Of a stretch of DNA of 64,000 nt, positions 1 through 64,000 are shown in pieces. The number at the start of each line of letters is the position of its first letter. Position 1 is the first letter of the stretch. Source of the stretch: Nitrosarchaeum sp. (GTDB lineage: Archaea; Thermoproteota; Nitrososphaeria; Nitrososphaerales; Nitrosopumilaceae); assembly GCF_035968265.1 (NCBI RefSeq), contig NZ_JAVYIM010000002.1, positions 248,001-312,000 on the forward strand. The letters run 5' to 3'. A program made the position numbers and the translations under genes. The notes below the pieces were generated by a model. That model ran no database searches. It was not told where the DNA came from and worked only from the letters and a program-made list of their open reading frames with translations.

Positions 1-81
1 ACTAGGATCTGTCTCAAAGTCTTTAGAGTCATTCCATCTCTTTCTCCACTTTGATTCTACTTCATTCCATCTTATTTCCAT
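1..81 (-). CDS. leuS: Leucyl-tRNA synthetase, N-terminal fragment (runs off window)
   Basis: Only the first 27 codons lie inside the window; the gene continues past base 1. The peptide starts MEIRWNEVESKWRKRW and continues with a DSKDFETDP-like stretch, which resembles the usual LeuRS opening in which a short W-rich helix precedes the catalytic domain. It would charge tRNA-Leu in the cytoplasm. The ATG lies 4 bases after the alaS stop on the same strand, so the two synthetases are probably co-transcribed. The identification rests on a short N-terminal match only. Confidence 0.65.
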   Translation of the reverse strand, partial: MEIRWNEVESKWRKRWNDSKDFETDPS

Positions 82-85
82 AGTA

Positions 86-2776
86 TCATCCTAAAATCAT
101 TGATTTTGCTTTGGCTATTGCATCGTTTATTTTAGATGTGTCTTTTCCTCCACCCTGGGCAAACTTTGCGTCTCCGCCACCTGCTCCACCCAGTATTTCA
201 GCCACGGATTTGGCAATAATTCCTGCATTCTTGCTCTTTGAGGCATCATCTCCAGAGTATGCTATTACTCTAATTGTTGGGCCTGATTCAAAAATTCCAA
301 CATACACTGCATTTGGATTATCTTTGACTAGTTTTTTACCAAAGTTCATGTGGAAAAACTCGTCGTAATGTTTTGAATTTGTAAAACATGATTTTATTTT
401 ATTTACGCTAATTTCAATTTCATCTATGACTCCACTACTTGTTTGGGTTGTGACTTGCTCTAGTAAAACAGGAATCTTTTCTTTTGCTTTTTGCTTTTCT
501 TCTTCTCGCTGTTTGTCTTTTAGCTCTTTTTGCTTTTCTTCTTGTATTCTTTTTGTATTTTCAATCTCTTGTTGTTTTACATATTCTTTAGCAGTAGGAC
601 CTGAGACAAATTCTAGTCTAACAACACCATCTTGAATTCGCTTAGTCTTTGTTATTTTGATTAGTTCAATGTCTTTTGTCTTTTTGACATGTGTTCCACC
701 ACAAGCTTCAACATCAAAGTCTTCAATTGATATGATTCTAACAGATTTTACTGGAACTACACCTCCCTGATAAATCTTAAATCCGTATTTTTGTTCAGCT
801 GTTCCCCTGTCATAGTTTTGTATGGTTACTACCATATCTTTTGCAACAATATTATTTGCAGCATTTTCAATTTCTTGTACTTGCTTGTCAGTTAATGATG
901 AATGATGAGTGATGTCTAGTCTTGCATGATCATCTTCTTTGAATGCAGAGTGTTGCCATATCCAAGAACCTAAAACTCCTCTAGCTGATGAGTTTAGAAT
1001 GTGTGTACTGGTATGATTCTTTGTAATGTTTGATCTTCGTAGTGAATCTACTTTGCACTTTACAATTTCTCCTTGTTTTGGAATCACTCCATCTATCTCA
1101 TGAACTATAACTCCACCGTGTTTGTTTACATCCACTACTTTTGAGCCTGCAATGGTACCATAGTCTGGCTCTTGTCCGCCGCCTCTTGCATAAAACGAAG
1201 TTCTGTCAAGCACTACTGATTTATCAAAAACTTTGAGAACCTTTGCATCAAACTCCATTGGATCATCTTTGTAAAAGAGCATCTCAGTTTCTGGGATGTC
1301 GTCTAGCGGAAGTTGCTCGATGTCTTTTTTCTTGTCTGACTGGTGAAGATCAGATAATTTTGCATAAAATGATGAGGGAATTTCAGATATTACATTAATT
1401 TCTCGTAGATACTCTGGTGTAATTCCATCTGATTCGTATAGTGTAATCAATTCATCGACAGTTGGTTCTCTGCCTTTTCCTTTGAGGCGTTCTGCCATCT
1501 TTCCCATTCTGACCTTTGATTCAACATATCTTTCTGACTCTAATTTCAAGATGGTTTTAACATCTTGTCTTTTTTCATCTAATTCAGGATATGTATCTCT
1601 GAGATAATCAATGTGCATGTCTACCAACTCATCGATATCAATCTTGAGATTCATTCTATCCATCGTTCCATTGATTCTTCTTAGCATCATTCTTAGATTG
1701 TATCCGCCACCAACATTGCTTGGCAATGCACCATCAGTAATTGCAAATATCAGAGTTCTAAGATGATCTGCAATTAGATACATTCCTTCAAGTGGTGTGA
1801 TGATTCGATTAACTTGATCCTGTGTTAGTCCAGTTGTCTTTACGGCATTTCTTCTTACTTCTATCAAGTCATCATGAATTTCTAGATTCTTTGCAATTGC
1901 GGTAAAATATTTTCGCAGCATCTCAGAATCAGAGTCAATTCCAATCTTTTCAAACAGGTGATTGGTAATTGGACCAAAGCAGCAGTCATATGCAGTAGGA
2001 GTTCCCTTTGTAATCCAAGCAAATCGTTCAAGTCCTGCACCCATATCGATAATTTTTTGATCTAGTATCGTATGTTTTCCTAACTCGCCTTGAAACTCAG
2101 TAAATACGGCATTTCCAAGTTCCAGTCCTCTGACAAAATATTCTAATGAAGAGCCAAAAGAGCCACCACCTGCCCACACGTCTTCAACAAAAACCACTTC
2201 TTCTTTTTTAATTCCAAACTGTTCTGTCAATAATCTAAAGTCTAAATCAACACATTCATCTTTCCAATATCCTTGTGCATTTGGAATGCTGTGTTGTCCA
2301 ATCATGCAAAAGCTAGAAAAATGTCTACCCGTTACTCCAACATTTTCCAAATCCTTGAATCTTAAACAAGTTTGTGGAACTACTAACGGATTTGCAGGAA
2401 ACTCAAAGACTACTTTTGAACCCATTATTCTTTGAAAGTCGACAATTGATGCAATTGTAAAGTAGAGATCATCTCGCCATCTACAAACAACTGGATATCT
2501 TGAAACTGACGTGTGGTTGTTTTTTACAAAAAATGACTCTACCTCTTTCCAGGCCTGTGTGTAATCAAATCTCTTTTTGGTTGGAGGATCTCCAATGAAT
2601 GAATATGTGTCATCTGCGTCATCAGGACATAATTCTCTTTGAGAATCCAAAGTCCAAAAATATCTTTTACACTTTAAGCATGATTTTCTAACAAATCCTT
2701 GCTCTTCAAATAACTTGACCTTATAGTATCTGTCTGGATCAGATGAGAATTCCTTTAGAATTTCTTTTTTATCCAA
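86..2776 (-). CDS. alaS: Alanyl-tRNA synthetase
   Basis: Charges tRNA-Ala with alanine and clears mischarged Ser/Gly. At 896 residues it has the archaeal length. The N-terminus carries a small cysteine pair (C33, C36) with C50, as in archaeal AlaRS; the class II catalytic core fills roughly residues 60-420. The editing domain shows its four zinc ligands: H588 and H592 in NHTSTH, and C692 and H696 in CGGTH. A Lys/Glu-rich coiled segment (about 730-775) leads into the Gly-rich C-Ala domain ending in GGAGGGDAKFAQGGG. Upstream of leuS on the same strand. Complete, with no sign of damage. Confidence 0.97.
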   Translation of the reverse strand: MDKKEILKEFSSDPDRYYKVKLFEEQGFVRKSCLKCKRYFWTLDSQRELCPDDADDTYSFIGDPPTKKRFDYTQAWKEVESFFVKNNHTSVSRYPVVCRWRDDLYFTIASIVDFQRIMGSKVVFEFPANPLVVPQTCLRFKDLENVGVTGRHFSSFCMIGQHSIPNAQGYWKDECVDLDFRLLTEQFGIKKEEVVFVEDVWAGGGSFGSSLEYFVRGLELGNAVFTEFQGELGKHTILDQKIIDMGAGLERFAWITKGTPTAYDCCFGPITNHLFEKIGIDSDSEMLRKYFTAIAKNLEIHDDLIEVRRNAVKTTGLTQDQVNRIITPLEGMYLIADHLRTLIFAITDGALPSNVGGGYNLRMMLRRINGTMDRMNLKIDIDELVDMHIDYLRDTYPELDEKRQDVKTILKLESERYVESKVRMGKMAERLKGKGREPTVDELITLYESDGITPEYLREINVISEIPSSFYAKLSDLHQSDKKKDIEQLPLDDIPETEMLFYKDDPMEFDAKVLKVFDKSVVLDRTSFYARGGGQEPDYGTIAGSKVVDVNKHGGVIVHEIDGVIPKQGEIVKCKVDSLRRSNITKNHTSTHILNSSARGVLGSWIWQHSAFKEDDHARLDITHHSSLTDKQVQEIENAANNIVAKDMVVTIQNYDRGTAEQKYGFKIYQGGVVPVKSVRIISIEDFDVEACGGTHVKKTKDIELIKITKTKRIQDGVVRLEFVSGPTAKEYVKQQEIENTKRIQEEKQKELKDKQREEEKQKAKEKIPVLLEQVTTQTSSGVIDEIEISVNKIKSCFTNSKHYDEFFHMNFGKKLVKDNPNAVYVGIFESGPTIRVIAYSGDDASKSKNAGIIAKSVAEILGGAGGGDAKFAQGGGKDTSKINDAIAKAKSMILG

Positions 2777-2854
2777 CGAAGAACTTCTATTTGTCCAATA
2801 TTAAGAATTGTCGATTAATAATACATTAAATAAACTGGCAATATCTTGCAAATT

Positions 2855-3364
2855 ATGTTCAAGAGAAAACCAGCATTAAGAGAAGGGGTTCATGTTTTCT
2901 CTACTAAAAAAAATGGTGAATATTATGATTTTATCTTTGGAGTAGTTACTGGCATTGATGGCAGAAAAGTTGGTGTCAATGGGGTAATTGTAAATCCCGT
3001 AGGATTGAAAAATAAAATTGCTCAGGGAAAAACAGGTGAGCGCTCCTCTGAGATTTTGGAGCATCCTACACCTGATAATGTGGTTTTAGCCCTTGTGTAT
3101 AGAGTAGAACATGAAAATTATGCCGAGGTATTAGATCTCGATAAAGACAAATGCGATTTGATTCCGCCCAAAGTTTATGCAATTTTAGATGGGTGGATTC
3201 GTGAGACTCTGCCTGAATTTATTAACAATGTACTGTCTTTGCCACCAGGTCCGGAAAGAGATGAGGCTAAACGTGTCTTAAGACATAGAATGGATACACT
3301 AGTTGATAAAAATCTGAAACGAACTCTTTATTCTGTTTGCAGAAGTCTGAAAATTCTAAACTAA
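2855..3364 (+). CDS. Conserved hypothetical protein, 169 aa
   Basis: I do not recognise a named family. The protein is soluble, with a beta-rich N-terminal half (FSTKKNGEYYDFIFGVVTGIDG) and a helical, charged C-terminal half. It has no signal peptide, membrane segment or zinc motif. The ATG at 2855 is preferred to an in-frame TTG nine bases earlier, because a TATA-like TTAAATAAAC at 2826-2835 places a leaderless start near 2855. Divergent from alaS, with a 78-bp shared promoter region. Codon use matches its neighbours, so it is probably a normal lineage-specific gene. Confidence 0.7.
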   Translation: MFKRKPALREGVHVFSTKKNGEYYDFIFGVVTGIDGRKVGVNGVIVNPVGLKNKIAQGKTGERSSEILEHPTPDNVVLALVYRVEHENYAEVLDLDKDKCDLIPPKVYAILDGWIRETLPEFINNVLSLPPGPERDEAKRVLRHRMDTLVDKNLKRTLYSVCRSLKILN

Positions 3365-3421
3365 ATTTTTCTATTTACCCATAATTTGTTGGATACCAAT
3401 TTCGAGTTTTAAGAAAAGAAT

Positions 3422-3486
3422 TTTTGGAATTTAAATTCCAAAATACCATTTATTTTGATAATTTCATGCGTGAATTAAATGGTATT
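3422..3486. repeat. Inverted-repeat cluster
   Basis: Two overlapping dyads. A perfect 22-base palindrome occupies 3422-3443, with half-site TTTTGGAATTT. A second 11-base inverted repeat pairs AATACCATTTA (3442-3452) with TAAATGGTATT (3476-3486) around a 23-nt spacer, and a direct copy of TTAAATGGT follows at once (3486-3494). It lies 58 bp past the stop of the 2855-3364 gene, so it could be a structured 3' end, a small RNA or a protein-binding site. The sequence does not decide which. Confidence 0.6.
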
Positions 3487-3596
3487 AAATGGTCTTGAAA
3501 AAAAATTCATTCCATACAAGACGTATTCACATTCACAAAGACATGAATAACAACAAATAGAAAACATTGATTCAGAACGCAAGCAGAAATTAGCAA

Positions 3597-3707
3597 TCAT
3601 AATTCCACTTCATCAAAAACATGAATAGGTAATACATTCTTGCAGTTGGGACATTTTGGTATCATGTCATTCATAATTATCATCTCACATTTGTCACAGA
3701 TTTTCAT
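3597..3707 (-). CDS. Small zinc-ribbon protein, 36 aa
   Basis: An ATG-initiated frame of 36 codons with the pattern CDKC (C4, C7) and CPNC (C19, C22), spaced as in a treble-clef or ribbon zinc knuckle, followed by a hydrophobic-acidic tail. Stand-alone knuckles of this size are common in this lineage. Translation is unproven and the frame is short, but two correctly spaced CxxC pairs are unlikely by chance. Function unknown; DNA, RNA or protein binding are possibilities. Confidence 0.5.
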   Translation of the reverse strand: MKICDKCEMIIMNDMIPKCPNCKNVLPIHVFDEVEL

Positions 3708-3827
3708 AGAAATCAAATTCAATAGTCACAATTTAAACCAAGAATGGATATTCCAACTTTGGGAAAATCAAATTCTATATTTGTAGCAAGCAGTTTTTAA
3801 GATATATCGAATATTGGAAATTGAGAG

Positions 3828-4059
3828 AGATGGTATTTGAAACGTAAATGCTGTCATTGTGAACTGTTTGAGAATAATAACAAAATATTCTGTCATGATA
3901 GTTTGTAGGATGCACATATTTTAGATGTTGAACAAAAAGTAAAAGATGCGATCGAGAACGACCCATGCCATACAAGATCAATAAGTAAGAACTTCTAGCA
4001 ACCGCAAGGTAACAGAAATAAAACAACCGAAGATGAAACAGAATCCAACTCCACCATAG
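3828..4059 (+). pseudogene. Possible decayed zinc-finger gene
   Basis: One frame reads a cysteine/histidine-rich segment from a TTG at 3837 (KRKCCHCELFENNN, then KIFCHDSL), hits TAG, and continues with plausible protein sequence (AHILDVEQKVKDAIENDPCH, then TRSISK). A jump to the +1 frame near 3980 continues as RTSSNRKVTEIKQPK and MKQNPTPP, ending in TAG at 4057-4059. Protein-like composition in all three pieces suggests a small zinc-binding gene broken by one stop and one frameshift. Upstream extent is unknown, and sequencing error or chance are alternatives. Confidence 0.25.
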
Positions 4060-4060
4060 T

Positions 4061-4068
4061 TTTATATT
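4061..4068 (+). promoter_or_regulatory. TATA box of rpl12
   Basis: TTTATATT lies 25-32 bases before the rpl12 ATG at 4093, the distance expected when archaeal transcription starts at or just before the start codon. No ribosome binding site is visible between them. Confidence 0.6.
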
Positions 4069-4092
4069 ATGCCCTAAGAAAATCTCGATACA

Positions 4093-4389
4093 ATGGAATA
4101 CGTTTATGCTGCTTTACTTCTTCACAAGCTACAAAAAGAAGTTAATGAGGCAAATATCAGCTCAGTTGTAAAAGCATCTGGCGCTGCAGTAAATGATGCT
4201 CAAGTGAAAGCATTAGTTGCAGCATTGGCTGATGTTAACATCGAAGAAGCAATCAAAGCCGCACCTGTAGCAGTAGCAGCAGCCGCTCCGGCAGCCGCAG
4301 CAGCAGGTGAAGCAAAGAAAGAAGCACCAGTTGATACCAGTAAAAATGAAGAAGCCGCAATGGAAGGTCTATCTTCACTATTTGGATAA
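4093..4389 (+). CDS. rpl12: Ribosomal protein L12 (archaeal P1 type)
   Basis: Acidic stalk protein that dimerises on P0 and recruits translation GTPases. The 98 residues show the usual order: helical dimerisation domain (about 1-60), a long Ala/Pro/Val hinge (about 61-75), an acidic stretch, and the conserved factor-binding end GLSSLFG. In many archaea it sits directly after rplP0; here it is on the opposite strand, separated from P0 by a membrane-protein gene and with its own TATA box, so it must be expressed separately. Confidence 0.95.
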
Positions 4390-4465
4390 ACAACTATTAT
4401 TTTTTCAATTTAATTTTGATTTTTTATATCAATGTTAATTAACAATTATTTGTTTTTTGTATTGA

Positions 4466-5098
4466 TTGGTTGATTTTTCAATTCCTGCTCATGTGTTTAT
4501 CTACATTTTAGATCTCTTTGGAACAATGGCATTTGCAGTAACGGGAGCTTTCAAAGCTATAGAAAATAAATCAGATATTGTTGGAGTTTTACTGCTAGCG
4601 ACAATTACAGGCGTTGCTGGAGGTGTAATTCGAGATGTTGTAATGGGTCAGTTTCCAAATGCTCTATCTGATCCAGCATATGTAGCAATAACGGTAGCAT
4701 CTGGCATTGCAATTTTCTTCTTGTATACTCACCTGAAAAAACACTGGAATCTATTTTTGAAGTTTGATGCAATTGGACTAGGAGTATTTTCAATAATTGG
4801 CGCAACGTTTGCATACAATCTAGTTGGACTTAACTTTCTTGCAATAATGCTTGCAGGAGTACTTACTGCAGTAGGTGGTGGAATACTTCGAGATGTCTTT
4901 GTTACCCAAGTCCCAATAGTTTTTGTAAAGGAGTTTTATGTATCTGCAAGCTTTATTGGAATTTTGATATTTTATTTGATGCTGTACTTTGGTGGAGAGT
5001 TGTATTCTGCAACAATTGTAGGATTAGCAATAACTACTACATTGAGATTAATTGCAATGAAGTATAATTGGAATCTTCCTAAAGTAAAAGGAATTTGA
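4466..5098 (+). CDS. TRIC/UPF0126 family membrane channel
   Basis: Small integral membrane protein of the UPF0126 (YadS/YicG) family, related to eukaryotic trimeric intracellular cation channels. About seven hydrophobic helices form two homologous three-helix repeats, each with the diagnostic glycine-rich kink followed by Arg-Asp: TGVAGGVIRD and TAVGGGILRD. Members conduct K+ or transport small molecules; the substrate here cannot be told. The start is taken as TTG at 4466. The stop falls 2 bp from the convergent rplP0 stop. The gene separates P0 from L12. Confidence 0.85.
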   Translation: MVDFSIPAHVFIYILDLFGTMAFAVTGAFKAIENKSDIVGVLLLATITGVAGGVIRDVVMGQFPNALSDPAYVAITVASGIAIFFLYTHLKKHWNLFLKFDAIGLGVFSIIGATFAYNLVGLNFLAIMLAGVLTAVGGGILRDVFVTQVPIVFVKEFYVSASFIGILIFYLMLYFGGELYSATIVGLAITTTLRLIAMKYNWNLPKVKGI

Positions 5099-5100
5099 GA

Positions 5101-5967
5101 TTAAGCTGGAGTGTAGCCTTTGGCTTTTGATGTAAGACCTTTTGCTTGACCCTCTGCCTTTTGTAAAATCTGCTCTTTAGTTTCACTTGTCATAAATCCA
5201 GACTCTACTGACAGTGAGCGAGCATGTTGAGATGCCTTGCCAATAATCTGGTTAATGTTTTCTGGAGTAACATATGCTGCCTCAATTGATAGTGATACTG
5301 CTTCTTGGTGATATTGAGCAAATGCATTTCTAATTGCTTCTACATCGATTATCATCTCTTTTTCTGCATACTTGAGACCCTCTTCTAATGCAGTGTATAG
5401 TGAAATTCCAGCTTCTACTGGTTTGATATCTAATTTACCTAACAATACTGCTAGTTTTTCGTTAATGATTCCACCCTTCTTTACTGGGGTTGAATCCTTT
5501 GCAATCCAAATTGTACCTTGATCAATCTTTGTTGGGATTCCAGCCTCTTTGAATTCAGTAAGCATTGGACCTGGAGCAATTCCTGTGTTCTTTGCAGGAA
5601 CTACAATGTCGACGCTTGCAATATCTCCACCTCTTGCTGCCATCATGATTTTGTTTTTGGCAAGTAAGACGTTTAGTTTGAATGGTGACATGTTTGTAAA
5701 TATGAAAAGGCATTGACCTATTAGTTCGTCAGATATTCCTTTGATTCCAGGAATGTTTGATTTTTCAAGTGCTTTTTGTGCAATTCTGTCTTTGACACAA
5801 ACAAATTCTACTTGACCTTTGAGTGCTTTTCTTAATGGCAATAGCTGTGATGCTCTAACTTTGTTTGTCTTTACTATGGCGACAACTTTGTATTTTTTTG
5901 GAATCTCTATCATTTGCTGATACATTTGAGTTTTTTTTGCTGGATATTTTGTTCTATTTTCATGCAT
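5101..5967 (-). CDS. rplP0: Ribosomal protein P0 (L10)
   Basis: Base of the ribosomal stalk; binds 23S rRNA and anchors L12 dimers. The rRNA-binding N-terminal domain (Tyr/Lys-rich start, then VKTNKVRASQLLPLRKAL) is followed by the archaeal insertion domain (about 110-180) and a helical C-terminal spine that carries repeated L12-binding segments. Its ATG overlaps the rpl1 stop by 8 bp, so the pair is one transcript. The C-terminus ends GLTSKAKGYTPA and lacks the acidic tail with GLxxLFG found in many archaeal P0 proteins. Confidence 0.93.
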   Translation of the reverse strand: MHENRTKYPAKKTQMYQQMIEIPKKYKVVAIVKTNKVRASQLLPLRKALKGQVEFVCVKDRIAQKALEKSNIPGIKGISDELIGQCLFIFTNMSPFKLNVLLAKNKIMMAARGGDIASVDIVVPAKNTGIAPGPMLTEFKEAGIPTKIDQGTIWIAKDSTPVKKGGIINEKLAVLLGKLDIKPVEAGISLYTALEEGLKYAEKEMIIDVEAIRNAFAQYHQEAVSLSIEAAYVTPENINQIIGKASQHARSLSVESGFMTSETKEQILQKAEGQAKGLTSKAKGYTPA

Positions 5968-6622
5968 GTTTCTTCTTGACCTCTTCTATCTGTTTAACTG
6001 GTTTTCCCATTGTGGTTTTAATGATAATTCTTTTCATGTTCTTATCTCCGTTTGGTAATTTCTTTTCAACTGCAGCAAGTACTGCATGTGCATTGATTGC
6101 CAAGTCTGCATCACTCATCGTCTCATCTCCAATTTTACATGACATTGCCAATGTTGCTCTTGCTCTTACTTTGATTGATGCTCTGAATCTTGTTAGAAAT
6201 GATTCAATTGATGCGTTAAATGGAACTGGCGTTGGCATTTTGCCTCTTGGACCTAATAGCTGACCCAATACTTTACCAACTACTGGCATGATTTGTGTAT
6301 CTGCCAAAAAGAAATCATATTTGTTGATGAATTTTCTAGATGCTCTTTTGTTTGCTGCAAATCTATCTAATTCATCAGAACCGACAACTGCATCGGCTTT
6401 TGCTGCTTTTGCTTTTTGACCCATATCTCCTGTTGCCATAATGCAAACAGTTGATGGAGAACTTGTCTTTGGTAGTTGAACTACTTCGTTTAATGCAAAG
6501 CCCTTTTTGACATCAATGTCTTTGAAGACTAAGATCATCTCGACAGACTGTGTAAACTTGCGTTGTTTACTGCCAGTCTTGGCCTCTTTGATCATATCTG
6601 CAAGCTTTGCCTCGGTAATCAT
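5960..6622 (-). CDS. rpl1: Ribosomal protein L1
   Basis: L1 stalk protein that binds 23S rRNA near the E site and in many archaea represses its own mRNA. The 220 residues have normal length, with the conserved LGPRGKMPTPVPFN loop (about 125) and the Lys-rich rRNA-binding ends. First gene of the rpl1-rplP0 pair, with a divergent promoter region shared with the Lrp-type gene at 6748. The AT-rich leader between 6623 and 6660 is short and I see no clear copy of the L1 binding hairpin. Confidence 0.95.
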   Translation of the reverse strand: MITEAKLADMIKEAKTGSKQRKFTQSVEMILVFKDIDVKKGFALNEVVQLPKTSSPSTVCIMATGDMGQKAKAAKADAVVGSDELDRFAANKRASRKFINKYDFFLADTQIMPVVGKVLGQLLGPRGKMPTPVPFNASIESFLTRFRASIKVRARATLAMSCKIGDETMSDADLAINAHAVLAAVEKKLPNGDKNMKRIIIKTTMGKPVKQIEEVKKKHA

Positions 6623-6747
6623 TATGAAGAATTTCCGAGATTGCCTACTTAAAATCGTTTAGAGGAATGGGAATTAAGAATTCTATTTTATTTTAAAAAA
6701 TTACACATTTCTATGCCAATTTATGAAATTAAGGGACAAAAATCCAC

Positions 6748-7248
6748 ATGAACTTACATTTATTAATTCACCATCCTCCATTTTTGAATAGATTGCAGAA
6801 GTTTGATGACCTTGATATGAAACTTTTATTTGAGTTGACAAAAGACGGTTCAATCTCAGTTCCAGAACTATCAAAAAAACTAGGAATCAATGCATCTGTT
6901 TTGTACAGCAGAATAAAGAGACTAGTAAAAAAGAAACTAATTAAAAAATTCACAATAACTGTAGATGAATCTCTTTTGGGAGTAGGGGTAAAGGCATCGA
7001 TTGGTGTTAACCGCGATCCAAAACTCAAAGATACTATTCACAAACAACTCTTGGCAACCCCTGAGGTCATGTCGATTTCTGAAGTTACCGGAAGATTTGA
7101 CATTATAGTAAATGTCCAGACAAAAAATCTCGAGGTACTTCATTCTATAGTAATTGAGAAGCTAGGAAAAATCGACGGAATAATTAACACTGAAACTTTT
7201 GTAGAGTTACAAAAAACGGATAAAGATCCAGTTTATTCTGCGGTATAA
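6748..7248 (+). CDS. Lrp/AsnC family transcriptional regulator
   Basis: DNA-binding regulator. A winged helix-turn-helix occupies about residues 22-70 (DMKLLFELTKDGSISVPELS then KKLGINASVLYSRIKRL), followed by the RAM ligand-binding/oligomer domain (about 75-155, with the conserved VTGRFDIIV core). Such proteins usually sense amino acids or act as small global regulators. It is inserted on the opposite strand between rpl11 and rpl1, which are normally adjacent, and its stop is 1 bp from the convergent rpl11 stop. It may control the divergent rpl1 operon, but that is only inferred from position. Confidence 0.88.
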   Translation: MNLHLLIHHPPFLNRLQKFDDLDMKLLFELTKDGSISVPELSKKLGINASVLYSRIKRLVKKKLIKKFTITVDESLLGVGVKASIGVNRDPKLKDTIHKQLLATPEVMSISEVTGRFDIIVNVQTKNLEVLHSIVIEKLGKIDGIINTETFVELQKTDKDPVYSAV

Positions 7249-7249
7249 T

Positions 7250-7732
7250 TTAGTTTAATTTTGCGTCCCACTTGCCGGCATTAATCTCGGCAGTGATCTC
7301 TTTTGGAGTCTTTCCTTCCACTTTGATTCCAAGTGATGAGCAAGTTCCAATAATTGTTTTAGCTACAGATTTTAGTGAAGTTGCATATGACTTCTCTAGT
7401 TTTGTCTTTGCAACTTTTACTACCGAATCAATGGTGATGTCTCCCACCCAAGCTGTTCCTGCAGTACCGGTTCCTTTCTGAACTCCTGCTTCTTTTAGTA
7501 GTAGGGCAGCAGCTGATGGAATTCCAATTTCAATCTCCCACTTTTTAGTATCTGGAAAAACTGAAACTGTTACTGGAACTTTCATTCCTTCAAAATCTTT
7601 TGTTTTATCGTTAATTGCCTTGATGATCTCCATGATGTTTACACCCAATGGGCCCAAAGCTGGACCTAGTGGTGGTCCTGCAGATGCAGCTCCTCCTGTT
7701 ACAAGTGAAGATATTTTTTGTGCGTCTACCAT
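7250..7732 (-). CDS. rpl11: Ribosomal protein L11
   Basis: Forms the GTPase-associated centre with 23S rRNA helices 43-44. The 160 residues show the N-terminal Pro-rich start (GGAASAGPPLGPALGPLG, for elongation-factor contact) and the C-terminal rRNA-binding domain with GTCSSLGIKVEGKTP. Lies 34 bp after spt5 on the same strand and closes the secE-spt5-rpl11 run. Confidence 0.96.
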   Translation of the reverse strand: MVDAQKISSLVTGGAASAGPPLGPALGPLGVNIMEIIKAINDKTKDFEGMKVPVTVSVFPDTKKWEIEIGIPSAAALLLKEAGVQKGTGTAGTAWVGDITIDSVVKVAKTKLEKSYATSLKSVAKTIIGTCSSLGIKVEGKTPKEITAEINAGKWDAKLN

Positions 7733-7766
7733 GTTTATCAGCTTATTATGAAAAATTTAATCCTTC

Positions 7767-8225
7767 CTAAGACTCACTAGAGAGTTTTAGGTAGTTGGCG
7801 TCGACAGTTACTGGCAATTGATATGATGCGTCAAGTAAGACTACGGTTGCTTCTTCCTTGTCTACATCAATTCTTGTGATCGTGGCTTTCATTCCTTTGA
7901 ATGGACCGCCAGTGATCTCAACTATGTTATCTACTGTTAATTGTGAAACTGTGGATTTCTTGACCAGATATCCTTCAATATCTTTGAATTCTAATTCTCC
8001 TCTTAGTTGACCGCGAATATGTCTAATTCCTTCAACTGCCATATATGCATCACTTGGATTAATTGCCTCAATGACGACATAACCTTTTAGATTATCAACT
8101 AGTAATACGGATTGAATATTCATCTTATTGTTACTTGCCTTAGCTTCTAGTAATCTCATTACCACTTTCTCTTGACCTCCTGTGGTTCTTATTGCAAAAA
8201 GGTGTGATTTTATTTCTTCAGACAT
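7767..8225 (-). CDS. spt5: Transcription elongation factor Spt5 (NusG)
   Basis: Binds the RNA polymerase clamp and keeps the elongating complex closed. The protein has 152 residues from the ATG at 8225 (MSEEIKSHLFAIRTTGGQE), with an NGN domain (about 1-85) and a KOW domain (about 90-145, containing VEITGGPFKGMKATITRID). An upstream in-frame TTG would add four residues, but ATG is preferred because the secE stop sits 1 base before it. Same operon as secE and rpl11. Confidence 0.95.
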   Translation of the reverse strand: MSEEIKSHLFAIRTTGGQEKVVMRLLEAKASNNKMNIQSVLLVDNLKGYVVIEAINPSDAYMAVEGIRHIRGQLRGELEFKDIEGYLVKKSTVSQLTVDNIVEITGGPFKGMKATITRIDVDKEEATVVLLDASYQLPVTVDANYLKLSSES

Positions 8226-8226
8226 T

Positions 8227-8400
8227 TTACCTACCAAACGTAATTACCGAAAAGACAAACTGTATTGTAAATCCAATGGCACCTACTCCTCCAATTCCTA
8301 ATAATACTAATCTAAGATGTTGTTGATACTCATCTTTGTCTGGCTTTTTGGCCATCTTCATAGTGTTTGCCATGTTTTTCAAAGTCTGCTTTGGGTTCAT
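8227..8400 (-). CDS. secE: Protein translocase subunit SecE/Sec61-gamma
   Basis: Single-pass clamp of the SecY channel. The 57-residue frame starts MNPKQTLKNMANTMKMAKKP, has the conserved amphipathic helix with PDKDEYQQHLRL, then one transmembrane helix (LVLLGIGGVGAIGFTIQFVF). This size and order are diagnostic, as is its place directly before spt5 in archaea. The spt5 ATG follows 1 base after the TAA. The gene is easily missed because of its length. Divergent from dtdA with only 39 bp between. Confidence 0.93.
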   Translation of the reverse strand: MNPKQTLKNMANTMKMAKKPDKDEYQQHLRLVLLGIGGVGAIGFTIQFVFSVITFGR

Positions 8401-8439
8401 TGCCTGAAATTAATAAGGTGTCCTTATATCTCTTATCTC

Positions 8440-9216
8440 ATGGAGCTGCTAGTAGCTTATCGCGATGACCCTGCCGGATACAATATGGCAAATTTTCTTT
8501 CTCAAGAAATGAAAAAAGAAGGTGATATCTATCGCGGAAAATACTATGATTTGCTGATAATTTCAACTCCTGCAATTTCAGCTGATTGGTTAGAAGAAAA
8601 ATATGATTATGATGGATTTGTTTTTCTATCAAAACATGCTGCAGAATCTGGAGTATTGGCACTTACCTGTCACAGCACTGGAAATTTCTCTGAAGCCAAG
8701 TTTGGTGGAAATGACAGACAGGTTGCAGTACCACATCCGTTTATCCAAAAAACATATCTTCAAACTTTATGGAACAATAAATCCCTTTTTTCTGATTTTC
8801 AAATTACTATAGAGGCAACTCATCATGGACCAACCGCACTATCGAAACCTACAATATTCATTGAAATTGGAACCACCGAAAAGCAGTGGACTGATGTAAC
8901 GTTGTGCAATTCAGTAGCTACTATAGTTCATCAAGTGATGAGTGGTCATATCAAAGCATCACCCACTGCTATCTGCTTTGGAGGAACTCATTATCCAGAC
9001 AAATTTACAAATGAATTATTGGAAGGTGCATACTCCCTTGGGACTGTTGTGCCAAAACATGCCTTAGATAATATTGATGAGAGTTTGTTTTCTGAAATTT
9101 TATCAAAAAATAAAATGGCAACAGCTGCTTTGCTTGATTGGGGAGGATTGGGTCCAAGCAAACAAAAAATTCTTGAACTACTAAAGACAACCAATCTTGA
9201 GGTAATCCAATTATGA
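8440..9216 (+). CDS. dtdA: D-aminoacyl-tRNA deacylase (DTD2/GEK1 type)
   Basis: Zinc-dependent hydrolase that removes D-amino acids, and probably aldehyde adducts, from tRNA. The 258 residues from the ATG at 8440 (MELLVAYRDDPAGYNMA) match the archaeal family start; a longer upstream frame reads into the divergent secE and is rejected. The family signature is visible: EATHHGPTALSKPTIFIEIG, the later CFGGTHYPDKFT, and HALDNID. Overlaps the following alkyltransferase gene by 4 bp (ATGA). Confidence 0.9.
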   Translation: MELLVAYRDDPAGYNMANFLSQEMKKEGDIYRGKYYDLLIISTPAISADWLEEKYDYDGFVFLSKHAAESGVLALTCHSTGNFSEAKFGGNDRQVAVPHPFIQKTYLQTLWNNKSLFSDFQITIEATHHGPTALSKPTIFIEIGTTEKQWTDVTLCNSVATIVHQVMSGHIKASPTAICFGGTHYPDKFTNELLEGAYSLGTVVPKHALDNIDESLFSEILSKNKMATAALLDWGGLGPSKQKILELLKTTNLEVIQL

Positions 9217-9512
9217 GTCTTGATAAAAAAATTTACAAAAAATTACTTGAAGTGCCAAAGGGAAAAATTACAACATATGGGGAACTGGCAAAAGCAGTTG
9301 GTCTAAAAAATGGACAACGAGCAGTTGGAAAAATTATGAACAAGAATCCATATCCTGTAATTATTCCGTGTCATAGAGTTATCAAGTCAGATGGAAAGAT
9401 AGGTGGATATGCATACGGTGAAGAAATAAAATCAAATATGTTATCCAAAGAGGGAATAAAGATTCAAAACGGAAAAATTTTGGATTTTGAAAATTCTATC
9501 TATCGATTCTAG
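9213..9512 (+). CDS. Short O6-alkylguanine-DNA alkyltransferase-like protein
   Basis: Contains the alkyl-acceptor motif IIPCHRVI with its cysteine, preceded by the recognition helix (NGQRAVGKIMNKNP with the Arg finger) and followed by GKIGGYAYG. At 99 residues it is only the C-terminal wHTH active domain; classic MGMT/Ogt adds an N-terminal ribonuclease-H-like domain. As the Cys is present it should be a true suicide repair enzyme rather than an Atl protein, which has Trp there. Translationally coupled to dtdA. Confidence 0.87.
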   Translation: MSLDKKIYKKLLEVPKGKITTYGELAKAVGLKNGQRAVGKIMNKNPYPVIIPCHRVIKSDGKIGGYAYGEEIKSNMLSKEGIKIQNGKILDFENSIYRF

Positions 9513-9961
9513 CTTCTTTTTGCTACAATCTCTTCCATCAATAATCTAAGATGTGCTTTGTTTCTTACTGTGTTTCCGCCTACTTTTTTGTATAATGCCC
9601 AAAATTCAGGATTTGTCAAGTCCTTTCTGTCTTTGGCAATTTTTAGCAATCTTCTAAGTGAGCGAACCTTTGCAACATAGACGTCCTTCTTTCCTACTCT
9701 TGCACCTTTTCTACCTTTTTTGGAGCCTTGTGTTGTTCCTCTTTTGTGCTTTTGGGCTTTCTTCATTTGTGATCTGCCCTTTGAGGTTCCAACAATTGGT
9801 TTAATGGTAATTTTCTTTGCAGTAATTAGACTTCGAATGTTTTGTCTAGTGATTGCATCAGCTACATCGTCTAGATGATCTGCATCTAATCTGACTCTGT
9901 TAACTCCGACTCCTGTAACTCGTGCCGCGAGTCTTTTTTTAGCTTTAAGATTTACTACCAA
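9509..9961 (-). CDS. rpl19e: Ribosomal protein L19e
   Basis: Large-subunit protein with a basic central helix. The start VVNLKAKKRLAARVTGVGVN fits the family, followed by IRSLITAKKITIKPIVGTS and a Lys/Arg/Gly-rich centre (about 60-90). The start codon appears to be TTG at 9961, overlapping the rpl32e stop by 17 bp, so translation is coupled. Normal length at 150 aa. Ends convergently with the alkyltransferase gene, with a 4-bp overlap. Confidence 0.94.
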   Translation of the reverse strand: MVVNLKAKKRLAARVTGVGVNRVRLDADHLDDVADAITRQNIRSLITAKKITIKPIVGTSKGRSQMKKAQKHKRGTTQGSKKGRKGARVGKKDVYVAKVRSLRRLLKIAKDRKDLTNPEFWALYKKVGGNTVRNKAHLRLLMEEIVAKRS

Positions 9962-10352
9962 TGGTTCTCACTCTTGCATTAAATATTTTGAACTTGCTTT
10001 CAAGTGCTTTTACTAGAATCTCTTTTCTCTTTCTAGTACCTACACCATGTCCAAATCTTATTCCATCTGTTTTTGGATTAAGATTTTCCAAGTCACTTAA
10101 TTTGTAAACTAAATTATCTGTATATCCTGATGGGTGTAATCCTTTAGCAATTTTTGGTCCACCATATCCGACTTTGACAAGTCCTGGACGACCTCTACCA
10201 CCTTTTAATTTTCTTTGATGATGATCAACTCCTTTTGGTTTTCTCCAATTGGTTTGTAATCTAACATAACGCCAGCTCTCTGGTCTGACAAAATCTGGAT
10301 TGTGTCCTTTAATCTCTTCACGTTTTGCTAGCTTCTCTTTATTGATCGGCAT
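9945..10352 (-). CDS. rpl32e: Ribosomal protein L32e
   Basis: Large-subunit protein. From the ATG at 10352 it has 135 residues (MPINKEKLAKREEIKGHNPD), with conserved SWRYVRLQTNWRKPKG, the basic KLKGGRGRPGLVKVGYGGPK and HPSGYTDNLVYKLSDLENLN. An in-frame extension to 10463 exists but its sequence is unlike the family and is dropped. First gene of the rpl32e-rpl19e pair, separated from the rest of the spc operon (rpl18 onward at 17.7 kb) by more than 7 kb. Confidence 0.94.
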   Translation of the reverse strand: MPINKEKLAKREEIKGHNPDFVRPESWRYVRLQTNWRKPKGVDHHQRKLKGGRGRPGLVKVGYGGPKIAKGLHPSGYTDNLVYKLSDLENLNPKTDGIRFGHGVGTRKRKEILVKALESKFKIFNARVRTIGSKS

Positions 10353-10493
10353 TAGAATGACTCTTGAAATTTTAAATAAATACGTTCCTAGATTAAAAAA
10401 GATCATCTTTTGGGAAAGAGATAATAAGGAAAATTGAGTCGGATCGAAATATCTCATGATCAAGCCTGGGATTCTTATGATAATTGCTGAGGG

Positions 10494-12110
10494 GTGCTAT
10501 TACCTCTGATCGAAGTAGTAAGTACTCTCAAAGTTGACAAATTCTTATCTCAAATTCAGTCATTTGGAATTTCTCCCTCAAAGATACATCGAAATCTGAG
10601 CGTAGATGACCTAGTCAAAATTGCAGTAGAGAAAAAAGAAGGAGTAATCAATTCAACTGGTTCTCTTTCTGTTAATACCGGCAAGTATACTGGACGTTCT
10701 CCAGATGATAGATTCATCGTTTATGATGATAAGACTCACAATACCGTAGATTGGGGTAAAGTAAATCACCAATTTCCATCTGGCAAGTTTGAGAAGTTAC
10801 TAGAGAAGATGAAATCTTTTGTAAACAACAAGGATCTCTATGTCTTTGATGGATTTGTAGGAGCTGACAAGGATAATCGTTTACCAATTAGAGTGATAAA
10901 TGATCATGTATGGCAAAGTCTCTTTGCAAGAAATTTATTTATTCGACCAACCGATGAGGAGCTAGAAAATCACACTCCAGAGTTTACTATTTTATGTATC
11001 AATAACTTTGAGGCAGTTCCAGCAGTAGATGGCACCGAGTCTAATGTTTTCATTATTATTGATTTGACTAGAAAAATTGTCTTAATTGGTGGAACCCAAT
11101 ATGCAGGTGAAATGAAAAAGTCAATGTTTTCTGTAATGAATTTCCTCTTACCTGAGAAAGGAATTTTCCCAATGCATTGCTCTGCAAATATTGGCAAAGA
11201 TAATGATACTGCATTATTCTTTGGATTATCTGGTACTGGAAAGACAACATTGTCAGCTGATCCAAACAGAAAATTAATTGGCGATGACGAACATGGTTGG
11301 TCTGATAACGGGACATTTAATTTCGAAGGAGGGTGTTATGCAAAATGTATTAACCTAAGTCAAGAGGCAGAACCTGAAATCTGGAATGCAATTAGACCAG
11401 GGGCTGTTTTAGAAAATGTTGTACTAAATAACAATCAGCCAGATTATGATGATAATCTCTTAACTGAAAATACTCGAGTTGCATATCCTCTTGATTACAT
11501 TCCAGGTGCAGTTATTCCAAGTGTAGGTGGCCATCCAAAAGTAATTGTATTTTTAACAGCTGATGCGTTGGGTGTTTTACCACCAATCTCCAGACTGACA
11601 AAAGAGGGTGCAATGTATCACTTTATGTCCGGTTATACAAGTAAGTTGGCGGGAACTGAGCGAGGAATAAAGGAGCCAAAATCCGTATTTTCTGAGTGCT
11701 TTGGAGCTCCATTCATGCCAAGACCAGCTGCAGTATATGCCAAGGTATTGGGTGAAAAAATTACCAAACACAATACTGTCGTTTATCTAGTAAATACCGG
11801 ATGGTCTGGTGGCCCATATGGTGTAGGAAAAAGAATCAAGATAAAATACAGTCGAGCAATGGTGACTGCGGCAATTAATGGTTCACTAAATATTGTAAAG
11901 TACAAACATGATGATTTGTTTAATCTAGATATTCCAACTGAAGTACCAGACGTTCCTTCAGATATTTTGGATCCAAAAAACACTTGGACTGATAAAGATT
12001 CTTACAATCTTTCTGCTAAAAAATTAGCTCAGATGTTTGTTGAGAACTTTAAAAAGTTCCAAAATGTTACTCCTGAAATTATTTCAGCAGGTCCTGTGTA
12101 TCGTGCTTAG
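10494..12110 (+). CDS. pckA: Phosphoenolpyruvate carboxykinase (ATP)
   Basis: Converts oxaloacetate + ATP to PEP + CO2 + ADP, linking the citric-acid intermediates to gluconeogenesis. The 538 residues are the normal length of the ATP type. The kinase-1a P-loop GLSGTGKTT lies at 244-252, the metal/kinase-2 segment GDDEHGWSD at 263-271, and the oxaloacetate region has the [10 protein letters not shown] segment. For this lineage, where fixed carbon leaves the 3-hydroxypropionate/4-hydroxybutyrate cycle as C4 acids, it would feed sugar synthesis. The start is taken as GTG at 10494. Its 3' end overlaps the convergent subtilase gene by 32 bp. Confidence 0.95.
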
Positions 12111-14127
12111 TTGATTTTATTTTTACAACCCCTATAATTCCTATTATTGCCACAATTCCTAAAACTATTGTTAGATGTCTTTGTGGAATGTCAATTATTT
12201 CAAAATGATCTCGAGTTTCATCAACTGAATTTACAATGATGGTATTGTATGCATCTAGTGTCTGGTCATTTGATTTGATTTTTGCATCTATCCAATATTC
12301 TCCATTTTGATTGATCTTAATTTTTGCATCTTTGTTTGGAGTGGCAGTGACTACATCTGTTATTTCGGTATTGCTTTTTGTCACTGAAATCTTTGCAAAA
12401 TTCCAGTCTGGATCATTAATTGTAAAAAATAGTGAATTATCATTTTGAATCACATCAATTGAAGCTTTAGTATAGTGTATTTGTATTGGAACTGTGTATT
12501 TTATTTTATCATGATTGATAAAAATTTTTTCTTGAAAGGTCCCATAGTTTTCTCCAGAGATTTTAATTTTAATTATCAAATTATTTTCTTGCAATGAATC
12601 TTCAACTTGAATAAATTCAGGCCCCTCAAATGTTACATCGAGATTATCCAAAGTTCCATTAAGCAGTTTTAATTTTAATTGCTTTTCTGCCATTTTGTTA
12701 TCTGATGATAAATTGACTACAAAGTTTGGCGGGGTGATGATTAGCTTGGCATCAAATGCCTTTCCAAGATTTAGCCTGCCTGAACCAGTATCACTTAATG
12801 AAAACTCGGAGCCGTATGCGTCTGATACTCTCTCAGATGTGGTCATGAGCAGTGATTTTACCTCATTGTTTGTAATGGTAGGATATTTCTCTAGTAGCAG
12901 AGCAACTGAGCCACTCACATGTGGGGCAGCAAAACTAGTTCCACTAGTAAAATTGTATCCACCACTTCTCTGAGTTGTATTGATGTATGCACCAGGTGCT
13001 ACCAAGTCGGGTTTAATGTAAAATGGTGAAACAGGACCCCTTGAGCTAAAATGTGCAACAAAGTCTGGATTGTAAAACAAATGCAAACTAGCTTTACTTT
13101 CACCCTTTTCTTTAATTTCCAATCCTTCTTTTCTGTCAATTGATACTACAGGAATTTGTGGCTTGTAGTTTGGCTCTGTGAATTCATGAGTTAATTGACC
13201 AAGAAAAATTCCAGGTTGGTTGTTGTAGACGATCATTGCTTTTACACCCGCATTTGCTGCATTTTTTTCTTTAATTGAAAAGTATAGCATCTCGCCTTCT
13301 ACATCGCTTCCTCTTTCTACAAGTAAGATTGCATCCGTTGCATTGATCTTTTTTAGTTCTGCTTCTTTTCCATATCCCCCAAAAATAATTTTTCCAATAA
13401 TTGGTTCATCAAGTTTTGTAGAACCTGCCATTGGAATTACAGTGTATGGTTTTTCATTTACCTCCAGTGTTGCAATAAGACTAGATGTCAAATTGTTGTA
13501 TGTTGCACCAACTGTGATGGAACCTGGATTTTTTCCTGGACTCCCAATAGTGTTAGGAATTGGTCCGTCATTTCCAGCTGCTGTAATTACGATAATTCCT
13601 TTTTGCAGTGCACTGTCTACTGCTTTATCAATATTGGAGTTTGTCTTGTTTACACCAAGACTTATGTTGATAATGTCAGCGTCATCTTCAATTGATTTAT
13701 TGATTGCCTTGATTATCAAATCCGATGATACTCCTTCGCCGTCTTCTGAAACTTTGTAAGCTAGAATTTTTGCCTTGGGTGCAACTCCTTTTAGAATTCC
13801 ATCAGCCGCAATTACTCCTGCAACTTGAGTACCGTGACCGTTAGTGTCAAGAGGTGGTTTGCCTTCGTTTATGAAATTATATCCACCAACTACTTTGCCT
13901 TCAAGTCCAAAACCAAAAAGATCTGGATGATTATAATCAACTCCAGTATCAATCACTGCAATTTTAATTCCTGCTCCGTCAAATCCTTCCATTCTTGGAA
14001 TGTCTCCTCCGATAAATGGAATGCTCTTCTCAAGGTATGTGTGAAAATTTTCTTCAGGTAGTAATTGAAAAATAATCAAAGATGAAAAAACAACTACAAT
14101 ACTTGCAAAAACTGCCCACAACTTCAT
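12079..14127 (-). CDS. Membrane-tethered subtilisin-like serine protease (S8)
   Basis: Extracytoplasmic protease. Catalytic triad D60 ([15 protein letters not shown]), H98 (NGHGTQVAG) and S398 ([13 protein letters not shown]), with oxyanion N186 in AAGNDGP. A PA-type insert sits between H98 and S398 (about 215-350). The N-terminus is an uncleaved-looking hydrophobic helix (about 4-22) and the C-terminus has a second one ([19 protein letters not shown]), so both ends may be in the membrane. Only about 25 residues separate the N-terminal helix from the catalytic fold, so there is no usual I9 propeptide. The C-terminal 220 residues look like beta-sandwich domains. Confidence 0.92.
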
Positions 14128-14204
14128 AATTTTATGATAATTTTAGCAAGTAAAAACCAATTGTCTACTAAAGCAATAAATTGAATAAATATTGTATAAC
14201 TTCT

Positions 14205-14825
14205 ATGGGAAAATACACACTTCCACAAATACCATATGCTTATGATGCATTAGAACCTCACATTGACGCAAAAACAATGGAGATTCATCACACAAAACAT
14301 CATCAAGCATACACCGACAAACTAAACGCTGCACTAGAAAGTTGTCCAGCTGACGTACAAAGTAAAGATATCTTAGACATATTGTCTAATATCAATCAAG
14401 TACCAGAAGCACAACGTGGTGCAGTTAATTTCAATGGTGGTGGTTATGATAACCATAAGCTATTTTGGAACAACATGAAACCAAAAGGCGGCGGCGAACC
14501 AGGAGGAACAATTGCAGATGCAATCAATAACTCTTTTGGAAACTTTGCAGCCTTTAAGGAGAAATTCTCGTCCACTACTGCGGTAATTCAAGGAAGTGGT
14601 TGGGGATGGTTAGTATACAATCCTTCTACAAAGAAGGTCGAGTACAAATCTATGCCAAACCAAACTAGTCCAAGAACAGAAGGATTAGTTCCATTATTGG
14701 GCTGTGATGTTTGGGAACATGCATACTATCTGAAATATCAAAACAAACGACCAGATTACATTTCATCATGGTGGAATGTAGTTAATTGGGACGAAGTAGA
14801 AAGCAGATACTCCAAAGTAAAATAA
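14205..14825 (+). CDS. sod: Superoxide dismutase (Fe/Mn family)
   Basis: Disproportionates superoxide, which matters in an oxygen-using ammonia oxidiser. The 206 residues from the ATG at 14205 (GKYTLPQIPYAYDALEPHID) show all four metal ligands: H28, H84, D168 and H172 (the latter two in CDVWEHAYYLKYQNKRPDY). The sequence alone does not settle iron against manganese. An AT-rich TATA-like segment at 14176-14190 gives a leaderless start. Divergent from the subtilase. An in-frame upstream start adding eight residues is not supported. Confidence 0.95.
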   Translation: MGKYTLPQIPYAYDALEPHIDAKTMEIHHTKHHQAYTDKLNAALESCPADVQSKDILDILSNINQVPEAQRGAVNFNGGGYDNHKLFWNNMKPKGGGEPGGTIADAINNSFGNFAAFKEKFSSTTAVIQGSGWGWLVYNPSTKKVEYKSMPNQTSPRTEGLVPLLGCDVWEHAYYLKYQNKRPDYISSWWNVVNWDEVESRYSKVK

Positions 14826-14900
14826 AGTTCTATCTTTATTTTTTTTATTATCTCTATTTTTGAATTTGATTTATTTTTCAGAGCAATTTCCATGAATGAA

Positions 14901-14907
14901 TTTATAA
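14901..14907 (+). promoter_or_regulatory. TATA box of pfdA-ftsY-argF
   Basis: TTTATAA lies 25-31 bases before the prefoldin ATG at 14932, implying a leaderless transcript. The next genes follow with 4-bp spacing or overlap, so this is probably the promoter for all three. Confidence 0.55.
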
Positions 14908-14931
14908 CCATCTCAGGGTTGTTTGTTGTAA

Positions 14932-15357
14932 ATGAGTGAAGAACAGGCCCAACATTTGATGCAGCAACTCCAAATGCTTGAAACTTACTATGGAGATTTA
15001 TCACAACGTGAAGCTACACTTGTTAATGTTTTACGAGAAGCTATATCTGCAATTGAATCAATCAAAGCACTTCGCGAAAAACCAGATTCTGATAGTTTGG
15101 TGCCAATTGGAATGGGAACGTACGTGCAAACAAAAATCTCATCAGCCAACAAAATAATTTTGAATGTGGGGGCTGGAATTGCTATGGAAAAAACTTATGA
15201 TTCTTCAATAAATTATCTTGAAGCAAGAATAAAGGAAATTGAAGTTGCTATACAAGATACTACTGCGCGAAAACAAGATGCAATGGCAAGATTGGAGCAA
15301 GGCAAAGAACAAATGAACCAACTCATGCAACAAACATCAGAAGATCTTTCAGGATAA
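14932..15357 (+). CDS. pfdA: Prefoldin alpha subunit
   Basis: Jellyfish-shaped chaperone subunit that holds unfolded proteins for the thermosome. The 141 residues form two long coiled-coil arms (about 1-55 and 95-140) joined by the conserved beta-hairpin region with VPIGMGTYVQTKI. The beta subunit is encoded separately at 46250. Directly followed by ftsY with only 4 bp between; the prefoldin-ftsY neighbourhood is common in archaea. Confidence 0.92.
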   Translation: MSEEQAQHLMQQLQMLETYYGDLSQREATLVNVLREAISAIESIKALREKPDSDSLVPIGMGTYVQTKISSANKIILNVGAGIAMEKTYDSSINYLEARIKEIEVAIQDTTARKQDAMARLEQGKEQMNQLMQQTSEDLSG

Positions 15358-15361
15358 CATA

Positions 15362-16792
15362 ATGTTTGATAAACTTCGTAATGCATTTTCAAATGCAGCG
15401 AAAAGTCTAGGGGAAAAAGAACTAAACGATAAAGATATTGAAGAAATTCTTTATGAATTAGAAATTTCTCTAATGGAATCTGATGTTGCAAGCGAAGTCA
15501 TCGATACAATAAAGTCCGATTTGAAAACTCAATTACTGGGATCCAAAGTAGATAAAAAAGAGATTGAAAAATTTGTCAAAGACCAATTGATCTCAAATAT
15601 ATCATCTTTATTTGATGCAGCAGGTACAGTTGATCTCTTTGAGTTGATTAACGAAAAAAAGAAAACTGTTCAGCCATTTCTGATTTTATTTGTAGGAATT
15701 AATGGAACTGGAAAAACTACATCATTAGCTAAAGTAGCTTACATGTTACAGCAAGCAAAATATTCTGTAGTAGTAGCTGCCGCTGATACATTTAGGGCAG
15801 GAGCAATTGAACAGTTACGTGAACACACTAATCGTTTGAATCTGAAACTAGTTGCACAAAATTATAATTCTGATCCAGCTGCGGTTGCCCGAGATGCGGT
15901 CCTTTATGCAAAATCACACAAGATGGATTGTGTGCTAATTGATACTGCAGGCAGAATGCAAACAAGCAAAAATCTAATGGAGCAGATTGCAAAAATTACC
16001 AAAGTAGTAAATCCTGATTTTAAAATTTTTGTAGGTGATTCTCTTGCTGGAAATGACACTGTAAATCAAGCTAGGGAATTTTTTGAGCATGTCAAATTCA
16101 ATGGTTCAATTCTCACAAAAAGTGATGCTGATGCACGTGGCGGGGCTGCACTATCTATTGTTAAAATCACATCGACTCCAGTGTTGTATCTTGGAGTTGG
16201 ACAGGAATATTCTGATCTCAAACCGTTTGACAAAGAAATCTTTCTAGAAACTGTCTTTGGTTCTTTATCTGACGTAGAAAGAAAAGAAACTCCAAAACCA
16301 GAATCAGTTGAAGAATCAATTGCTGAATCAAAACCAGAACCAATTGAGGAAATAAAACCAGAACTAATTCCTGAATCTGTATTAGATGAAGCACCTAAAC
16401 CAGAACCAAAATTAAAACCAGTTTTAGAATCAACACTAAAACCAGTTCAAGTAACAAAACCCGCACCAAAACAAGAATCTGTTCAAGAAATAAAACCAGA
16501 ATCTAAACTAGAACCAAAACAAATTGAATCCGATGATCCGTTTGAAGGAATTGCAGATAAAGACATTTCAAAGTATTCAGACTTGTATGATATTGCTCCG
16601 CCAGAAAATGATGATGAAGCAACAAAGCTTGGCAATGCAATTCGTCAGTGGATTAATCAAGGACGACCAAAACCTGGAGAAGAAAAGAAACAAGAATCAG
16701 ATAAAGAAGAGACAGGTTCCAAGCACAAACAAGATAAAGAAGAAGAAAAGTCTAAAAAGAAAAGAGGTGTATTTGGATTCTTTAAGAAATGA
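15362..16792 (+). CDS. ftsY: Signal recognition particle receptor FtsY with C-terminal charged tail
   Basis: SRP receptor GTPase that docks ribosome-nascent chains on the SecYEG channel. The N domain starts at residue 1 (helices to about 95), and the G domain has P-loop GINGTGKTT (112-120), DTFRAGAIEQL (142-152), DTAGRM (204-209) and TKSD (262-265), ending near 305. Residues about 310-420 are low-complexity tandem Lys-Pro-Glu units; 420-455 is a short folded-looking piece and the end is very basic ([14 protein letters not shown]). In typical FtsY the charged, membrane-binding segment precedes the NG core; here it follows. Overlaps argF by 4 bp. Confidence 0.94.
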   Translation: MFDKLRNAFSNAAKSLGEKELNDKDIEEILYELEISLMESDVASEVIDTIKSDLKTQLLGSKVDKKEIEKFVKDQLISNISSLFDAAGTVDLFELINEKKKTVQPFLILFVGINGTGKTTSLAKVAYMLQQAKYSVVVAAADTFRAGAIEQLREHTNRLNLKLVAQNYNSDPAAVARDAVLYAKSHKMDCVLIDTAGRMQTSKNLMEQIAKITKVVNPDFKIFVGDSLAGNDTVNQAREFFEHVKFNGSILTKSDADARGGAALSIVKITSTPVLYLGVGQEYSDLKPFDKEIFLETVFGSLSDVERKETPKPESVEESIAESKPEPIEEIKPELIPESVLDEAPKPEPKLKPVLESTLKPVQVTKPAPKQESVQEIKPESKLEPKQIESDDPFEGIADKDISKYSDLYDIAPPENDDEATKLGNAIRQWINQGRPKPGEEKKQESDKEETGSKHKQDKEEEKSKKKRGVFGFFKK

Positions 16793-17700
16793 AACTCAGA
16801 ACTAAAAATTTACTCACTTTGGCAGAATTGTCGTCTAAAGAATTTGCCGCACTAATTGATTACTCGATTATTCTAAAAAAAGAATTAAAAAAAGGCAACA
16901 AACCGTTGCTAAAAAACAAAACACTTGCAATGATTTTTCAAAAACCATCGACTCGAACACGAGTAAGCTTTGAGACAGGAATGTTTCATCTTGGTGGACA
17001 TGCCATTAACCTCTCATCACACGACATGCAATTATCCCGCGGTGAAACAATAGAAGACACTGCAAAGACTTTGTCTCGATATGTAGATTGTATCATGGCA
17101 CGAGTCTATGATCATAATTTACTTGAAAAATTATCTGACTCTTCTAGTGTTCCAGTAATTAATGGATTATCTGATTCATTTCATCCATGTCAGATTCTAG
17201 CTGACTTTATGACAATAAAAGAGAAGAAAGGAAAATTCAAGGGACTCAAAATTGCTTGGATTGGAGATGGAAACAATGTATGCAACTCTATGATTTATGG
17301 ATGTGCACTATCTGGTACAAAGATATCTATTGCAACACCCAAAGGATTTGAACCCGACAAATCAGTACTAAAGGAATCTGCAAAGTCAGTTGAGATAGAT
17401 CTAACAACTGATCCAATAAAGGCAATCAAAGATGCTGATGTCGTAGTTACTGATACATACACTTCAATTCATAACAACGATCAAAAACGAATCAAAAAAT
17501 TTCTTCCAAAGTATCAGGTCAACGATTCATTGATGAAACATGCCAATAGCAATGCAATCTTCATGCATTGTCTTCCAGCAAAACGGGATTATGAAGTTAC
17601 ATCATCAGTAATTGATGGACCTCAATCAGTTGTATGGGATGAGGCAGAAAATAGACTCCATACTCAAAAGGCTTTACTTATTTCAATAATTCGCGCTTAA
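16789..17700 (+). CDS. argF: Ornithine carbamoyltransferase
   Basis: Makes citrulline from ornithine and carbamoyl phosphate in arginine synthesis. The 303 residues show the carbamoyl-phosphate loop [10 protein letters not shown], the second-site HPCQILAD and the ornithine/catalytic loop [11 protein letters not shown]. Start overlaps the ftsY stop (ATGA), so the three-gene set pfdA-ftsY-argF is translated as a unit. Complete. Confidence 0.95.
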
Positions 17701-17701
17701 C

Positions 17702-17709
17702 GTATATAA
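17702..17709 (+). promoter_or_regulatory. TATA box of the rpl18-cbf5 operon
   Basis: GTATATAA falls two bases after the argF stop and 28-35 bases before the rpl18 ATG at 17737. This suggests that the downstream nine-gene ribosomal/secretion run has its own promoter rather than depending on argF transcription. Confidence 0.55.
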
Positions 17710-17736
17710 GAGCAGTTTCAAACTCGTGTTCTATAG

Positions 17737-18219
17737 ATGGCCTATTCAAACATCCTCAGAAGACTACGAGAGGAAAAAACTAATTATAAAAAACGCTCTA
17801 CTTTACTGATAGGTAAGCACGATTTTATCACTGTAAATATCACTAATGAAAATACCCAAGTCCAAATTGTAAAGCCTGGCATGACTGGCGATAAGGTAAT
17901 TGCTTCTGCTCATTCTAATTATTTGCTAAAAAAAGGTTGGAAAGGCTCAAGAAAGAGTATTCCTGCTGCATATCTTACTGGTTATCTCGCTGGAAAGAAA
18001 GCAATGGGTAAGGGCGCAAAAGATGCAGTACTATACACTGGTACTAGAAAATATACCCAAAGAATGGCAGCTGCACTAAAAGGAGTTGTAGATGCAGGAC
18101 TTAAAGTTCCAGCAGGTGCAGAAACTTTTCCACCCGAAGAGAGAATCAAAGGCGAACATCTCACAGTAAAAAATGATACTACAAAAATTAAATCTGCTAT
18201 TGATAGCGAGGTCAAGTAA
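17737..18219 (+). CDS. rpl18: Ribosomal protein L18
   Basis: Binds 5S rRNA in the central protuberance. The 160 residues begin with the archaeal/eukaryotic pattern YSNILRRLREEKTNYKKR, then LPxxYLTGYLAGKKA-like helix sequence (AAYLTGYLAGKKA) and GLKVPAGAETFPPEERIKGEH. First gene of the run rpl18-rps5-rpl30-rpl15-secY-adkA-DUF106-cmk-cbf5, the 3' half of the spc operon in its usual archaeal order. Confidence 0.95.
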   Translation: MAYSNILRRLREEKTNYKKRSTLLIGKHDFITVNITNENTQVQIVKPGMTGDKVIASAHSNYLLKKGWKGSRKSIPAAYLTGYLAGKKAMGKGAKDAVLYTGTRKYTQRMAAALKGVVDAGLKVPAGAETFPPEERIKGEHLTVKNDTTKIKSAIDSEVK

Positions 18220-18221
18220 AA

Positions 18222-18974
18222 ATGAGTCAAACTGCACAAACTAAACCTACTGGAAGAGGCGGACAAGGTGGAAGAGGCGGACAAGGTGGAAGAGGTGGAC
18301 CTGGTGGCAGAGGCGGACAAAAAGTTTACGGTGGTGGAAAACCAAACAGTGGACAATCTAGAAGACCAAGAAGAGAAGAAGATGAAGAAGTTTGGATCCC
18401 AAAAACAATTTTAGGAAAAAAAGTTGCATCAGGCGAAATTAATTCTATTGAAGAAATCATTCAAGACGGTTTAAGGATTCAAGAAGCAGGTATTATCAAA
18501 AAATTACTTCCTGATTTGAAAAGTGAAGTAATTGATGTTGGTATTATTCAAAAGATGACGTCAAACGGTCAATCAACAAGATTCAAAGCTATCGTTGCAA
18601 CTGGAAATCAAAATGGTTACCTTGGTATTGGTCAAGGAAAATCAAAACAGATGAGAATTGCAATTGAAAAAGCAACAAACCAAGCACTACTCAATGTAAG
18701 TCCAATCAAACTAGGATGTGGCAGTTGGGAATGTAGATGTGATGAAAAACATTCGGTTCCATTTAAGATTCGAGGAAAAGGTGGAAGTGTTACAATTGAA
18801 ATTATTCCAGCACCACGTGGATTAGGATTAGTTGCTGGCGGTAAAATTAAACGATTACTAGAGTTAGCAGGTCTTAAAGATGCATGGACAACTGCAAAGG
18901 GTTCTACGCCAACAATGAACTCTACTTCAAAAGCTATTCTGGACTGCTTAAAGCAGACATTTAGTCAGGGTTGA
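18222..18974 (+). CDS. rps5: Ribosomal protein S5 with RGG-rich N-terminal extension
   Basis: Small-subunit protein at the mRNA entry side, involved in decoding accuracy. The S5 core (from about residue 55: WIPKTILGKKVASGEI) has the dsRNA-binding-like N domain and the C domain with APRGLGLVAGGKIKRLLELAG. Ahead of it are about 35 residues of tandem Arg-Gly-Gly units (GGRGGQGGRGG repeated), encoded by a near-perfect 18-base DNA repeat at about 18255-18315. RGG boxes bind RNA. At 250 residues it is longer than usual. Two bases separate it from rpl18. Confidence 0.95.
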   Translation: MSQTAQTKPTGRGGQGGRGGQGGRGGPGGRGGQKVYGGGKPNSGQSRRPRREEDEEVWIPKTILGKKVASGEINSIEEIIQDGLRIQEAGIIKKLLPDLKSEVIDVGIIQKMTSNGQSTRFKAIVATGNQNGYLGIGQGKSKQMRIAIEKATNQALLNVSPIKLGCGSWECRCDEKHSVPFKIRGKGGSVTIEIIPAPRGLGLVAGGKIKRLLELAGLKDAWTTAKGSTPTMNSTSKAILDCLKQTFSQG

Positions 18975-18980
18975 TATTAA

Positions 18981-19448
18981 ATGGGTAGCGCATATCTTGT
19001 AGTTCGAATTAAAGGCCAAGCAGACTGTCCGTATTGGGCAACCACTACAATGACATTGCTAAAATTAGATAAAAAATATCGAGCAACTATCTTACCTGCA
19101 AAAGACAATACATTAGGAATGTTAAACAAAGTAAAACATTATGTTACTTGGATTGAAATTGATGCATCTTTGGCAAAAGAGCTTATCGATAAAAAAGCAA
19201 GAAAAGAAGGTTATAAAAAAATTACAGCGGCAGATCTTAAAGAATTGGGATTTGAAAGTTCTGACGCACTTGGCGCAGCACTTGCAGAAGGAAAAGCTAC
19301 ATTATCTAAATTAAAACCACTAAAGCCTTGGTTTGCATTATCTCCACCACGATTTGGTTTCAAGAAAAGTACAAAAAAGATGTATGGACAAAAAGGAGTC
19401 TTAGGACACAACAACGATCTTCCAAAATTAGTGAGGAACATGATGTAA
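18981..19448 (+). CDS. rpl30: Ribosomal protein L30
   Basis: Archaeal/eukaryotic-type L30 (L7e-like) with the C-terminal extension: 155 residues, against about 60 in bacteria. The ferredoxin-like core starts YLVVRIKGQADC, with LLKLDKKYRATILP and LGMLNKVKHYVTW; the C-terminal part ends with PRFGFKKSTKKMYGQKGVLG. Two bases from the rpl15 start. Confidence 0.94.
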   Translation: MGSAYLVVRIKGQADCPYWATTTMTLLKLDKKYRATILPAKDNTLGMLNKVKHYVTWIEIDASLAKELIDKKARKEGYKKITAADLKELGFESSDALGAALAEGKATLSKLKPLKPWFALSPPRFGFKKSTKKMYGQKGVLGHNNDLPKLVRNMM

Positions 19449-19449
19449 C

Positions 19450-19875
19450 ATGGCAACACGATTACGAAAGACAAGAAAACTAAGAGGTGGACGTCACATG
19501 GGTTGGGGACAAGTAGGTCAGCATCGCGCAAGTGGTCACAAAGGCGGACTAGGAATTGCTGGATTACACAAATATCATTTTAGTACTTTGCTAAAAGAGG
19601 TTCCAGATCATTTTGGACACGATTCTACTCACCCACCTCATCCAATCATCACGAGAAAATGGGCAAGTGTCCGTGATCTCGATGATCTATTCGCAAAATT
19701 TGGTAAAGAAGAAGGAGGAAAGAAAGTCATAGACCTTGAAGCAGCAGGTTATGACAAACTCCTAGGCGGCGGTAAAATATCTAACGCATATACCGTCAAA
19801 ATAGCCAGATTTACTGCATCTGCAGAAGAGAAAGTAAAATCTGCAGGAGGAGAGGTGTTATCTGAGAATGGCTGA
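19450..19875 (+). CDS. rpl15: Ribosomal protein L15
   Basis: Early-assembly 23S rRNA binder. The N-terminus is the typical basic, glycine-rich tail (LRKTRKLRGGRHMGWGQVGQ, then HRASGHKGGLG), and the folded domain ends with ARFTASAEEKVKSAGGEV. Length 141 is normal for archaea. Overlaps secY by 8 bp. Confidence 0.94.
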   Translation: MATRLRKTRKLRGGRHMGWGQVGQHRASGHKGGLGIAGLHKYHFSTLLKEVPDHFGHDSTHPPHPIITRKWASVRDLDDLFAKFGKEEGGKKVIDLEAAGYDKLLGGGKISNAYTVKIARFTASAEEKVKSAGGEVLSENG

Positions 19876-21298
19876 AGGTACAGTAACTAATCTAATTAGA
19901 AAAGTTGTTTTCAAGGCAGAACCATATATTCCTCAAGTTCCAAAACCGAAAAAAAAGATTCCTTTACAAACTAGATTACTTTGGTGTGGTCTTGCATTAT
20001 TAATTTACATGGTAATGGGTCAGACTCCTTTGTTTGGAGCAACTGCCCCCGAATTTGATTTCCTACAATTTGCCAGAGTTATTTTTGCATCACAACAAGG
20101 AACACTTGTTGAGTTAGGGATTGGACCAATAGTTACAGCAGGTCTGTTGATGCAATTGCTTCGAGGTTCTGATATTCTAAAGTTTGATTTTAAGAAACCC
20201 GAAGAAAGAGGAATATTTCAAACTGCAACAAAACTTGTAACATATGTTGTGATTGTTGCTGAGACCATAGTCTATGCTATAGCAGTTTATGGTCCAGGAG
20301 TTTCTGAGCCATACATTTTGTATGTGATGATTGGACAATTAATGGCAGCATCCATTATCATCATGTTCTTAGACGAACTTATTCAGAAGGGATGGGGTCT
20401 TGGTAGTGGAATTAGTTTATTCATTATGGCAGGTGTAGCTCAACAAATTTTGTGGAGTCTCTTTAGTCCTCTACCTGCTGGTGATGGAGGAACTATTGGT
20501 ATACTTCCATATGTTGGTCAGTCAATTATGAGTGGTGATTTATCAAATGTATTATTCCGTGCAAATCAGCTTCCAAGTGTCTTTGGAATATTTTTGACAG
20601 CGGGAATTCTTTTGATTCTGGTATTTACCCAAGGAATGAAAATTGAAATTCCAATTGTATCTACAAAGTATAGGGGATTTTCAGCTGTATATCCGATTAA
20701 ACTAATGTATGTATCAAACATTCCAGTAATTTTAGCATCTGCACTTACTGCAAACGCGGTATTTCTAGGCCAAATGTTTTGGGCAAACTTTAACCCTCGA
20801 AATAATAATGCGTTTATGAACATTATTGGACAATTTGATCCTACCAGTCCGTCTACGCCTATAGGTGGAATTATCTATTACATTACTCCACCAAGAGGAT
20901 TAGAAGTTGCACTATTGGATCCTACCAGAGCGGTAGGATACATTTTGTTTATGGTTGGAATTGTAGTTGTATTTGGTAGATTATGGGTTGAGCTTGGTGG
21001 TCTTTCATCAAAGACTGCAGCTCAAAACTTACTTGATGCTGATGTACAAATTCCAGGATTTAGAAGATCAAATGCACCTGTAGAAGCTTTACTTGCAAAG
21101 TATATCCCATCTGTCACAATTATCGGTTCAATAATTTTGGGTTTGTTGGCAGGAGTATCTGATGTACTGGGAGTTTTCGGTTCTGGAATTGGAATTTTAC
21201 TTATGGTAGATATTCTCATCAACTACTACACTCAATTAGTACGAGAACAAGTCGAAGTTGTAATGCCACGTCTAGGTGCTTTACTTGGTAGAAAGTAG
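19868..21298 (+). CDS. secY: Preprotein translocase channel SecY
   Basis: Central pore of the Sec translocon; pairs with SecE at 8227. The 476-residue protein has ten predicted transmembrane helices, a plug region after TM1 (QTPLFGATAPEFDFLQFARV), the conserved LGIGPIVTAGLLMQLLRGSD, the cytosolic loop with IEIPIVSTKYRGF and the C-terminal GSGIGILLMVDILINYY. Embedded in the spc operon in the normal place after rpl15. Confidence 0.96.
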   Translation: MAEGTVTNLIRKVVFKAEPYIPQVPKPKKKIPLQTRLLWCGLALLIYMVMGQTPLFGATAPEFDFLQFARVIFASQQGTLVELGIGPIVTAGLLMQLLRGSDILKFDFKKPEERGIFQTATKLVTYVVIVAETIVYAIAVYGPGVSEPYILYVMIGQLMAASIIIMFLDELIQKGWGLGSGISLFIMAGVAQQILWSLFSPLPAGDGGTIGILPYVGQSIMSGDLSNVLFRANQLPSVFGIFLTAGILLILVFTQGMKIEIPIVSTKYRGFSAVYPIKLMYVSNIPVILASALTANAVFLGQMFWANFNPRNNNAFMNIIGQFDPTSPSTPIGGIIYYITPPRGLEVALLDPTRAVGYILFMVGIVVVFGRLWVELGGLSSKTAAQNLLDADVQIPGFRRSNAPVEALLAKYIPSVTIIGSIILGLLAGVSDVLGVFGSGIGILLMVDILINYYTQLVREQVEVVMPRLGALLGRK

Positions 21299-21863
21299 AA
21301 AAGTCGTAGTGGTAGGGATACCTGGTGTAGGAAAAACTTCTTTATTGCAAAAAATTGTTGAGATTTTACAAAAAAATAACAAAAGTGTTAGTGTACATAG
21401 CTTTGGAAGTATAATGTTTGATGTTGCAAAAGAAAATGGCGTTACTGACAGAGATGAGCTAAGAAAACTACCCCTATCTCAACAAAAAAATCTACAAAAA
21501 ATTGCTGCAGAAAAACTTGCAATACTGAATGAAGATATTGTAATCATTGATACTCATGCTTTTATTAATTCTCCAGAGGGATATTATCCGGGATTGCCAG
21601 AACATGTTTTGCATATTCTCAAACCATCAAATTTTGTGTCAGTCTCTGCAAAACCTGAGGAAATCTATAATCGAAGAATGAAAGATGTTACTAGAACTAG
21701 AGATAATATCTCCATTGACAATATTAAAAAGGAATTAGACGTTCAATCTGGTATGATCTCTGCTTGCGCTGTAATCTCAGGCTCTCCAGTAAAACACGTG
21801 CTTAACCGAGAAGGTATGATTGATGAAGTTGCAGAAAAAATAATTAGGACAATAGGGTTGTAA
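21276..21863 (+). CDS. adkA: Archaeal-type adenylate kinase
   Basis: Interconverts AMP + ATP and 2 ADP. It is the trimeric archaeal type (about 190 residues) rather than the bacterial one: P-loop GIPGVGKTSLLQ near the start, VHSFGSIMFDVAKENGVTDRDELRKLP, and IIDTHAFINSPEGYYPGLP. Listed from a GTG at 21276, which overlaps secY by 23 bp; a TTG at 21285 (MVESRKVVVVG) is equally possible and gives a more typical N-terminus. Usual position after secY. Confidence 0.92.
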   Translation: MLYLVESRKVVVVGIPGVGKTSLLQKIVEILQKNNKSVSVHSFGSIMFDVAKENGVTDRDELRKLPLSQQKNLQKIAAEKLAILNEDIVIIDTHAFINSPEGYYPGLPEHVLHILKPSNFVSVSAKPEEIYNRRMKDVTRTRDNISIDNIKKELDVQSGMISACAVISGSPVKHVLNREGMIDEVAEKIIRTIGL

Positions 21864-21864
21864 A

Positions 21865-22500
21865 ATGATTTTAGATTCTATCTTTCTATTTTTGGATTCA
21901 ATATTTCTTGAAGAGGGCGGTATGTTTGGATTTCTTGGTGGCGGACATGGAGCATTGGGAAGTGATGATCCTATTGTCAAAGGATTAATTTTAACAGCCT
22001 TTTGCGTAACTGGGTTTGGAATTTTACTAAATCTCTTTAATGCTGCAGTTAGAAAAAAGATGGTTGATCAAACTAAACTAAAACGAATCATGAAAGAGAC
22101 ACGTGCTTGGCAAAAAGAGAGAATGGCTGCAATGCGTTCAAAAGATCAAGCAAAAATTAACGAGCTAAGCAAAAAATCGTCTTACATGAACAAGATGTCA
22201 ATGGAGATGATGCAGATGAACATGAGACCAATGATGATTACATTTGTTCCATTAATTTTGATTTTTTATCTAGTACTACCAGTATTATTCTCACACATTG
22301 TTGCATTATCTCCTGTATCTCTAAACGTTATACCTGGAGAATTTTTTCAGCTTACATGTACTGCTGAACAAGCAGCAGATACAGAAAACATATGTACTAA
22401 AGAAAATGCTTTGTATCTTTGGGCTTGGTATTTTCTTTCATCCATTGCTTTTAGTGGCATTATTATGAAACTAACAAAAACATCAATGGATCTCAGTTGA
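21865..22500 (+). CDS. DUF106/EMC3-TMCO1 family membrane insertase-like protein
   Basis: Archaeal relative of the Oxa1/YidC superfamily that helps membrane proteins insert next to SecY. The 211 residues show three hydrophobic helices (about 38-58, 126-150 and 190-206), with a Lys/Arg/Met-rich coiled coil between the first two (KRIMKETRAWQKERMAAMRS, continuing KDQAKINEL). This topology, cytosolic coiled coil included, is the family hallmark. Placement between adkA and cmk in the spc operon is conserved. Overlaps cmk by 4 bp. Confidence 0.88.
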   Translation: MILDSIFLFLDSIFLEEGGMFGFLGGGHGALGSDDPIVKGLILTAFCVTGFGILLNLFNAAVRKKMVDQTKLKRIMKETRAWQKERMAAMRSKDQAKINELSKKSSYMNKMSMEMMQMNMRPMMITFVPLILIFYLVLPVLFSHIVALSPVSLNVIPGEFFQLTCTAEQAADTENICTKENALYLWAWYFLSSIAFSGIIMKLTKTSMDLS

Positions 22501-23057
22501 CCAAATCGATTGTAATCTCTGGTCCTCCAGCTGTCGGAAAGACAACTGTTGCTAAAGGATTAGCTAATGAATTCAAATTAACATATCTTAGTGGTGGCGA
22601 CATTCTAAAAGAGATGGCAAAAGAAGAAGGCTTTGATGCAGTTGGCGATGATTGGTGGGATACTGAAAATGGAATGAAATTTCTCAATCAAAGAGAGAAC
22701 AATTCAGAATTTGATAAGAAAGTTGACGATAAACTGATCCAGCTTTTCAAAAAAGGTGGGATGGTAATTACAAGCTATACTTTACCATGGCTAGTTGATG
22801 ACGGAATCAAAATCTGGTTATCAGGCTCACATGACAGCAGCTCACAAAGAATGCAAACTAGAGACAACATGACTTCAAAAGAGGCGTATGAGATTACAAA
22901 GCTAAGATACGACAAAAATCGTGCGTTGTATAAAAAATTATATCATTTTGATTTTGGAAACGATATCTCTGTATTTGATAAAATCATTGACACTGACAAT
23001 CTTAATGCAACTCAAGTAATTAATATTGCAAAAGAAACTGTAAGGGAATTATTATGA
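22497..23057 (+). CDS. cmk: Cytidylate kinase
   Basis: Phosphorylates CMP/dCMP. The 186 residues have the P-loop SGPPAVGKTTVAKGLA, then YLSGGDILKEMAKEEGFD, and the Arg-bearing lid (RMQTRDNMTSKEAYEITKLR) found in the archaeal form. The start is TTG at 22497 within the DUF106 end; the stop overlaps cbf5 (ATGA). Standard operon context. Confidence 0.9.
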   Translation: MTKSIVISGPPAVGKTTVAKGLANEFKLTYLSGGDILKEMAKEEGFDAVGDDWWDTENGMKFLNQRENNSEFDKKVDDKLIQLFKKGGMVITSYTLPWLVDDGIKIWLSGSHDSSSQRMQTRDNMTSKEAYEITKLRYDKNRALYKKLYHFDFGNDISVFDKIIDTDNLNATQVINIAKETVRELL

Positions 23058-24052
23058 CTTTAAAGCAACTGGAAAATTTGGTTGTAATTGATCAGGATAT
23101 CACAGATGATGCATATGGAACATATTATGACAAAAGAACTTTACAACAATTACTTGATTATGGTCTGATAATTTTAGATAAACCGCCAGGACCTACTAGT
23201 CATGAAACTGTTGCATGGACTAAAAGAATTCTGAAGATTCCAAAGATTGGTCACAGTGGTACACTTGATCCTCAAGTTTCTGGAGTCTTGCCTTTAGGTT
23301 TAGGGGAGGCAACAAAAGCACTTGGTGTTTTACTTTACGGGCCAAAGGAATATCATGCTCTTGGAAGATTTCATTCACTTCCGTCAAAACAAAAACTAGA
23401 TGAAGTTCTTGAAATGTTCCGGGGAGAAATTTTCCAAAAACCTCCACAACGTTCAGCAGTTCTAAGACAAACAAGAACTAGAACAATTTACGAATTAGAA
23501 GTACTAGAACAAAAAGAACGATTACTCTTAACACGAATTTTATGTGAAGCAGGAACATACATTAGAAAACTATACTATGATATCGGAGAAATTTTAGGAC
23601 CAGGTGCTACCATGATTGAACTACGAAGAACAAAAGTTGATCAATTTCATGAAGCCGATGGTCTTGTAACGTTACATGAACTTGCAAATGCTTATGCTCT
23701 TTGGGAAGAAAAAAAAGATGAAACTAAACTAATGTCGATGATTAAACCTATAGAATACGCATTAAGTGAACTCAAGTCTGTTGTTATTCGTGACTCTGCA
23801 GTTGATGCATTATGTCATGGTGCACAACTTGCAATGCCTGGAATTTTACAAATCTCTCCAAATCTAAGAAAGGGAGATATTGTTGCAATTTATACACAAA
23901 AGGGAGAAGCGGTTGCTTTAGCAGAATCGTTGATGTCTGAAGAAGAGATACGCGATGCAACAAAAGGATATGCCTTTGAAACAAAACGAATTATCATGGC
24001 TCCTAACATATATCCAAAAAAATGGAGATCAAAATTTGTTCCAAAGGATTAA
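23054..24052 (+). CDS. cbf5: tRNA/rRNA pseudouridine synthase Cbf5 (TruB family)
   Basis: Catalytic subunit of H/ACA ribonucleoproteins; also makes tRNA pseudouridine 55. The catalytic aspartate is D72 in HSGTLDPQVSGVLP. Flanking motifs are LDKPPGPTSHETVAW and CEAGTYIRKLYYDIG, and a C-terminal PUA domain covers about 240-320 (RDSAVDALCHGAQLAMPGIL). Length 332 is normal. Last gene of the spc run. Confidence 0.95.
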   Translation: MTLKQLENLVVIDQDITDDAYGTYYDKRTLQQLLDYGLIILDKPPGPTSHETVAWTKRILKIPKIGHSGTLDPQVSGVLPLGLGEATKALGVLLYGPKEYHALGRFHSLPSKQKLDEVLEMFRGEIFQKPPQRSAVLRQTRTRTIYELEVLEQKERLLLTRILCEAGTYIRKLYYDIGEILGPGATMIELRRTKVDQFHEADGLVTLHELANAYALWEEKKDETKLMSMIKPIEYALSELKSVVIRDSAVDALCHGAQLAMPGILQISPNLRKGDIVAIYTQKGEAVALAESLMSEEEIRDATKGYAFETKRIIMAPNIYPKKWRSKFVPKD

Positions 24053-24079
24053 AAAATCAAATATACAACATAATCATAA

Positions 24080-24526
24080 TTGTTAGCAAAAAGTCTTGTA
24101 ATTTTTATCAGCGTTGGTGTCATAGCTGGTTTTTCATTTGGATTTTATTTACTTGAAATAAAAAGTACCAACCAACTAGTGTATGTGGATGGTTCTTCAC
24201 TTTCTTTGGTTACTGAAAAATCTGATTTTAAGCGAGGTGAAGAAATAAAAATTACTTTAATAAATTCCGGAACAAATCCACTAACATTTTCAGATACGTC
24301 TTATGGTTTGAAGATTAGTGGCTTGTTTGGTATTGTGATGTATTCTCCTCCTGCATCCCCCGTAATTTCAACATTAAACCCCGGAGAAAAAATTGAATTC
24401 GTTTGGAATCAAATGAAAAATGACAGTCTTCCAGTAATTGAAGGTCTTTACAAAATTAATGCTGATGGAACTGATTCTTTTGGAATCAAAGTAGAAAAAT
24501 CAATTACAGTTAACATTTGGAAGTAA
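24080..24526 (+). CDS. Membrane-anchored Ig-like (BsuPI-type) protein
   Basis: An N-terminal hydrophobic helix (VIFISVGVIAGFSFGFYLL) is followed by one extracytoplasmic beta-sandwich of about 115 residues. The pattern KSDFKRGEEIKITLINSGTN, then LNPGEKIEFVWNQ and GLYKINADG, resembles the intracellular proteinase inhibitor BsuPI fold widespread in secreted proteins. The function is not predictable; such domains mediate protein contacts at the cell surface. The start is TTG at 24080, 27 bp after cbf5. Confidence 0.6.
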   Translation: MLAKSLVIFISVGVIAGFSFGFYLLEIKSTNQLVYVDGSSLSLVTEKSDFKRGEEIKITLINSGTNPLTFSDTSYGLKISGLFGIVMYSPPASPVISTLNPGEKIEFVWNQMKNDSLPVIEGLYKINADGTDSFGIKVEKSITVNIWK

Positions 24527-24550
24527 TTTTTTTGTAATTTTAAGTAACAC

Positions 24551-24560
24551 AATATATAAT
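24551..24560 (+). promoter_or_regulatory. TATA box before tRNA-Ser
   Basis: AATATATAAT lies 36-45 bases upstream of the mature tRNA 5' end. That would start transcription about 15-20 bases before the tRNA and leave a short leader for RNase P to remove. Confidence 0.5.
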
Positions 24561-24595
24561 CAAATTTTCCCAAACAAATCTGTCGTAAGACATGT

Positions 24596-24696
24596 GCCGG
24601 GGTCGCCTAGCTTGGTAGGGCGCGCGCCTGGAAATAATTAACCATAAAGCGCGTTCTCGCAAGGGAACGGGAGTTCAAATCTCCCTCCCGGCGCCA
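24596..24696 (+). tRNA. tRNA-Ser (GGA) with a 14-nt intron
   Basis: Acceptor GCCGGGG pairs with TCCCGGC, followed by G73 and an encoded CCA. D stem GCCT/GGGC, T arm GGGAG-TTCAAAT-CTCCC. A long variable arm (TTCTC-GCAA-GGGAA) marks a class II tRNA. The anticodon stem CGCGC/GCGCG encloses a 21-nt loop; a normal 7-nt loop implies a 14-nt intron after position 37, leaving anticodon GGA (serine UCC/UCU). T33-G34-G35 can pair with CCA inside the intron, giving an imperfect three-pair bulge-helix-bulge. Confidence 0.93.
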
Positions 24697-24859
24697 TTAA
24701 ATTGTTTTAAAATTAATTTATCCAAATTAAAACAAACAGTTCAGTTATTATGTAAAGGCATGCCACAACCAAAAAATTATGGTCATATATTGATAAACAA
24801 AATAACTTTCTGATTATGAAAATATCGCAAAATCTATTATCCAAAATTGAGGAGTGCAA

Positions 24860-25000
24860 ATGACACCTGGGCAGATGGATGCACGAAAAAGAAAAATGGC
24901 CCAAACCATTGAAAATCCACCAAACTATCTGAGTAAGAATACCCTTTCTGAAAAAAAGAAATGGAAGAATCTTAAGAATGATGGATTACCACGATACTAA
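24860..25000 (+). CDS. Small basic conserved-looking protein, 46 aa
   Basis: An ATG frame of 46 codons rich in Lys, Asn and Arg (MTPGQMDARKRKMAQTIENP). It has no cysteines or membrane segment. A good ribosome binding site, GAGGAG, lies 6 bases before the ATG, unusual in this mostly leaderless genome, which supports translation. The 150 bases between the tRNA and this gene hold nothing else visible. Function unknown. Confidence 0.5.
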   Translation: MTPGQMDARKRKMAQTIENPPNYLSKNTLSEKKKWKNLKNDGLPRY

Positions 25001-25033
25001 TTTTTTTGAAATCTTGGATTATTTTTCTTATTT

Positions 25034-25567
25034 TTATGATGTGTCATTATTTCTATATGCGATCAAAAATCCTAAACCACCACATACAACTCCAATTGCA
25101 AGAAAAGCGATAAATCCTCCAATTGGTTCGATAAATGAATCCATTATTGCTGGATATTTTGGACCAAGTTTTCCTTCAGTAAAAATTGAAAGTAATCCGG
25201 TTCCTGCCAATCCCGCATACGTCATAATCATCATTGCACCTGCACCGCCTACATTCATTCCAACAAGATGTATTCCAGCTAGTATGTTTGATTTTTTTGT
25301 AAATTTCTTTCCCAAAGTTATTTCAAGATGACTATAAAATAATGCAGTAACCGCAACTGCCACTATTATTATTAAATGAAATATTATTCCTAAAAAGAAC
25401 CATTTGGCAGTTCCATCAAATGATAGTGACAAATACTGAATTATGTTAATTTGACTGTTCATCATTTGTATTGTGACAATTACTAAGGCCATAACTGTGA
25501 TTAATGCACCTTGAATTATCGCTGCAATTATGAATCTGTCAACCCATCTTAGTTTCATGTTTTGCAT
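25034..25567 (-). CDS. Conserved membrane protein, four helices
   Basis: 177 residues with four strong hydrophobic helices (about 14-34, 55-80, 100-122 and 148-170), charged short loops and no catalytic motif. A Gly-rich third helix (GMNVGGAGAMMIMTYAGLAG) suggests close packing. I do not recognise a family; it may be lineage-specific. Monocistronic by spacing (86 bp from the CBS gene upstream). Confidence 0.65.
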   Translation of the reverse strand: MQNMKLRWVDRFIIAAIIQGALITVMALVIVTIQMMNSQINIIQYLSLSFDGTAKWFFLGIIFHLIIIVAVAVTALFYSHLEITLGKKFTKKSNILAGIHLVGMNVGGAGAMMIMTYAGLAGTGLLSIFTEGKLGPKYPAIMDSFIEPIGGFIAFLAIGVVCGGLGFLIAYRNNDTS

Positions 25568-25653
25568 CTATCTGTTATTACACTGTCTTTAATTTATACC
25601 ACAAAGTTGCATTATTTTACTACTTGACCAATTTCTGAGAGGAATAAAATATC

Positions 25654-26097
25654 TTATTTTTGAAATTTTGATAACTGTCTAACTATATCGCTGGTGGTAA
25701 TTATTCCAATTATCTTGTTGTTTTCAGATACTGCCAGTTTGCGAATTTTTTTTGCAGCCATTTGTTTTGCCGCTTCTAAAATTGATTTGTTTGGACTTAT
25801 TGTCTCTAAAGGAAATGATGCTATCTTCTCTACTGGAGTGTCTAACGGATATTTGTTTGCTGCGACTTTAATTGCAAAATCTCTGTCTGTGATTATCCCC
25901 ATACTGTCTGCATCTTTTTTTACAAAAACTGAACCTATTCCTTGTTCCATCATTTTGGAAATTTGATATATTGTTGTAGATTCTGGTGTTATAATCAATT
26001 CTTTGGCCATTATTTCTTTGACAAGAATTTGCGATAGTTCTTTTTCTAAATTATTGTCCGACGCTTCTTTATTTTTCTTTGATCCGAAAAATCCCAT
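25654..26097 (-). CDS. CBS-domain pair protein
   Basis: Stand-alone regulatory module of two CBS domains (about 25-80 and 85-145) that bind adenosyl nucleotides: first VKEIMAKELIITPESTTIYQ with GIITDRDFAIKVA, then SPNKSILEAAKQMAAKKIRK with GIITTSDIVRQL. The Lys-rich N-terminus (GFFGSKKNKEASDNN) is not part of the fold. The partner enzyme is unknown. Typical of the many short CBS proteins in this lineage. Confidence 0.88.
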   Translation of the reverse strand: MGFFGSKKNKEASDNNLEKELSQILVKEIMAKELIITPESTTIYQISKMMEQGIGSVFVKKDADSMGIITDRDFAIKVAANKYPLDTPVEKIASFPLETISPNKSILEAAKQMAAKKIRKLAVSENNKIIGIITTSDIVRQLSKFQK

Positions 26098-26226
26098 CTC
26101 ATCACTTTCGTGAACAAAAACTTAAAGATTTCGAAATTTTATCTGTTCTTATTTGCTTAAAATCATTAATTTTAACGATTCATGTTTAGCTGCTTAATCG
26201 AAGTTTTTGATAATATTTCAGATAGA

Positions 26227-26769
26227 TTACTTCGTGTACCACGGTCTTGTCTCTAACCAATCAATCTCTGTAATCATCTGTTCCACTTTTTTTACAATTG
26301 CTATTACTGACCTATACTGTTCATACATCTCAGTCTCTTCTTCTTTTGATAGTACGTTTGCTTCTGCATCATCAAAGAATTTGTTTTCTTTATTGAGATG
26401 ATCAAATAGAAATATCGAGTATGTTCGTAGGTATCTGGCAACTGGTTCTCTTGCATCTTGACCACTTTTCCATTTTTTCAGATATTCTGAAATTTTTCTG
26501 GCTATGTTTCTTCCAAATTCATGCTCTATCATGAATTTTCTAATTTCCTCTTTTAGATTATCATAGCTCGCAACACATGGAAAATACAAGTCCTCCTCTC
26601 TTGAATGGTGAATTGTGTCTACAAATTCTGATATTACAACAGTGATCTTCTCAAGGTCTGAGAATGGAATTTCAGTTCCTCTGTAAATCTCGTCTGCACA
26701 TTTTGCAACTATTTTTTCTAGACGTCTAACTTGATCATGATCTGCTCGTAATTGATTTGTTGCACTCAT
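26227..26769 (-). CDS. Hemerythrin HHE-domain protein
   Basis: Four-helix bundle likely to bind a di-iron centre and sense or buffer oxygen or nitric oxide. Ligand-type residues are visible in LRADHDQVRRLE, DTIHHSREEDLYFP, IEHEFGR and DHLNKENKFF, in the order expected for the family. The last 40 residues form an additional helix. It lies 53 bp downstream of the FAD oxidoreductase on the same strand, so the two may be co-transcribed. Confidence 0.85.
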   Translation of the reverse strand: MSATNQLRADHDQVRRLEKIVAKCADEIYRGTEIPFSDLEKITVVISEFVDTIHHSREEDLYFPCVASYDNLKEEIRKFMIEHEFGRNIARKISEYLKKWKSGQDAREPVARYLRTYSIFLFDHLNKENKFFDDAEANVLSKEEETEMYEQYRSVIAIVKKVEQMITEIDWLETRPWYTK

Positions 26770-26821
26770 GATGCTTTAGTGTTTTCTTCTTTATTTTAGT
26801 TATTTCGATCACAACTAAATC

Positions 26822-28132
26822 CTATAACGCCATTTTTTCAATTATTTTGCTAAATCTCCACGGACCACACTGTGCGTCTGAACTTTCACTTTGAAACAGT
26901 CCTTGTTTGCCTAAGTGACTGACAATATGTGCTGAAAATGGTAATGCACCTGTAGCACCCGGAGAATTATAATTCAAAATATGAAAAGACATAGAATCTT
27001 CTTCTAAAATCACATCTGGAACAAACTGACCGTTTTCATTAATCACTGATGATCTAATTCCAGCAGTTCCTTTTTCTGTTATTTTTTCCACATCAATTTT
27101 TGGCAAGAATCGTCTAACTCTGTTTATCATTTTTGATTTTGACATTGAAGATTGAATTTCATTTATTGCAAGTTCTTGAAACTGTTTATCAAAAATCGCT
27201 TTTCTTGCGCCTGAATTTAACATCTCTAATAATTTTGGAATAAATTCCTTAATGTTCTCTACTTTGTTATATCCATAGGGACTAAACACTGGTACTGCGT
27301 TTGGTCCAATCTCGCAATTCCCATCAACTCTAATAATCCAATGTGGATCTAAAAATGGATAATCTGGATATTCTGGTACTGAGTACACGCTTGTTTTTGT
27401 CAAGTTACTGTACTCTTTTGGTGCCTTCCAATATTCTCCTCTAAAGTGTACATCTGTGAATTTCATTGCAATGCCCATTTTATGTGCAATGTCTATTGAC
27501 TCACCACCTGCAGCATTTATGATAAAGTTTGCAAAAATTTCGTGTTCATTATTTAACGTGATTTTCCATTTGTTTTTGATTTTTTTTATTTGAGTTATTT
27601 TGGTATCTGTAAGTAATTTTATTCCGTTATCAGTACTGTCTTTAATCACAGAATTTGTTAATCTGGAATAATCAGTGGATCCATCTTTGTATACATAAAG
27701 TGCTGATTCACATTTTATCTCTGGTTCAATTTTTTTTAATTCATTTTTTTCCATTAATTTTATGTCGTTATCCTGTAACCCGTTTTGTTTTCCCCATGTC
27801 AAGTACTTCTCTAAAACTTTGTGTCCTTTCTCATCAAATGCAACTTCAATCACTCCATCTTTTTTAAATGGCAAGTTTTTCAATTTAGAATATTCTTCCC
27901 ACATCTCATATCCGTTAAAAGATGCTTTTGCAAACATCTTTTTTCTCTCAGGGTTGTATAGGTACGGCGCATGAACTTTTCCTGTGTTTCTACCACTTGT
28001 ATGAAATGCAACATTATGTGCTTGTTCAATTATTGCAATCTCTTTTGTTTTGTTTAGAAAACTAAGAAAATATGATATTGAAGTTCCAAGAATGCCCCCG
28101 CCTATAATTACAAGATCAAAATTATGTGCCAA
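26822..28132 (-). CDS. lhgO: FAD-dependent oxidoreductase, L-2-hydroxyglutarate oxidase-like
   Basis: D-amino-acid-oxidase superfamily. Dinucleotide-binding start LVIIGGGILGTSISYFL, ADP-contact Glu in AIIEQAHNVAFHTSGRNTGK (the HTSGRNTG segment is typical of LhgO), and C-terminal NYNSPGATGALPFSAHIV. Family members oxidise L-2-hydroxyglutarate to 2-oxoglutarate, a repair reaction for a dehydrogenase side product. At 436 residues it is a little longer than bacterial LhgO. Other FAD-dependent 2-hydroxyacid or glycerol-3-phosphate oxidases remain possible. Confidence 0.78.
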   Translation of the reverse strand: MAHNFDLVIIGGGILGTSISYFLSFLNKTKEIAIIEQAHNVAFHTSGRNTGKVHAPYLYNPERKKMFAKASFNGYEMWEEYSKLKNLPFKKDGVIEVAFDEKGHKVLEKYLTWGKQNGLQDNDIKLMEKNELKKIEPEIKCESALYVYKDGSTDYSRLTNSVIKDSTDNGIKLLTDTKITQIKKIKNKWKITLNNEHEIFANFIINAAGGESIDIAHKMGIAMKFTDVHFRGEYWKAPKEYSNLTKTSVYSVPEYPDYPFLDPHWIIRVDGNCEIGPNAVPVFSPYGYNKVENIKEFIPKLLEMLNSGARKAIFDKQFQELAINEIQSSMSKSKMINRVRRFLPKIDVEKITEKGTAGIRSSVINENGQFVPDVILEEDSMSFHILNYNSPGATGALPFSAHIVSHLGKQGLFQSESSDAQCGPWRFSKIIEKMAL

Positions 28133-28214
28133 CTCTTTTCCATTTTACATCGCTCAGTATTAAATTAAATATATTATAATCAAGATTAATATCTTATAAA
28201 ATCCGAGTTTTAGT

Positions 28215-28502
28215 ATGCTGCCTGATAGATGTTCTATTATGGAAAACGGAAAGCAATGTGTTAACCCGCCAGAATTTGTAGTCTCAGTTGTTGTAGAAAA
28301 AGACGAATACATGGTTGGAGTTACATGCAATAAGCATAAACAAATAGTCTCCGAAAAGATACAATCTCTTCAAACCGAAGAAAAATTACCTCGTGGAAAA
28401 ATAAGTTTTTCACCATTAAAAGCAGTTGGAACTGACTGCATTCATGGTGATGCAGACGATTTTGTTCAATTAGATACACCATTATCCAAAAAATTGAAAT
28501 AA
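28215..28502 (+). CDS. Small zinc-binding hypothetical protein, 95 aa
   Basis: Cysteines C6 and C15 (RCSIMENGKQC) pair with C38 and H41 (TCNKH) across a beta-hairpin, a pattern for a single structural zinc. It resembles the small CxxxxxxxxC...CxxH proteins common in this lineage. The tail is acidic. Divergent from the FAD oxidoreductase with 82 bp between. No named function recognised. Confidence 0.6.
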   Translation: MLPDRCSIMENGKQCVNPPEFVVSVVVEKDEYMVGVTCNKHKQIVSEKIQSLQTEEKLPRGKISFSPLKAVGTDCIHGDADDFVQLDTPLSKKLK

Positions 28503-28550
28503 TTTCTTTTTATTTGCATTGTATTGCTTTTTAATGTATTATCTGATCTA

Positions 28551-28898
28551 GTGAAAATTGACAATATTTTACTAATTATTAAAAATACAGGAGCGGTTTC
28601 TGAAATTAGAAGTAATTCTTTGAGTATTAAACAAAAAGAGAAATGGATTACAATTGGCGATAACGACGGTCCTGCTCATATGCACATTAACACAGAATTG
28701 ATTCAAAATGCTGAGTTTATTGAGGAACAAAAGCCAGAACGTACTAGTTTCAGTGTGCAATTTTTTGATAAAGATAGAAATCGTATCTTGGGTGCATTTT
28801 TTACAAAAATGTATGATCAAAGTATGAATCTTGATACTGAAAGAAAAAAAACTTATGATAATTTGCGTCAAAAATATGGTTTGAATATTAAATTTTAA
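28551..28898 (+). CDS. HemS/HutX-like small protein
   Basis: 115 residues from GTG at 28551 (an in-frame TTG at 28524 is the other option; the TATA-like TTTTTAATG at 28528-28536 favours the GTG). The order TGAVSEIR, then WITIGDNDGPAHMHINTELI, then FIEEQKPERTSFSVQFFDKD, matches the repeat unit of haem-utilisation proteins (HemS/ChuS/HutX: hydrophobic-His-hydrophobic, then RS-x-FFD-x-G). It would be one half-repeat, as in HutX/ChuX. Haem transfer or degradation is only a possibility. Followed by a hairpin at 28905. Confidence 0.5.
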   Translation: MKIDNILLIIKNTGAVSEIRSNSLSIKQKEKWITIGDNDGPAHMHINTELIQNAEFIEEQKPERTSFSVQFFDKDRNRILGAFFTKMYDQSMNLDTERKKTYDNLRQKYGLNIKF

Positions 28899-28904
28899 AA
28901 AAAA

Positions 28905-28925
28905 CCTTGTCTGAAAAGGACAAGG
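28905..28925. terminator. Stem-loop between convergent genes
   Basis: Perfect 7-bp stem CCTTGTC/GACAAGG around a 7-nt loop, seven bases after the stop of the 28551 gene and followed by AGAAAAATTTTATTT. It lies between convergent transcription units (the next gene, minus strand, ends at 29106). Archaeal termination mainly needs T-rich tracts, so the hairpin may instead stabilise the 3' end. Confidence 0.45.
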
Positions 28926-29105
28926 AGAAAAATTTTATTTATTCTTGTAATTGTTTTTTCTTCTTTTCTTTTTCAGATTGTTGTTTAGCTAATTCTAATT
29001 CTTCGTTTGTATGCTTGAATTTTTTCAATCTGAAATGAATTTACATTCTACGTATAAAAACTGCACAGTTTTTCATGAATAGTTCTAAGCGTAAATCCGG
29101 GTATG

Positions 29106-30077
29106 TCAATAACCCACCGAGTAAATGGGTTTTTTTCCATTGATGCCAAGTTCTAAATTCTTTATGGTGATCTCTGCCATCTTTGCCCTAGTTTCTTTGG
29201 TCGAACTTCCTATGTGTGGTGCTAGTACAATATTTTGTATCTTTGTCAATGGATGCTTTTTCCCAATAGGCTCGATCTCATAGACATCCAAAGCAGCACC
29301 TGCAATGATCTTTTTCTGTAGTGCTATTACAAGATCTTTTTCATTAACTATTTTTCCGCGTGCGGTGTTGACCAAGTATGCAGTTTTTTTCATTTTTCTA
29401 AATACTTTCATGTCAAATAGCTGATCTGTTTCTTTAGTGTGCGGGACATGGATTGAAATTATGTCACTCTGTGTAATCAGTTTGCCTAGTGTGACATATT
29501 TTACTCCAAGTGATTTTTCTTTATTTTTCGATATGGGTTTTCTATTATGATAAATTATTCTCATATTGAATGCTTTTGCTCGCTTTGCAAGAGTACTTCC
29601 TATTCTACCTAATCCTAGAATTCCAAGTGTTTTTCTTTGAAGATCAATCCCCACATAGTCATATGCACCATAAATCTGTCTCCATTTTCCTTCTCTGATT
29701 GTTCTGTCTCCTTCTGAAACTCGACGTAAAATATCTAGTATTAATGAAAATGCCAAATCGGCAGTTGTATCTGTAAGAACTTCTGGAGTATATCCTACAC
29801 GAATTTTCTTTTTTATAGCGTACTGAGTATCTATATGATCATAACCTACACTGAATGTACTAATTACTTTGAGATTTTTTGTAGCATCTATTACTCCTTT
29901 GTCAATCTTATCATATGGAAAGCAAATCAGCCCATCAACATTTTCAATTTTTCTTAAAAGTTTGGATTTTGGAATTGGGATTTCTCCTGAATGAATCTCT
30001 ATTTGATATTTCTTTTTTAATTCATTTAATGCAAAATTATGTAATGTTCTGGTGAGAAAAACTCGCTTTTTTTGCAA
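29106..30077 (-). CDS. D-isomer 2-hydroxyacid dehydrogenase (glyoxylate/hydroxypyruvate reductase-like)
   Basis: NAD(P)-dependent reductase of 2-oxoacids such as glyoxylate or hydroxypyruvate. The 323 residues show the Rossmann motif LGLGRIGSTLAKRAKAF, the catalytic Arg in VNTARGKIV, Glu in YEIEP and His in APHIGSS. Length and order match the GyaR/SerA-catalytic type without an ACT domain. Cofactor preference cannot be fixed. Between 28926 and 29105 no convincing gene is visible. Confidence 0.87.
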   Translation of the reverse strand: MQKKRVFLTRTLHNFALNELKKKYQIEIHSGEIPIPKSKLLRKIENVDGLICFPYDKIDKGVIDATKNLKVISTFSVGYDHIDTQYAIKKKIRVGYTPEVLTDTTADLAFSLILDILRRVSEGDRTIREGKWRQIYGAYDYVGIDLQRKTLGILGLGRIGSTLAKRAKAFNMRIIYHNRKPISKNKEKSLGVKYVTLGKLITQSDIISIHVPHTKETDQLFDMKVFRKMKKTAYLVNTARGKIVNEKDLVIALQKKIIAGAALDVYEIEPIGKKHPLTKIQNIVLAPHIGSSTKETRAKMAEITIKNLELGINGKKPIYSVGY

Positions 30078-30130
30078 TATTTATGATATTTGTCTCAAAC
30101 CATTTATACGATTTCTTTCTAAATAATTAG

Positions 30131-30271
30131 ATGCCAAAATCCGAAACTGAAGAGTTTGCTATTTGTATTGAATGTGGTAATTCTATTGAAAAATGTGTAT
30201 GTGTATGTCCTTATTGTGGTGAACGAGATAAATGCGAATGTGTGTTATTTGATTCAACTACGGGTGGTTAG
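30131..30271 (+). CDS. Cysteine-rich zinc-binding mini-protein, 46 aa
   Basis: ATG frame with ten residues of acidic lead, then CIECGNSIEKCVCVCPYCGE and RDKCEC: nine cysteines within 28 residues. Two CxxC pairs (CIEC, CPYC) suggest a zinc ribbon; the added CVCVC and CEC could bind a second metal. Divergent from the dehydrogenase and 49 bp before korA on the same strand. A short frame, but the composition is far from random. Confidence 0.6.
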   Translation: MPKSETEEFAICIECGNSIEKCVCVCPYCGERDKCECVLFDSTTGG

Positions 30272-30320
30272 CATAATTTATCCATCATATTATTAATGCC
30301 TAAAAGTGAGAATAATCAGT

Positions 30321-32231
30321 ATGAGTTCTGTTGATTTTACTTGGTTAATTGGTGGTCCTCAGGGAAGCGGAGTGGACTCTGGAGCAAATGTTTTTTCCAA
30401 AGTTTGTGCCGAGATGGGTTATCATATTTTTGGTAAGAGGGAATTTTACTCTAATATCAAAGGTGAGCACAGTTATTTTGCAGTTAGAGTCTCTGATCAT
30501 GAAATTCGTTCAAATGTAAATGACGTTACACTGATGGCATCATTTGATGCTGAAACAATTTTCAGACATTTTGATGAGGTTGCAAGTGGAGGTGGAATCA
30601 TCTATGATTCTGATCTCGATAAAATAACTACTGATGAAGTACATACACTTGATAATTATTTTAAAGAAAGATTACATCAAGAACTTGAATCAAAAAACAA
30701 ACCATTTACAATTGCAGGTGTTCTTGAGATTGCAAAGGAGAAAGGTGTTCATCTATACCCTGTATCTTTTAGGGAAATATTGACAAATCTTGCTGAAAAA
30801 ACAGAGAATCCTAAACTTCGTGGATTAATTCGAATGTTTAACGTCATTGCAGTTTCATTATCTCTGGGATTAATCAAAATGCCCCTTGATCCCCTGCTTT
30901 TATCAATTGACTCTATATTTTCAAAAAAACCTCAGATAGCAGAGATTAACAAACAGGCAGCAAATTTCTCATATGATTATGCCAAGTCAAACTTTGGTGC
31001 TTTTCCATATTCTTTAACAGGAACTGAAAAACAACCTGACACAATTCTTGTTCAAGGCCACTTTGGAACCTCGATTGGAAAAATGGTGAGCGGATGCAGA
31101 TTTCAATCATACTATCCTATCACCCCAGCTTCAGATGAAAGCGTATATCTTGAATCAAACGAACTTTTAGAAATCCAAAATGATAGACCTGGTTCAACTA
31201 TTGTAATTCAAACTGAAGATGAGATATCTGCAATGGGTATGATGATTGGTGCAGCACTTACTGGTACACGTTCTTCTACATCTACTTCAGGTCCTGGGTT
31301 TGCATTGATGACTGAAGCATTAGGTTGGGCAGGAATCAATGAAGTTCCAGTTGTTATTACTTTGTATCAAAGAAGTGGTCCGTCAACAGGTCTTCCTACA
31401 CGACATGGCCAAGATGATTTATTATTTGCAGTTAATGCAGGACATGGCGATTTTCCAAAAATTGTCTATGCATCTGGAGATATTGAAGAGAGCTTTTATG
31501 ATACAGGTCGATGTTTCAATTATGCCGATGTGTATCAAATCCCTGTTATTCATATGATGGACAAGTTTCTATCTAGTTCAGTTGTCACATGCAAAAGATT
31601 TGATCCAAAGAAAATTTCCATTGATAGGGGTTTATTGTTAGATAAAATAGATGGCGAGTATAGACGATTTGCATTTACTGAAGATGGGATATCGCCACGC
31701 TCTAAATTGGGTCTAGATAATGGCGTTTTTTGGAATACTGGAGACGAATCTGATGAGTTTGGTCATATTACAGAAGATCCTCAACTTAGAATCAAAATGA
31801 TGGATAAAAGAATGTCTAGATTGGACCTTGTGTTACAGCGAGTTCCACAGGAAGAACAAGTTGTCTCATTTGGAATACATGACATTACGATAGTCTCTTG
31901 GGGTTCTACCAAAGGTCCTATCTTGGATGCCATTTCTATGCTTAAAAAAGAAGGAACCGATATTGGATTTATTCAAATTAAGCTAATTCATCCTTTCCCA
32001 GCTGAATATGTCAAGTCACTTTTAAAAGATGTAAAAATCATCATTGACATTGAGGCAAATCACTCGGGACAGTTAGGTAAGATCCTAAAGCAAAATGTAA
32101 CAAGAGAAATTGATTATTTTATTTTAAAGTATACTGGAAGAGGAATGACCAGCACTGAAATTTATGATTCGATAAAAAAGATAGTTGGAAATAAGGCAAA
32201 CAAAAGAGAGGTACTGAGTCATGGCGCTTAA
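30321..32231 (+). CDS. korA: 2-oxoacid:ferredoxin oxidoreductase, fused gamma-alpha subunit
   Basis: Oxidative decarboxylation of 2-oxoacids (2-oxoglutarate or pyruvate) to acyl-CoA with ferredoxin reduction, or the reverse. The N-terminal gamma domain (about 1-190, [11 protein letters not shown]) is fused to the alpha domain, which has the YPITPASDE motif and [14 protein letters not shown]. From the ATG at 30321 it has 636 residues, and ATATTATTAATG at 30288-30297 is the likely TATA region. The two-subunit type without separate delta ferredoxin is that of aerobic archaea. Overlaps korB by 11 bp. Confidence 0.93.
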
Positions 32232-33183
32232 ACTAGCAGATTACAAAACTGATGTACATAATGATTGGTGTCCTGGATGTGGGGATTTTGGAATTGTTAA
32301 TGCATTACAAATGGCATTGGCAGAAATGGGAATAGAACGTGACAAGGCAACAATTTTTTCTGGAATTGGTTGTTCTGGAAAGACATCTCATTTTATCAAC
32401 ACTTATGGCGTTCATACATTACACGGAAGAGTTTTGACTTTTGCTCAGGGAGGAAAACTTGCAAATCCTGAGATGACCGTGGTTGCAGTTGGTGGTGATG
32501 GAGATGGATTAGGAATTGGTGCTGGTCATTTTGTTGCAGCTGGCAGACGAAATGTTGACATGACTTACATAATATTTGATAACGGAGTTTATGGATTAAC
32601 TAAAGGACAAGCATCACCAACATTGAAGCTTGGTGAGAAAACAAAATCACTTCCTTCACCAAATACTAATTATAATGTAAATCCAATTGGGTTGGCAGTA
32701 GCTAGTGGTTTTACTTTTGTAGCCCGTGGTTATTCATATGATGTTAGGCATCTAAAAGATTTAATCATAAAGGCAGTTCATCATAAGGGACTCTCATTTC
32801 TTGATGTATTGCAACCCTGCCCAACTTACAATGATATCAATACAAGAGACTGGTACGCAGGAGTTGATTTGGCAGAAGAATCAATGGAGAGACACGCTAG
32901 AATATACAAGCTTGAAGATACTCATTTTGACTATAGTGTACATTATGATGATGAAACCGAAGTTAATGAAAAAATATCTCAAGCAATGATCAAATCACTA
33001 GAATGGGGAAATAAAATCCCGATTGGAATATTTTACCAAAATGAAATCATTTCTGAATATTCTACCCGACTGACTGATAAAATCCCAAATTACCTTGAAA
33101 ACCCCCCATCAAAACAAAAGATATCAGAAAACGGTTTACCTACCACTGATGTTTCATCCATCCTTGATTCCCTCAGAGTTTAG
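32221..33183 (+). CDS. korB: 2-oxoacid:ferredoxin oxidoreductase beta subunit
   Basis: Binds thiamine diphosphate and an iron-sulfur cluster. CPGCGDFG at the N-terminus supplies cluster cysteines, with further Cys in GIGCSGK and in LQPCPTYND. The ThDP/metal motif is [20 protein letters not shown], followed by [16 protein letters not shown]. The 320-residue length fits. Together with korA it forms the alpha2beta2-like enzyme. Substrate specificity (2-oxoglutarate against pyruvate) is not decided by sequence reading alone. Confidence 0.93.
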
Positions 33184-33237
33184 CAAGTCTGAAACCTAAT
33201 AAGTTATAGACTAGTTTAATTTTAGATCACCTTACTG

Positions 33238-33672
33238 TTGAACATAAACGAGGCAAATAAAATATTTAGAAAATCTATCATCAAAGGTTTCTTTGAACCA
33301 GAGCTCGTCAATCTTGATTTTAAAAAATCATCAGTCAAACATCCGTCCATAAATGACGATGGTTTAATGCAGTCTGATCTACTTCATGTGTTTTTTGATG
33401 TTGATACTGGCTCAGATTATCCTGATGCTGATGAATGGTTCATTGTGGAATTGCTTTTTCCACATGATGTTAAACTGCCTGATAATTTGAAAGGAACTGA
33501 TTACTTTACAACCATTTCAGTTGAAAATGGAAAAACATTTTGGCATCATCGTGAACTCATTCGTTACAAATATGGTAAATCAAAAAAACTTGATGACGCT
33601 TTAGAATTTTTAGAATCAAAATATAAAGAACTGCACAGTTTACTTGAACCACTTCAAAAAGATCTCAAATAA
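33238..33672 (+). CDS. Conserved hypothetical protein, 144 aa
   Basis: Soluble alpha/beta protein from TTG at 33238 (MNINEANKIFRKSIIKGFFE). It has an acidic centre (FFDVDTGSDYPDADEWFIV) and a helical C-terminus. No motif I recognise. It ends directly against the convergent 33673 gene with no spacer. Probably lineage-specific; transcription may continue from korAB (54 bp gap). Confidence 0.55.
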   Translation: MNINEANKIFRKSIIKGFFEPELVNLDFKKSSVKHPSINDDGLMQSDLLHVFFDVDTGSDYPDADEWFIVELLFPHDVKLPDNLKGTDYFTTISVENGKTFWHHRELIRYKYGKSKKLDDALEFLESKYKELHSLLEPLQKDLK

Positions 33673-34203
33673 TTAATTCCATCGATCTCCACTAAACGAG
33701 TATGTTTTATTTTCAGATTTTGCAGTTTTTAGACGCCATCTTGCTGTTTGAGGATCAAATTTGTAGATTATCTCCAAAACGTCTGGTGGTAACTTCTCTG
33801 GGTCTAAATGATATGGAAGTAACTCTAAAACAAAATCTATCTTTTCAATCGCATTATCGTACATCTGTTTATCATCTGTATCTATAACAAAAATTATTTT
33901 TGGATTTCCAAAAAAATTAATGTTAATCTTTAATGCATTTCCTGCACCTCTGCGTCTTTTCATCTCTTTGAATACTGCCTTCATTTTTTCCCAGCGTCTA
34001 AAATCAAACCATTGAAAAAATTCCTCGTTAAAAGCAAGTGGTATGTCTATATTTAAAAAACTGACAAAATTTTCATCGTTTGCTTCAATCTCTTCTTGAC
34101 TGATCATGAATCTGGAATTCAAATATCCGTAAATTACTTCAATCTCCCAAGGTGATATTCCATAATATTGCAACGATATTTTCAAATTCTCATTATTCAT
34201 CAA
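33673..34203 (-). CDS. Conserved hypothetical protein, 176 aa
   Basis: No family recognised. The N-terminal half is helical and rich in aromatic residues (YYGISPWEIEVIYGYLNSRF, then FFQWFDFRRWEKM); the centre has a basic KRRRGAGNALKININFFGNP and a beta strand pair. No membrane segment or metal motif. Abuts the 33238 gene tail to tail. Confidence 0.55.
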   Translation of the reverse strand: MMNNENLKISLQYYGISPWEIEVIYGYLNSRFMISQEEIEANDENFVSFLNIDIPLAFNEEFFQWFDFRRWEKMKAVFKEMKRRRGAGNALKININFFGNPKIIFVIDTDDKQMYDNAIEKIDFVLELLPYHLDPEKLPPDVLEIIYKFDPQTARWRLKTAKSENKTYSFSGDRWN

Positions 34204-34301
34204 CTGTAAATCGTGAAAATTGTAATTAAATCTTCAAATCAAGACTGGATGTGTCCATATTCTCATCAAAATTAAAATTATAGCGTAAAAAATACCTCAT
34301 C

Positions 34302-34631
34302 ATGAAAAAGGAATTTGTAGTAAGAAGTATTGATTCTGCTCCTGATGGCGCACCATATGTCGTTGTCTCTCTTTCTTCGGTTAAAGATCTAAAAGAAGGA
34401 ACGATGCAATCCCCTCAATCTCCTTTTGGAGCCCCAAAGGTCATGGGCTTTACCAACATGAATGATATGATGAAAGATCTCAACAAAATGTTCTCAGGAA
34501 TGGGCGGAATGGGTATGCAAAGCGGTGTTACCCAACTTAAACTTGAGATGCATGAATACAAAGAGATGGGTTTGTCTGTAGGTGATAAAGTCTATCTTGA
34601 ATTAACCAAAGAAGAAACTTTGGGCATATAG
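34302..34631 (+). CDS. Methionine-rich hypothetical protein, 109 aa
   Basis: A beta-strand-rich small protein whose centre holds a Met/Gly-rich insert (NDMMKDLNKMFSGMGGMGMQ) between strands ending LSVGDKVYLELTKEE. The C-terminal strand pattern resembles small OB- or PRC-like barrels, but I cannot assign it. Fourteen methionines in 109 residues could be structural flexibility or soft-metal binding. Function unknown. Confidence 0.55.
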   Translation: MKKEFVVRSIDSAPDGAPYVVVSLSSVKDLKEGTMQSPQSPFGAPKVMGFTNMNDMMKDLNKMFSGMGGMGMQSGVTQLKLEMHEYKEMGLSVGDKVYLELTKEETLGI

Positions 34632-34659
34632 TAAATCCACTTTTTATTTTTTGAATATC

Positions 34660-35208
34660 TCAAATAGTACTGACAAATTTCCACAGATAAAATATACTTA
34701 CAGTTCCAATTACAAATAACATTGGTTTCCATGCAAATACTGGAATACTGGGTGTTGCAAGTTTTACTTTATAATTGTCAAAAATTGTGTGAACATTTTT
34801 TTTAATTTTATCATGCCATATTTTGTAATCTACTTGGTATTTTTTCATTATCTCCTCTACTTCGTATATTACAGGTGTTCTTTGTGATACAAGGTGTTGA
34901 AGATAGTCTCTTGAAACTTCAACTTCTGCATGTATCCCTATCAATCCTTTTTTTAGATCTACCATTCTAATGTGCATCTCCCAAGGCTTCTTTAGTTTAA
35001 GGTTCAAACCGTTTCCAATTTGATTTGGTTGTTTATGTTCTAATTTGACTTTGGTAAATCCTTCAGATGTAAAAATTTTCATTAAATCTTCAAAACTTTT
35101 CTTAACTACGATATGGAGCTGTTCTACACCTTTGCTGTCTACGTTAATACTGTGTTTTAATCCGTCCAAAAATGAAATTGTTTTAGGATATTTTGTTAGA
35201 TACTCCAT
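34660..35208 (-). CDS. Tail-anchored hypothetical protein, 182 aa
   Basis: A soluble N-terminal domain of about 150 residues, with Lys-rich strands (EHKQPNQIGNGLNLKLKKPW), precedes a single C-terminal hydrophobic helix (PMLFVIGTVSIFYLWKFV), so it is probably anchored with the domain in the cytoplasm. No named family. The stop lies 29 bp from the convergent 34302 gene; it follows cofE by 49 bp on the same strand. Confidence 0.55.
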   Translation of the reverse strand: MEYLTKYPKTISFLDGLKHSINVDSKGVEQLHIVVKKSFEDLMKIFTSEGFTKVKLEHKQPNQIGNGLNLKLKKPWEMHIRMVDLKKGLIGIHAEVEVSRDYLQHLVSQRTPVIYEVEEIMKKYQVDYKIWHDKIKKNVHTIFDNYKVKLATPSIPVFAWKPMLFVIGTVSIFYLWKFVSTI

Positions 35209-35257
35209 TAATTCTGTGCTGAAAAAACCTCTATTTAAAGCAGAACCAATAAAATTT

Positions 35258-36034
35258 CTAGCGATTCGTTGGATTTGTTAAACCTCTAACGTATACGCAT
35301 TGATCTGGAGATATGGCCATCTCAGTAGGGCTAATTTTTCTATCTGTGAGTTTAGCTCCAGAGTTTCTAACAATCGCAAATGGTTTTGATTCTGCGGCTT
35401 CACCCATCTTGTGATTTGCAATTGTTGCAAGATTATCTACAACTGCTTGGAATGTCACCTTCAGTGGATTTCCATCGAGGTCTTTTTCTGCTCTCATGTC
35501 TAATACTGGTTCAATACCTGCACATGCTATTGCTACCCCAGATGTCCCAATACGAGATGGCATTAATCTACTATCCACTAGAATAATTCCAACATGGATT
35601 AAAAATTTTAAAAAAATCTTTCTTCTAATTTGTTCAGATATGATGTAGGGATTATTTGGATATAGAATTATTTTTCCTTTTTTAGCATTTGATTTATCAA
35701 TTCCTGCATTTGGAGCCATTATGTTATCTGCTGACGTAATGACAAATCCTGAAATTCCGCCAAAAATTTTATCTGATTCTCTTAAAATTATCTCTGCAAT
35801 TTCTGCTTTCATTTGAAATCTCTTGGATACTTCAATTCCTTCTTTTGATGCTTTTACCGTGTTAAGATCAACTAGCCTTCCTTGAGAATTGGAGATGAAT
35901 TTAGTGGATATTACTATGACATCTCCATCTTGTAGTTTTTCATCATTTTTTTCTAATGTTTCTAATAATGTCTCAAAGACATCAAATTCTTCTTCTTTTC
36001 TTTCTGAAACCAAGGGCGATACAGTTAGAGACAC
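35258..36034 (-). CDS. cofE: F420-0:gamma-glutamyl ligase
   Basis: Adds glutamate residues to coenzyme F420-0 using GTP. The 258 residues show family segments: DVIVISTKFISNSQGRLVDL near the N-terminus, LIHVGIILVDSRLMPSRIGTSG, then GIEPVLDMRAEKDLDGNPLK and VQAVVDNLA-like FQAVVDNLATIANHKMGEAA. The start is GTG at 36034. F420 genes are normal in ammonia-oxidising archaea, where F420-dependent enzymes are inferred. Other cof genes are not in the window. Confidence 0.85.
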   Translation of the reverse strand: MSLTVSPLVSERKEEEFDVFETLLETLEKNDEKLQDGDVIVISTKFISNSQGRLVDLNTVKASKEGIEVSKRFQMKAEIAEIILRESDKIFGGISGFVITSADNIMAPNAGIDKSNAKKGKIILYPNNPYIISEQIRRKIFLKFLIHVGIILVDSRLMPSRIGTSGVAIACAGIEPVLDMRAEKDLDGNPLKVTFQAVVDNLATIANHKMGEAAESKPFAIVRNSGAKLTDRKISPTEMAISPDQCVYVRGLTNPTNR

Positions 36035-36125
36035 ATTTGCGTTGTTCTTTCTTTTCTTTTTTATTGTTATGCTACACCTAATACGCCTGAAAAGCTTTTA
36101 ATCTGTATGAAGGGCTTTTTCGATT

Positions 36126-37397
36126 ATGAATATTACCGAGAAGATACTTGCTCGTGCTTCTGGCAGACAACGGGTTGCTCCAGATGATGTAATATTTGCA
36201 AATGTGGATAAAGTAATGGTCCATGATGTATCTGGACCTGGCGTGATCAAAGTATTTGATAAATTAAAAAAACAAGGAATTAACGTTGACAAATTATGGG
36301 ATCCAACAAAAGTTTGGGTAGCTGAAGATCACTTTGTTCCTTCAGCAGATAAAATGTCTGCTGAAAATGTAGTTAAACTATCTAACTTTACAAAAAACTA
36401 TGGAATTGAAAAACACTTCAAGTATGGTATGGGTCAATACGGAATTTGTCACACCCTTTCTCATGAAGAGGCACTAGTATTACCTGGTGAGGTGTATGTT
36501 GGAGGCGATTCTCATACAAATACTACCGGTGCCCTTGGTTCTTTTGCATGTGGATTGGGACATACTGATGTGGCATACGTATTGCTAAATGGAAAGATTT
36601 GGTTTAAGGTTCCTCAAACATTATACTTTAAGCTAAATGGAAAACTCCCCGATCATGTAATGGCCAAAGATTTTATCTTAAAAATTATTGGTGATATTTC
36701 CACTGAAGGCGGTGCATACAAAACAATGCAATTTGGTGGAAGTGGAATTAGTGAAATGTCCGTAGAAAGCAGATTGACAATGTGTAATATGACAACTGAG
36801 GCTGGAGCTAAAAATGGAATTGTTGAACCAGATCAAAAAGTGGTTGATTATCTTGCAAGCAGAGGCGCTAAGAACATTACACTAGTTCATGGTGATGCTG
36901 ATGCTGAATATGAAAAGATATACGAATACGAAGGTTCTGAAATGGAACCCCTTGTTGCAAAACCATTTTCTCCAGAAAATATTGCAATCGTAAGAGAAGC
37001 TCCATCTGTTGAATTGGATAAATCATACATTGGCTCTTGCACTGGTGCAAAATATGAAGATTTAGAAGCTGCTGCTAAAATTCTCAAAGGGAGAACAGTT
37101 AAGATTAGAACTGAAATCTTGCCTGCTTCTATCTCTATTTACAAACGTGCAATGGAAAATGGGTTACTCAAAATATTCTTAGATGCAGGTGTTACAGTAG
37201 GACCACCTACATGTGGAGCATGTTGCGGTGCACATATGGGAGTTTTGGCAAAAGATGAAATTTGTATCAGTACTACAAACAGAAATTTCCCAGGAAGAAT
37301 GGGCCATGTTGATTCTCAAACATATCTTTCATCTCCTCTCGTGGCAGCAGCATCTGCTGTAACTGGAAAGATTACTGATCCGAGGGATTTGAAATGA
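36126..37397 (+). CDS. leuC: Aconitase-family isomerase large subunit, archaeal type (LeuC/HacA)
   Basis: Catalytic [4Fe-4S] subunit of a 3-isopropylmalate dehydratase or homoaconitase-type hydro-lyase. Cluster cysteines appear in YIGSCTGAKYEDLE and in PTCGACCGAHMG; the substrate loop has STTNRNFPGRMGH. The 423-residue length is that of the archaeal short form. The next gene is its small subunit (4-bp overlap). Because a complete bacterial-type pair follows at once, this pair may have another substrate. The small subunit gives a hint: see the leuD entry. Confidence 0.88.
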   Translation: MNITEKILARASGRQRVAPDDVIFANVDKVMVHDVSGPGVIKVFDKLKKQGINVDKLWDPTKVWVAEDHFVPSADKMSAENVVKLSNFTKNYGIEKHFKYGMGQYGICHTLSHEEALVLPGEVYVGGDSHTNTTGALGSFACGLGHTDVAYVLLNGKIWFKVPQTLYFKLNGKLPDHVMAKDFILKIIGDISTEGGAYKTMQFGGSGISEMSVESRLTMCNMTTEAGAKNGIVEPDQKVVDYLASRGAKNITLVHGDADAEYEKIYEYEGSEMEPLVAKPFSPENIAIVREAPSVELDKSYIGSCTGAKYEDLEAAAKILKGRTVKIRTEILPASISIYKRAMENGLLKIFLDAGVTVGPPTCGACCGAHMGVLAKDEICISTTNRNFPGRMGHVDSQTYLSSPLVAAASAVTGKITDPRDLK

Positions 37398-37879
37398 AAG
37401 GTAACGTCATAAAATATGCAAGAGACAATATAGATACCGATGTAATAATTCCTGGGCAGTATCTCAAAGTACATGATTATGCCGAGCTTGCAAAACATGC
37501 TATGGAGGGACTTGATCCTGATTTTCATTCCAAAGTAAAAGAAGGCGATTTTATTCTATCTGGAAGAAATTTTGGGTGCGGGTCATCACGTGAACATGCC
37601 CCAATTGCACTTGCTCATTCTGGAATAAAGGCAGTACTCGCTTTATCCTTTGCACGAATATTTTATCGAAATGCAGTTGATGGCGCATTTTTACTTCCTA
37701 TAGAAATTGATCATGATGCATACTCTGATATCGCTGAAGGTGATCAGATTGACATTGATTTAAAATCAAATCAAATCAATAATCTCACAAAAAATAAGAC
37801 ATACAAAATGAAACCCTTCTCTGACATTATTGGAAAAATAATAGAAGCTGGCGGTTTATTCAAATACAAACCAGATTAG
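37394..37879 (+). CDS. leuD: Aconitase-family isomerase small subunit, archaeal type (LeuD/HacB)
   Basis: Swivel domain that completes the active site of the large subunit encoded just upstream. Conserved [11 protein letters not shown] near the N-terminus and the phosphate/carboxylate loop [10 protein letters not shown]. The specificity loop after the second strand reads YLKV. In the Methanocaldococcus enzymes, as I recall, isopropylmalate isomerase has YLVY there and homoaconitase YLRT; a basic third residue here leans towards the homoaconitase kind. That is a suggestion, not proof. 161 residues, normal. Confidence 0.86.
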
Positions 37880-37886
37880 GATTAAA

Positions 37887-39302
37887 ATGGGAAAAACACT
37901 TTTTGAAAAAATCTGGGATGCGCATGTTGTTGTAGAAAAAGAAAACAGTCCATCGCTAATCTATATTGATAGGCATCTTGTTCATGAAGTTACATCTCCT
38001 CAAGCTTTTGATGGACTTCGTATGAATAATAGAAAAGTGAGAAGACCAGATCTTACGATTGCAACAATGGATCACAATGTTCCTACAAATAATAGGGGGC
38101 TTCCAATTTTAGATCAAATATCTTCTGTCCAAATACAAACTTTAGAAAAAAATTGTAAGGATTTTGGGATTAAACTATTTGATATTAACAGTCCTAATCA
38201 GGGAATTGTTCATGTTATTGGACCTCAATTAGGAATTACTCTGCCTGGAACAACTATTGTCTGCGGCGATAGTCATACATCCACTCATGGTGCATTTGGT
38301 GCATTAGCATTTGGGATTGGAACTAGCGAAGTTGAGCATGTTTTGGCATCTCAAACTCTTTGGCTAGAAAAGCCAAAACCATTTGAAATTAAAGTAGAAG
38401 GAAAACGAAAAAACTCTCACGCTGTTACTGCTAAAGACATCATACTATCAATTATCAAAAATATTGGAACTTCTGGTGGGAATGGAACCGTGATAGAGTA
38501 TCGTGGTGAAGGCATTTCAGATCTTTCTATGGAGCAACGAATGACAATTTGCAATATGTCAATAGAAGCTGGAGCCCGTGCAGGTTTGATTGCCCCTGAT
38601 GAAAAGACCTTCGAATATCTTAGAGGCAGACAATACACTCCAAAAAACTATGAATTTCTAGTTGATTATTGGAGAGAAAATCTAAAAACTGACAGTAATG
38701 CAAAATTTGAAAAAAATTATACTTTACACATTGATGATATAGCACCTCAAGTAAGCTGGGGTACAAACCCTGGAATGACAATTGATGTAACTGAATCAGT
38801 TCCGTCTCCAGAAGATTTTGCTAAAGGTGATCAAAATCAAAAGAAAGGTGCAGAAAAAGCACTTGAATACATGAATCTGAAATCGGGAACTCTTATGACT
38901 GAAATTAAAATTGATAGAGTGTTTATTGGTTCATGTACAAATGCCAGACTAGAAGATCTAATTGAAGCATCTAAAGTTGTTAAAGGAAGAAAAGTATCTC
39001 CTACTGTCAAAGCCATGGTTGTTCCTGGTTCTCAGATGGTAAAAAAACAAGCAGAAGATCTAGGTCTTGATAAAATTTTCATTGACGCAAATTTTGAATG
39101 GAGAGATTCTGGATGCAGCATGTGTCTGGGAATGAATCCAGACATCTTGTCACCAGGTGAGAGATGTGCAAGTACTTCAAATAGAAACTTTGAAGGCAGA
39201 CAAGGAACTGGTGGCAGAACTCATTTGGTAAGCCCTGTTATGGCAGCTGCCGCTGCAATATTTGGACACTTTGTAGATGTAAGAGAAATGGATTTGAATT
39301 GA
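37887..39302 (+). CDS. leuC: 3-isopropylmalate dehydratase large subunit, bacterial type
   Basis: Interconverts 2- and 3-isopropylmalate in leucine synthesis. At 471 residues it is the long bacterial/fungal-like form. Start [19 protein letters not shown], the catalytic [11 protein letters not shown], cluster cysteines in [11 protein letters not shown] and [12 protein letters not shown], and the Arg-rich [12 protein letters not shown]. Seven bases after the archaeal-type leuD on the same strand. Bacterial-type LeuCD in an archaeon suggests an old lateral acquisition. Codon use and base composition look like the neighbours. Confidence 0.93.
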
Positions 39303-39303
39303 A

Positions 39304-39888
39304 ATGCAATCTTTTAAAAAAATTAAAACTATTATCACTCCATTAGATAAGGTAAATGTAGATACTGATCAAATTGTACCAAAACAATTTCTAAAACTAG
39401 TCCAAAAATCTGGATTTGGAAAATTTCTTTTTTATAATTGGAGATATGATGAACAAGAGCAACTAAGATCTGATTTTGTATTAAATGAGACTAAATACAA
39501 AAATTCCAAAATTCTTGTTGCCGGAGATAATTTTGGATGCGGCTCTAGTAGAGAACACGCAGTTTGGGCATTACTAGATTATGGGTTCTCGGTAGTTATT
39601 GCCCCATCATTTGCTGATATCTTTTATAGCAATTGTTTCAAAAATGGACTTTTGCCCATTGTTTTGGATGAAAAAACAATTGAAAAACTGCAACAAGAAA
39701 CCGGAGATGTAGAAGTAGATCTGGAAAATCAAACAATCAAAACAAATTCCAAAACAATTCCATTTGATATTGATTCACACAAGAAAAAAATTCTTTTAGA
39801 AGGTCTGGATGATATTGCTCAAACTTTATTTTATGAGAAAAAAATTACCGAATTTGAAAATCAGTCTAAAATCCCATCTGTCTTATGA
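39304..39888 (+). CDS. leuD: 3-isopropylmalate dehydratase small subunit, bacterial type
   Basis: Partner of the preceding LeuC. Shows VNVDTDQIVPKQFLK, then GFGKFLFYNWRYDE, both typical of bacterial LeuD, and the active-site loop [13 protein letters not shown]. 194 residues is the bacterial length. The PKQFLK...GFGKFLF context marks true isopropylmalate specificity. The last 23 bp overlap the convergent nucleotidyltransferase gene. Confidence 0.92.
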   Translation: MQSFKKIKTIITPLDKVNVDTDQIVPKQFLKLVQKSGFGKFLFYNWRYDEQEQLRSDFVLNETKYKNSKILVAGDNFGCGSSREHAVWALLDYGFSVVIAPSFADIFYSNCFKNGLLPIVLDEKTIEKLQQETGDVEVDLENQTIKTNSKTIPFDIDSHKKKILLEGLDDIAQTLFYEKKITEFENQSKIPSVL

Positions 39889-40591
39889 TTTTTTTTACCA
39901 TTGTCTCATTTCTTTCTAAAACCATCGGAGATTCTGCATCTATCCATTCTCTATCTTCTATGTCATAGGCGCTAATTTTTCCTTCTTTAGATAATTGTTG
40001 TAAAATATCAAATGAAAGATTGATCTCTTTTTGTTTTTTTGTTTTAATTCTTTTAATAATGTCTTTTCCTAAAATGTAAACCCCTAGACATTCAGATAAC
40101 TGTAGTTTCATAGTTGGTTTTTCTTTAAATTCTTTAATTAGTCCGTCTTCTACAACTGCAAATCCTGTCTCTTCTTTTCTTTTTGTTCTTGTTGCAATAC
40201 ATGCTATGCTCTTTTTTTCTTTGAATACCTTTCTCATCTTGACCAAATCTATGGCACATAGATTGTCTACAAACCACAAAACAAACTCCTCTTCTCCTTT
40301 GATATTGTTCTCAATGTGTAATAGATCTCCCCCCGTTCCACTTTGTGAGTCTTGTACAAATGTGATTTTTTTTCCTTTGATTGCATGGCTGTAATAATTT
40401 TTAATTTGACCGCCCAATCCTTGATAGTCTGAAATTATGATGATCTCTTTTATGAAATCAAATGAACTCAGATATTTTGCAATGTAATCAATTAATGGTT
40501 TACCCATAATCGGTGTCATCGCTTTTGGAAAATATTCTGTATATGGCTTGCCTCTTGTTCCTTTGCCACCAGCTAAAATTATAGCCTTCAC
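39866..40591 (-). CDS. Sugar-1-phosphate nucleotidyltransferase
   Basis: Transfers an NMP to a sugar phosphate to make an activated sugar for glycans or lipids. The N-terminal signature is IILAGGKGTRGKPYTEYFPK plus AMTPIMGKPLIDYI; the metal-binding WFVDNLC replaces the usual GDN/GDD, and FKEKP occurs near residue 150. 241 residues, without the extra beta-helix domain. The start is GTG 3 bp after the rps9 stop, so it is the last gene of the rpl18e-rpl13-rps9 run. The exact sugar and nucleotide cannot be read out. Confidence 0.83.
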   Translation of the reverse strand: MKAIILAGGKGTRGKPYTEYFPKAMTPIMGKPLIDYIAKYLSSFDFIKEIIIISDYQGLGGQIKNYYSHAIKGKKITFVQDSQSGTGGDLLHIENNIKGEEEFVLWFVDNLCAIDLVKMRKVFKEKKSIACIATRTKRKEETGFAVVEDGLIKEFKEKPTMKLQLSECLGVYILGKDIIKRIKTKKQKEINLSFDILQQLSKEGKISAYDIEDREWIDAESPMVLERNETMVKKIIRQMGF

Positions 40592-40594
40592 AGC

Positions 40595-41044
40595 CTAACG
40601 GTATGATTTTTGCTTTCTTCTTCTTGCGCCAGGTCCGCCAAATTTCTTTGGTTCTTTTCTTCTGGCATCCCCGCTAATCAGATATTTGTCAAAATCTGTA
40701 ATTCTTTGCCTAAGATCCTCTCTTGTTGATTTTGGGAATGGATGGTCTTTTGGATCTTTTTTAGATTTAGTCCAACCTGTAAGTGCTCTTGAGATGCCAG
40801 TAGCTGTTGCACTAGCCTGTCCCATGAATCCACCGCCTCTTACCCTGACTGAAATGTCTATTTTATCTCTCAAGTCTCCAGTAATTTCCAATGGAGCTAA
40901 CATGACCTCTCGAGCAGTTTCTTGAGGAATCATCTCAATTGGTATATTGTTAATTCTAATTTTACCACGTCCTTTTGTAATGTATACATGTGCACTAGAT
41001 GTTTTTCTAGTTGCAAAATAGATTTCAGTCTTTGGTGTTGTCAT
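40595..41044 (-). CDS. rps9: Ribosomal protein S9
   Basis: Its C-terminal tail contacts P-site tRNA. The 149 residues include ATRKTSSAHVYITKGRGKIR, the conserved VRGGGFMGQASATATGISRAL and the basic ending ARRRKQKSYR. Overlaps rpl13 by 4 bp. In many archaea rpoN and rpoK come next; here a nucleotidyltransferase does. Confidence 0.95.
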   Translation of the reverse strand: MTTPKTEIYFATRKTSSAHVYITKGRGKIRINNIPIEMIPQETAREVMLAPLEITGDLRDKIDISVRVRGGGFMGQASATATGISRALTGWTKSKKDPKDHPFPKSTREDLRQRITDFDKYLISGDARRKEPKKFGGPGARRRKQKSYR

Positions 41045-41502
41045 TCAGTCCACCCAATTATTTTTGCAATATCACCAATGGTTGTATAGTTTGCTGCAGA
41101 TTTTGTAATTTTTGCTTGTTTGAATTGAATTTTTTCAAATCCACTTAGTTCTCTTGGTGAACCAATGTATGTTCTTAGTCTTTTATGTGCTAATAATCCA
41201 GATGGTTTTTTCTTTGGTAGCATACCTCGTACCATTCTTGTCATCATTGTGTCTGGTCTTCTTGCATGTACCGGACCGTGTTTTGGATGAATGACACTGT
41301 TTACCTCTAAAAATTTCCTGTAATGATAAATTATGTTTGTTCTTGTTCCACTTAGCATAATTTTTTCACAATTTACAATTGAAACTCTGTTTCCATTTAA
41401 CAATAATTTAGCAACATTCGATGATAGTCTTCCTGCAATATGATCTGTAGCATCAACTACAATTGGTTTGTCTGTTGATACGATATTTTCTTGACTAGCC
41501 AA
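41041..41502 (-). CDS. rpl13: Ribosomal protein L13
   Basis: Early-assembly large-subunit protein. The family start IVVDATDHIAGRLSSNVAKL is near the N-terminus, with VHARRPDTMMTRMVRGMLPK and GFEKIQF later. The start is set at TTG 41502 because GGAG lies 9 bases upstream of it; an in-frame extension to 41538 would run deep into rpl18e and its sequence is not L13-like. It then overlaps the rpl18e stop by 8 bp. Confidence 0.93.
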   Translation of the reverse strand: MASQENIVSTDKPIVVDATDHIAGRLSSNVAKLLLNGNRVSIVNCEKIMLSGTRTNIIYHYRKFLEVNSVIHPKHGPVHARRPDTMMTRMVRGMLPKKKPSGLLAHKRLRTYIGSPRELSGFEKIQFKQAKITKSAANYTTIGDIAKIIGWTE

Positions 41503-41842
41503 GTAGTACAACTCCTTTTCCTGTTGGATTTTTTTCAATTAATTCTGAAAATGTAATGACTTTTCCACCTTTTTCTAAAATCTTAGTTGCTGCGGTATTT
41601 GAGATTGAAAATGAACAAAGTGTAATTTTATGTTCAATATCTCCAGTCCCTAACACTTTGCCTGGAAATACTACGGTATCTGCATCTCTAGTTAATTGAG
41701 CAATTCTGTTTAAATTGATAAATCGTCTTGCAATGGATGGTTTTAATGCATATTTTGCCATCTTTGCCCAAATTGGAGCATCGTTTTTGGTAGATGCCTT
41801 CTTTAGATCCTTTGCCATGCGTATGACGACTTGATTAGTCAT
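41495..41842 (-). CDS. rpl18e: Ribosomal protein L18e
   Basis: Archaeal/eukaryotic relative of bacterial L15. The 115 residues show AKYALKPSIARRFINLNRIA, VVFPGKVLGTGDIEHKITLC and SNTAATKILEKGGKVITFSE. Follows rpoD after 45 bp on the same strand, as in other archaea (rpoD-rpl18e-rpl13-rps9). Starts at ATG 41842; a second Met eight residues in is also possible. Confidence 0.94.
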   Translation of the reverse strand: MTNQVVIRMAKDLKKASTKNDAPIWAKMAKYALKPSIARRFINLNRIAQLTRDADTVVFPGKVLGTGDIEHKITLCSFSISNTAATKILEKGGKVITFSELIEKNPTGKGVVLLG

Positions 41843-41887
41843 GTGAATAATCCGGTTTAAAACCCAAATATAATGTGTATGCTTAGT

Positions 41888-42526
41888 TTATTCTTTTATT
41901 TCGTTAATCATTTCTTTAAACTCTGATAATCTATTGCTTAACTCATCTACTCCTGCAAGGATTATCTGTTCTGGCTTTAATGCCCCTGTTGATTCAACTG
42001 TTAGTATTCTCTCATTTTCTTTATCTGTCTCAGTTAACACTGAAATATTTGCTGAATTCCATTTAGCATGTTCTGTTCCACGGCCAAGTCTTGCATAACA
42101 TTCAACTTTGACTCTTTGACCTGCAGCTAATTGAACAATTGGAATTTTATCTGAAGTTGCCTTGACAGATTCATCTTCTGATGTCAGATCACTTGATAAT
42201 ATTGTTCTAGTGACATCTGAATCTCCTGAATCTAAAACAAACATTACTTTACAATTAGAACAACCTGTCTCACTTTTACAATCGCATTTAGATGGTTCAT
42301 TGAATCTAGATAGATCTGTCTTAATTGGAATAAGTCCTAATCTGTGTGCTAATCCCTCGTCTGGCAATACTGAAGAATTTTCAATAATATCTACCGTATC
42401 AATGGCAAATACTGGAATCCCGTTTAGGCAAATTCGTCTAAGCGCATTTGCATATTGTAATGGAACTCCTTTGAGCTTGATTGATATTTTTTGATTTTCC
42501 TTGTTAATTACCTCTAAAGAAGACAA
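41888..42526 (-). CDS. rpoD: DNA-directed RNA polymerase subunit D
   Basis: Alpha-like subunit that nucleates polymerase assembly with subunits L, N and P. The N-terminal dimerisation motif is LKGVPLQYANALRRICLNG, and the insert domain has four cysteines (CDC then CSNC, spaced CxCxxxxxCxxC) that in other archaea hold an iron-sulfur cluster. 212 residues. A TATA-like ATTTTTATG on the minus strand at 42554-42562 gives it its own promoter. The genes rps13, rps4 and rps11, which often precede it, are not upstream here. Confidence 0.94.
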   Translation of the reverse strand: MSSLEVINKENQKISIKLKGVPLQYANALRRICLNGIPVFAIDTVDIIENSSVLPDEGLAHRLGLIPIKTDLSRFNEPSKCDCKSETGCSNCKVMFVLDSGDSDVTRTILSSDLTSEDESVKATSDKIPIVQLAAGQRVKVECYARLGRGTEHAKWNSANISVLTETDKENERILTVESTGALKPEQIILAGVDELSNRLSEFKEMINEIKE

Positions 42527-42865
42527 ATCTTAGAAGAAAATTTTCAAAATCCACATAAAAATCTAGCTGGAATTGGGTATGGATAGTGGGCTTTATTGAG
42601 ATTTGAGACTGACTTATCTGATTGGGATAGTGCACCTCAAAAATAGATTGCCATTAAGTGTCATAAAACCTGCTGTTTGAATTTGAGTGATCCTTATGAC
42701 ATACCGTTTTTGTCGCATCAATTATTTTGTAATATTTAATTTTTAAAATGCTTGTTGTGGTATGACCTGTTTTTGATTTTTTTGAAAATCTCAAAAAATG
42801 TATTGTCTATGAAAAAATTGTATTTGTTAGAGATAAATACCAAATTAACATAGGATATTTCAGAA
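42527..42865. other. Divergent intergenic region rpoD / SBDS
   Basis: About 340 bases with no ORF longer than a few codons on either strand. It must hold the rpoD promoter (minus strand, TATA near 42554-42562) and the SBDS-exosome promoter. An A/T-only hairpin (TTTTTTGA 42778-42785 with TCAAAAAA 42791-42798) is weak. I see no tRNA, C/D-box pair or other recognisable RNA. It is long for this compact genome. Confidence 0.6.
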
Positions 42866-43552
42866 ATGACCGATGTAACCGTAGTTAGATATTCTTATGA
42901 GGGTGAAAAATTTGAGATTTTAGTAAAGCCTGATCCTGCATTGGATTACAAAATGGGTAAGAAAAAAGATATCTCTTCAATATTGATTGCCGATGAAATC
43001 TATACTGATTCTGGTAAGGGCACTAAACCCTCAACTGAAAAATTACTCAAGGCTTTCAAAACTGAAGATGTGATTGAGATTGCAGAAATTATGCTAAAAA
43101 AAGGAGAACTGAATCTCACTACTGATCAAAGACGCAAGATGCTCGATGATAAGAGAAAACAAATTATTGCATTTATTGCAAAGACATACGTCGATCCTAG
43201 AACTCATTTACCTCATCCTCCACTAAGAATTGAACAAGCATTAAAGGATGGACGAATCACAATAGAGCCGCAAAAAAATGTTGAAGAACAAGTACCAGAC
43301 ATTGTAGAAAAATTACGTTCTATCATAGCTTTGAAATCTGAAAATCTAGATCTTGAAATTACAATACCTGCACAGTATGCATCACAATCATATGCCGTTT
43401 TGAAATCTGTGGGAGTTTTAAAAAAAGAAGAATGGCAAAATAATGGTTCTTTAAAAGCAATACTTGAAATACCCGCTGGAGCAAGGCCAAATGTGATTGA
43501 TAGATTGGGTTCTATAACCAAAGGCTCTGCAACAGTTGAGGTTATGAAGTAA
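42866..43552 (+). CDS. sdo1: Ribosome maturation protein SBDS (Sdo1)
   Basis: Orthologue of the Shwachman-Bodian-Diamond protein, which helps release aIF6 from new large subunits. Three domains in 228 residues: N-terminal FYSH-type domain (YSYEGEKFEILVKPDPALDY, ending KGTKPSTEKLLKAF), a helical middle domain (about 100-160, TDQRRKMLDDKRKQIIAFIA) and a ferredoxin-like C-terminal domain. Overlaps rrp4 by 1 bp (TAATG). First gene of the exosome operon. Confidence 0.94.
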   Translation: MTDVTVVRYSYEGEKFEILVKPDPALDYKMGKKKDISSILIADEIYTDSGKGTKPSTEKLLKAFKTEDVIEIAEIMLKKGELNLTTDQRRKMLDDKRKQIIAFIAKTYVDPRTHLPHPPLRIEQALKDGRITIEPQKNVEEQVPDIVEKLRSIIALKSENLDLEITIPAQYASQSYAVLKSVGVLKKEEWQNNGSLKAILEIPAGARPNVIDRLGSITKGSATVEVMK

Positions 43553-44232
43553 TGGAAAATAAAAGAAAATATGTTATACCTGGAGATGTAATCACAACTG
43601 GCCCTTTCAGACCAGAACAAAATGTAATCTTGGACGGAAACAAAATTATTTCTACTGCTATAGGAATTTCAGAAATTTTCGATGATTCTATTAAAGTAAT
43701 TCCATTGACTGGAAAATATATTCCAAAAATCGATGATCTTGTAATTGGCAAAGTCGTCTCTCATACTTCGCTTTCTTGGGAATTAGATATCAATTCATGC
43801 TATGTTGGATTTTTACCTGCTCAGGATGTATTTGGACGAGATTTTTCTGCACATGCCGATGAACTTTCATCCAAGCTAAAGGCAGGTGATCTAGTTGCAG
43901 CCAGGATTGCCAACTTTGATAGAACCAGAGATCCACTTGTAACAATAGCTGACAGAGATCTTGGTAAGATTGACTCTGGACATCTAGTTTCAATATCTAC
44001 TAGTAAGGTACCGCGCTTAATTGGAAAAAGGGGCACTATGATCCAGATGATTGAAATGGCTACAAATGCAGCTATTACGATTGGCCAAAATGGTTGGATA
44101 GTTGTCTCTTGTGAGACTCCCGAGGGATTATTAAAGGCAAAAAAGGCAATCAAAATGGTTGATGAAATGGCACATGTTGCTAATTTGACAGACCAAGTGA
44201 AAGAAATGTTAGAATCAAAAGGTGAATCATAA
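43552..44232 (+). CDS. rrp4: Exosome RNA-binding subunit Rrp4
   Basis: Cap subunit of the archaeal exosome that threads RNA to the Rrp41 site. An N-terminal beta domain (YVIPGDVITTGPFRPEQNVI), S1 domain (about 60-140, GKVVSHTSLSWELDINSCYV) and KH domain (about 150-210, VPRLIGKRGTMIQMIE with its GxxG loop as GKRG). 226 residues. Overlaps rrp41 by 1 bp (TAATG). Confidence 0.95.
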   Translation: MENKRKYVIPGDVITTGPFRPEQNVILDGNKIISTAIGISEIFDDSIKVIPLTGKYIPKIDDLVIGKVVSHTSLSWELDINSCYVGFLPAQDVFGRDFSAHADELSSKLKAGDLVAARIANFDRTRDPLVTIADRDLGKIDSGHLVSISTSKVPRLIGKRGTMIQMIEMATNAAITIGQNGWIVVSCETPEGLLKAKKAIKMVDEMAHVANLTDQVKEMLESKGES

Positions 44233-44966
44233 TGGGCGGAAGAGAAGCAACCCTAGTTCTACTAGATGAAAATGGAATTCGTTGTGATGGTAGAAAAGTC
44301 GACGAACCAAGACGAATTATGATTAAGGCTGGCGGATTGAAAAATGCTGATGGCTCAGCATATATTGAATTTGGTGATAATAAGATTTTAGTTGGAGTAT
44401 TTGGACCACGTGATGTTCATCCAAAACATATGTCCAACACTGATACTGGTATTTTACGAGTTAGATATCACATGGAACCCTTCTCTGTAACTGAGAGAAA
44501 AAATCCTGCACCCTCAAGAAGAGAAATTGAAATTTCCAAAGTTATCAAAGAAGCTTTAGAACCTGCCGTTATGTTGGAGAAATTCCCAAGAACTGCAGTT
44601 GATGTATTCATTGAAGTTCTTCAAGCTGATGGTGGTACTAGATGTGCTGCCCTTTCTGCAGCATCAGTTGCATTAGCTGATGCTGGAATTCCAATGAGGG
44701 ATATGGTGGCAGCTTGTGCGGCAGGAAAAGCAGCTGACACAATTATTCTTGATGTTAATAATGAAGAAGACCAAGCAGGACAAGCAGATATGCCTATTGG
44801 ATATATGCCAAGTCTAGAAAAAATTACATTACTTCAATTAGATGGTGTGTTAACACCAGAAGAATACAAAAAATGCATTGAGACTGGAATTAAAGGTTGT
44901 AAAATTGTTTATGAATTACAAAGAAAAGCACTTACTGACAAATATTTTGGAAACGGGGAAAAATAA
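44232..44966 (+). CDS. rrp41: Exosome catalytic subunit Rrp41
   Basis: RNase PH-family subunit with the phosphorolytic site that degrades and tails RNA 3'-5'. The 244 residues carry GIRCDGRKVDEPRRIMIKAG, the phosphate/RNA-binding RREIEISKVIKEALEPAV, the conserved LQADGGTRCAALSAASVALA, and DEEDQAGQADMPI-like NEEDQAGQADMPIGYMP with the catalytic acidic residue. Forms hexameric rings with Rrp42, encoded next. Confidence 0.96.
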   Translation: MGGREATLVLLDENGIRCDGRKVDEPRRIMIKAGGLKNADGSAYIEFGDNKILVGVFGPRDVHPKHMSNTDTGILRVRYHMEPFSVTERKNPAPSRREIEISKVIKEALEPAVMLEKFPRTAVDVFIEVLQADGGTRCAALSAASVALADAGIPMRDMVAACAAGKAADTIILDVNNEEDQAGQADMPIGYMPSLEKITLLQLDGVLTPEEYKKCIETGIKGCKIVYELQRKALTDKYFGNGEK

Positions 44967-45785
44967 ATGACATCTACTAGTGTACTTGATGATCTAAAGA
45001 AATCTCAAATTCTAGAATTATTAGAACAAGGAAAAAGAGTTGACGGAAGAGCATTAGATGAACCACGAAACTTGATCATTGAAACAAATGCAATTCCAAA
45101 AGCAAATGGTTCTGCAAGAGTTCGATTAGGTGACAGTGAAGTAATATGCGGTGTTAAAATTCAACCCGATAGACCTTTTCCAGACATGGGTGACAAAGGA
45201 ATCTTCATCTGCACTGCTGAGCTTTTACCACTTTCTCATCCAACTGTTGAAACTGGACCACCTGGTCCAGATGTTATTGAACTAGCAAGAGTAGTCGATA
45301 GAGGCATTAGAGAAAGTCATATGATTGATTTAACTCAGCTAGTAATTGAAAAAAACAAATCTGTAGTTGGAGTATTTGCTGATAATGTTGTAGTTGATTA
45401 TGATGGCAATTTGTTTGATGCATGCGCTTATGCTGCAACAGCTGCAATTCTCTCATCAAAAACTCCAAAATGGGAGATGAAAAATGATGTGCCAACTTTA
45501 GTTGAAGGAGAAGAATCTGATGTTCCAATTTCTACTATTCCAGTTTCTGTAACTATGGGCAAAATAGGAAATCACATAATCGTTGATCCAAACGGCGATG
45601 AATGGAGCAGTATGGATGCAAGAATTACAATCACTACTGATTCTAATGGAAATATCTGTGCTTTACAAAAAGGAGGAAATGATGGATTTACTTTTGAACA
45701 AGTAATAAAATGCGGTGAATTATCCGTCAAAGTAGGCGCAAAAATAAGAGAAAAGTTAAAACAAGCAAAGGAATCTGGTCAATAA
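44967..45785 (+). CDS. rrp42: Exosome structural subunit Rrp42
   Basis: Inactive RNase PH-like partner of Rrp41. The 272 residues begin with GKRVDGRALDEPRNLIIETN and include ETGPPGPDVIELARVVDRGI and VVDYDGNLFDACAYAATAAI. The catalytic acid pair of Rrp41 is not conserved, as expected. Starts directly after rrp41 and ends 1 base before rpl37ae. Confidence 0.95.
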   Translation: MTSTSVLDDLKKSQILELLEQGKRVDGRALDEPRNLIIETNAIPKANGSARVRLGDSEVICGVKIQPDRPFPDMGDKGIFICTAELLPLSHPTVETGPPGPDVIELARVVDRGIRESHMIDLTQLVIEKNKSVVGVFADNVVVDYDGNLFDACAYAATAAILSSKTPKWEMKNDVPTLVEGEESDVPISTIPVSVTMGKIGNHIIVDPNGDEWSSMDARITITTDSNGNICALQKGGNDGFTFEQVIKCGELSVKVGAKIREKLKQAKESGQ

Positions 45786-45786
45786 A

Positions 45787-45996
45787 ATGGCAAAGCAAAA
45801 ATCACTAAAAGGTTTAGGCGCACGATATGGTATTAAAATTAGAAAACAATATTCAAAAATTCATTTTCAACTAAAAGAAAAAAGACACTGTCCTGAATGT
45901 GGTTCTCAACAGTTTAACCGCGATGCCGTTGGCATATGGTCTTGCAAAAAATGCAGTTTTAAAGTAGCTGGAACAGCATACGATGTCAAACTTTAA
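45787..45996 (+). CDS. rpl37ae: Ribosomal protein L37Ae
   Basis: Zinc-ribbon protein of the large subunit, 69 residues. Zinc ligands are in CPECGSQQFNRD and SCKKCSFK (C-x2-C...C-x2-C), and the N-terminal basic segment is GLGARYGIKIRKQYSKIH. Usual place after rrp42. Its last 14 bp overlap the pcc1 start. Confidence 0.95.
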   Translation: MAKQKSLKGLGARYGIKIRKQYSKIHFQLKEKRHCPECGSQQFNRDAVGIWSCKKCSFKVAGTAYDVKL

Positions 45997-46225
45997 TGCT
46001 AAAATTATTGTTGACGCAAAAGAAAAAACAAAAGCAATTTTTGATTCAATAAACACTGATAATGATTTTTACCCAGAAAACCCTACAAAAACTAACATGT
46101 CATTTGATAAAAAAATTACAATATCTGTAGAATCTGATCATATGCCACATTTACGAGCAAATCTTAATTCAACTTTGAGATTAATTCAGGCAAGCTACGA
46201 TTCTATTGAATCGGTAAAGATATAA
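45983..46225 (+). CDS. pcc1: KEOPS complex subunit Pcc1
   Basis: Dimerisation subunit of KEOPS, which makes the t6A tRNA modification. The 80 residues show the short alpha/beta fold ending in DHMPHLRANLNSTLRLIQAS, the motif shared by Pcc1 proteins. Small archaeal Pcc1 genes are typically found between rpl37ae and pfdB, which supports the call. rpoP, often found here too, is absent because the two genes overlap. Confidence 0.85.
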   Translation: MSNFNAKIIVDAKEKTKAIFDSINTDNDFYPENPTKTNMSFDKKITISVESDHMPHLRANLNSTLRLIQASYDSIESVKI

Positions 46226-46249
46226 TGAAATCCTGGAATTTGTATTAAC

Positions 46250-46681
46250 ATGTCAGCAGGACAAATGCCACCTTGGCTTCAAGAACAACTCATGAAGATG
46301 CAACAATCACAACAAAATCTTCAATCTATAATGACACAAAAACAGCATCTTGAGATGGAAAAAATTGAGACTGAAAAGGCACTTGAGGAATTAAAGAAAG
46401 CAGCTGACGATGATAATGTATACAAACATGCTGGTTCTATTTTAATAAAATCTACAAAGAAAGAACTGATTGATGAATTAGAAGAGCGAAAAGAAATGGC
46501 AAAAACACGTGCGACAGTTCTTGAAAAACAAGAATTAAGAATTAAAGAATCACTCAAAGAACAAGAAGCAAAAATTACTGAAATGATGCGAGGTCCATCT
46601 GCTGGTACTCCACCACCAAAACCATCATCTGGAAGCACACAAATTCCAAAGCCGCAACCCGATGATAATCCTAGAAAATAA
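46250..46681 (+). CDS. pfdB: Prefoldin beta subunit
   Basis: Two-armed coiled-coil chaperone subunit (arms about 5-50 and 75-115, with the beta hairpin VYKHAGSILIKSTKKELIDE between). It makes an alpha2beta4 hexamer with PfdA (14932). The C-terminus is extended by a Pro/Ser-rich low-complexity tail of about 25 residues (STPPPKPSS-like, GTPPPKPSSGSTQIPKP), longer than the family norm. Confidence 0.92.
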   Translation: MSAGQMPPWLQEQLMKMQQSQQNLQSIMTQKQHLEMEKIETEKALEELKKAADDDNVYKHAGSILIKSTKKELIDELEERKEMAKTRATVLEKQELRIKESLKEQEAKITEMMRGPSAGTPPPKPSSGSTQIPKPQPDDNPRK

Positions 46682-46732
46682 TCTTCACGTCCATTTCGAA
46701 AGGATATTAACAAATTAAGAAAATTACATTTA

Positions 46733-47419
46733 GTGAAACTAGAAAACTTACGAATAATAGTAGATGAACGAGAACGTAAGAGTGGGATCCCCGATTTATT
46801 AAAGTCTGTAGGCCTTAATCTTGAAATGAAAACTTTGCCGATAGGAGATTACATTGTTGCACCTGAAACTGTGGTGGAACGAAAAAGTATTCGCGATTTA
46901 CTATCTTCAGTTTTTGATGGGAGACTTTTTGATCAATGCTCTAGACTAAAAGAACACTTTGAATTTCCAATTGTGCTTATGGAGGGAAACGTCGATGAAA
47001 TTGAAGAAATCACTGATAATCCAATGATCTTTTATGGTGCACTATCGACAGTGGCTTTAGATTTTAAAATTCCAATAATCCCCACTCCAAGTGCAATGCA
47101 TACTGCAAAATTGCTTGTTTCATTATGTTCTAGAACTGATGCAATTAAAGGGCCATATCTAAAAAAAATAAAAAAATCAACTGATTTAGAAAAACAACAA
47201 TTATCGTCTCTTTGCAGTTTGCCAGGTGTTGGAGAGAAATTTGCAGTTAGGATGCTTGAGAAGTTTGGAACCCCATTGAAAGTATTTACAGCTACTACCA
47301 ATGAACTTGCAAAAGTTGAAGGACTTGGGGATGCAAGAGCTAAAAAAATAAAAAAAGTACTTGAATCTCAAAGTAAGCACCTAAAAAAATCAGATCAAAA
47401 AACTTTACATGATTCATGA
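46733..47419 (+). CDS. xpf: XPF/ERCC4-type structure-specific nuclease
   Basis: Short archaeal XPF without a helicase domain, which cuts branched DNA and 3' flaps. The nuclease motif GDY (D39) and VVERKSIRDLL (E49, R50, K51, D55) is intact. The C-terminal tandem helix-hairpin-helix (about 155-215) contains LPGVGEKFAVRML and VEGLGDARAKKI. 228 residues from GTG at 46733. In crenarchaeal XPF a C-terminal PIP box binds PCNA; this one ends KTLHDS with no clear PIP motif. Confidence 0.92.
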   Translation: MKLENLRIIVDERERKSGIPDLLKSVGLNLEMKTLPIGDYIVAPETVVERKSIRDLLSSVFDGRLFDQCSRLKEHFEFPIVLMEGNVDEIEEITDNPMIFYGALSTVALDFKIPIIPTPSAMHTAKLLVSLCSRTDAIKGPYLKKIKKSTDLEKQQLSSLCSLPGVGEKFAVRMLEKFGTPLKVFTATTNELAKVEGLGDARAKKIKKVLESQSKHLKKSDQKTLHDS

Positions 47420-47452
47420 TACTATTAAATAAATTAACAAATCTGTGTCGTT

Positions 47453-48211
47453 ATGTTAGTCTCAATAAATTGGTTAAAAGATCATTTCTCTGATCACAAC
47501 ATCATACTTTTAGATACTCGTCCAAAAACAATGTTTTTGTATGGTCACATATCAAATTCTCAATCGCTTACAATAGAACAAGTAATCCAATTTGATCAAT
47601 ACGGTTCAAATTTAGTCGCTGATGAAAAAAAAATCACTGAACTTTTTGGCTCACTTGGAATCGATGATTCAAAGACTGTAATAATTATTGGAGATTCTAT
47701 GGATCCGTCTGCAGCTAGAATTGCATGGACTTTTCTTTACTTTGGACATGAAAAAACATTTTTGCTTGATGCAACTATTGTGGACTTGCAAAAAAATGGA
47801 TTTGAATTAACCAAGAAATCATTTATTCCTCAACCTGCAAAATTTACTCCCAAAATTAAATCTGAAATTCGTGTAGATGCTAGTGAACTTAAAGATAATT
47901 TGAGCAAATTTACAGTATTGGATGCAAGAACTCCTCAAGAGTTTATGGGTGGACATATTCCAAATTCAAAATTAATTCCATTTACTGATGGAATATCATA
48001 TGATGGTAAGTTGTTTCAAACTGAGGATTTTTTAGAAAATCTTTTCTCTCAAAGTAATGTCTCAAAAGAAAATGAAATTGTATGTTATTGCATGCATGGA
48101 CATAGAGCATCTAGTTTGTTTTTACAATTGATGATTGCAGGTTATAAAAACATCAAATTGTATGATGGATCATTTGTTGATTGGTATGGAAGGAGATTCC
48201 CCCTTGAGTAA
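47453..48211 (+). CDS. Tandem-domain rhodanese (sulfurtransferase)
   Basis: Two rhodanese folds in 252 residues. The first (about 1-115) lacks a catalytic cysteine and is structural; the second carries the active loop CYCMHGHRAS after VLDARTPQEFMGGHIPNSKL. This is the SseA/thiosulfate sulfurtransferase layout. Likely role: moving sulfane sulfur, or cyanide/thiosulfate handling. A second copy lies at 49574. The last 42 bp overlap the convergent nob1. Confidence 0.88.
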   Translation: MLVSINWLKDHFSDHNIILLDTRPKTMFLYGHISNSQSLTIEQVIQFDQYGSNLVADEKKITELFGSLGIDDSKTVIIIGDSMDPSAARIAWTFLYFGHEKTFLLDATIVDLQKNGFELTKKSFIPQPAKFTPKIKSEIRVDASELKDNLSKFTVLDARTPQEFMGGHIPNSKLIPFTDGISYDGKLFQTEDFLENLFSQSNVSKENEIVCYCMHGHRASSLFLQLMIAGYKNIKLYDGSFVDWYGRRFPLE

Positions 48212-48676
48212 TTTTCTCTTTAGTGGGGTGCCGCACATAGGACACTCTTTTCCAGAAGTATGATTTGTGTGACATCCCGGGCAGTAATGCACCCATTTGC
48301 CCACATCTTGAAAAGTATTTGTCATAATTGGTGATATCTTCAAACCAATATTTTTTGCAACATTTGTGATTGCAAAATCATCTGAAATAATTTCACCTTG
48401 CAGATTGATACACAGTGCAATTATTGAAATATCCTGCTTTGATAGCTGCGGAAAGTCTCCCGTTTCTTTGGCAGATACTATTGCTGCATTTGTTGATTCC
48501 TTGTCTGGATCCATTATCTTTAATCGATTAGTCTCTAAGAGAGTTCCAAGTGCATCCTCATTTTTTTTGATATGTTTTATTTCCTCGTATACTAGAGATG
48601 TTGTGTAGCAATCACTTGCCGATCCAAATGGGACTCCTGCATAAAATGCACTCGCATCTAATATTCTAAAATCCAA
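48170..48676 (-). CDS. nob1: rRNA maturation endonuclease Nob1
   Basis: PIN-domain nuclease that makes the mature 3' end of 16S rRNA. The PIN start ILDASAFYAG and later acidic residues (EIKHIKKNE, then LQGEIISDDFAITNVA) are present. A C-terminal zinc ribbon has four cysteines in YCPGCHTNHTSGKECPMCG. 168 residues. Overlaps nadK by 11 bp and the rhodanese at its tail by 42 bp, one of the longest antisense overlaps in the window. Confidence 0.93.
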   Translation of the reverse strand: MDFRILDASAFYAGVPFGSASDCYTTSLVYEEIKHIKKNEDALGTLLETNRLKIMDPDKESTNAAIVSAKETGDFPQLSKQDISIIALCINLQGEIISDDFAITNVAKNIGLKISPIMTNTFQDVGKWVHYCPGCHTNHTSGKECPMCGTPLKRKLLKGESPSIPINK

Positions 48677-49481
48677 GTTTACTCATCTGTCTCAGTCCTC
48701 GTTTCTTCAATCTAACAAAGACTGCTGGTTTTCTATATTTCTTTATAGTTATCGGTTCTCCATATCCTGCCGATTTTACTACCTGTGCATCCATTACTAT
48801 ACTACAGTCATGGGATGATATTATTTCTATTTTTTCATCTGGCACTACTATTGATTCTAATCTGTAAACTGGAGCTACTGGTGTAATAATCAAAACATCC
48901 AAGCTCTCATGTAGAATTGGACCGCCCAATGAAAAAGAGTGTCCAGTTGATCCACTTGGGGTTGCAATTATGACTCCATCCATCTTCTGCTTAACCGTAT
49001 CATTTTGAAATTTTATCTCAATATCTGCAGTTTTTGTAAGATTTGTCCTGCAAATGTATATTTCATTTAATGCTGGTGGAAATTCTTTACCTCCACATGA
49101 TGCCACTACTCTGGTTCGTTTATCTAAAAAGAACTTGTCTTTTAGAATTTTATCAATTGCATCATCTATCTCATCTATTGTTATCTCAGAAAGTATTCCT
49201 CTGTTTCCTCCTACGTTAATTGTTAGAATCGGAGTTTCATTTTCAAGATATCTAAAAACTCTAAGAGTTGTACCGTCACCACCTAACGTAACTACTAAAT
49301 CTAGATCTTCTTTTTTTAATTCATCTAAGGCTTCTACTTTTTTTGCACCTTCTACTTCTACGGGTGCAATTGTGTATACTTTGGATTTTCTTGCTAGAAA
49401 CTTTTTTGTAATGTCTCTTGCAGCATCTTCAGACTCTTTTGAACCTACTTTACTAACCACTGCGACTTTCTGAAGTTTCAA
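48666..49481 (-). CDS. nadK: NAD kinase
   Basis: Phosphorylates NAD to NADP. GGDGTTLRVFRYL is the diagnostic motif, followed by VNVGGNRGILSEI-like (TINVGGNRGILSEI) and TPSGSTGHSFSLGGPILH. 271 residues, normal. Upstream of nob1 with an 11-bp overlap. Divergent from the 49574 rhodanese. Confidence 0.94.
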   Translation of the reverse strand: MKLQKVAVVSKVGSKESEDAARDITKKFLARKSKVYTIAPVEVEGAKKVEALDELKKEDLDLVVTLGGDGTTLRVFRYLENETPILTINVGGNRGILSEITIDEIDDAIDKILKDKFFLDKRTRVVASCGGKEFPPALNEIYICRTNLTKTADIEIKFQNDTVKQKMDGVIIATPSGSTGHSFSLGGPILHESLDVLIITPVAPVYRLESIVVPDEKIEIISSHDCSIVMDAQVVKSAGYGEPITIKKYRKPAVFVRLKKRGLRQMSKLGF

Positions 49482-49573
49482 CTAGTTCTACTAAATCTCA
49501 TTTAGTTAAAAAGATATTTTTTATTTAATTTGTTGCAAAAACAAATAAGTAAGAATCTAATTTGTAAAATAAC

Positions 49574-50419
49574 ATGAATTACGCACATCCTGAAGTTTTA
49601 GTAGATACAGAATGGGTATCAAAAAACCCTCCAAATACAAATAGAAAATTAGTTGAAGTTGATTATGATCCAGTAAACGGATATCAAAAAGGACACATTA
49701 AAGGTGCATCTTTAATTTGGTGGAAACGAGACATAAACGATCCTGTTACTAGAGATATTATTAATAAAAAACAATTTGAAACACTAATGTCAAAAAATGG
49801 AATTACTGAAAACTCTGAAGTGATTCTTTATGGTGATTTCAATAATTGGTTTGCAGCTTTTGTTTTTTGGGTTTTCAAATACTATGGCCATGAAAATATA
49901 AAAATCATGGACGGTGGTCGAAAAAAATGGGAACTAGAAAGCAAAGAATACACTACAGATGAACCCCAGATTCCTCAATCAACATACAAAGCACAACCGC
50001 CAGATGAAGGACTACGAGCTTATCTATTTGATGTTAGCAGAGCATTAGGAAGAGAAGACACTGTTATGGTAGATGTAAGATCTCCAAAAGAATTCTCTGG
50101 AGAAATTACTGCACCTCCAGAATATCCAATGGAACATGCACAACGTGGTGGGCATATTCCAAAGGCAAATAACATTCCTTGGGCAACTGCTGTAAACGAT
50201 GCTGATGGCACATTCAAATCTGTAGAGCTACTCAAACAAAATTATGAATCAAAAGGAGTAACTCCAGACAAAGATGTTATCTGTTATTGTAGAATTGGAG
50301 AGAGATCATCTCATAGTTGGTTTGTCCTAAAATATCTACTTGGCTACTCAAAAGTTAGAAACTATGATGGTTCCTGGACTGAATGGGGTAACATGATCGG
50401 AAATCCTGTGGAAAAATAA
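49574..50419 (+). CDS. Tandem-domain rhodanese (sulfurtransferase)
   Basis: 281 residues, two rhodanese domains. The first runs about 1-125 (VSKNPPNTNRKLVEVDYDPV), the second carries the active cysteine loop CYCRIGERSS preceded by MVDVRSPKEFSGE. Similar to thiosulfate sulfurtransferase of the actinobacterial/archaeal type. Starts at ATG with a leaderless-looking AT region before it. Next to a small gene and a ferredoxin, which may be linked by sulfur or Fe-S chemistry. Confidence 0.88.
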   Translation: MNYAHPEVLVDTEWVSKNPPNTNRKLVEVDYDPVNGYQKGHIKGASLIWWKRDINDPVTRDIINKKQFETLMSKNGITENSEVILYGDFNNWFAAFVFWVFKYYGHENIKIMDGGRKKWELESKEYTTDEPQIPQSTYKAQPPDEGLRAYLFDVSRALGREDTVMVDVRSPKEFSGEITAPPEYPMEHAQRGGHIPKANNIPWATAVNDADGTFKSVELLKQNYESKGVTPDKDVICYCRIGERSSHSWFVLKYLLGYSKVRNYDGSWTEWGNMIGNPVEK

Positions 50420-50420
50420 C

Positions 50421-50732
50421 TTGTCACTAGACCTTCCAATAATCAAGACAGGATCATTTTATTTCATAAAAGATGGTGTTAGTGATTTTATTTTGGAAGA
50501 CAAAACCAAACGAGGACTAACAGTAAAAGAGACATCAATTGATGAAAAATTAAATATCACAGCTGATAAAGGCATGATTCATGACATGGATGGAATTGGA
50601 CATTGGGTAGCCATTAGATGGTATTTTCCAAAAACCCAATTTAATCTCATTAAAATTTCAGAATATGCTGAAGCAATGGAAAAAAAGTATACCGAATTAA
50701 GAGAGCTTACTTGTCCTGACGACAGTGACTGA
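50421..50732 (+). CDS. Conserved hypothetical protein, 103 aa
   Basis: From TTG at 50421, one base after the rhodanese stop, so co-translated with it. A beta-rich protein (GSFYFIKDGVSDFILEDKTK) with a helical C-terminus ending in an acidic tail and one Cys. No membrane helix. I do not recognise it. Its position between a sulfurtransferase and a ferredoxin is the only functional hint. Confidence 0.6.
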   Translation: MSLDLPIIKTGSFYFIKDGVSDFILEDKTKRGLTVKETSIDEKLNITADKGMIHDMDGIGHWVAIRWYFPKTQFNLIKISEYAEAMEKKYTELRELTCPDDSD

Positions 50733-50768
50733 TAACCTTTTTAAAGAAATTCAATTCATAAAAACCAG

Positions 50769-51719
50769 ATGTCCTTACTTTTAAAAGATCGCGTTTGGTC
50801 AATGGAAGCACCAACTGCAAAACGTGGGGTGTATCCTCTTCATGGATTCAAACTTGGACTTTATAGATTACCAATTAAACTAGAAGACCCATTAGAGATT
50901 AAATCTGTACATGATGGTCTGAAAAAGGCATTTGAAATGGATGCATATGCAGATAGAGTTTTTGCAACATATCGCTGGAAAGAACAAAACATGAAAGATC
51001 CTGATGCAAAGGGATACGAAGAAGTAGAATTGTCAGTTACCGTTGAAATTGTTAGTGGCGAAGTGGTTGATATCATTTATCAAATTTTCCCAATTGAGAA
51101 ATTTGGTGATCCAAATTGGGTTAAAGATTATAGAAAAAAAGCAGATCATTTTGCAAAGATGGTCATTGATACTATCTTGCGTAATACCATCTTGGCAGAT
51201 AAGATGATTTCGTATCTTGCAAAAGCTGAGAAACTTAATCATACTCAAGCAACACAAAGACTAGAAGAGCTTACTCCACTTGCAAAAATTGTTCTTAATG
51301 CTAAACCAAAAGCAACAGAAGCTAATGAAGATGAAATTGAAGAAGATGATGGCGCTGAAATTGAAATTCCAGATGGAGCAAAGCCTGGACCAATTGATGT
51401 TGCTTACAAATCAAAGATGAAACCATCTACTCCTTTTGATGCTAATGGGTATACAATCAAGACTTGGGGCCGAAAAGGAGCTAACAATGGAATTCTTGGT
51501 GTGTGGGGAGAGTTTGTTTCTGTTGATTATGATATTTGTATTGCTGATGGCGGATGTATAGAGGCATGTCCTGTTGGAGTCTATGAATGGTTTGATACTC
51601 CTGGCAATCCAGCATCTGAGAAAAAACCACTCATGTCAAAAGAACCAGATTGTATCTTCTGTCTTGCATGTGAAGGCGTTTGTCCACCACAAGCAATTAA
51701 GATCTTTGAGCAAAAATAA
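50769..51719 (+). CDS. Long ferredoxin with unknown N-terminal domain
   Basis: The last 60 residues are a dicluster ferredoxin (CIADGGCIEACPVGVYEW and CIFCLACEGVCPPQAI), with the long loop and missing fourth Cys of the [3Fe-4S][4Fe-4S] zinc-type archaeal ferredoxins. The first about 230 residues are a soluble domain of no recognised family (SMEAPTAKRGVYPLHGFKLG onward), followed by an acidic linker (NEDEIEEDDGAEIEIPDG). The combined 316 aa greatly exceeds normal ferredoxins. It could be a dedicated electron carrier for korAB or sulfur chemistry. Confidence 0.82.
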   Translation: MSLLLKDRVWSMEAPTAKRGVYPLHGFKLGLYRLPIKLEDPLEIKSVHDGLKKAFEMDAYADRVFATYRWKEQNMKDPDAKGYEEVELSVTVEIVSGEVVDIIYQIFPIEKFGDPNWVKDYRKKADHFAKMVIDTILRNTILADKMISYLAKAEKLNHTQATQRLEELTPLAKIVLNAKPKATEANEDEIEEDDGAEIEIPDGAKPGPIDVAYKSKMKPSTPFDANGYTIKTWGRKGANNGILGVWGEFVSVDYDICIADGGCIEACPVGVYEWFDTPGNPASEKKPLMSKEPDCIFCLACEGVCPPQAIKIFEQK

Positions 51720-51772
51720 GTAAATTATTTTGCAACTATAAATAGCGACTAAGCATTTTGTCAAATTAGAAG

Positions 51773-53815
51773 ATGGTCCTTAATCCATTTAACGTATTTG
51801 TTTTTGATCTGTTTATCATATCTGCTATTATTATTACTGCATACACATGCAATTTTTACTACCTTACATATCTCTCAATAAAACGAAAAGTAAATCACAC
51901 AACAATAGAAATGGGAACGCCTACAATTACTATTCAACTGCCAATCTATAATGAAAAATATGTTGCAAAGAGACTAGTCGATGCAGTTTGTGCGATGGAT
52001 TATCCAAAAGACAAGATGGTGATAATGGTTCTTGATGATTCTGATGATGACACTGTAGATCTTTTGTTTGATGTTGTTAATACATACAAAAAACAAGGAT
52101 TTCAAATTGAACACATTAGACGTGGTACAAGAAAGGGGTACAAAGCTGGCGCTTTGAAATATGCAATGGAGATTACTGATACCGAATTTGTAGCAATCTT
52201 TGATGCTGATTTTATTCCGCCAAACTGGTTTCTCAAAAAAGCAATACCTCATTTTGTAAAGTCAAACATTGGGCTAGTTCAATGTCGTTGGGGTCATGTA
52301 AATGAAAATTATTCTGCAATTACACAAGCGCAAGCACTCAGTCTTGATTTTCATTTTCTAATTGAACAAAAAGCAAAAAGTAATTCTAATTTATTTATGA
52401 ACTTTAATGGAACTGCAGGAATTTGGAGAACTGATTGTATATCTGATGCAGGAGGATGGCATACTGCTACACTTGTTGAAGATCTTGACTTGAGTTATAG
52501 AGCTCAAATGAAAGGCTGGAAATGTCTTTTCTTGCCCAACATTGTAGTTAATGCTGAACTACCAGCTCAAATGAATGCCGCAAAAAGACAACAGTTCCGA
52601 TGGGCAAAAGGTTCCATTCAATGTGCAATTAAGTTATTGACCGACATTGCACTAAAACGAAAAATCAGTATTGAAGCAAAAATTCAGGCATTTGTACAGC
52701 TAACTCGTCATATTGTTTATCCTTTAATGCTTATTCAGTTTCTCACATTACCTGTCCTTTTAGCTTCTAACATGAATCTCTATTTGGTTAGTTTTATTCC
52801 ATCTTTGACCATTGCTACGTATCTTGCAATGGGTCCAGGTGCATACATTATGATAATTCAAAGTATGTATCATAAATCTTGGAAATCAAAAGTGAAAATT
52901 TTGCCAGCTCTACTTGTTTACAATGCTGGAATGTCCGTCAATAACAGTGTGGCCGTATTTGATGCTATCTTTGGAAAAAAGAATGAGTTTCTAAGGACTC
53001 CTAAATATGGAATTGTTACCAAAAAAGACAACTGGAAAGGCAAGTCATACAATTTACCATTTACAAAAACAACTCTTCTTGAGATCTTTTTTGGCGTTTA
53101 TGGTCTGATGGGAATTTTAATTTCAATTTTTTCAAACAATCCTGTATTTGCCCCTATTATTGGGTTACAAACCGTCGGATTTTTCTACATCTCTTTTATG
53201 AGTCTCTCTCATACAAGTTTTAAAAGAAATAAATCACTCAACATTTCTGCTTTAACCAAGAAAGAGAAAATGGAAAAAAGAACGTATCAATTAGCAATGA
53301 TTGGAGTATTTGGAATCATAGTCTTTGGAGCGTTTATGTCAATTAACGGCTATCACTCTGATGTTTATCCTCTTGATAGAATACGTGGAAACTTGGATGG
53401 TATCATTGGTTCGGCTGATCCAGAGTCCATTAAAATTCATTTAACTGCCATTAAACAAGACCTGGCAATTGTTATGGAGAAATTACCTGAAAGTAAAAAC
53501 CCAGTTTGGGTATTTCCAACAGAATCCACAAACTTCCTCCGAATAGATCGTGATGTTGATAATATGCTTGTAACTGCTCAAACCCTTACAACCGTTTCTT
53601 CAGACAGTGCCGCATTTCAAACTGGCATGACTAACATCGGTGAACGCTCTTTATCGATTCGCCAAAATATTATGGATGCAACTCCATACCTGTTTGTCAG
53701 TATTTCTAATATTATATTTAGTACCATGTGGATAGCTGCAATTTTAGGAATATTTGCAATTCTTAAACGTAAAAAAGATCAACTAAATACATTTGATGAA
53801 GTACCAGGCGTTTAA
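51773..53815 (+). CDS. Membrane glycosyltransferase family 2 (cellulose-synthase-like)
   Basis: Processive-type glycosyltransferase. N-terminal helix (about 8-30), cytosolic GT-A domain with D88 (VLDDSDDDT), the metal DAD at 144-146, the acceptor-site E236-D237 (VEDLDLSYR) and QxxRW at 273-277, then a block of membrane helices (about 315-470) and a last helix near 650. After the core comes a soluble part of about 100 residues (540-640) between TM segments. This is the set needed to polymerise and export a polysaccharide. The sugar is unknown. The stop codon overlaps the convergent coiled-coil gene. Confidence 0.9.
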   Translation: MVLNPFNVFVFDLFIISAIIITAYTCNFYYLTYLSIKRKVNHTTIEMGTPTITIQLPIYNEKYVAKRLVDAVCAMDYPKDKMVIMVLDDSDDDTVDLLFDVVNTYKKQGFQIEHIRRGTRKGYKAGALKYAMEITDTEFVAIFDADFIPPNWFLKKAIPHFVKSNIGLVQCRWGHVNENYSAITQAQALSLDFHFLIEQKAKSNSNLFMNFNGTAGIWRTDCISDAGGWHTATLVEDLDLSYRAQMKGWKCLFLPNIVVNAELPAQMNAAKRQQFRWAKGSIQCAIKLLTDIALKRKISIEAKIQAFVQLTRHIVYPLMLIQFLTLPVLLASNMNLYLVSFIPSLTIATYLAMGPGAYIMIIQSMYHKSWKSKVKILPALLVYNAGMSVNNSVAVFDAIFGKKNEFLRTPKYGIVTKKDNWKGKSYNLPFTKTTLLEIFFGVYGLMGILISIFSNNPVFAPIIGLQTVGFFYISFMSLSHTSFKRNKSLNISALTKKEKMEKRTYQLAMIGVFGIIVFGAFMSINGYHSDVYPLDRIRGNLDGIIGSADPESIKIHLTAIKQDLAIVMEKLPESKNPVWVFPTESTNFLRIDRDVDNMLVTAQTLTTVSSDSAAFQTGMTNIGERSLSIRQNIMDATPYLFVSISNIIFSTMWIAAILGIFAILKRKKDQLNTFDEVPGV

Positions 53816-55320
53816 GAAATATTTAATTCAGTTCTAATTTCGTCTACTGCTCTAATTCCGTAAATGTCTCTGATTTGTTGAATTCTAATTGATTCTTTTA
53901 GTAGATCTCTGCCAATTGCATTTGTTAGAATAGTAAAGATATCGCTAAATCTTACTTCCCATTTATCTGCACAATCTAAAATCTTACTTACTGCCCACTG
54001 TCTTACTTCGTGTGGTAATGGAATCTTTTCTCCTGCTTCTATTGACAATCTATCGAATAAATTGATTATCTCTGCAGTTTGAGCTGCCATGTTCTCAAGA
54101 TCTTTTGAATCACCATACTTTGATTCTGCATGCATTCGGATGTTTGATTGATATTCTGACAGCTTTAGTAATGCCATCACCTCTTTTGATGATTCACTAG
54201 ATGCTTTACTTGTAGTACTTTTTACCTGTTGCATTTCTTCAAAAATCTTATCTGATTTTTTATGAAACTCTGCTGTTGATGCGTCTTGCCGTTTTAAAAT
54301 ATCTGAGACTGAAGAAATTTTTTGCTCTATTTTGTCTGTCTTTTCAAAAACATTCTTTTTGAAATTTGAAAAATCTTCTTGGACTGATTTTAATCCCTCT
54401 CCTACAAACGCCGTAGAATCAGCTCTATGCGATAATGAGTTAATTTCTGTCTCAATTTTATCTATTTTTCCAGATATGCTTTTAATGGAATTTATGCTCA
54501 AATTAGACGCAGAATCGGCATTTCCTGCAATAGTGGTGAATTGTTGCTTTAATCCCTCGATGACTCCTCCCAAAGAATCAATTTTTGCAGCTTTGCCTGC
54601 AACTGCATCAATTGCAATTTTAATTGCATCTAACTCTGTTCTAAGTTTTGATGCAGAATTTACATCATCTTTTATTTTTCCCAACTCTTGATTCAAGCTG
54701 GATATCACTTGTGATGACACATCTACATTTCCAGTCTTTTTGGTTACTTCCTCAATACTGTTTTTTAGATTGTCAATTTCATTGCCAATGTTTGATAATG
54801 AATCTGTTTTTCCAGCTACTTTTCTAAGATCGTCTCTTACTTCATCAATTCTTTGTGCAATTTTTATTATCATCTGTGAATTATTTCTCATCGAATTCAT
54901 GCTGTCTTCTACTTGCTGGGCTAACTCTAGAGTTTTTGGAGATGATTTTTGTAATTCATTTATTTTGTGTACTTCTTCTTGGAGTCTAACTGTCTGCTCG
55001 TTAATTTTTGTAACTATGTTTGCTTGAGTTCTTACCTGATTTAGTCCTGCGAAAAGTTTCTGTGTATCGTCTTCTAAAATGTTGATTTGCTTTGACTGTT
55101 TTTGTATGTTTTCTAGTGTCTGTGCTAAAGTATCAATCATGCCTTTCATTGATACAAGTACCTTTTGGTTATCGCCAAAAATTTTTGACATTACTTTGAT
55201 TTCTTTTTGTAATGCTTTGCTAGAATCTGTCACTGACGCTACTTTCTTTAAGATTGCCGCTGGCGTTGGTTCATGTTTTACAGCTTTTTTCGAAACTTTA
55301 TCTGCTTTCTTTGCAGCCAT
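53812..55320 (-). CDS. Large coiled-coil protein, about 502 aa
   Basis: Almost the whole protein (about 30-380) is heptad-repeat coiled coil rich in Ser, Lys, Asp and Asn, with repeated units such as KTGNVDVSSQVISSLNQELG and AGKAAKIDSLGGVIEGLKQQ. The last 120 residues (from LLKLSEYQSNIRMHAESKYG) look folded and helical. The N-terminus is Lys/Ala-rich (AAKKADKVSKKAVKHEP). No transmembrane helix. A scaffold, or a structural-maintenance-like role, is possible but not shown. ATG at 55320 is preferred over one four codons upstream. Confidence 0.7.
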   Translation of the reverse strand: MAAKKADKVSKKAVKHEPTPAAILKKVASVTDSSKALQKEIKVMSKIFGDNQKVLVSMKGMIDTLAQTLENIQKQSKQINILEDDTQKLFAGLNQVRTQANIVTKINEQTVRLQEEVHKINELQKSSPKTLELAQQVEDSMNSMRNNSQMIIKIAQRIDEVRDDLRKVAGKTDSLSNIGNEIDNLKNSIEEVTKKTGNVDVSSQVISSLNQELGKIKDDVNSASKLRTELDAIKIAIDAVAGKAAKIDSLGGVIEGLKQQFTTIAGNADSASNLSINSIKSISGKIDKIETEINSLSHRADSTAFVGEGLKSVQEDFSNFKKNVFEKTDKIEQKISSVSDILKRQDASTAEFHKKSDKIFEEMQQVKSTTSKASSESSKEVMALLKLSEYQSNIRMHAESKYGDSKDLENMAAQTAEIINLFDRLSIEAGEKIPLPHEVRQWAVSKILDCADKWEVRFSDIFTILTNAIGRDLLKESIRIQQIRDIYGIRAVDEIRTELNIS

Positions 55321-55381
55321 ATCACTTAACATTGCAATATGATGTTAAAAAAGTTAGGTGTAAAATAAAAAATGTAATGAG

Positions 55382-55489
55382 TTACTTGTTGACAACTTCT
55401 GGCTCATGTAGTAACTCATGAAATGTTTTTTCTGCTAGCCCATTTGAAGTCTCGATAAACCCTCTTGGGCAATATTCACATTGAATCAT
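55382..55489 (-). CDS. Small CxxC protein, 35 aa
   Basis: An ATG frame of 35 codons starting MIQCEYCPRGFIETSNGL. One CxxC (C4, C7) sits at the very N-terminus, followed by a mixed helix with two histidines (KTFHELLHEPE) that could complete a zinc site. Too short for ordinary gene calling, but it has a strong promoter context: TATA-like ATTAATA at 55512-55518 (minus), and a perfect dyad immediately before the ATG (separate entry). Confidence 0.5.
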   Translation of the reverse strand: MIQCEYCPRGFIETSNGLAEKTFHELLHEPEVVNK

Positions 55490-55722
55490 ACAGTACGGTA
55501 TGGTACCGTACTATTAATGCTTGGGTAATTGTGATGTTACCAATTATGCAGTCAGATACCCCAGGTCATTTTTCTACATTATTTTCAGTTGACCTACTCA
55601 TCATTCTGCAATTAGACTAATGAACATTAAGCATAAAGAGGTTCAAAACATAACCAATTAAAAAAATATTTTTGAATTCAATGAATCTTTTTTGTTGTAT
55701 GCGCAACTGTTTTTAAACAAAT
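55490..55722. other. Intergenic region before the antiporter
   Basis: Apart from the dyad above, this stretch holds nothing clear. A 28-codon frame from 55534 has no supporting feature. TTTTTAAAC at 55710-55718 is the antiporter TATA box. Confidence 0.55.
55492..55512 (-). promoter_or_regulatory. Perfect 9+9 dyad operator candidate
   Basis: AGTACGGTA (55492-55500) and TACCGTACT (55504-55512) are exact inverted copies around a TGG spacer. On the minus strand the dyad sits 3-23 bases before the 35-aa ORF start and touches the TATA-like box, so a bound dimer would block the promoter. No second copy was noticed in the window. Confidence 0.6.
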
Positions 55723-55737
55723 TTGTTCAAGCATATC

Positions 55738-57054
55738 GTGGATATCTCTTTTCTTCAGATTGACCTATCTGGAATTTCTACAATATTTGAACAGTTTGTA
55801 TCTATCTTTAATCCGATCACTGGCTTTCATACCTCATTTATCACAGATTTAGCTTTTATCATGATTATTGGCGCAATTGTAACCCTTGCGTTTTTTAAAA
55901 TTAAACAACCTATGATCATCGGATATCTTTTTGCTGGTATGTTGTTAGGACCTCTGTCTCCACTTTGGACTTGGGTTCTTCCTCCTAATGGCATATCTTC
56001 TGATGTGTCTGAAAGTATTGGAATTCTAACTGATGTGTCTGCTTTGAATCTATTTTCAGAAATTGGAGTCATACTGCTTCTTTTTGTAATTGGAATTGAA
56101 TTCCCTTATGCAAAAATCAGAAGCATTGGAAAAATGGCTATCGGTGTTGGTACAGTTGGCTTGTTTATGACACTTGGTGTAATCTTTTATGCTGCAAGTA
56201 TGCTTGGACTAAATTCAATGGATTCGTTATTTATTGCTGCAGCACTTTCAATTTCCAGTACAGCTGTTATTGTAAAAATTTTAGAAGAGATGGGACGAAT
56301 AAAGCGAGAATCGACAATTCTCATATTGGGAATTTTAATTGTAGAAGATGTCATTGCGGTTATTTTAATTTCCTCTCTGCAATCAATTGCGCTAGTTGGA
56401 ACCGTGTCTATAGAATCTGTTTTGATAGTAATTATTGTTGCAATAGGTATGATTGCAGGAACATTTACTCTTGGAACTAGAATTATCACACCTCTAATAG
56501 ATAGAGTAGCGGCAACTGAACATCGTGAAATTTTGTTACTTAGTGTGTTAGGTGTGTGCTTTGGCTATGCTTTATTGGCAAACATTGTTGGATTGTCTGT
56601 TGCTATAGGGGCATTTCTTGCAGGAGTATTGGTTGCAGAATCTAAATCATCTGAAGTTTCCAGACTATTGGCAAGTCCAATTAAAGATATGTTCGTAGCT
56701 ATCTTTTTCATATCAGTTGGTGCACTGATGGATGTTTCTCAGCTTCAAAATTATATTGTTTTAGCAATTGCACTAATTGCAATTGCAATTGGTATGAAAT
56801 TTGGAGGAAACGTTGTTGGCAGTATTATATTCCGTCAAAAACGTGGAAAGGCAATTCGTTCTGCATTCACATTAGCTGCTCCTAGAGGAGAATTTTCAAT
56901 TGTTATAGTCAAAACTGGAGTTGATATTGGCGCTGTAAGTGCATTTTTGTTCCCATTGATTGGTGTAATTTCTATTATTACTGCATTTATCACGCCATTT
57001 ATGGTGCGCGCCAGTGATAAGGTAATTCCAATATTTGAAAAGAAAAATGTCTGA
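55738..57054 (+). CDS. Cation/proton antiporter (Kef/CPA2 type)
   Basis: Monovalent-cation:H+ antiporter with about 12 membrane helices. Typical CPA2 features: long hydrophobic repeats, GYLFAGMLLGPLSPLW after TM2, the EIGVILLLFVIGIEF helix, SISSTAVIVKIL, and the paired acidic/glycine region LSVAIGAFLAGVLVAES. No C-terminal RCK/TrkA-N domain, so it is the short form. The start is GTG at 55738, 20-28 bases after its TATA; the longer TTG frame at 55723 is less likely. Na+ or K+ is the likely ion. Confidence 0.9.
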   Translation: MDISFLQIDLSGISTIFEQFVSIFNPITGFHTSFITDLAFIMIIGAIVTLAFFKIKQPMIIGYLFAGMLLGPLSPLWTWVLPPNGISSDVSESIGILTDVSALNLFSEIGVILLLFVIGIEFPYAKIRSIGKMAIGVGTVGLFMTLGVIFYAASMLGLNSMDSLFIAAALSISSTAVIVKILEEMGRIKRESTILILGILIVEDVIAVILISSLQSIALVGTVSIESVLIVIIVAIGMIAGTFTLGTRIITPLIDRVAATEHREILLLSVLGVCFGYALLANIVGLSVAIGAFLAGVLVAESKSSEVSRLLASPIKDMFVAIFFISVGALMDVSQLQNYIVLAIALIAIAIGMKFGGNVVGSIIFRQKRGKAIRSAFTLAAPRGEFSIVIVKTGVDIGAVSAFLFPLIGVISIITAFITPFMVRASDKVIPIFEKKNV

Positions 57055-57478
57055 TGAACTAAAAAAATTATCTGAACAAGTTCATGATGGTGTAACTGCA
57101 TTTGATTTTGAAGGAAAAGATGTTCCATGTATCATTTTAGAAGAAAGAAAGTATGACGAAATAATCTCCAAAGTTGCTGGAAAATCTCTTGCAATTAATA
57201 CTGATCTTAACATCTTGCAAGATGGGCTAGGTCATGTTTTTGTAGAGGTTGTCTTGACATTTTCTCAAGACGGAATTGTTGAAAAACTTTTAATTAATGC
57301 AAACAAAGATTTGTTCTTTTTTGAATCTCTTGCAAAAACTTCAATGATTGCACTCTCTTCCCCAAAATCTACATATGGAAAAGATAATGTCTTTATGATT
57401 CAGCTACCTAAACCTGAAAAAGCTGAAAACGCGTTAGAAATCATACGACGCGGGTTGGAACAAAATAATCAAAGATAG
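57047..57478 (+). CDS. Conserved hypothetical protein, 143 aa
   Basis: Overlaps the antiporter end by 8 bp, so is co-translated with it. A soluble alpha/beta protein (SDELKKLSEQVHDGVTAFDF ending GKDVPCIILEERKYDEII). No transmembrane segment or nucleotide motif. It could be an accessory or regulatory protein of the antiporter, which itself lacks a cytosolic domain; that is suggested only by the overlap. A short spacer to the downstream tRNA on the opposite strand. Confidence 0.6.
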   Translation: MSDELKKLSEQVHDGVTAFDFEGKDVPCIILEERKYDEIISKVAGKSLAINTDLNILQDGLGHVFVEVVLTFSQDGIVEKLLINANKDLFFFESLAKTSMIALSSPKSTYGKDNVFMIQLPKPEKAENALEIIRRGLEQNNQR

Positions 57479-57479
57479 A

Positions 57480-57556
57480 TGGTGCAGTTACCGGGATTTG
57501 AACCCGGGTCACGAACTTGGCAAGCTCGAATATTAACCAAACTGTACTATAACTGC
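57480..57556 (-). tRNA. tRNA-Gly (GCC)
   Basis: Acceptor GCAGTTA pairs with TAACTGC; discriminator A and an encoded CCA. The T arm is CCGGG-TTCAAAT-CCCGG, and the anticodon stem CGAGC/GTTCG (one G-T) encloses TTGCCAA, anticodon GCC. No intron. It lies antisense between the 57047 and 57620 genes. Confidence 0.95.
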
Positions 57557-57619
57557 AACAATCCTAAGGGATGAATTTGGATATTAAACTGTTTTTAACT
57601 AATGTAACGTAGTTAACAT

Positions 57620-57883
57620 ATGGATGAAATGCTAATGGAGAAAATTAAGCAAAAGATCCATGATACTATTTCAAACAAAGAGGAAATACAACAACTAATT
57701 CAGTTCCTTTCTAATATTGATGATTCGAAATCATTTGCACTTGGTATTGTTGTTGGAAGACTATACAACGCATTTTATTATCAAACAAAAAGAATTTTGG
57801 GTCGTGAACCAACAGACATTGAATTTGCAGAATTTTTAGAATTTGTTAAAAGTAGAAAATCTGATTTAGAAAATTTATGGTGA
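57620..57883 (+). CDS. Conserved hypothetical helical protein, 87 aa
   Basis: All-helical, small and acidic-basic balanced (MDEMLMEKIKQKIHDTISNK) with an aromatic patch (GRLYNAFYYQTKRILGREPT) near the middle. No cysteines or membrane helix. Ends with a 9-bp overlap on the convergent rpl10e. Not recognised; probably lineage-specific. Confidence 0.6.
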   Translation: MDEMLMEKIKQKIHDTISNKEEIQQLIQFLSNIDDSKSFALGIVVGRLYNAFYYQTKRILGREPTDIEFAEFLEFVKSRKSDLENLW

Positions 57884-58384
57884 CATCTTTTTTTGCCAGT
57901 CAATTACTTTGATGTTTGGGGTTCCTGGTATTTTGACACATGCGCTTCTAAGAGCTTCTTTTGCTTTTTCTAGATGTGGTGCATTAACATAAAATTCCAT
58001 GATGCATTGATTACGTGCAACTCTGGCTCCTAAGCTTGTAGCTTTGCCCCAAGCTCTTCGCATTCCTTCTGAAATTCTATCTGCACCTGCAGTTGCAACC
58101 ATTTTATTTTCTCTTAGTAATACATGAGGGTAAATTCTGAGTCTACCGAAATAACCTGTTTCGCCTGTAGCTTCTTCGAGTTTTTTACTTGCTGATAATC
58201 TGCATGATTCAATTGCCATATGTCTAATCTGGACTTTTTCGTTTAGGAGTAATTGGACACAATAATCATAGTTTGCTCTCTTTCCTCCTTGGAATTTTGC
58301 AATTTTTATCTGTGGGTTACCTTTGATGAAGTCTTTTCTACAGAATGGTTGCCCCTTTCCGACTCTATAATTAGCGCCATGCAT
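57875..58384 (-). CDS. rpl10e: Ribosomal protein L10e
   Basis: Archaeal/eukaryotic counterpart of bacterial L16 that lines the A- and P-site tRNA path. 169 residues with ANYRVGKGQPFCRKDFIKGN near the N-terminus, IRHMAIESCRLSASKKLEEA, and GADRISEGMRRAWGKATSLG. Divergent from the endA-like gene, with 95 bp holding both promoters. Confidence 0.95.
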   Translation of the reverse strand: MHGANYRVGKGQPFCRKDFIKGNPQIKIAKFQGGKRANYDYCVQLLLNEKVQIRHMAIESCRLSASKKLEEATGETGYFGRLRIYPHVLLRENKMVATAGADRISEGMRRAWGKATSLGARVARNQCIMEFYVNAPHLEKAKEALRSACVKIPGTPNIKVIDWQKKMSP

Positions 58385-58447
58385 GATAATTCAACCCTGA
58401 ATGCCCATATTTTAACGGTTAGACAACTTCCATTCGTATCTCCAATG

Positions 58448-58455
58448 CTTATATG
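58448..58455 (+). promoter_or_regulatory. TATA box of the endA-like gene
   Basis: CTTATATG lies 25-32 bases before the ATG at 58480, fixing that ATG as the likely leaderless start. A further in-frame ATG at 58453 overlaps the TATA box itself and would have no room for a promoter. Confidence 0.6.
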
Positions 58456-58479
58456 GAAAACCGTCGACCTTCTCTCATT

Positions 58480-59043
58480 ATGGAAGAAACCCCTCTAGTG
58501 AAAGGCGAATTGGTCTCAGATCAAACTTGTATTACTGATAAAGAAATGATTCATGAACTTCAACTCAAAGGGTTTGGAGAAATTGAAAAAGAAGAATTAT
58601 TCTTAAAGTCATTTGAGTCTCTTTATTTGTTATATTCCGATAAATTGATTCTTCGTAAGGGTAAAAAGCAAATTAATTTTGATGACTTATTGAGTGTCTG
58701 CCAAAAAAATGATCCTGAAACTCTAACAAAATTTTTGATCTATCGAGATTTGAAAACTAGAGGTTATGTTGTAAAAGATGGATTTGGATTTGGTTCTGAC
58801 TTTAGGGTTTATGAAAGAGGGCAATTTGGTGAAAAGGGGGCAAAATTTCTAATTTTTGGTCTCAATGAAGGTCAGCAAGAGAAAATGGGTACTCTTCAGA
58901 AAAAAATTGAACAAATCACTCAGATGGGTAAAGAACCTGTAATTGCTGTTATTGAAAGACGTGGAGAAGTGATTTATTATAAAATTAATCGAATGAATTT
59001 TTATGAAAACAAAGTAGGTCTAGAAGAACTGTCTCAGCTTTAA
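58480..59043 (+). CDS. endA: tRNA-splicing endonuclease subunit (EndA family), catalytic His missing
   Basis: Cuts bulge-helix-bulge introns from pre-tRNA. In 187 residues from the ATG at 58480 the N-terminal domain (about 1-75) precedes the nuclease fold with RDLKTRGYVVKDGFGFGSDF. The catalytic Tyr (Y111, in FRVYERG) and Lys (K168, in YYKINR) are visible, but the position of the catalytic His (normally in an HSKYLV-like segment) reads EKGAKFLIF. It is therefore probably the structural subunit of a heterotetramer, with another catalytic copy outside the window. Overlaps the next gene by 4 bp. Confidence 0.87.
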   Translation: MEETPLVKGELVSDQTCITDKEMIHELQLKGFGEIEKEELFLKSFESLYLLYSDKLILRKGKKQINFDDLLSVCQKNDPETLTKFLIYRDLKTRGYVVKDGFGFGSDFRVYERGQFGEKGAKFLIFGLNEGQQEKMGTLQKKIEQITQMGKEPVIAVIERRGEVIYYKINRMNFYENKVGLEELSQL

Positions 59044-59693
59044 ACTTCAAATACCCATTCAGGTGAATATTTCAAAAGATTGTTTCTTTCTGCTTCCATA
59101 AAGTCATGAACTTGAACGAATTTTGTTTTGTTTTCCCACAAGTCTTCAAAATCTTTAATCTTTCTATCTATTCGGGATTTATCATTCCATGATGTAAATA
59201 CGTCTACTGATTCAAAATCTCTAATATTGGTAGAAAGCGATGATGAAGTTCCAGTAAATGCTACTGCATCTCCGGTTCCATCTTTGAATATGCCGATTCT
59301 TTCCGAAAACAAATTGGAAACCATTTCTGAATTTGTAATTGCTATTTTTAATTCAATTTGGCCATTATTTATGAAATCTTGAAGCTTCTGAATTTTATTG
59401 TCTTTGATTAACTTCCCATCGAAACGTTTGGTATATTTTTCATTGAAGAGTTTTGTTAGTAGATTAAGATCCGATATTTTGAATTTATTGCCTGTAATCA
59501 TTCTTAATCTTGCTTTACCTGAAGTAAAATTATCAAAACCCAATGCAATACCTGTTAGATTCCGGATTGACAAAAAATCTACACATCTGTCATATTCTGT
59601 ACATGTAGATAGACATGGAAAGAAAAATTCTGCAACTATATCGTTTCTATCTGAACGGTACTCTTCTTCAAATTTGATGTCTCGTAATCGCAA
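59040..59693 (-). CDS. Stand-alone phospholipase-D-like domain, HKD altered
   Basis: 217 residues resembling the PLD-type nuclease domain at the N-terminus of many DEAD/DEAH helicases of restriction or defence islands: FPCLSTCTEYDRCVDFLSIR, then SERIGIFKDGTGDAVAFTGT with SSSLSTNIRDFESVDVF, and a closing WxxxLW and LLKYSPEW. In the HxKxxxxD motif the His is replaced (SER-IGIFKDG), so catalysis is doubtful. No helicase follows; only the domain is present. Not recognised as any named system. Confidence is for the fold, not the function. Confidence 0.5.
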   Translation of the reverse strand: MRLRDIKFEEEYRSDRNDIVAEFFFPCLSTCTEYDRCVDFLSIRNLTGIALGFDNFTSGKARLRMITGNKFKISDLNLLTKLFNEKYTKRFDGKLIKDNKIQKLQDFINNGQIELKIAITNSEMVSNLFSERIGIFKDGTGDAVAFTGTSSSLSTNIRDFESVDVFTSWNDKSRIDRKIKDFEDLWENKTKFVQVHDFMEAERNNLLKYSPEWVFEV

Positions 59694-59780
59694 TATTTTT
59701 TTAATATGATTTTGTTATTTAAACAAACAATTCTTTGCCAACTATGATCAAATCATGTTATTCTTTTTCATGTAAAGGTA

Positions 59781-59788
59781 TTTTAAAC
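59781..59788 (+). promoter_or_regulatory. TATA box of the MFS gene
   Basis: TTTTAAAC lies 25-32 bases before the TTG at 59813 and so supports that unusual start codon with a leaderless transcript. Confidence 0.5.
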
Positions 59789-59812
59789 TTGTAAAATGGA
59801 TTTGCTCATAAA

Positions 59813-61225
59813 TTGACTGTAGACAACGAAAAGATTACTCGCTCAGCTTGGTTTATCCTTGGAACACTCAGCTGTTTGGGATTAATTGCAATGTATGCTG
59901 AAACTATGATCCTCCCAGCAATCCCTACGCTTATCGAAGAATTTGATATGCCATATAGCACATCCTCATGGATATTATCTTCATACATGATTGCAGGTGC
60001 AGTTGCAACACCTATTGCTGGTAAGTTATCTGATGTGTATGGCAGAAAGAAAGTCTTGCTAATTGTAATGTCGATTTATTCTGCAGGAATCTTGGCAGGA
60101 GGATTTGCAGATAATCTGCCATTTATGATTGTAGCAAGAGTAGCTCAGGGAGTAGGTATTTCCATGTTTCCAATCGCATTTGGAATAATTAGGGAGGTGT
60201 TGCCTGAAAAGAAATTAGCAATTGGACAATCGATATTTACTGCAACGTTTCCAGCTGGTGCAACATTAGGTTTGTTGATGGGTGCAAATATTATTCAAAA
60301 CTATGGCTGGCATACAACCTTCTTTACAGTTTTTCCTATTGCAGTATTGCTTGGTTTGTTCATTCTGAAATTCATTCATGTAAAACCATTATCTGATATT
60401 TCGGAAAATAAAGTATCTTTAGACATCAAAGGTTCTCTCTTTCTTGCCATTACGATAATTTCATTTCTAGTTGGTATCTCTTATTTGGAAAACAATACCG
60501 GAGATATCTTTGAATCCATTGTCTTTTTTGCTATGACTGTTACATCATTAATTATATTTATCGCAATAGAGAAGAAAGTAAAGTCGCCATTAATTGATAT
60601 AAAACTCTTGAAAAATAAAATGCTACTTTTTGGAATGTTGATTTTACTTATTGCAGGATTATGTACTTTCATGGTGTATCAGACAATTCCAATTATGATA
60701 CAAAGCCCACAACCATTAGGTTTTGGAGGTTCAGAACTAACAACTGCAACAGTTCAGATGCCCTTTATGGTAATTTTTCTAGTTGGCAGCATCTTGTCCG
60801 GTTTTGTATTAGAGAAGATTGGAAATAAGAGACTCACAGTAATTGGAACAGTTGTTGGTGCTATTGGATTCTTTGGTCTTTTGATGTTCCACTCTTCAGA
60901 TTACATGGTTACAGTAACGCTTGCAGTAATTGCTGCAGGGTTATCACTTGCGTTTATTGGTGGGTTTAACATTGTTTTGTTATCCACTCCAATTCAATTT
61001 GCAGGAATAGCACTTGGCATGACATTGCTTTTTAATCTGATTGGCCAATCCATTGGACCTTCTATTGCCGGAATGTTTCAGCAAATGCATCGAGGTACAA
61101 TAGATGGAATTTCAGGTAGTTTTCCAACTCCTGAGGCATACACCATGATTTTTGTTACTGCATTTGCAATATCTCTTGTATCTGTTGCTTTTGCCATTAC
61201 GCTAAACAGAAAAATTGTTGCATAA
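59813..61225 (+). CDS. Major facilitator superfamily drug/solute exporter
   Basis: 470 residues with about 14 membrane helices, the DHA2/EmrB size. Conserved motif A GKLSDVYGRKKVLLIVM is present after TM2, and motif C-like GATLGLLMG and WHTTFFTVFPIAVLLGL follow. Such exporters pump small molecules out using the proton gradient. The start is TTG at 59813 supported by a TATA box. The substrate is unknown. It faces the PLD-like gene divergently. Confidence 0.88.
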   Translation: MTVDNEKITRSAWFILGTLSCLGLIAMYAETMILPAIPTLIEEFDMPYSTSSWILSSYMIAGAVATPIAGKLSDVYGRKKVLLIVMSIYSAGILAGGFADNLPFMIVARVAQGVGISMFPIAFGIIREVLPEKKLAIGQSIFTATFPAGATLGLLMGANIIQNYGWHTTFFTVFPIAVLLGLFILKFIHVKPLSDISENKVSLDIKGSLFLAITIISFLVGISYLENNTGDIFESIVFFAMTVTSLIIFIAIEKKVKSPLIDIKLLKNKMLLFGMLILLIAGLCTFMVYQTIPIMIQSPQPLGFGGSELTTATVQMPFMVIFLVGSILSGFVLEKIGNKRLTVIGTVVGAIGFFGLLMFHSSDYMVTVTLAVIAAGLSLAFIGGFNIVLLSTPIQFAGIALGMTLLFNLIGQSIGPSIAGMFQQMHRGTIDGISGSFPTPEAYTMIFVTAFAISLVSVAFAITLNRKIVA

Positions 61226-61254
61226 ATTGGACCTAAAATTCATCAAAAATTAAA

Positions 61255-61330
61255 TGCTCCCGTCGGGATTTGAACCCGAGATCACTGCCTTGAGAGGGCA
61301 GTATGCTTAGCCGGACTACACCACAGGAGC
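61255..61330 (-). tRNA. tRNA-Glu (CTC)
   Basis: Acceptor GCTCCTG pairs with CGGGAGC (one G-T); discriminator A and no encoded CCA. The anticodon stem CTGCC/GGCAG encloses CTCTCAA, anticodon CTC. D loop AGTCCGGCTA and T arm TCGGG-TTCAAAT-CCCGA. No intron and no extra arm. Confidence 0.93.
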
Positions 61331-61440
61331 TTGTTCCAAAACAATCTCCATCTCAATTTAAAGGAAATGTTTTGACAATGAGTCTTTGGTAAAAATTAGT
61401 AAGTACGTTGCTTTATACAAAATTCCAAATTAATTATTTT

Positions 61441-62322
61441 ATGGACTTGAAAAAATTTATCGAAGATCAATCTCTGACAAATTTCCCTGTTGGTCTTGGA
61501 GGATGTAGAACCAATTCATTTTTTGATTCTTGTGACTATGATATTACAATATTTGACAATAAATCTGAGACAGAAAAAATTATCTCGTATGATAATAACT
61601 TTATAAAAATTCATCATGGTTCATTAAATGAAACCAAGTCTAACCTTCTTGTAAAATACGATGGAATGAAAATTATTCATGATGAATCATGGGAACTTCG
61701 AATGTTTCTATCAAAAATAAAAGAGAAACGTTCTATTCTTTACAAGGATAATGCAAAAAATTGTCTATTTAGCTCTCTTTTTTGTTGTGAAAAAACCAAA
61801 GAAGGAATTAACACTTCAAATATATTTTCATCTTGTTGGCAAACCTGTGCATCTTATTTTTTGGCCGATGCAATTTATTCTCTAAATCTATTTGCTCCAA
61901 ATCCAACTCACATGTTGGATACGATGCGAAAATTCAAAAAAAATCAAATAAATGAGCATATTTCCATTATAACTCAAACTATCGGAATTGAAAGAGCCAC
62001 TATTCCTCTTTTAGAAAGAATGATCAAATCCACTCTTGGTTTTTCTGATAAAATAGAACAAAACAATAATTCAAAAATAATTCAACAAAAATCAGACTAT
62101 TTCATAAAAAACTCAATGCTCTCAGATTGCTATTTTTACTTGGGATACATAAATAGAGATAATTTTGAAAAGATCAAAGACAAAATTGACCACCAGCCAG
62201 ATCTAATACATTTACTTAGAGTTGCCTTTGATATTGAAGCTGACTCTAATCTGCTTGAACAGCAGGCAAAACTCATTCAAAAATCATGCAATACTGTTCT
62301 AAGCCATGTCTCTGGTGCGTAA
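61441..62322 (+). CDS. Nucleotidyltransferase-like hypothetical protein, 293 aa
   Basis: The N-terminal part shows GLGGCRTNSFFDSCDYDITI: a GG followed by about ten residues and D32-x-D34, the layout of the minimal/beta-type nucleotidyltransferase fold. The rest is helical, Cys- and Lys-rich, of no recognised family (KNCLFSSLFCCEKTKEG, then about 130 residues of helices). ATG at 61441 is preferred over an in-frame TTG at 61408. It could modify tRNA, protein or a small molecule; only the fold is suggested. Confidence 0.5.
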   Translation: MDLKKFIEDQSLTNFPVGLGGCRTNSFFDSCDYDITIFDNKSETEKIISYDNNFIKIHHGSLNETKSNLLVKYDGMKIIHDESWELRMFLSKIKEKRSILYKDNAKNCLFSSLFCCEKTKEGINTSNIFSSCWQTCASYFLADAIYSLNLFAPNPTHMLDTMRKFKKNQINEHISIITQTIGIERATIPLLERMIKSTLGFSDKIEQNNNSKIIQQKSDYFIKNSMLSDCYFYLGYINRDNFEKIKDKIDHQPDLIHLLRVAFDIEADSNLLEQQAKLIQKSCNTVLSHVSGA

Positions 62323-62375
62323 TTTTCTATACTCTTGTACTAACATTTTAAAATAAGTAATTCCATTGCGTATCT

Positions 62376-62519
62376 ATGACAGATCAAGCATGTGGATGCG
62401 AAGCAGACAGCGGCGATCCAACTTACTCATGTGATTGTGATATGCAAGGTCATTGTATATGCAGCGCAGATTGCAAATGTAAAACTGACGTTTGTAAAGA
62501 AGCAGTCAAACAACTGTAA
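62376..62519 (+). CDS. Metallothionein-like cysteine-rich protein, 47 aa
   Basis: Nine cysteines in 47 residues at positions 6, 8, 19, 21, 27, 29, 33, 35 and 40: four CxC pairs plus one, with H26, and almost no hydrophobic residues apart from the Lys/Val C-terminus. CxC-dense small acidic proteins of this kind bind clusters of Zn, Cu or Cd. No CxxC ribbon is present, so it is unlike the other small zinc proteins in this window. TTTTAAAATAAG at 62346-62357 is a suitable TATA region. Function by analogy only. Confidence 0.65.
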   Translation: MTDQACGCEADSGDPTYSCDCDMQGHCICSADCKCKTDVCKEAVKQL

Positions 62520-62554
62520 ATCAAAGTTGTTTTAATTTTATTTTTTCTTTTTAA

Positions 62555-62719
62555 TTATTCTTCTTCCTCAATTCCCCAAGATTTTACTAGTTCTTTTTGG
62601 AATTTGTCGGATTGTTTTTCATCTAATGAAAATCCACAATTTTTGTGAGTTGGAACTACAGTCATTCCATCAAGCTTAAACTCTACTTCATACAAGTGAA
62701 CTTTTGAGCATTCACACAT
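62555..62719 (-). CDS. Small CxC/Cys-His hypothetical protein, 54 aa
   Basis: ATG frame of 54 codons: MCECSKVHLYEVEFKLDGMT, then VVPTHKNCGFSLDEKQSDKF and an acidic end. C2, C4, C28 and H8 or H25 could bind one metal. Convergent with the metallothionein-like gene, whose stop is 36 bases away. The small size leaves expression unproven; no RBS is visible. Unknown function. Confidence 0.5.
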   Translation of the reverse strand: MCECSKVHLYEVEFKLDGMTVVPTHKNCGFSLDEKQSDKFQKELVKSWGIEEEE

Positions 62720-62799
62720 TATGTAATTTCCTGATTTTTCCTCTATATTTGCTTATTTGAATAACGTTTAACTATCCGTAGCGCTCATTTTTTTGTGAA

Positions 62800-64000
62800 A
62801 TGAAGGCATTGTTTTTAGTTATTTCTTCAATCATGATTTTAGGTTCATATGCTATTCCATCTGCAATGGCTCAAGTTCAAGCTGGTGGTGTTGAACTTCC
62901 AGGTGATCCAACATGGTTTGCAGGAGAGGGTCTCAAAAAAGGTGATTTCTTTTCATATTCAATGTGTCATGTGGATTATAGAGAATGCGTTCCTTTTGAA
63001 ATGGATATGTGGATTAAAGGTGATAAAGCAGCAGGGTCTGAACAAAAGTGGCTTGTAGATGTTGTAGTTTATGATGGAAATAAAGTGATTAAAGGAAATA
63101 TGGAAATTGGAAAACTAGCTCCTGAACCATCTGGTGGTACTGAAAATCTTTCTGTGTATAGAGGTGCATTCAAATCATCTATTGTATGGTTGTCTGCTTT
63201 TGCAAATGGATATGACGAAAGTGGTGATAAAGGACCAAAAAAATTCTCTGCTAAATCATGGGGTAAAATCGCAAACATCGGTGGTGAGCAAGTGATTCCA
63301 TTTGCTATTGAAAAAGTAACTGTTAGAGCTGGAACATTTGATACTGTTGATATCTCTTGGAAGACAGGTGGTGTTAGAAGCCACGTTTGGGTAGTTGATA
63401 ATTTCCCATTTCCAGTTAAGGCTCACACATATACTCATGTGTCATCTGGAATTCCACCCACAGAATACGAGTTTGAATTATTAGAGTACAAAGAAAATGT
63501 TGTCAATGATCCTTTTGCAAAAGTTATCTCTACTGAAGATAGTTCTAATTTTCAGGGATGTCCAAGTACTGATTCTCTGAATAAATCCGTAAAAAGACCT
63601 ACCAAAAACTTTGAATATCAAATTCATGCTTACTATAGCCCAGATTTCCCTGTGGAGGGATGTCCGATGAAATGGCAAATAAACTTCCTTAGTAAATTTC
63701 ATGACACTGAATTTTTGAATCAGGTTCAGTTTGATCTTATGGTTGTCGATGACAAATTCACTTTACCGCCATTACGTTCTGTTGCACAAGATCAAGGATA
63801 TGATTATCTGTATTCTCCGTCTGGACTAGCTACAATCGACATGACTGTTAACCATGAACCTGGTATTGCTCATTTTGTTGTTTACGTGTATGGATTATCT
63901 CCACAGGGAATAGTTCCATCCAATCCAATTGATTATCTAGTCATTGATCTTCCAATATCTGCAAAGACTGGTGGTACTACCTCGACTATCCCATCTTGGA
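62800..64000 (+). CDS. Secreted protein, C-terminus outside window
   Basis: Open from the ATG at 62800 to the window edge, 400 codons so far. A clear signal peptide (MKALFLVISSIMILGSYAIP then SAMAQ) with cleavage probably after AMA. The mature part is beta-rich with Trp and Gly (PGDPTWFAGEGLKKGDFFSY, later WKTGGVRSHVWVVDNFPF), and contains a few cysteines (SMCHVDYREC near the start, QGCPSTD and VEGCPMK later) that may form disulfides. No enzyme motif. Secreted proteins of this kind are abundant in ammonia-oxidising archaea. Confidence 0.75.
   Translation, partial: MKALFLVISSIMILGSYAIPSAMAQVQAGGVELPGDPTWFAGEGLKKGDFFSYSMCHVDYRECVPFEMDMWIKGDKAAGSEQKWLVDVVVYDGNKVIKGNMEIGKLAPEPSGGTENLSVYRGAFKSSIVWLSAFANGYDESGDKGPKKFSAKSWGKIANIGGEQVIPFAIEKVTVRAGTFDTVDISWKTGGVRSHVWVVDNFPFPVKAHTYTHVSSGIPPTEYEFELLEYKENVVNDPFAKVISTEDSSNFQGCPSTDSLNKSVKRPTKNFEYQIHAYYSPDFPVEGCPMKWQINFLSKFHDTEFLNQVQFDLMVVDDKFTLPPLRSVAQDQGYDYLYSPSGLATIDMTVNHEPGIAHFVVYVYGLSPQGIVPSNPIDYLVIDLPISAKTGGTTSTIPSW

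Follow-up and report, generated by a model that had tools for sequence, protein, structure and literature searches.

An exact inverted repeat in front of a 35-codon open reading frame of a Nitrosarchaeum species raises the question of whether the repeat is a regulatory site, whether the short frame is a gene, and which other genes such a site may control. The window, that is the whole 64,000-nucleotide stretch of DNA that was analysed, corresponds to G000:C2:248001-312000 in a genome of 1.53 Mb (G000 being the organism's own genome). An initial annotation of this DNA had described a 9+9 dyad around TGG between a TATA-like box and the ATG of a CxxC protein, and our analysis located the dyad AGTACGGTA-TGG-TACCGTACT as described at window positions 55492-55512, in a single copy within the window even when up to three mismatches were allowed. 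Reading along the minus strand, the TATA-like ATTAAT (55513-55518) is followed by the dyad, the dinucleotide GT and the ATG. The features of the locus are as follows:

55382..55489, minus strand: zf35, gene of a 35-aa microprotein (ORF, orthologues, pN/pS 0.054)
55492..55512, no strand: operator-like dyad of 21 bp (sequence, mismatch search, shuffles)
55494..55510, no strand: conserved 17-bp core TACSGTA-N3-TACSGTA, two self-palindromic half-sites at 10 bp spacing
55513..55518, minus strand: TATA-like box ATTAAT (replaced by TATTAATA in most relatives), some 26 nt 5' of the ATG (sequence)
55524..55541, no strand: second inverted repeat GGTAA-N8-TTACC, 5' of the zf35 TATA box
55362..55372, minus strand: T-rich stretch TTTTTTATTTT 3' of zf35, a possible terminator ahead of the next gene (sequence)

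The zf35 gene and the site in front of it

The zf35 frame comprises 35 codons and a stop and encodes MIQCEYCPRGFIETSNGLAEKTFHELLHEPEVVNK. Among 121 relatives, a six-frame protein search recovered it from 65, every one of which belongs to the same family: 65 of 73 genomes inside the family, its own counted, have the gene, against 0 of 48 outside. Pooled pN/pS was 0.054 over 22 distinct sequences of the genus and its closest relatives, a value indicative of strong purifying selection. Together these orthologues and this ratio ruled out the reading of the frame as noise, and the initial annotation was right to regard it as a real gene.

Among 63 distinct coding sequences (L067, L068, L070 and L071 left out of the count), M1, C4, C7, F11, G17, K21, H24 and N34 were invariant and H28 was present in 62. 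The resulting Cys/His pattern, C-x2-C-x16-H-x3-H, is zinc-finger-like with a conserved two-Cys/two-His order, from which we infer zinc binding. This order is common to C2H2 zinc fingers, in which the linker is usually 12 residues, whereas that of zf35 is longer with 16 residues. No Pfam or NCBIfam model matched zf35 above its cut-off, including the Pfam zf-C2H2-type zinc-finger model, the best Pfam match being Fer2_2 at an E-value of 0.12 and below its cut-off; a structure model built from the single sequence (pTM 0.36) was too poor to interpret. Zinc-finger microproteins are represented in archaea by the Haloferax C(P)XCG proteins (PMC6562870, PMC10716476) and by Brz (PMC2253796), which in the parts of these papers available to us are, like zf35, shorter than 70 residues with one predicted zinc site. 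The haloarchaeal C(P)XCG proteins carry two C(P)XCG motifs, whereas zf35 has one CEYC and no CXCG.

Taken alone, the 9+9 dyad is at chance level and weak evidence, as one perfect dyad with a 3-nt loop was found in the window against a mean of 0.65 in mononucleotide shuffles (n=20). A chance dyad was ruled out by conservation and not by window statistics. In pairwise comparison of 17 same-genus zf35 loci, half-site positions were 98% identical versus 73% at positions -60 to -54 and 75% at third codon positions, and it is because of this conservation at the half-sites, and of the recurrence at the same genes across genera, that the dyad is considered significant. Thus the proposal that a regulatory site lies in repressor position was borne out, the dyad being conserved and operator-like, and neither an unconserved dyad nor non-synonymous drift of the ORF, the two outcomes that the initial annotation had set against its own reading, was seen.

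Of 68 zf35 loci fetched, one (L067) was dropped as lacking a start, and in 62 of the remaining 67 the interval from the TATA-like box to the ATG holds a TACSGTA-N3-TACSGTA site with 13 or all 14 positions matching; no mononucleotide shuffle (20 for each locus) scored above 11. The central bases of the two halves in these 62 sites were GC in 34, CC in 11, CG in 7, GG in 6 and other in 4. Because the central base flips between C and G among genomes, each half is a palindrome in itself, and the site would be better described as two palindromic TAC-S-GTA half-sites 10 bp (one helical turn) apart than as one 9+9 dyad. The inverted repeat of the initial annotation is exact, and its interpretation as a single dyad gives way to that of paired half-sites.

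Several further elements surround zf35. The second inverted repeat, GGTAA-N8-TTACC, lies between a C/D-box element and the zf35 TATA box and matched at no fewer than 9 of 10 positions in 49 of 67 zf35 loci, in all cases at -53/-52. It has one exact place in the organism's own genome and 14 places with at most one mismatch compared to 15 for the control, and these control-level counts ruled out a separate regulon for that genome; the repeat is evidently a local conserved element of zf35. Four of 64 radA loci have it as well, and one zf35 locus (L033, G030) carries several tandem copies. The C/D-box sRNA-like element (window 55547-55610, minus strand) is directly 5' of the zf35 promoter and shows boxes C, D', C' and D with a 5-bp terminal stem; its D-guide GGGGUAU and box D are kept 5' of zf35 in 43 of 67 loci, and Rfam returned no match above gathering cut-offs on the zf35 locus, this element included. 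On the other side, a gene for a 506-aa coiled-coil-like protein (window 53812-55332, minus strand) follows zf35 with the T-rich stretch between them, and 56 of 67 loci show this same-strand order.

Four genes that share the site in Nitrosopumilaceae

The search of the genome and its relatives that the initial annotation had proposed, with the neighbours of each copy listed, returned four recurrent genes and an exact motif in 141 of 151 family genomes. In the organism's own genome there are three exact places and one with a single mismatch (plus an overlapping register), solely at these four genes, and 0 for the reversed control. Across the family, 412 exact sites were counted versus 10 for the reversed pattern, where composition would give about 0.02 exact sites per genome; sites per genome were few, five at most, and 0 of 48 genomes from other families had the exact motif. 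Among the 75 exact sites listed, from 26 genomes, 74 were at the four genes (zf35 25, winged-helix gene 19, radA 15, small64 15), and five genomes from five other genera had all 15 of their exact sites at the same four genes, with extra one-mismatch places at control level (control 1 to 7 per genome). The odd one out of the 75 is a lone exact site in G019 (L173, G019:C17:24260) that is 5' of a 43-aa ORF, MPTNLKKTSLYLTKEQTEFLNHNCISLSKFVRKNIEQLMEIKN, which by eye looks like a ribbon-helix-helix protein. The motif is thus conserved at zf35 but is not a site of zf35 alone.

Of the three other genes, radA was identified by matches to TIGR02236 and PRK04301. The winged-helix gene (G000:C3:12668-13012) encodes a 115-aa protein found in 60 of 121 relatives, with strong matches in the family only, and the protein is 100% identical to one of a Nitrosarchaeum MAG (L278); in 63 of 80 named loci the next gene on the same strand resembles those of PAC2 proteasome assembly chaperones, whereas 17 gave no match within the DNA covered. 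The small64 gene encodes a 62-aa protein with a CxxC...CxxH arrangement, was found in 56 of 121 relatives and is divergent from trpE in the organism's own genome. One radA locus (L260, G008) is interrupted, in that the ORF beginning at the operator-bearing start stops after 92 codons, and the remainder of the match, from residue 74 on, is found further downstream.

Promoters with at least 13 of 14 matching positions numbered 62 of 67 for zf35, 53 of 56 for the winged-helix gene, 53 of 64 for radA and 27 of 30 for small64, leaving 5, 3, 11 and 3 promoters, respectively, below this value. The radA set took in 64 of 69 family matches, and the small64 set 30 of 56 genomes. The 56 winged-helix promoters derive from 56 of 60 genomes plus one G122 locus, with L222 dropped as it begins inside the gene; the four genomes outside this set (G009, G019, G027 and G030) each had an exact site at the winged-helix gene. 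Mononucleotide shuffles of the zf35, winged-helix and radA promoter sets never scored above 12. The shared site suggests that zf35, the winged-helix gene, radA and small64 form a regulon.

The layout of these promoters is similar for three of the four genes. In front of zf35, radA and the winged-helix gene, the site is placed between the TATA box (TATTAATA, TTATAAAG, TTAATAAGG) and the start, and in 38 of 53 radA and 32 of 53 winged-helix promoters, from the set with at least 13 of 14 positions, the motif ends on the A of the ATG. A TATA-to-ATG distance of about 26 nt is that of a leaderless transcript, and the distances here suggest that the transcripts are leaderless. The small64 site adjoins the BRE immediately 5' of CCTTTATAT, with the ATG approximately 26 nt further on. 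In many winged-helix promoters a third, degenerate half-site (AAGGTAA) stands in 10-bp register, which might fit an autoregulator.

A position so close to the TATA box and the start codon could also be expected of a sequence-specific core promoter or initiator element that is no regulator's operator. We consider this highly improbable, as the small64 site is 5' and not 3' of the TATA box, the number of sites per genome is so low and the motif is absent from other families in the order. Alternatively, the site on the small64 side may be an operator of trpE; against this, an exact site in G027 (L178) has stayed with a small64-like ORF whose neighbour differs, and the spacing from TATA box to ATG suits small64. 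In genus g13 (L168, L171, L172 and L167) a strongly conserved GGAG-CTGAGGATCCCAAAATGGAGGGGCATAACTGGGC stretch follows the operator on the trpE side, between small64 and trpE, and may be a trp leader or some other regulatory element.

The winged-helix protein as candidate binder

The dyad is probably the operator of a small and ancient regulon of archaea of the Nitrosopumilaceae type, in which an autoregulated winged-helix dimer would repress its own gene, radA and zf35. Our comparison of 73 family genomes showed the exact motif in all 60 with the winged-helix gene and in 6 of 13 without it, these six being no more than 79% complete. At a completeness of at least 80%, 55 genomes had both the gene and the exact motif, six had neither and none was discordant, a co-occurrence that amounts to about three clades and not to six independent losses. 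Absence of the gene in G018 and G039 is real because these are single-contig genomes.

Alternatively, the regulon may be real and its binder another protein, either zf35 itself, as a C2H2-like autoregulator, or a further factor, with the winged-helix gene as a mere target. We regard this as unlikely. The zinc-finger-like Cys/His pattern would suit zf35 for such a role, and a small zinc-finger regulator, Brz, is known in haloarchaea according to the part of its description available to us (PMC2253796). However, the perfect tracking of the exact motif in the more complete genomes is with the winged-helix gene and not with zf35 or small64, and one finger of 35 residues would be unlikely to read 17 bp alone. 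zf35 persists without an exact motif in four genomes (G018, G039, G045 and G063), which speaks against it as the binder; a motif was also present in G036 (90% complete) where zf35 was not found, and small64 presence tracks the motif less well than does the winged-helix gene. In favour of another binder, genomes that lack the winged-helix gene still have partial sites at radA (13 of 14 positions in G018, 12 in G031 and G048, 11 in G039, 10 in G063 and 9 in G045), so that a second binder or slow decay has to be assumed. Conversely, the radA site is lost or weakened in five genomes with the winged-helix gene (8/14 in G055, 9/14 in G029, 11/14 in G047, and 12/14 in G019 and G027), and in G157 the gene is present and no exact motif was found. 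In G009 the winged-helix gene is seemingly broken by a TAA (two partial matches, G009:C7:126910-127253), and exact sites stay at all four genes.

The structure of the winged-helix protein is consistent with DNA binding. In the AlphaFold2 model, residues 39-112 form a winged helix, with block pLDDT values of about 87-94 as far as residue 110, and the nearest solved folds were the DNA-binding winged helices AspA, RosR, PadR, MarR, ArsR and Sso10a (Foldseek E about 1e-3; VIA Z about 9-10.5). PadR/MarR/ArsR-type winged-helix regulators act as dimers on palindromes. The candidate shares their fold and that of RosR, Sso10a and AspA over the modelled residues, but its N-terminal 38 residues, modelled with low confidence as was the dimerisation part, do not confidently resemble any of the matches listed. 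The initial annotation had named DtxR, MarR or Lrp-type proteins as binders; MarR was listed together with PadR, ArsR and RosR, and DtxR and Lrp were not among the fold matches listed. By sequence, no Pfam family matched above its cut-off (best 17.4 bits or E about 1e-3), nor did any PadR, MarR or ArsR family model, and a search of PDB sequences with the winged-helix profile gave weak matches only, the best being glycogen phosphorylase (E 0.03, plainly chance), with AspA at 0.17. Cys80, at the end of the modelled recognition helix, is invariant, and a redox or metal switch through this residue is possible.

Proposed control of radA and comparison with known systems

In the preferred reading of a winged-helix repressor, the dimeric 115-aa protein would bind the paired TAC-S-GTA half-sites on one helix face, and its occupancy between TATA box and start would exclude polymerase at zf35, radA and the winged-helix gene, with its own promoter among the targets making it an autorepressor. 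Some archaeal factors repress or activate according to where they bind, and at small64, where the site is on the BRE, the protein may repress by blocking TFB or may activate. A signal that lifts this repression, for which stress in recombination or replication is the most plausible candidate, would then raise RadA together with two small zinc-finger-like proteins. Such stress is the leading guess because radA is the sole understood target, and for the same reason recombination or repair is favoured over the metal or redox state that the initial annotation had put forward.

A DNA-damage, SOS-like trigger would be an attractive possibility. Like the bacterial LexA-RecA system, the present one would be a small autoregulated set with operators on core promoters and a RecA-family recombinase as its only clearly known effector; the recombinase gene radA carries the operator, as does the regulator's own gene if the winged-helix protein is the regulator. 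The likeness ends with the regulator and the size of the set: LexA joins an HTH to an S24 self-cleaving peptidase, whereas the candidate is a lone 115-aa winged helix that matched no LexA or peptidase model, and only four genes are involved here, two of them for microproteins. Since the candidate matched no LexA model, the four-gene regulon is not a member of the LexA system, though it appears to be SOS-type in layout. In its strongest form, this would be a LexA-free archaeal regulon of nearly all Nitrosopumilaceae, in which a winged-helix repressor released by damage or recombination co-induces its own gene, radA and the genes of two zinc microproteins acting as modulators of RadA, and we offer it tentatively, as a possibility that is rather doubtful.

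Alternatively, the regulon may serve cell-cycle or growth-phase timing, with the recombinase made during replication and not upon damage or stress, a reading that we hold to be possible but not probable. That radA is the sole target of known function is compatible with timing, and in the available part of one study RadA expression was periodic in the Sulfolobus cell cycle and UV did not raise radA in S. solfataricus (PMC2246294). Against timing, 0 replication or division genes were found among the 74 assigned sites, and radA1 of Halobacterium was induced after UV, as given in the accessible text of PMC5626843. According to the portions of these two papers available to us, archaea have few or no coordinated regulons induced by damage (PMC5626843, PMC2246294), and in halophiles one is considered absent, though radA1 is UV-induced there (PMC5626843).

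An Orc1-2-centred DNA damage response is described for Sulfolobales, where the ups, ced and tfb3 genes share a motif through which Orc1-2 controls them (PMC10470591), and it likewise ties an archaeal transcription factor and a promoter motif to genes of DNA repair and exchange. As far as the portion of that paper available to us extends, it differs in factor, lineage and gene set (ups, ced, tfb3, dpo2 and the herA operon), showed no overlap on reading, and had 0 occurrences of radA. Our literature search found no paper on the motif, the regulator or a radA regulon in ammonia-oxidizing archaea, and the part of PMC7554672 available to us held nothing on the motif or regulator.

In summary, the regulon is apparently undescribed and lies in a major archaeal family, Nitrosopumilaceae, whose members are among the most abundant archaea of the sea, and control of recombination in ammonia-oxidizing archaea seems to be undescribed in the literature searched. 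ORFs of 35 and 62 codons, which annotation pipelines may miss, are here conserved genes with operator-like sites. The four genes with their defined operators, the candidate regulator and the link of two microproteins to radA make the question of how these archaea may control recombination directly testable.
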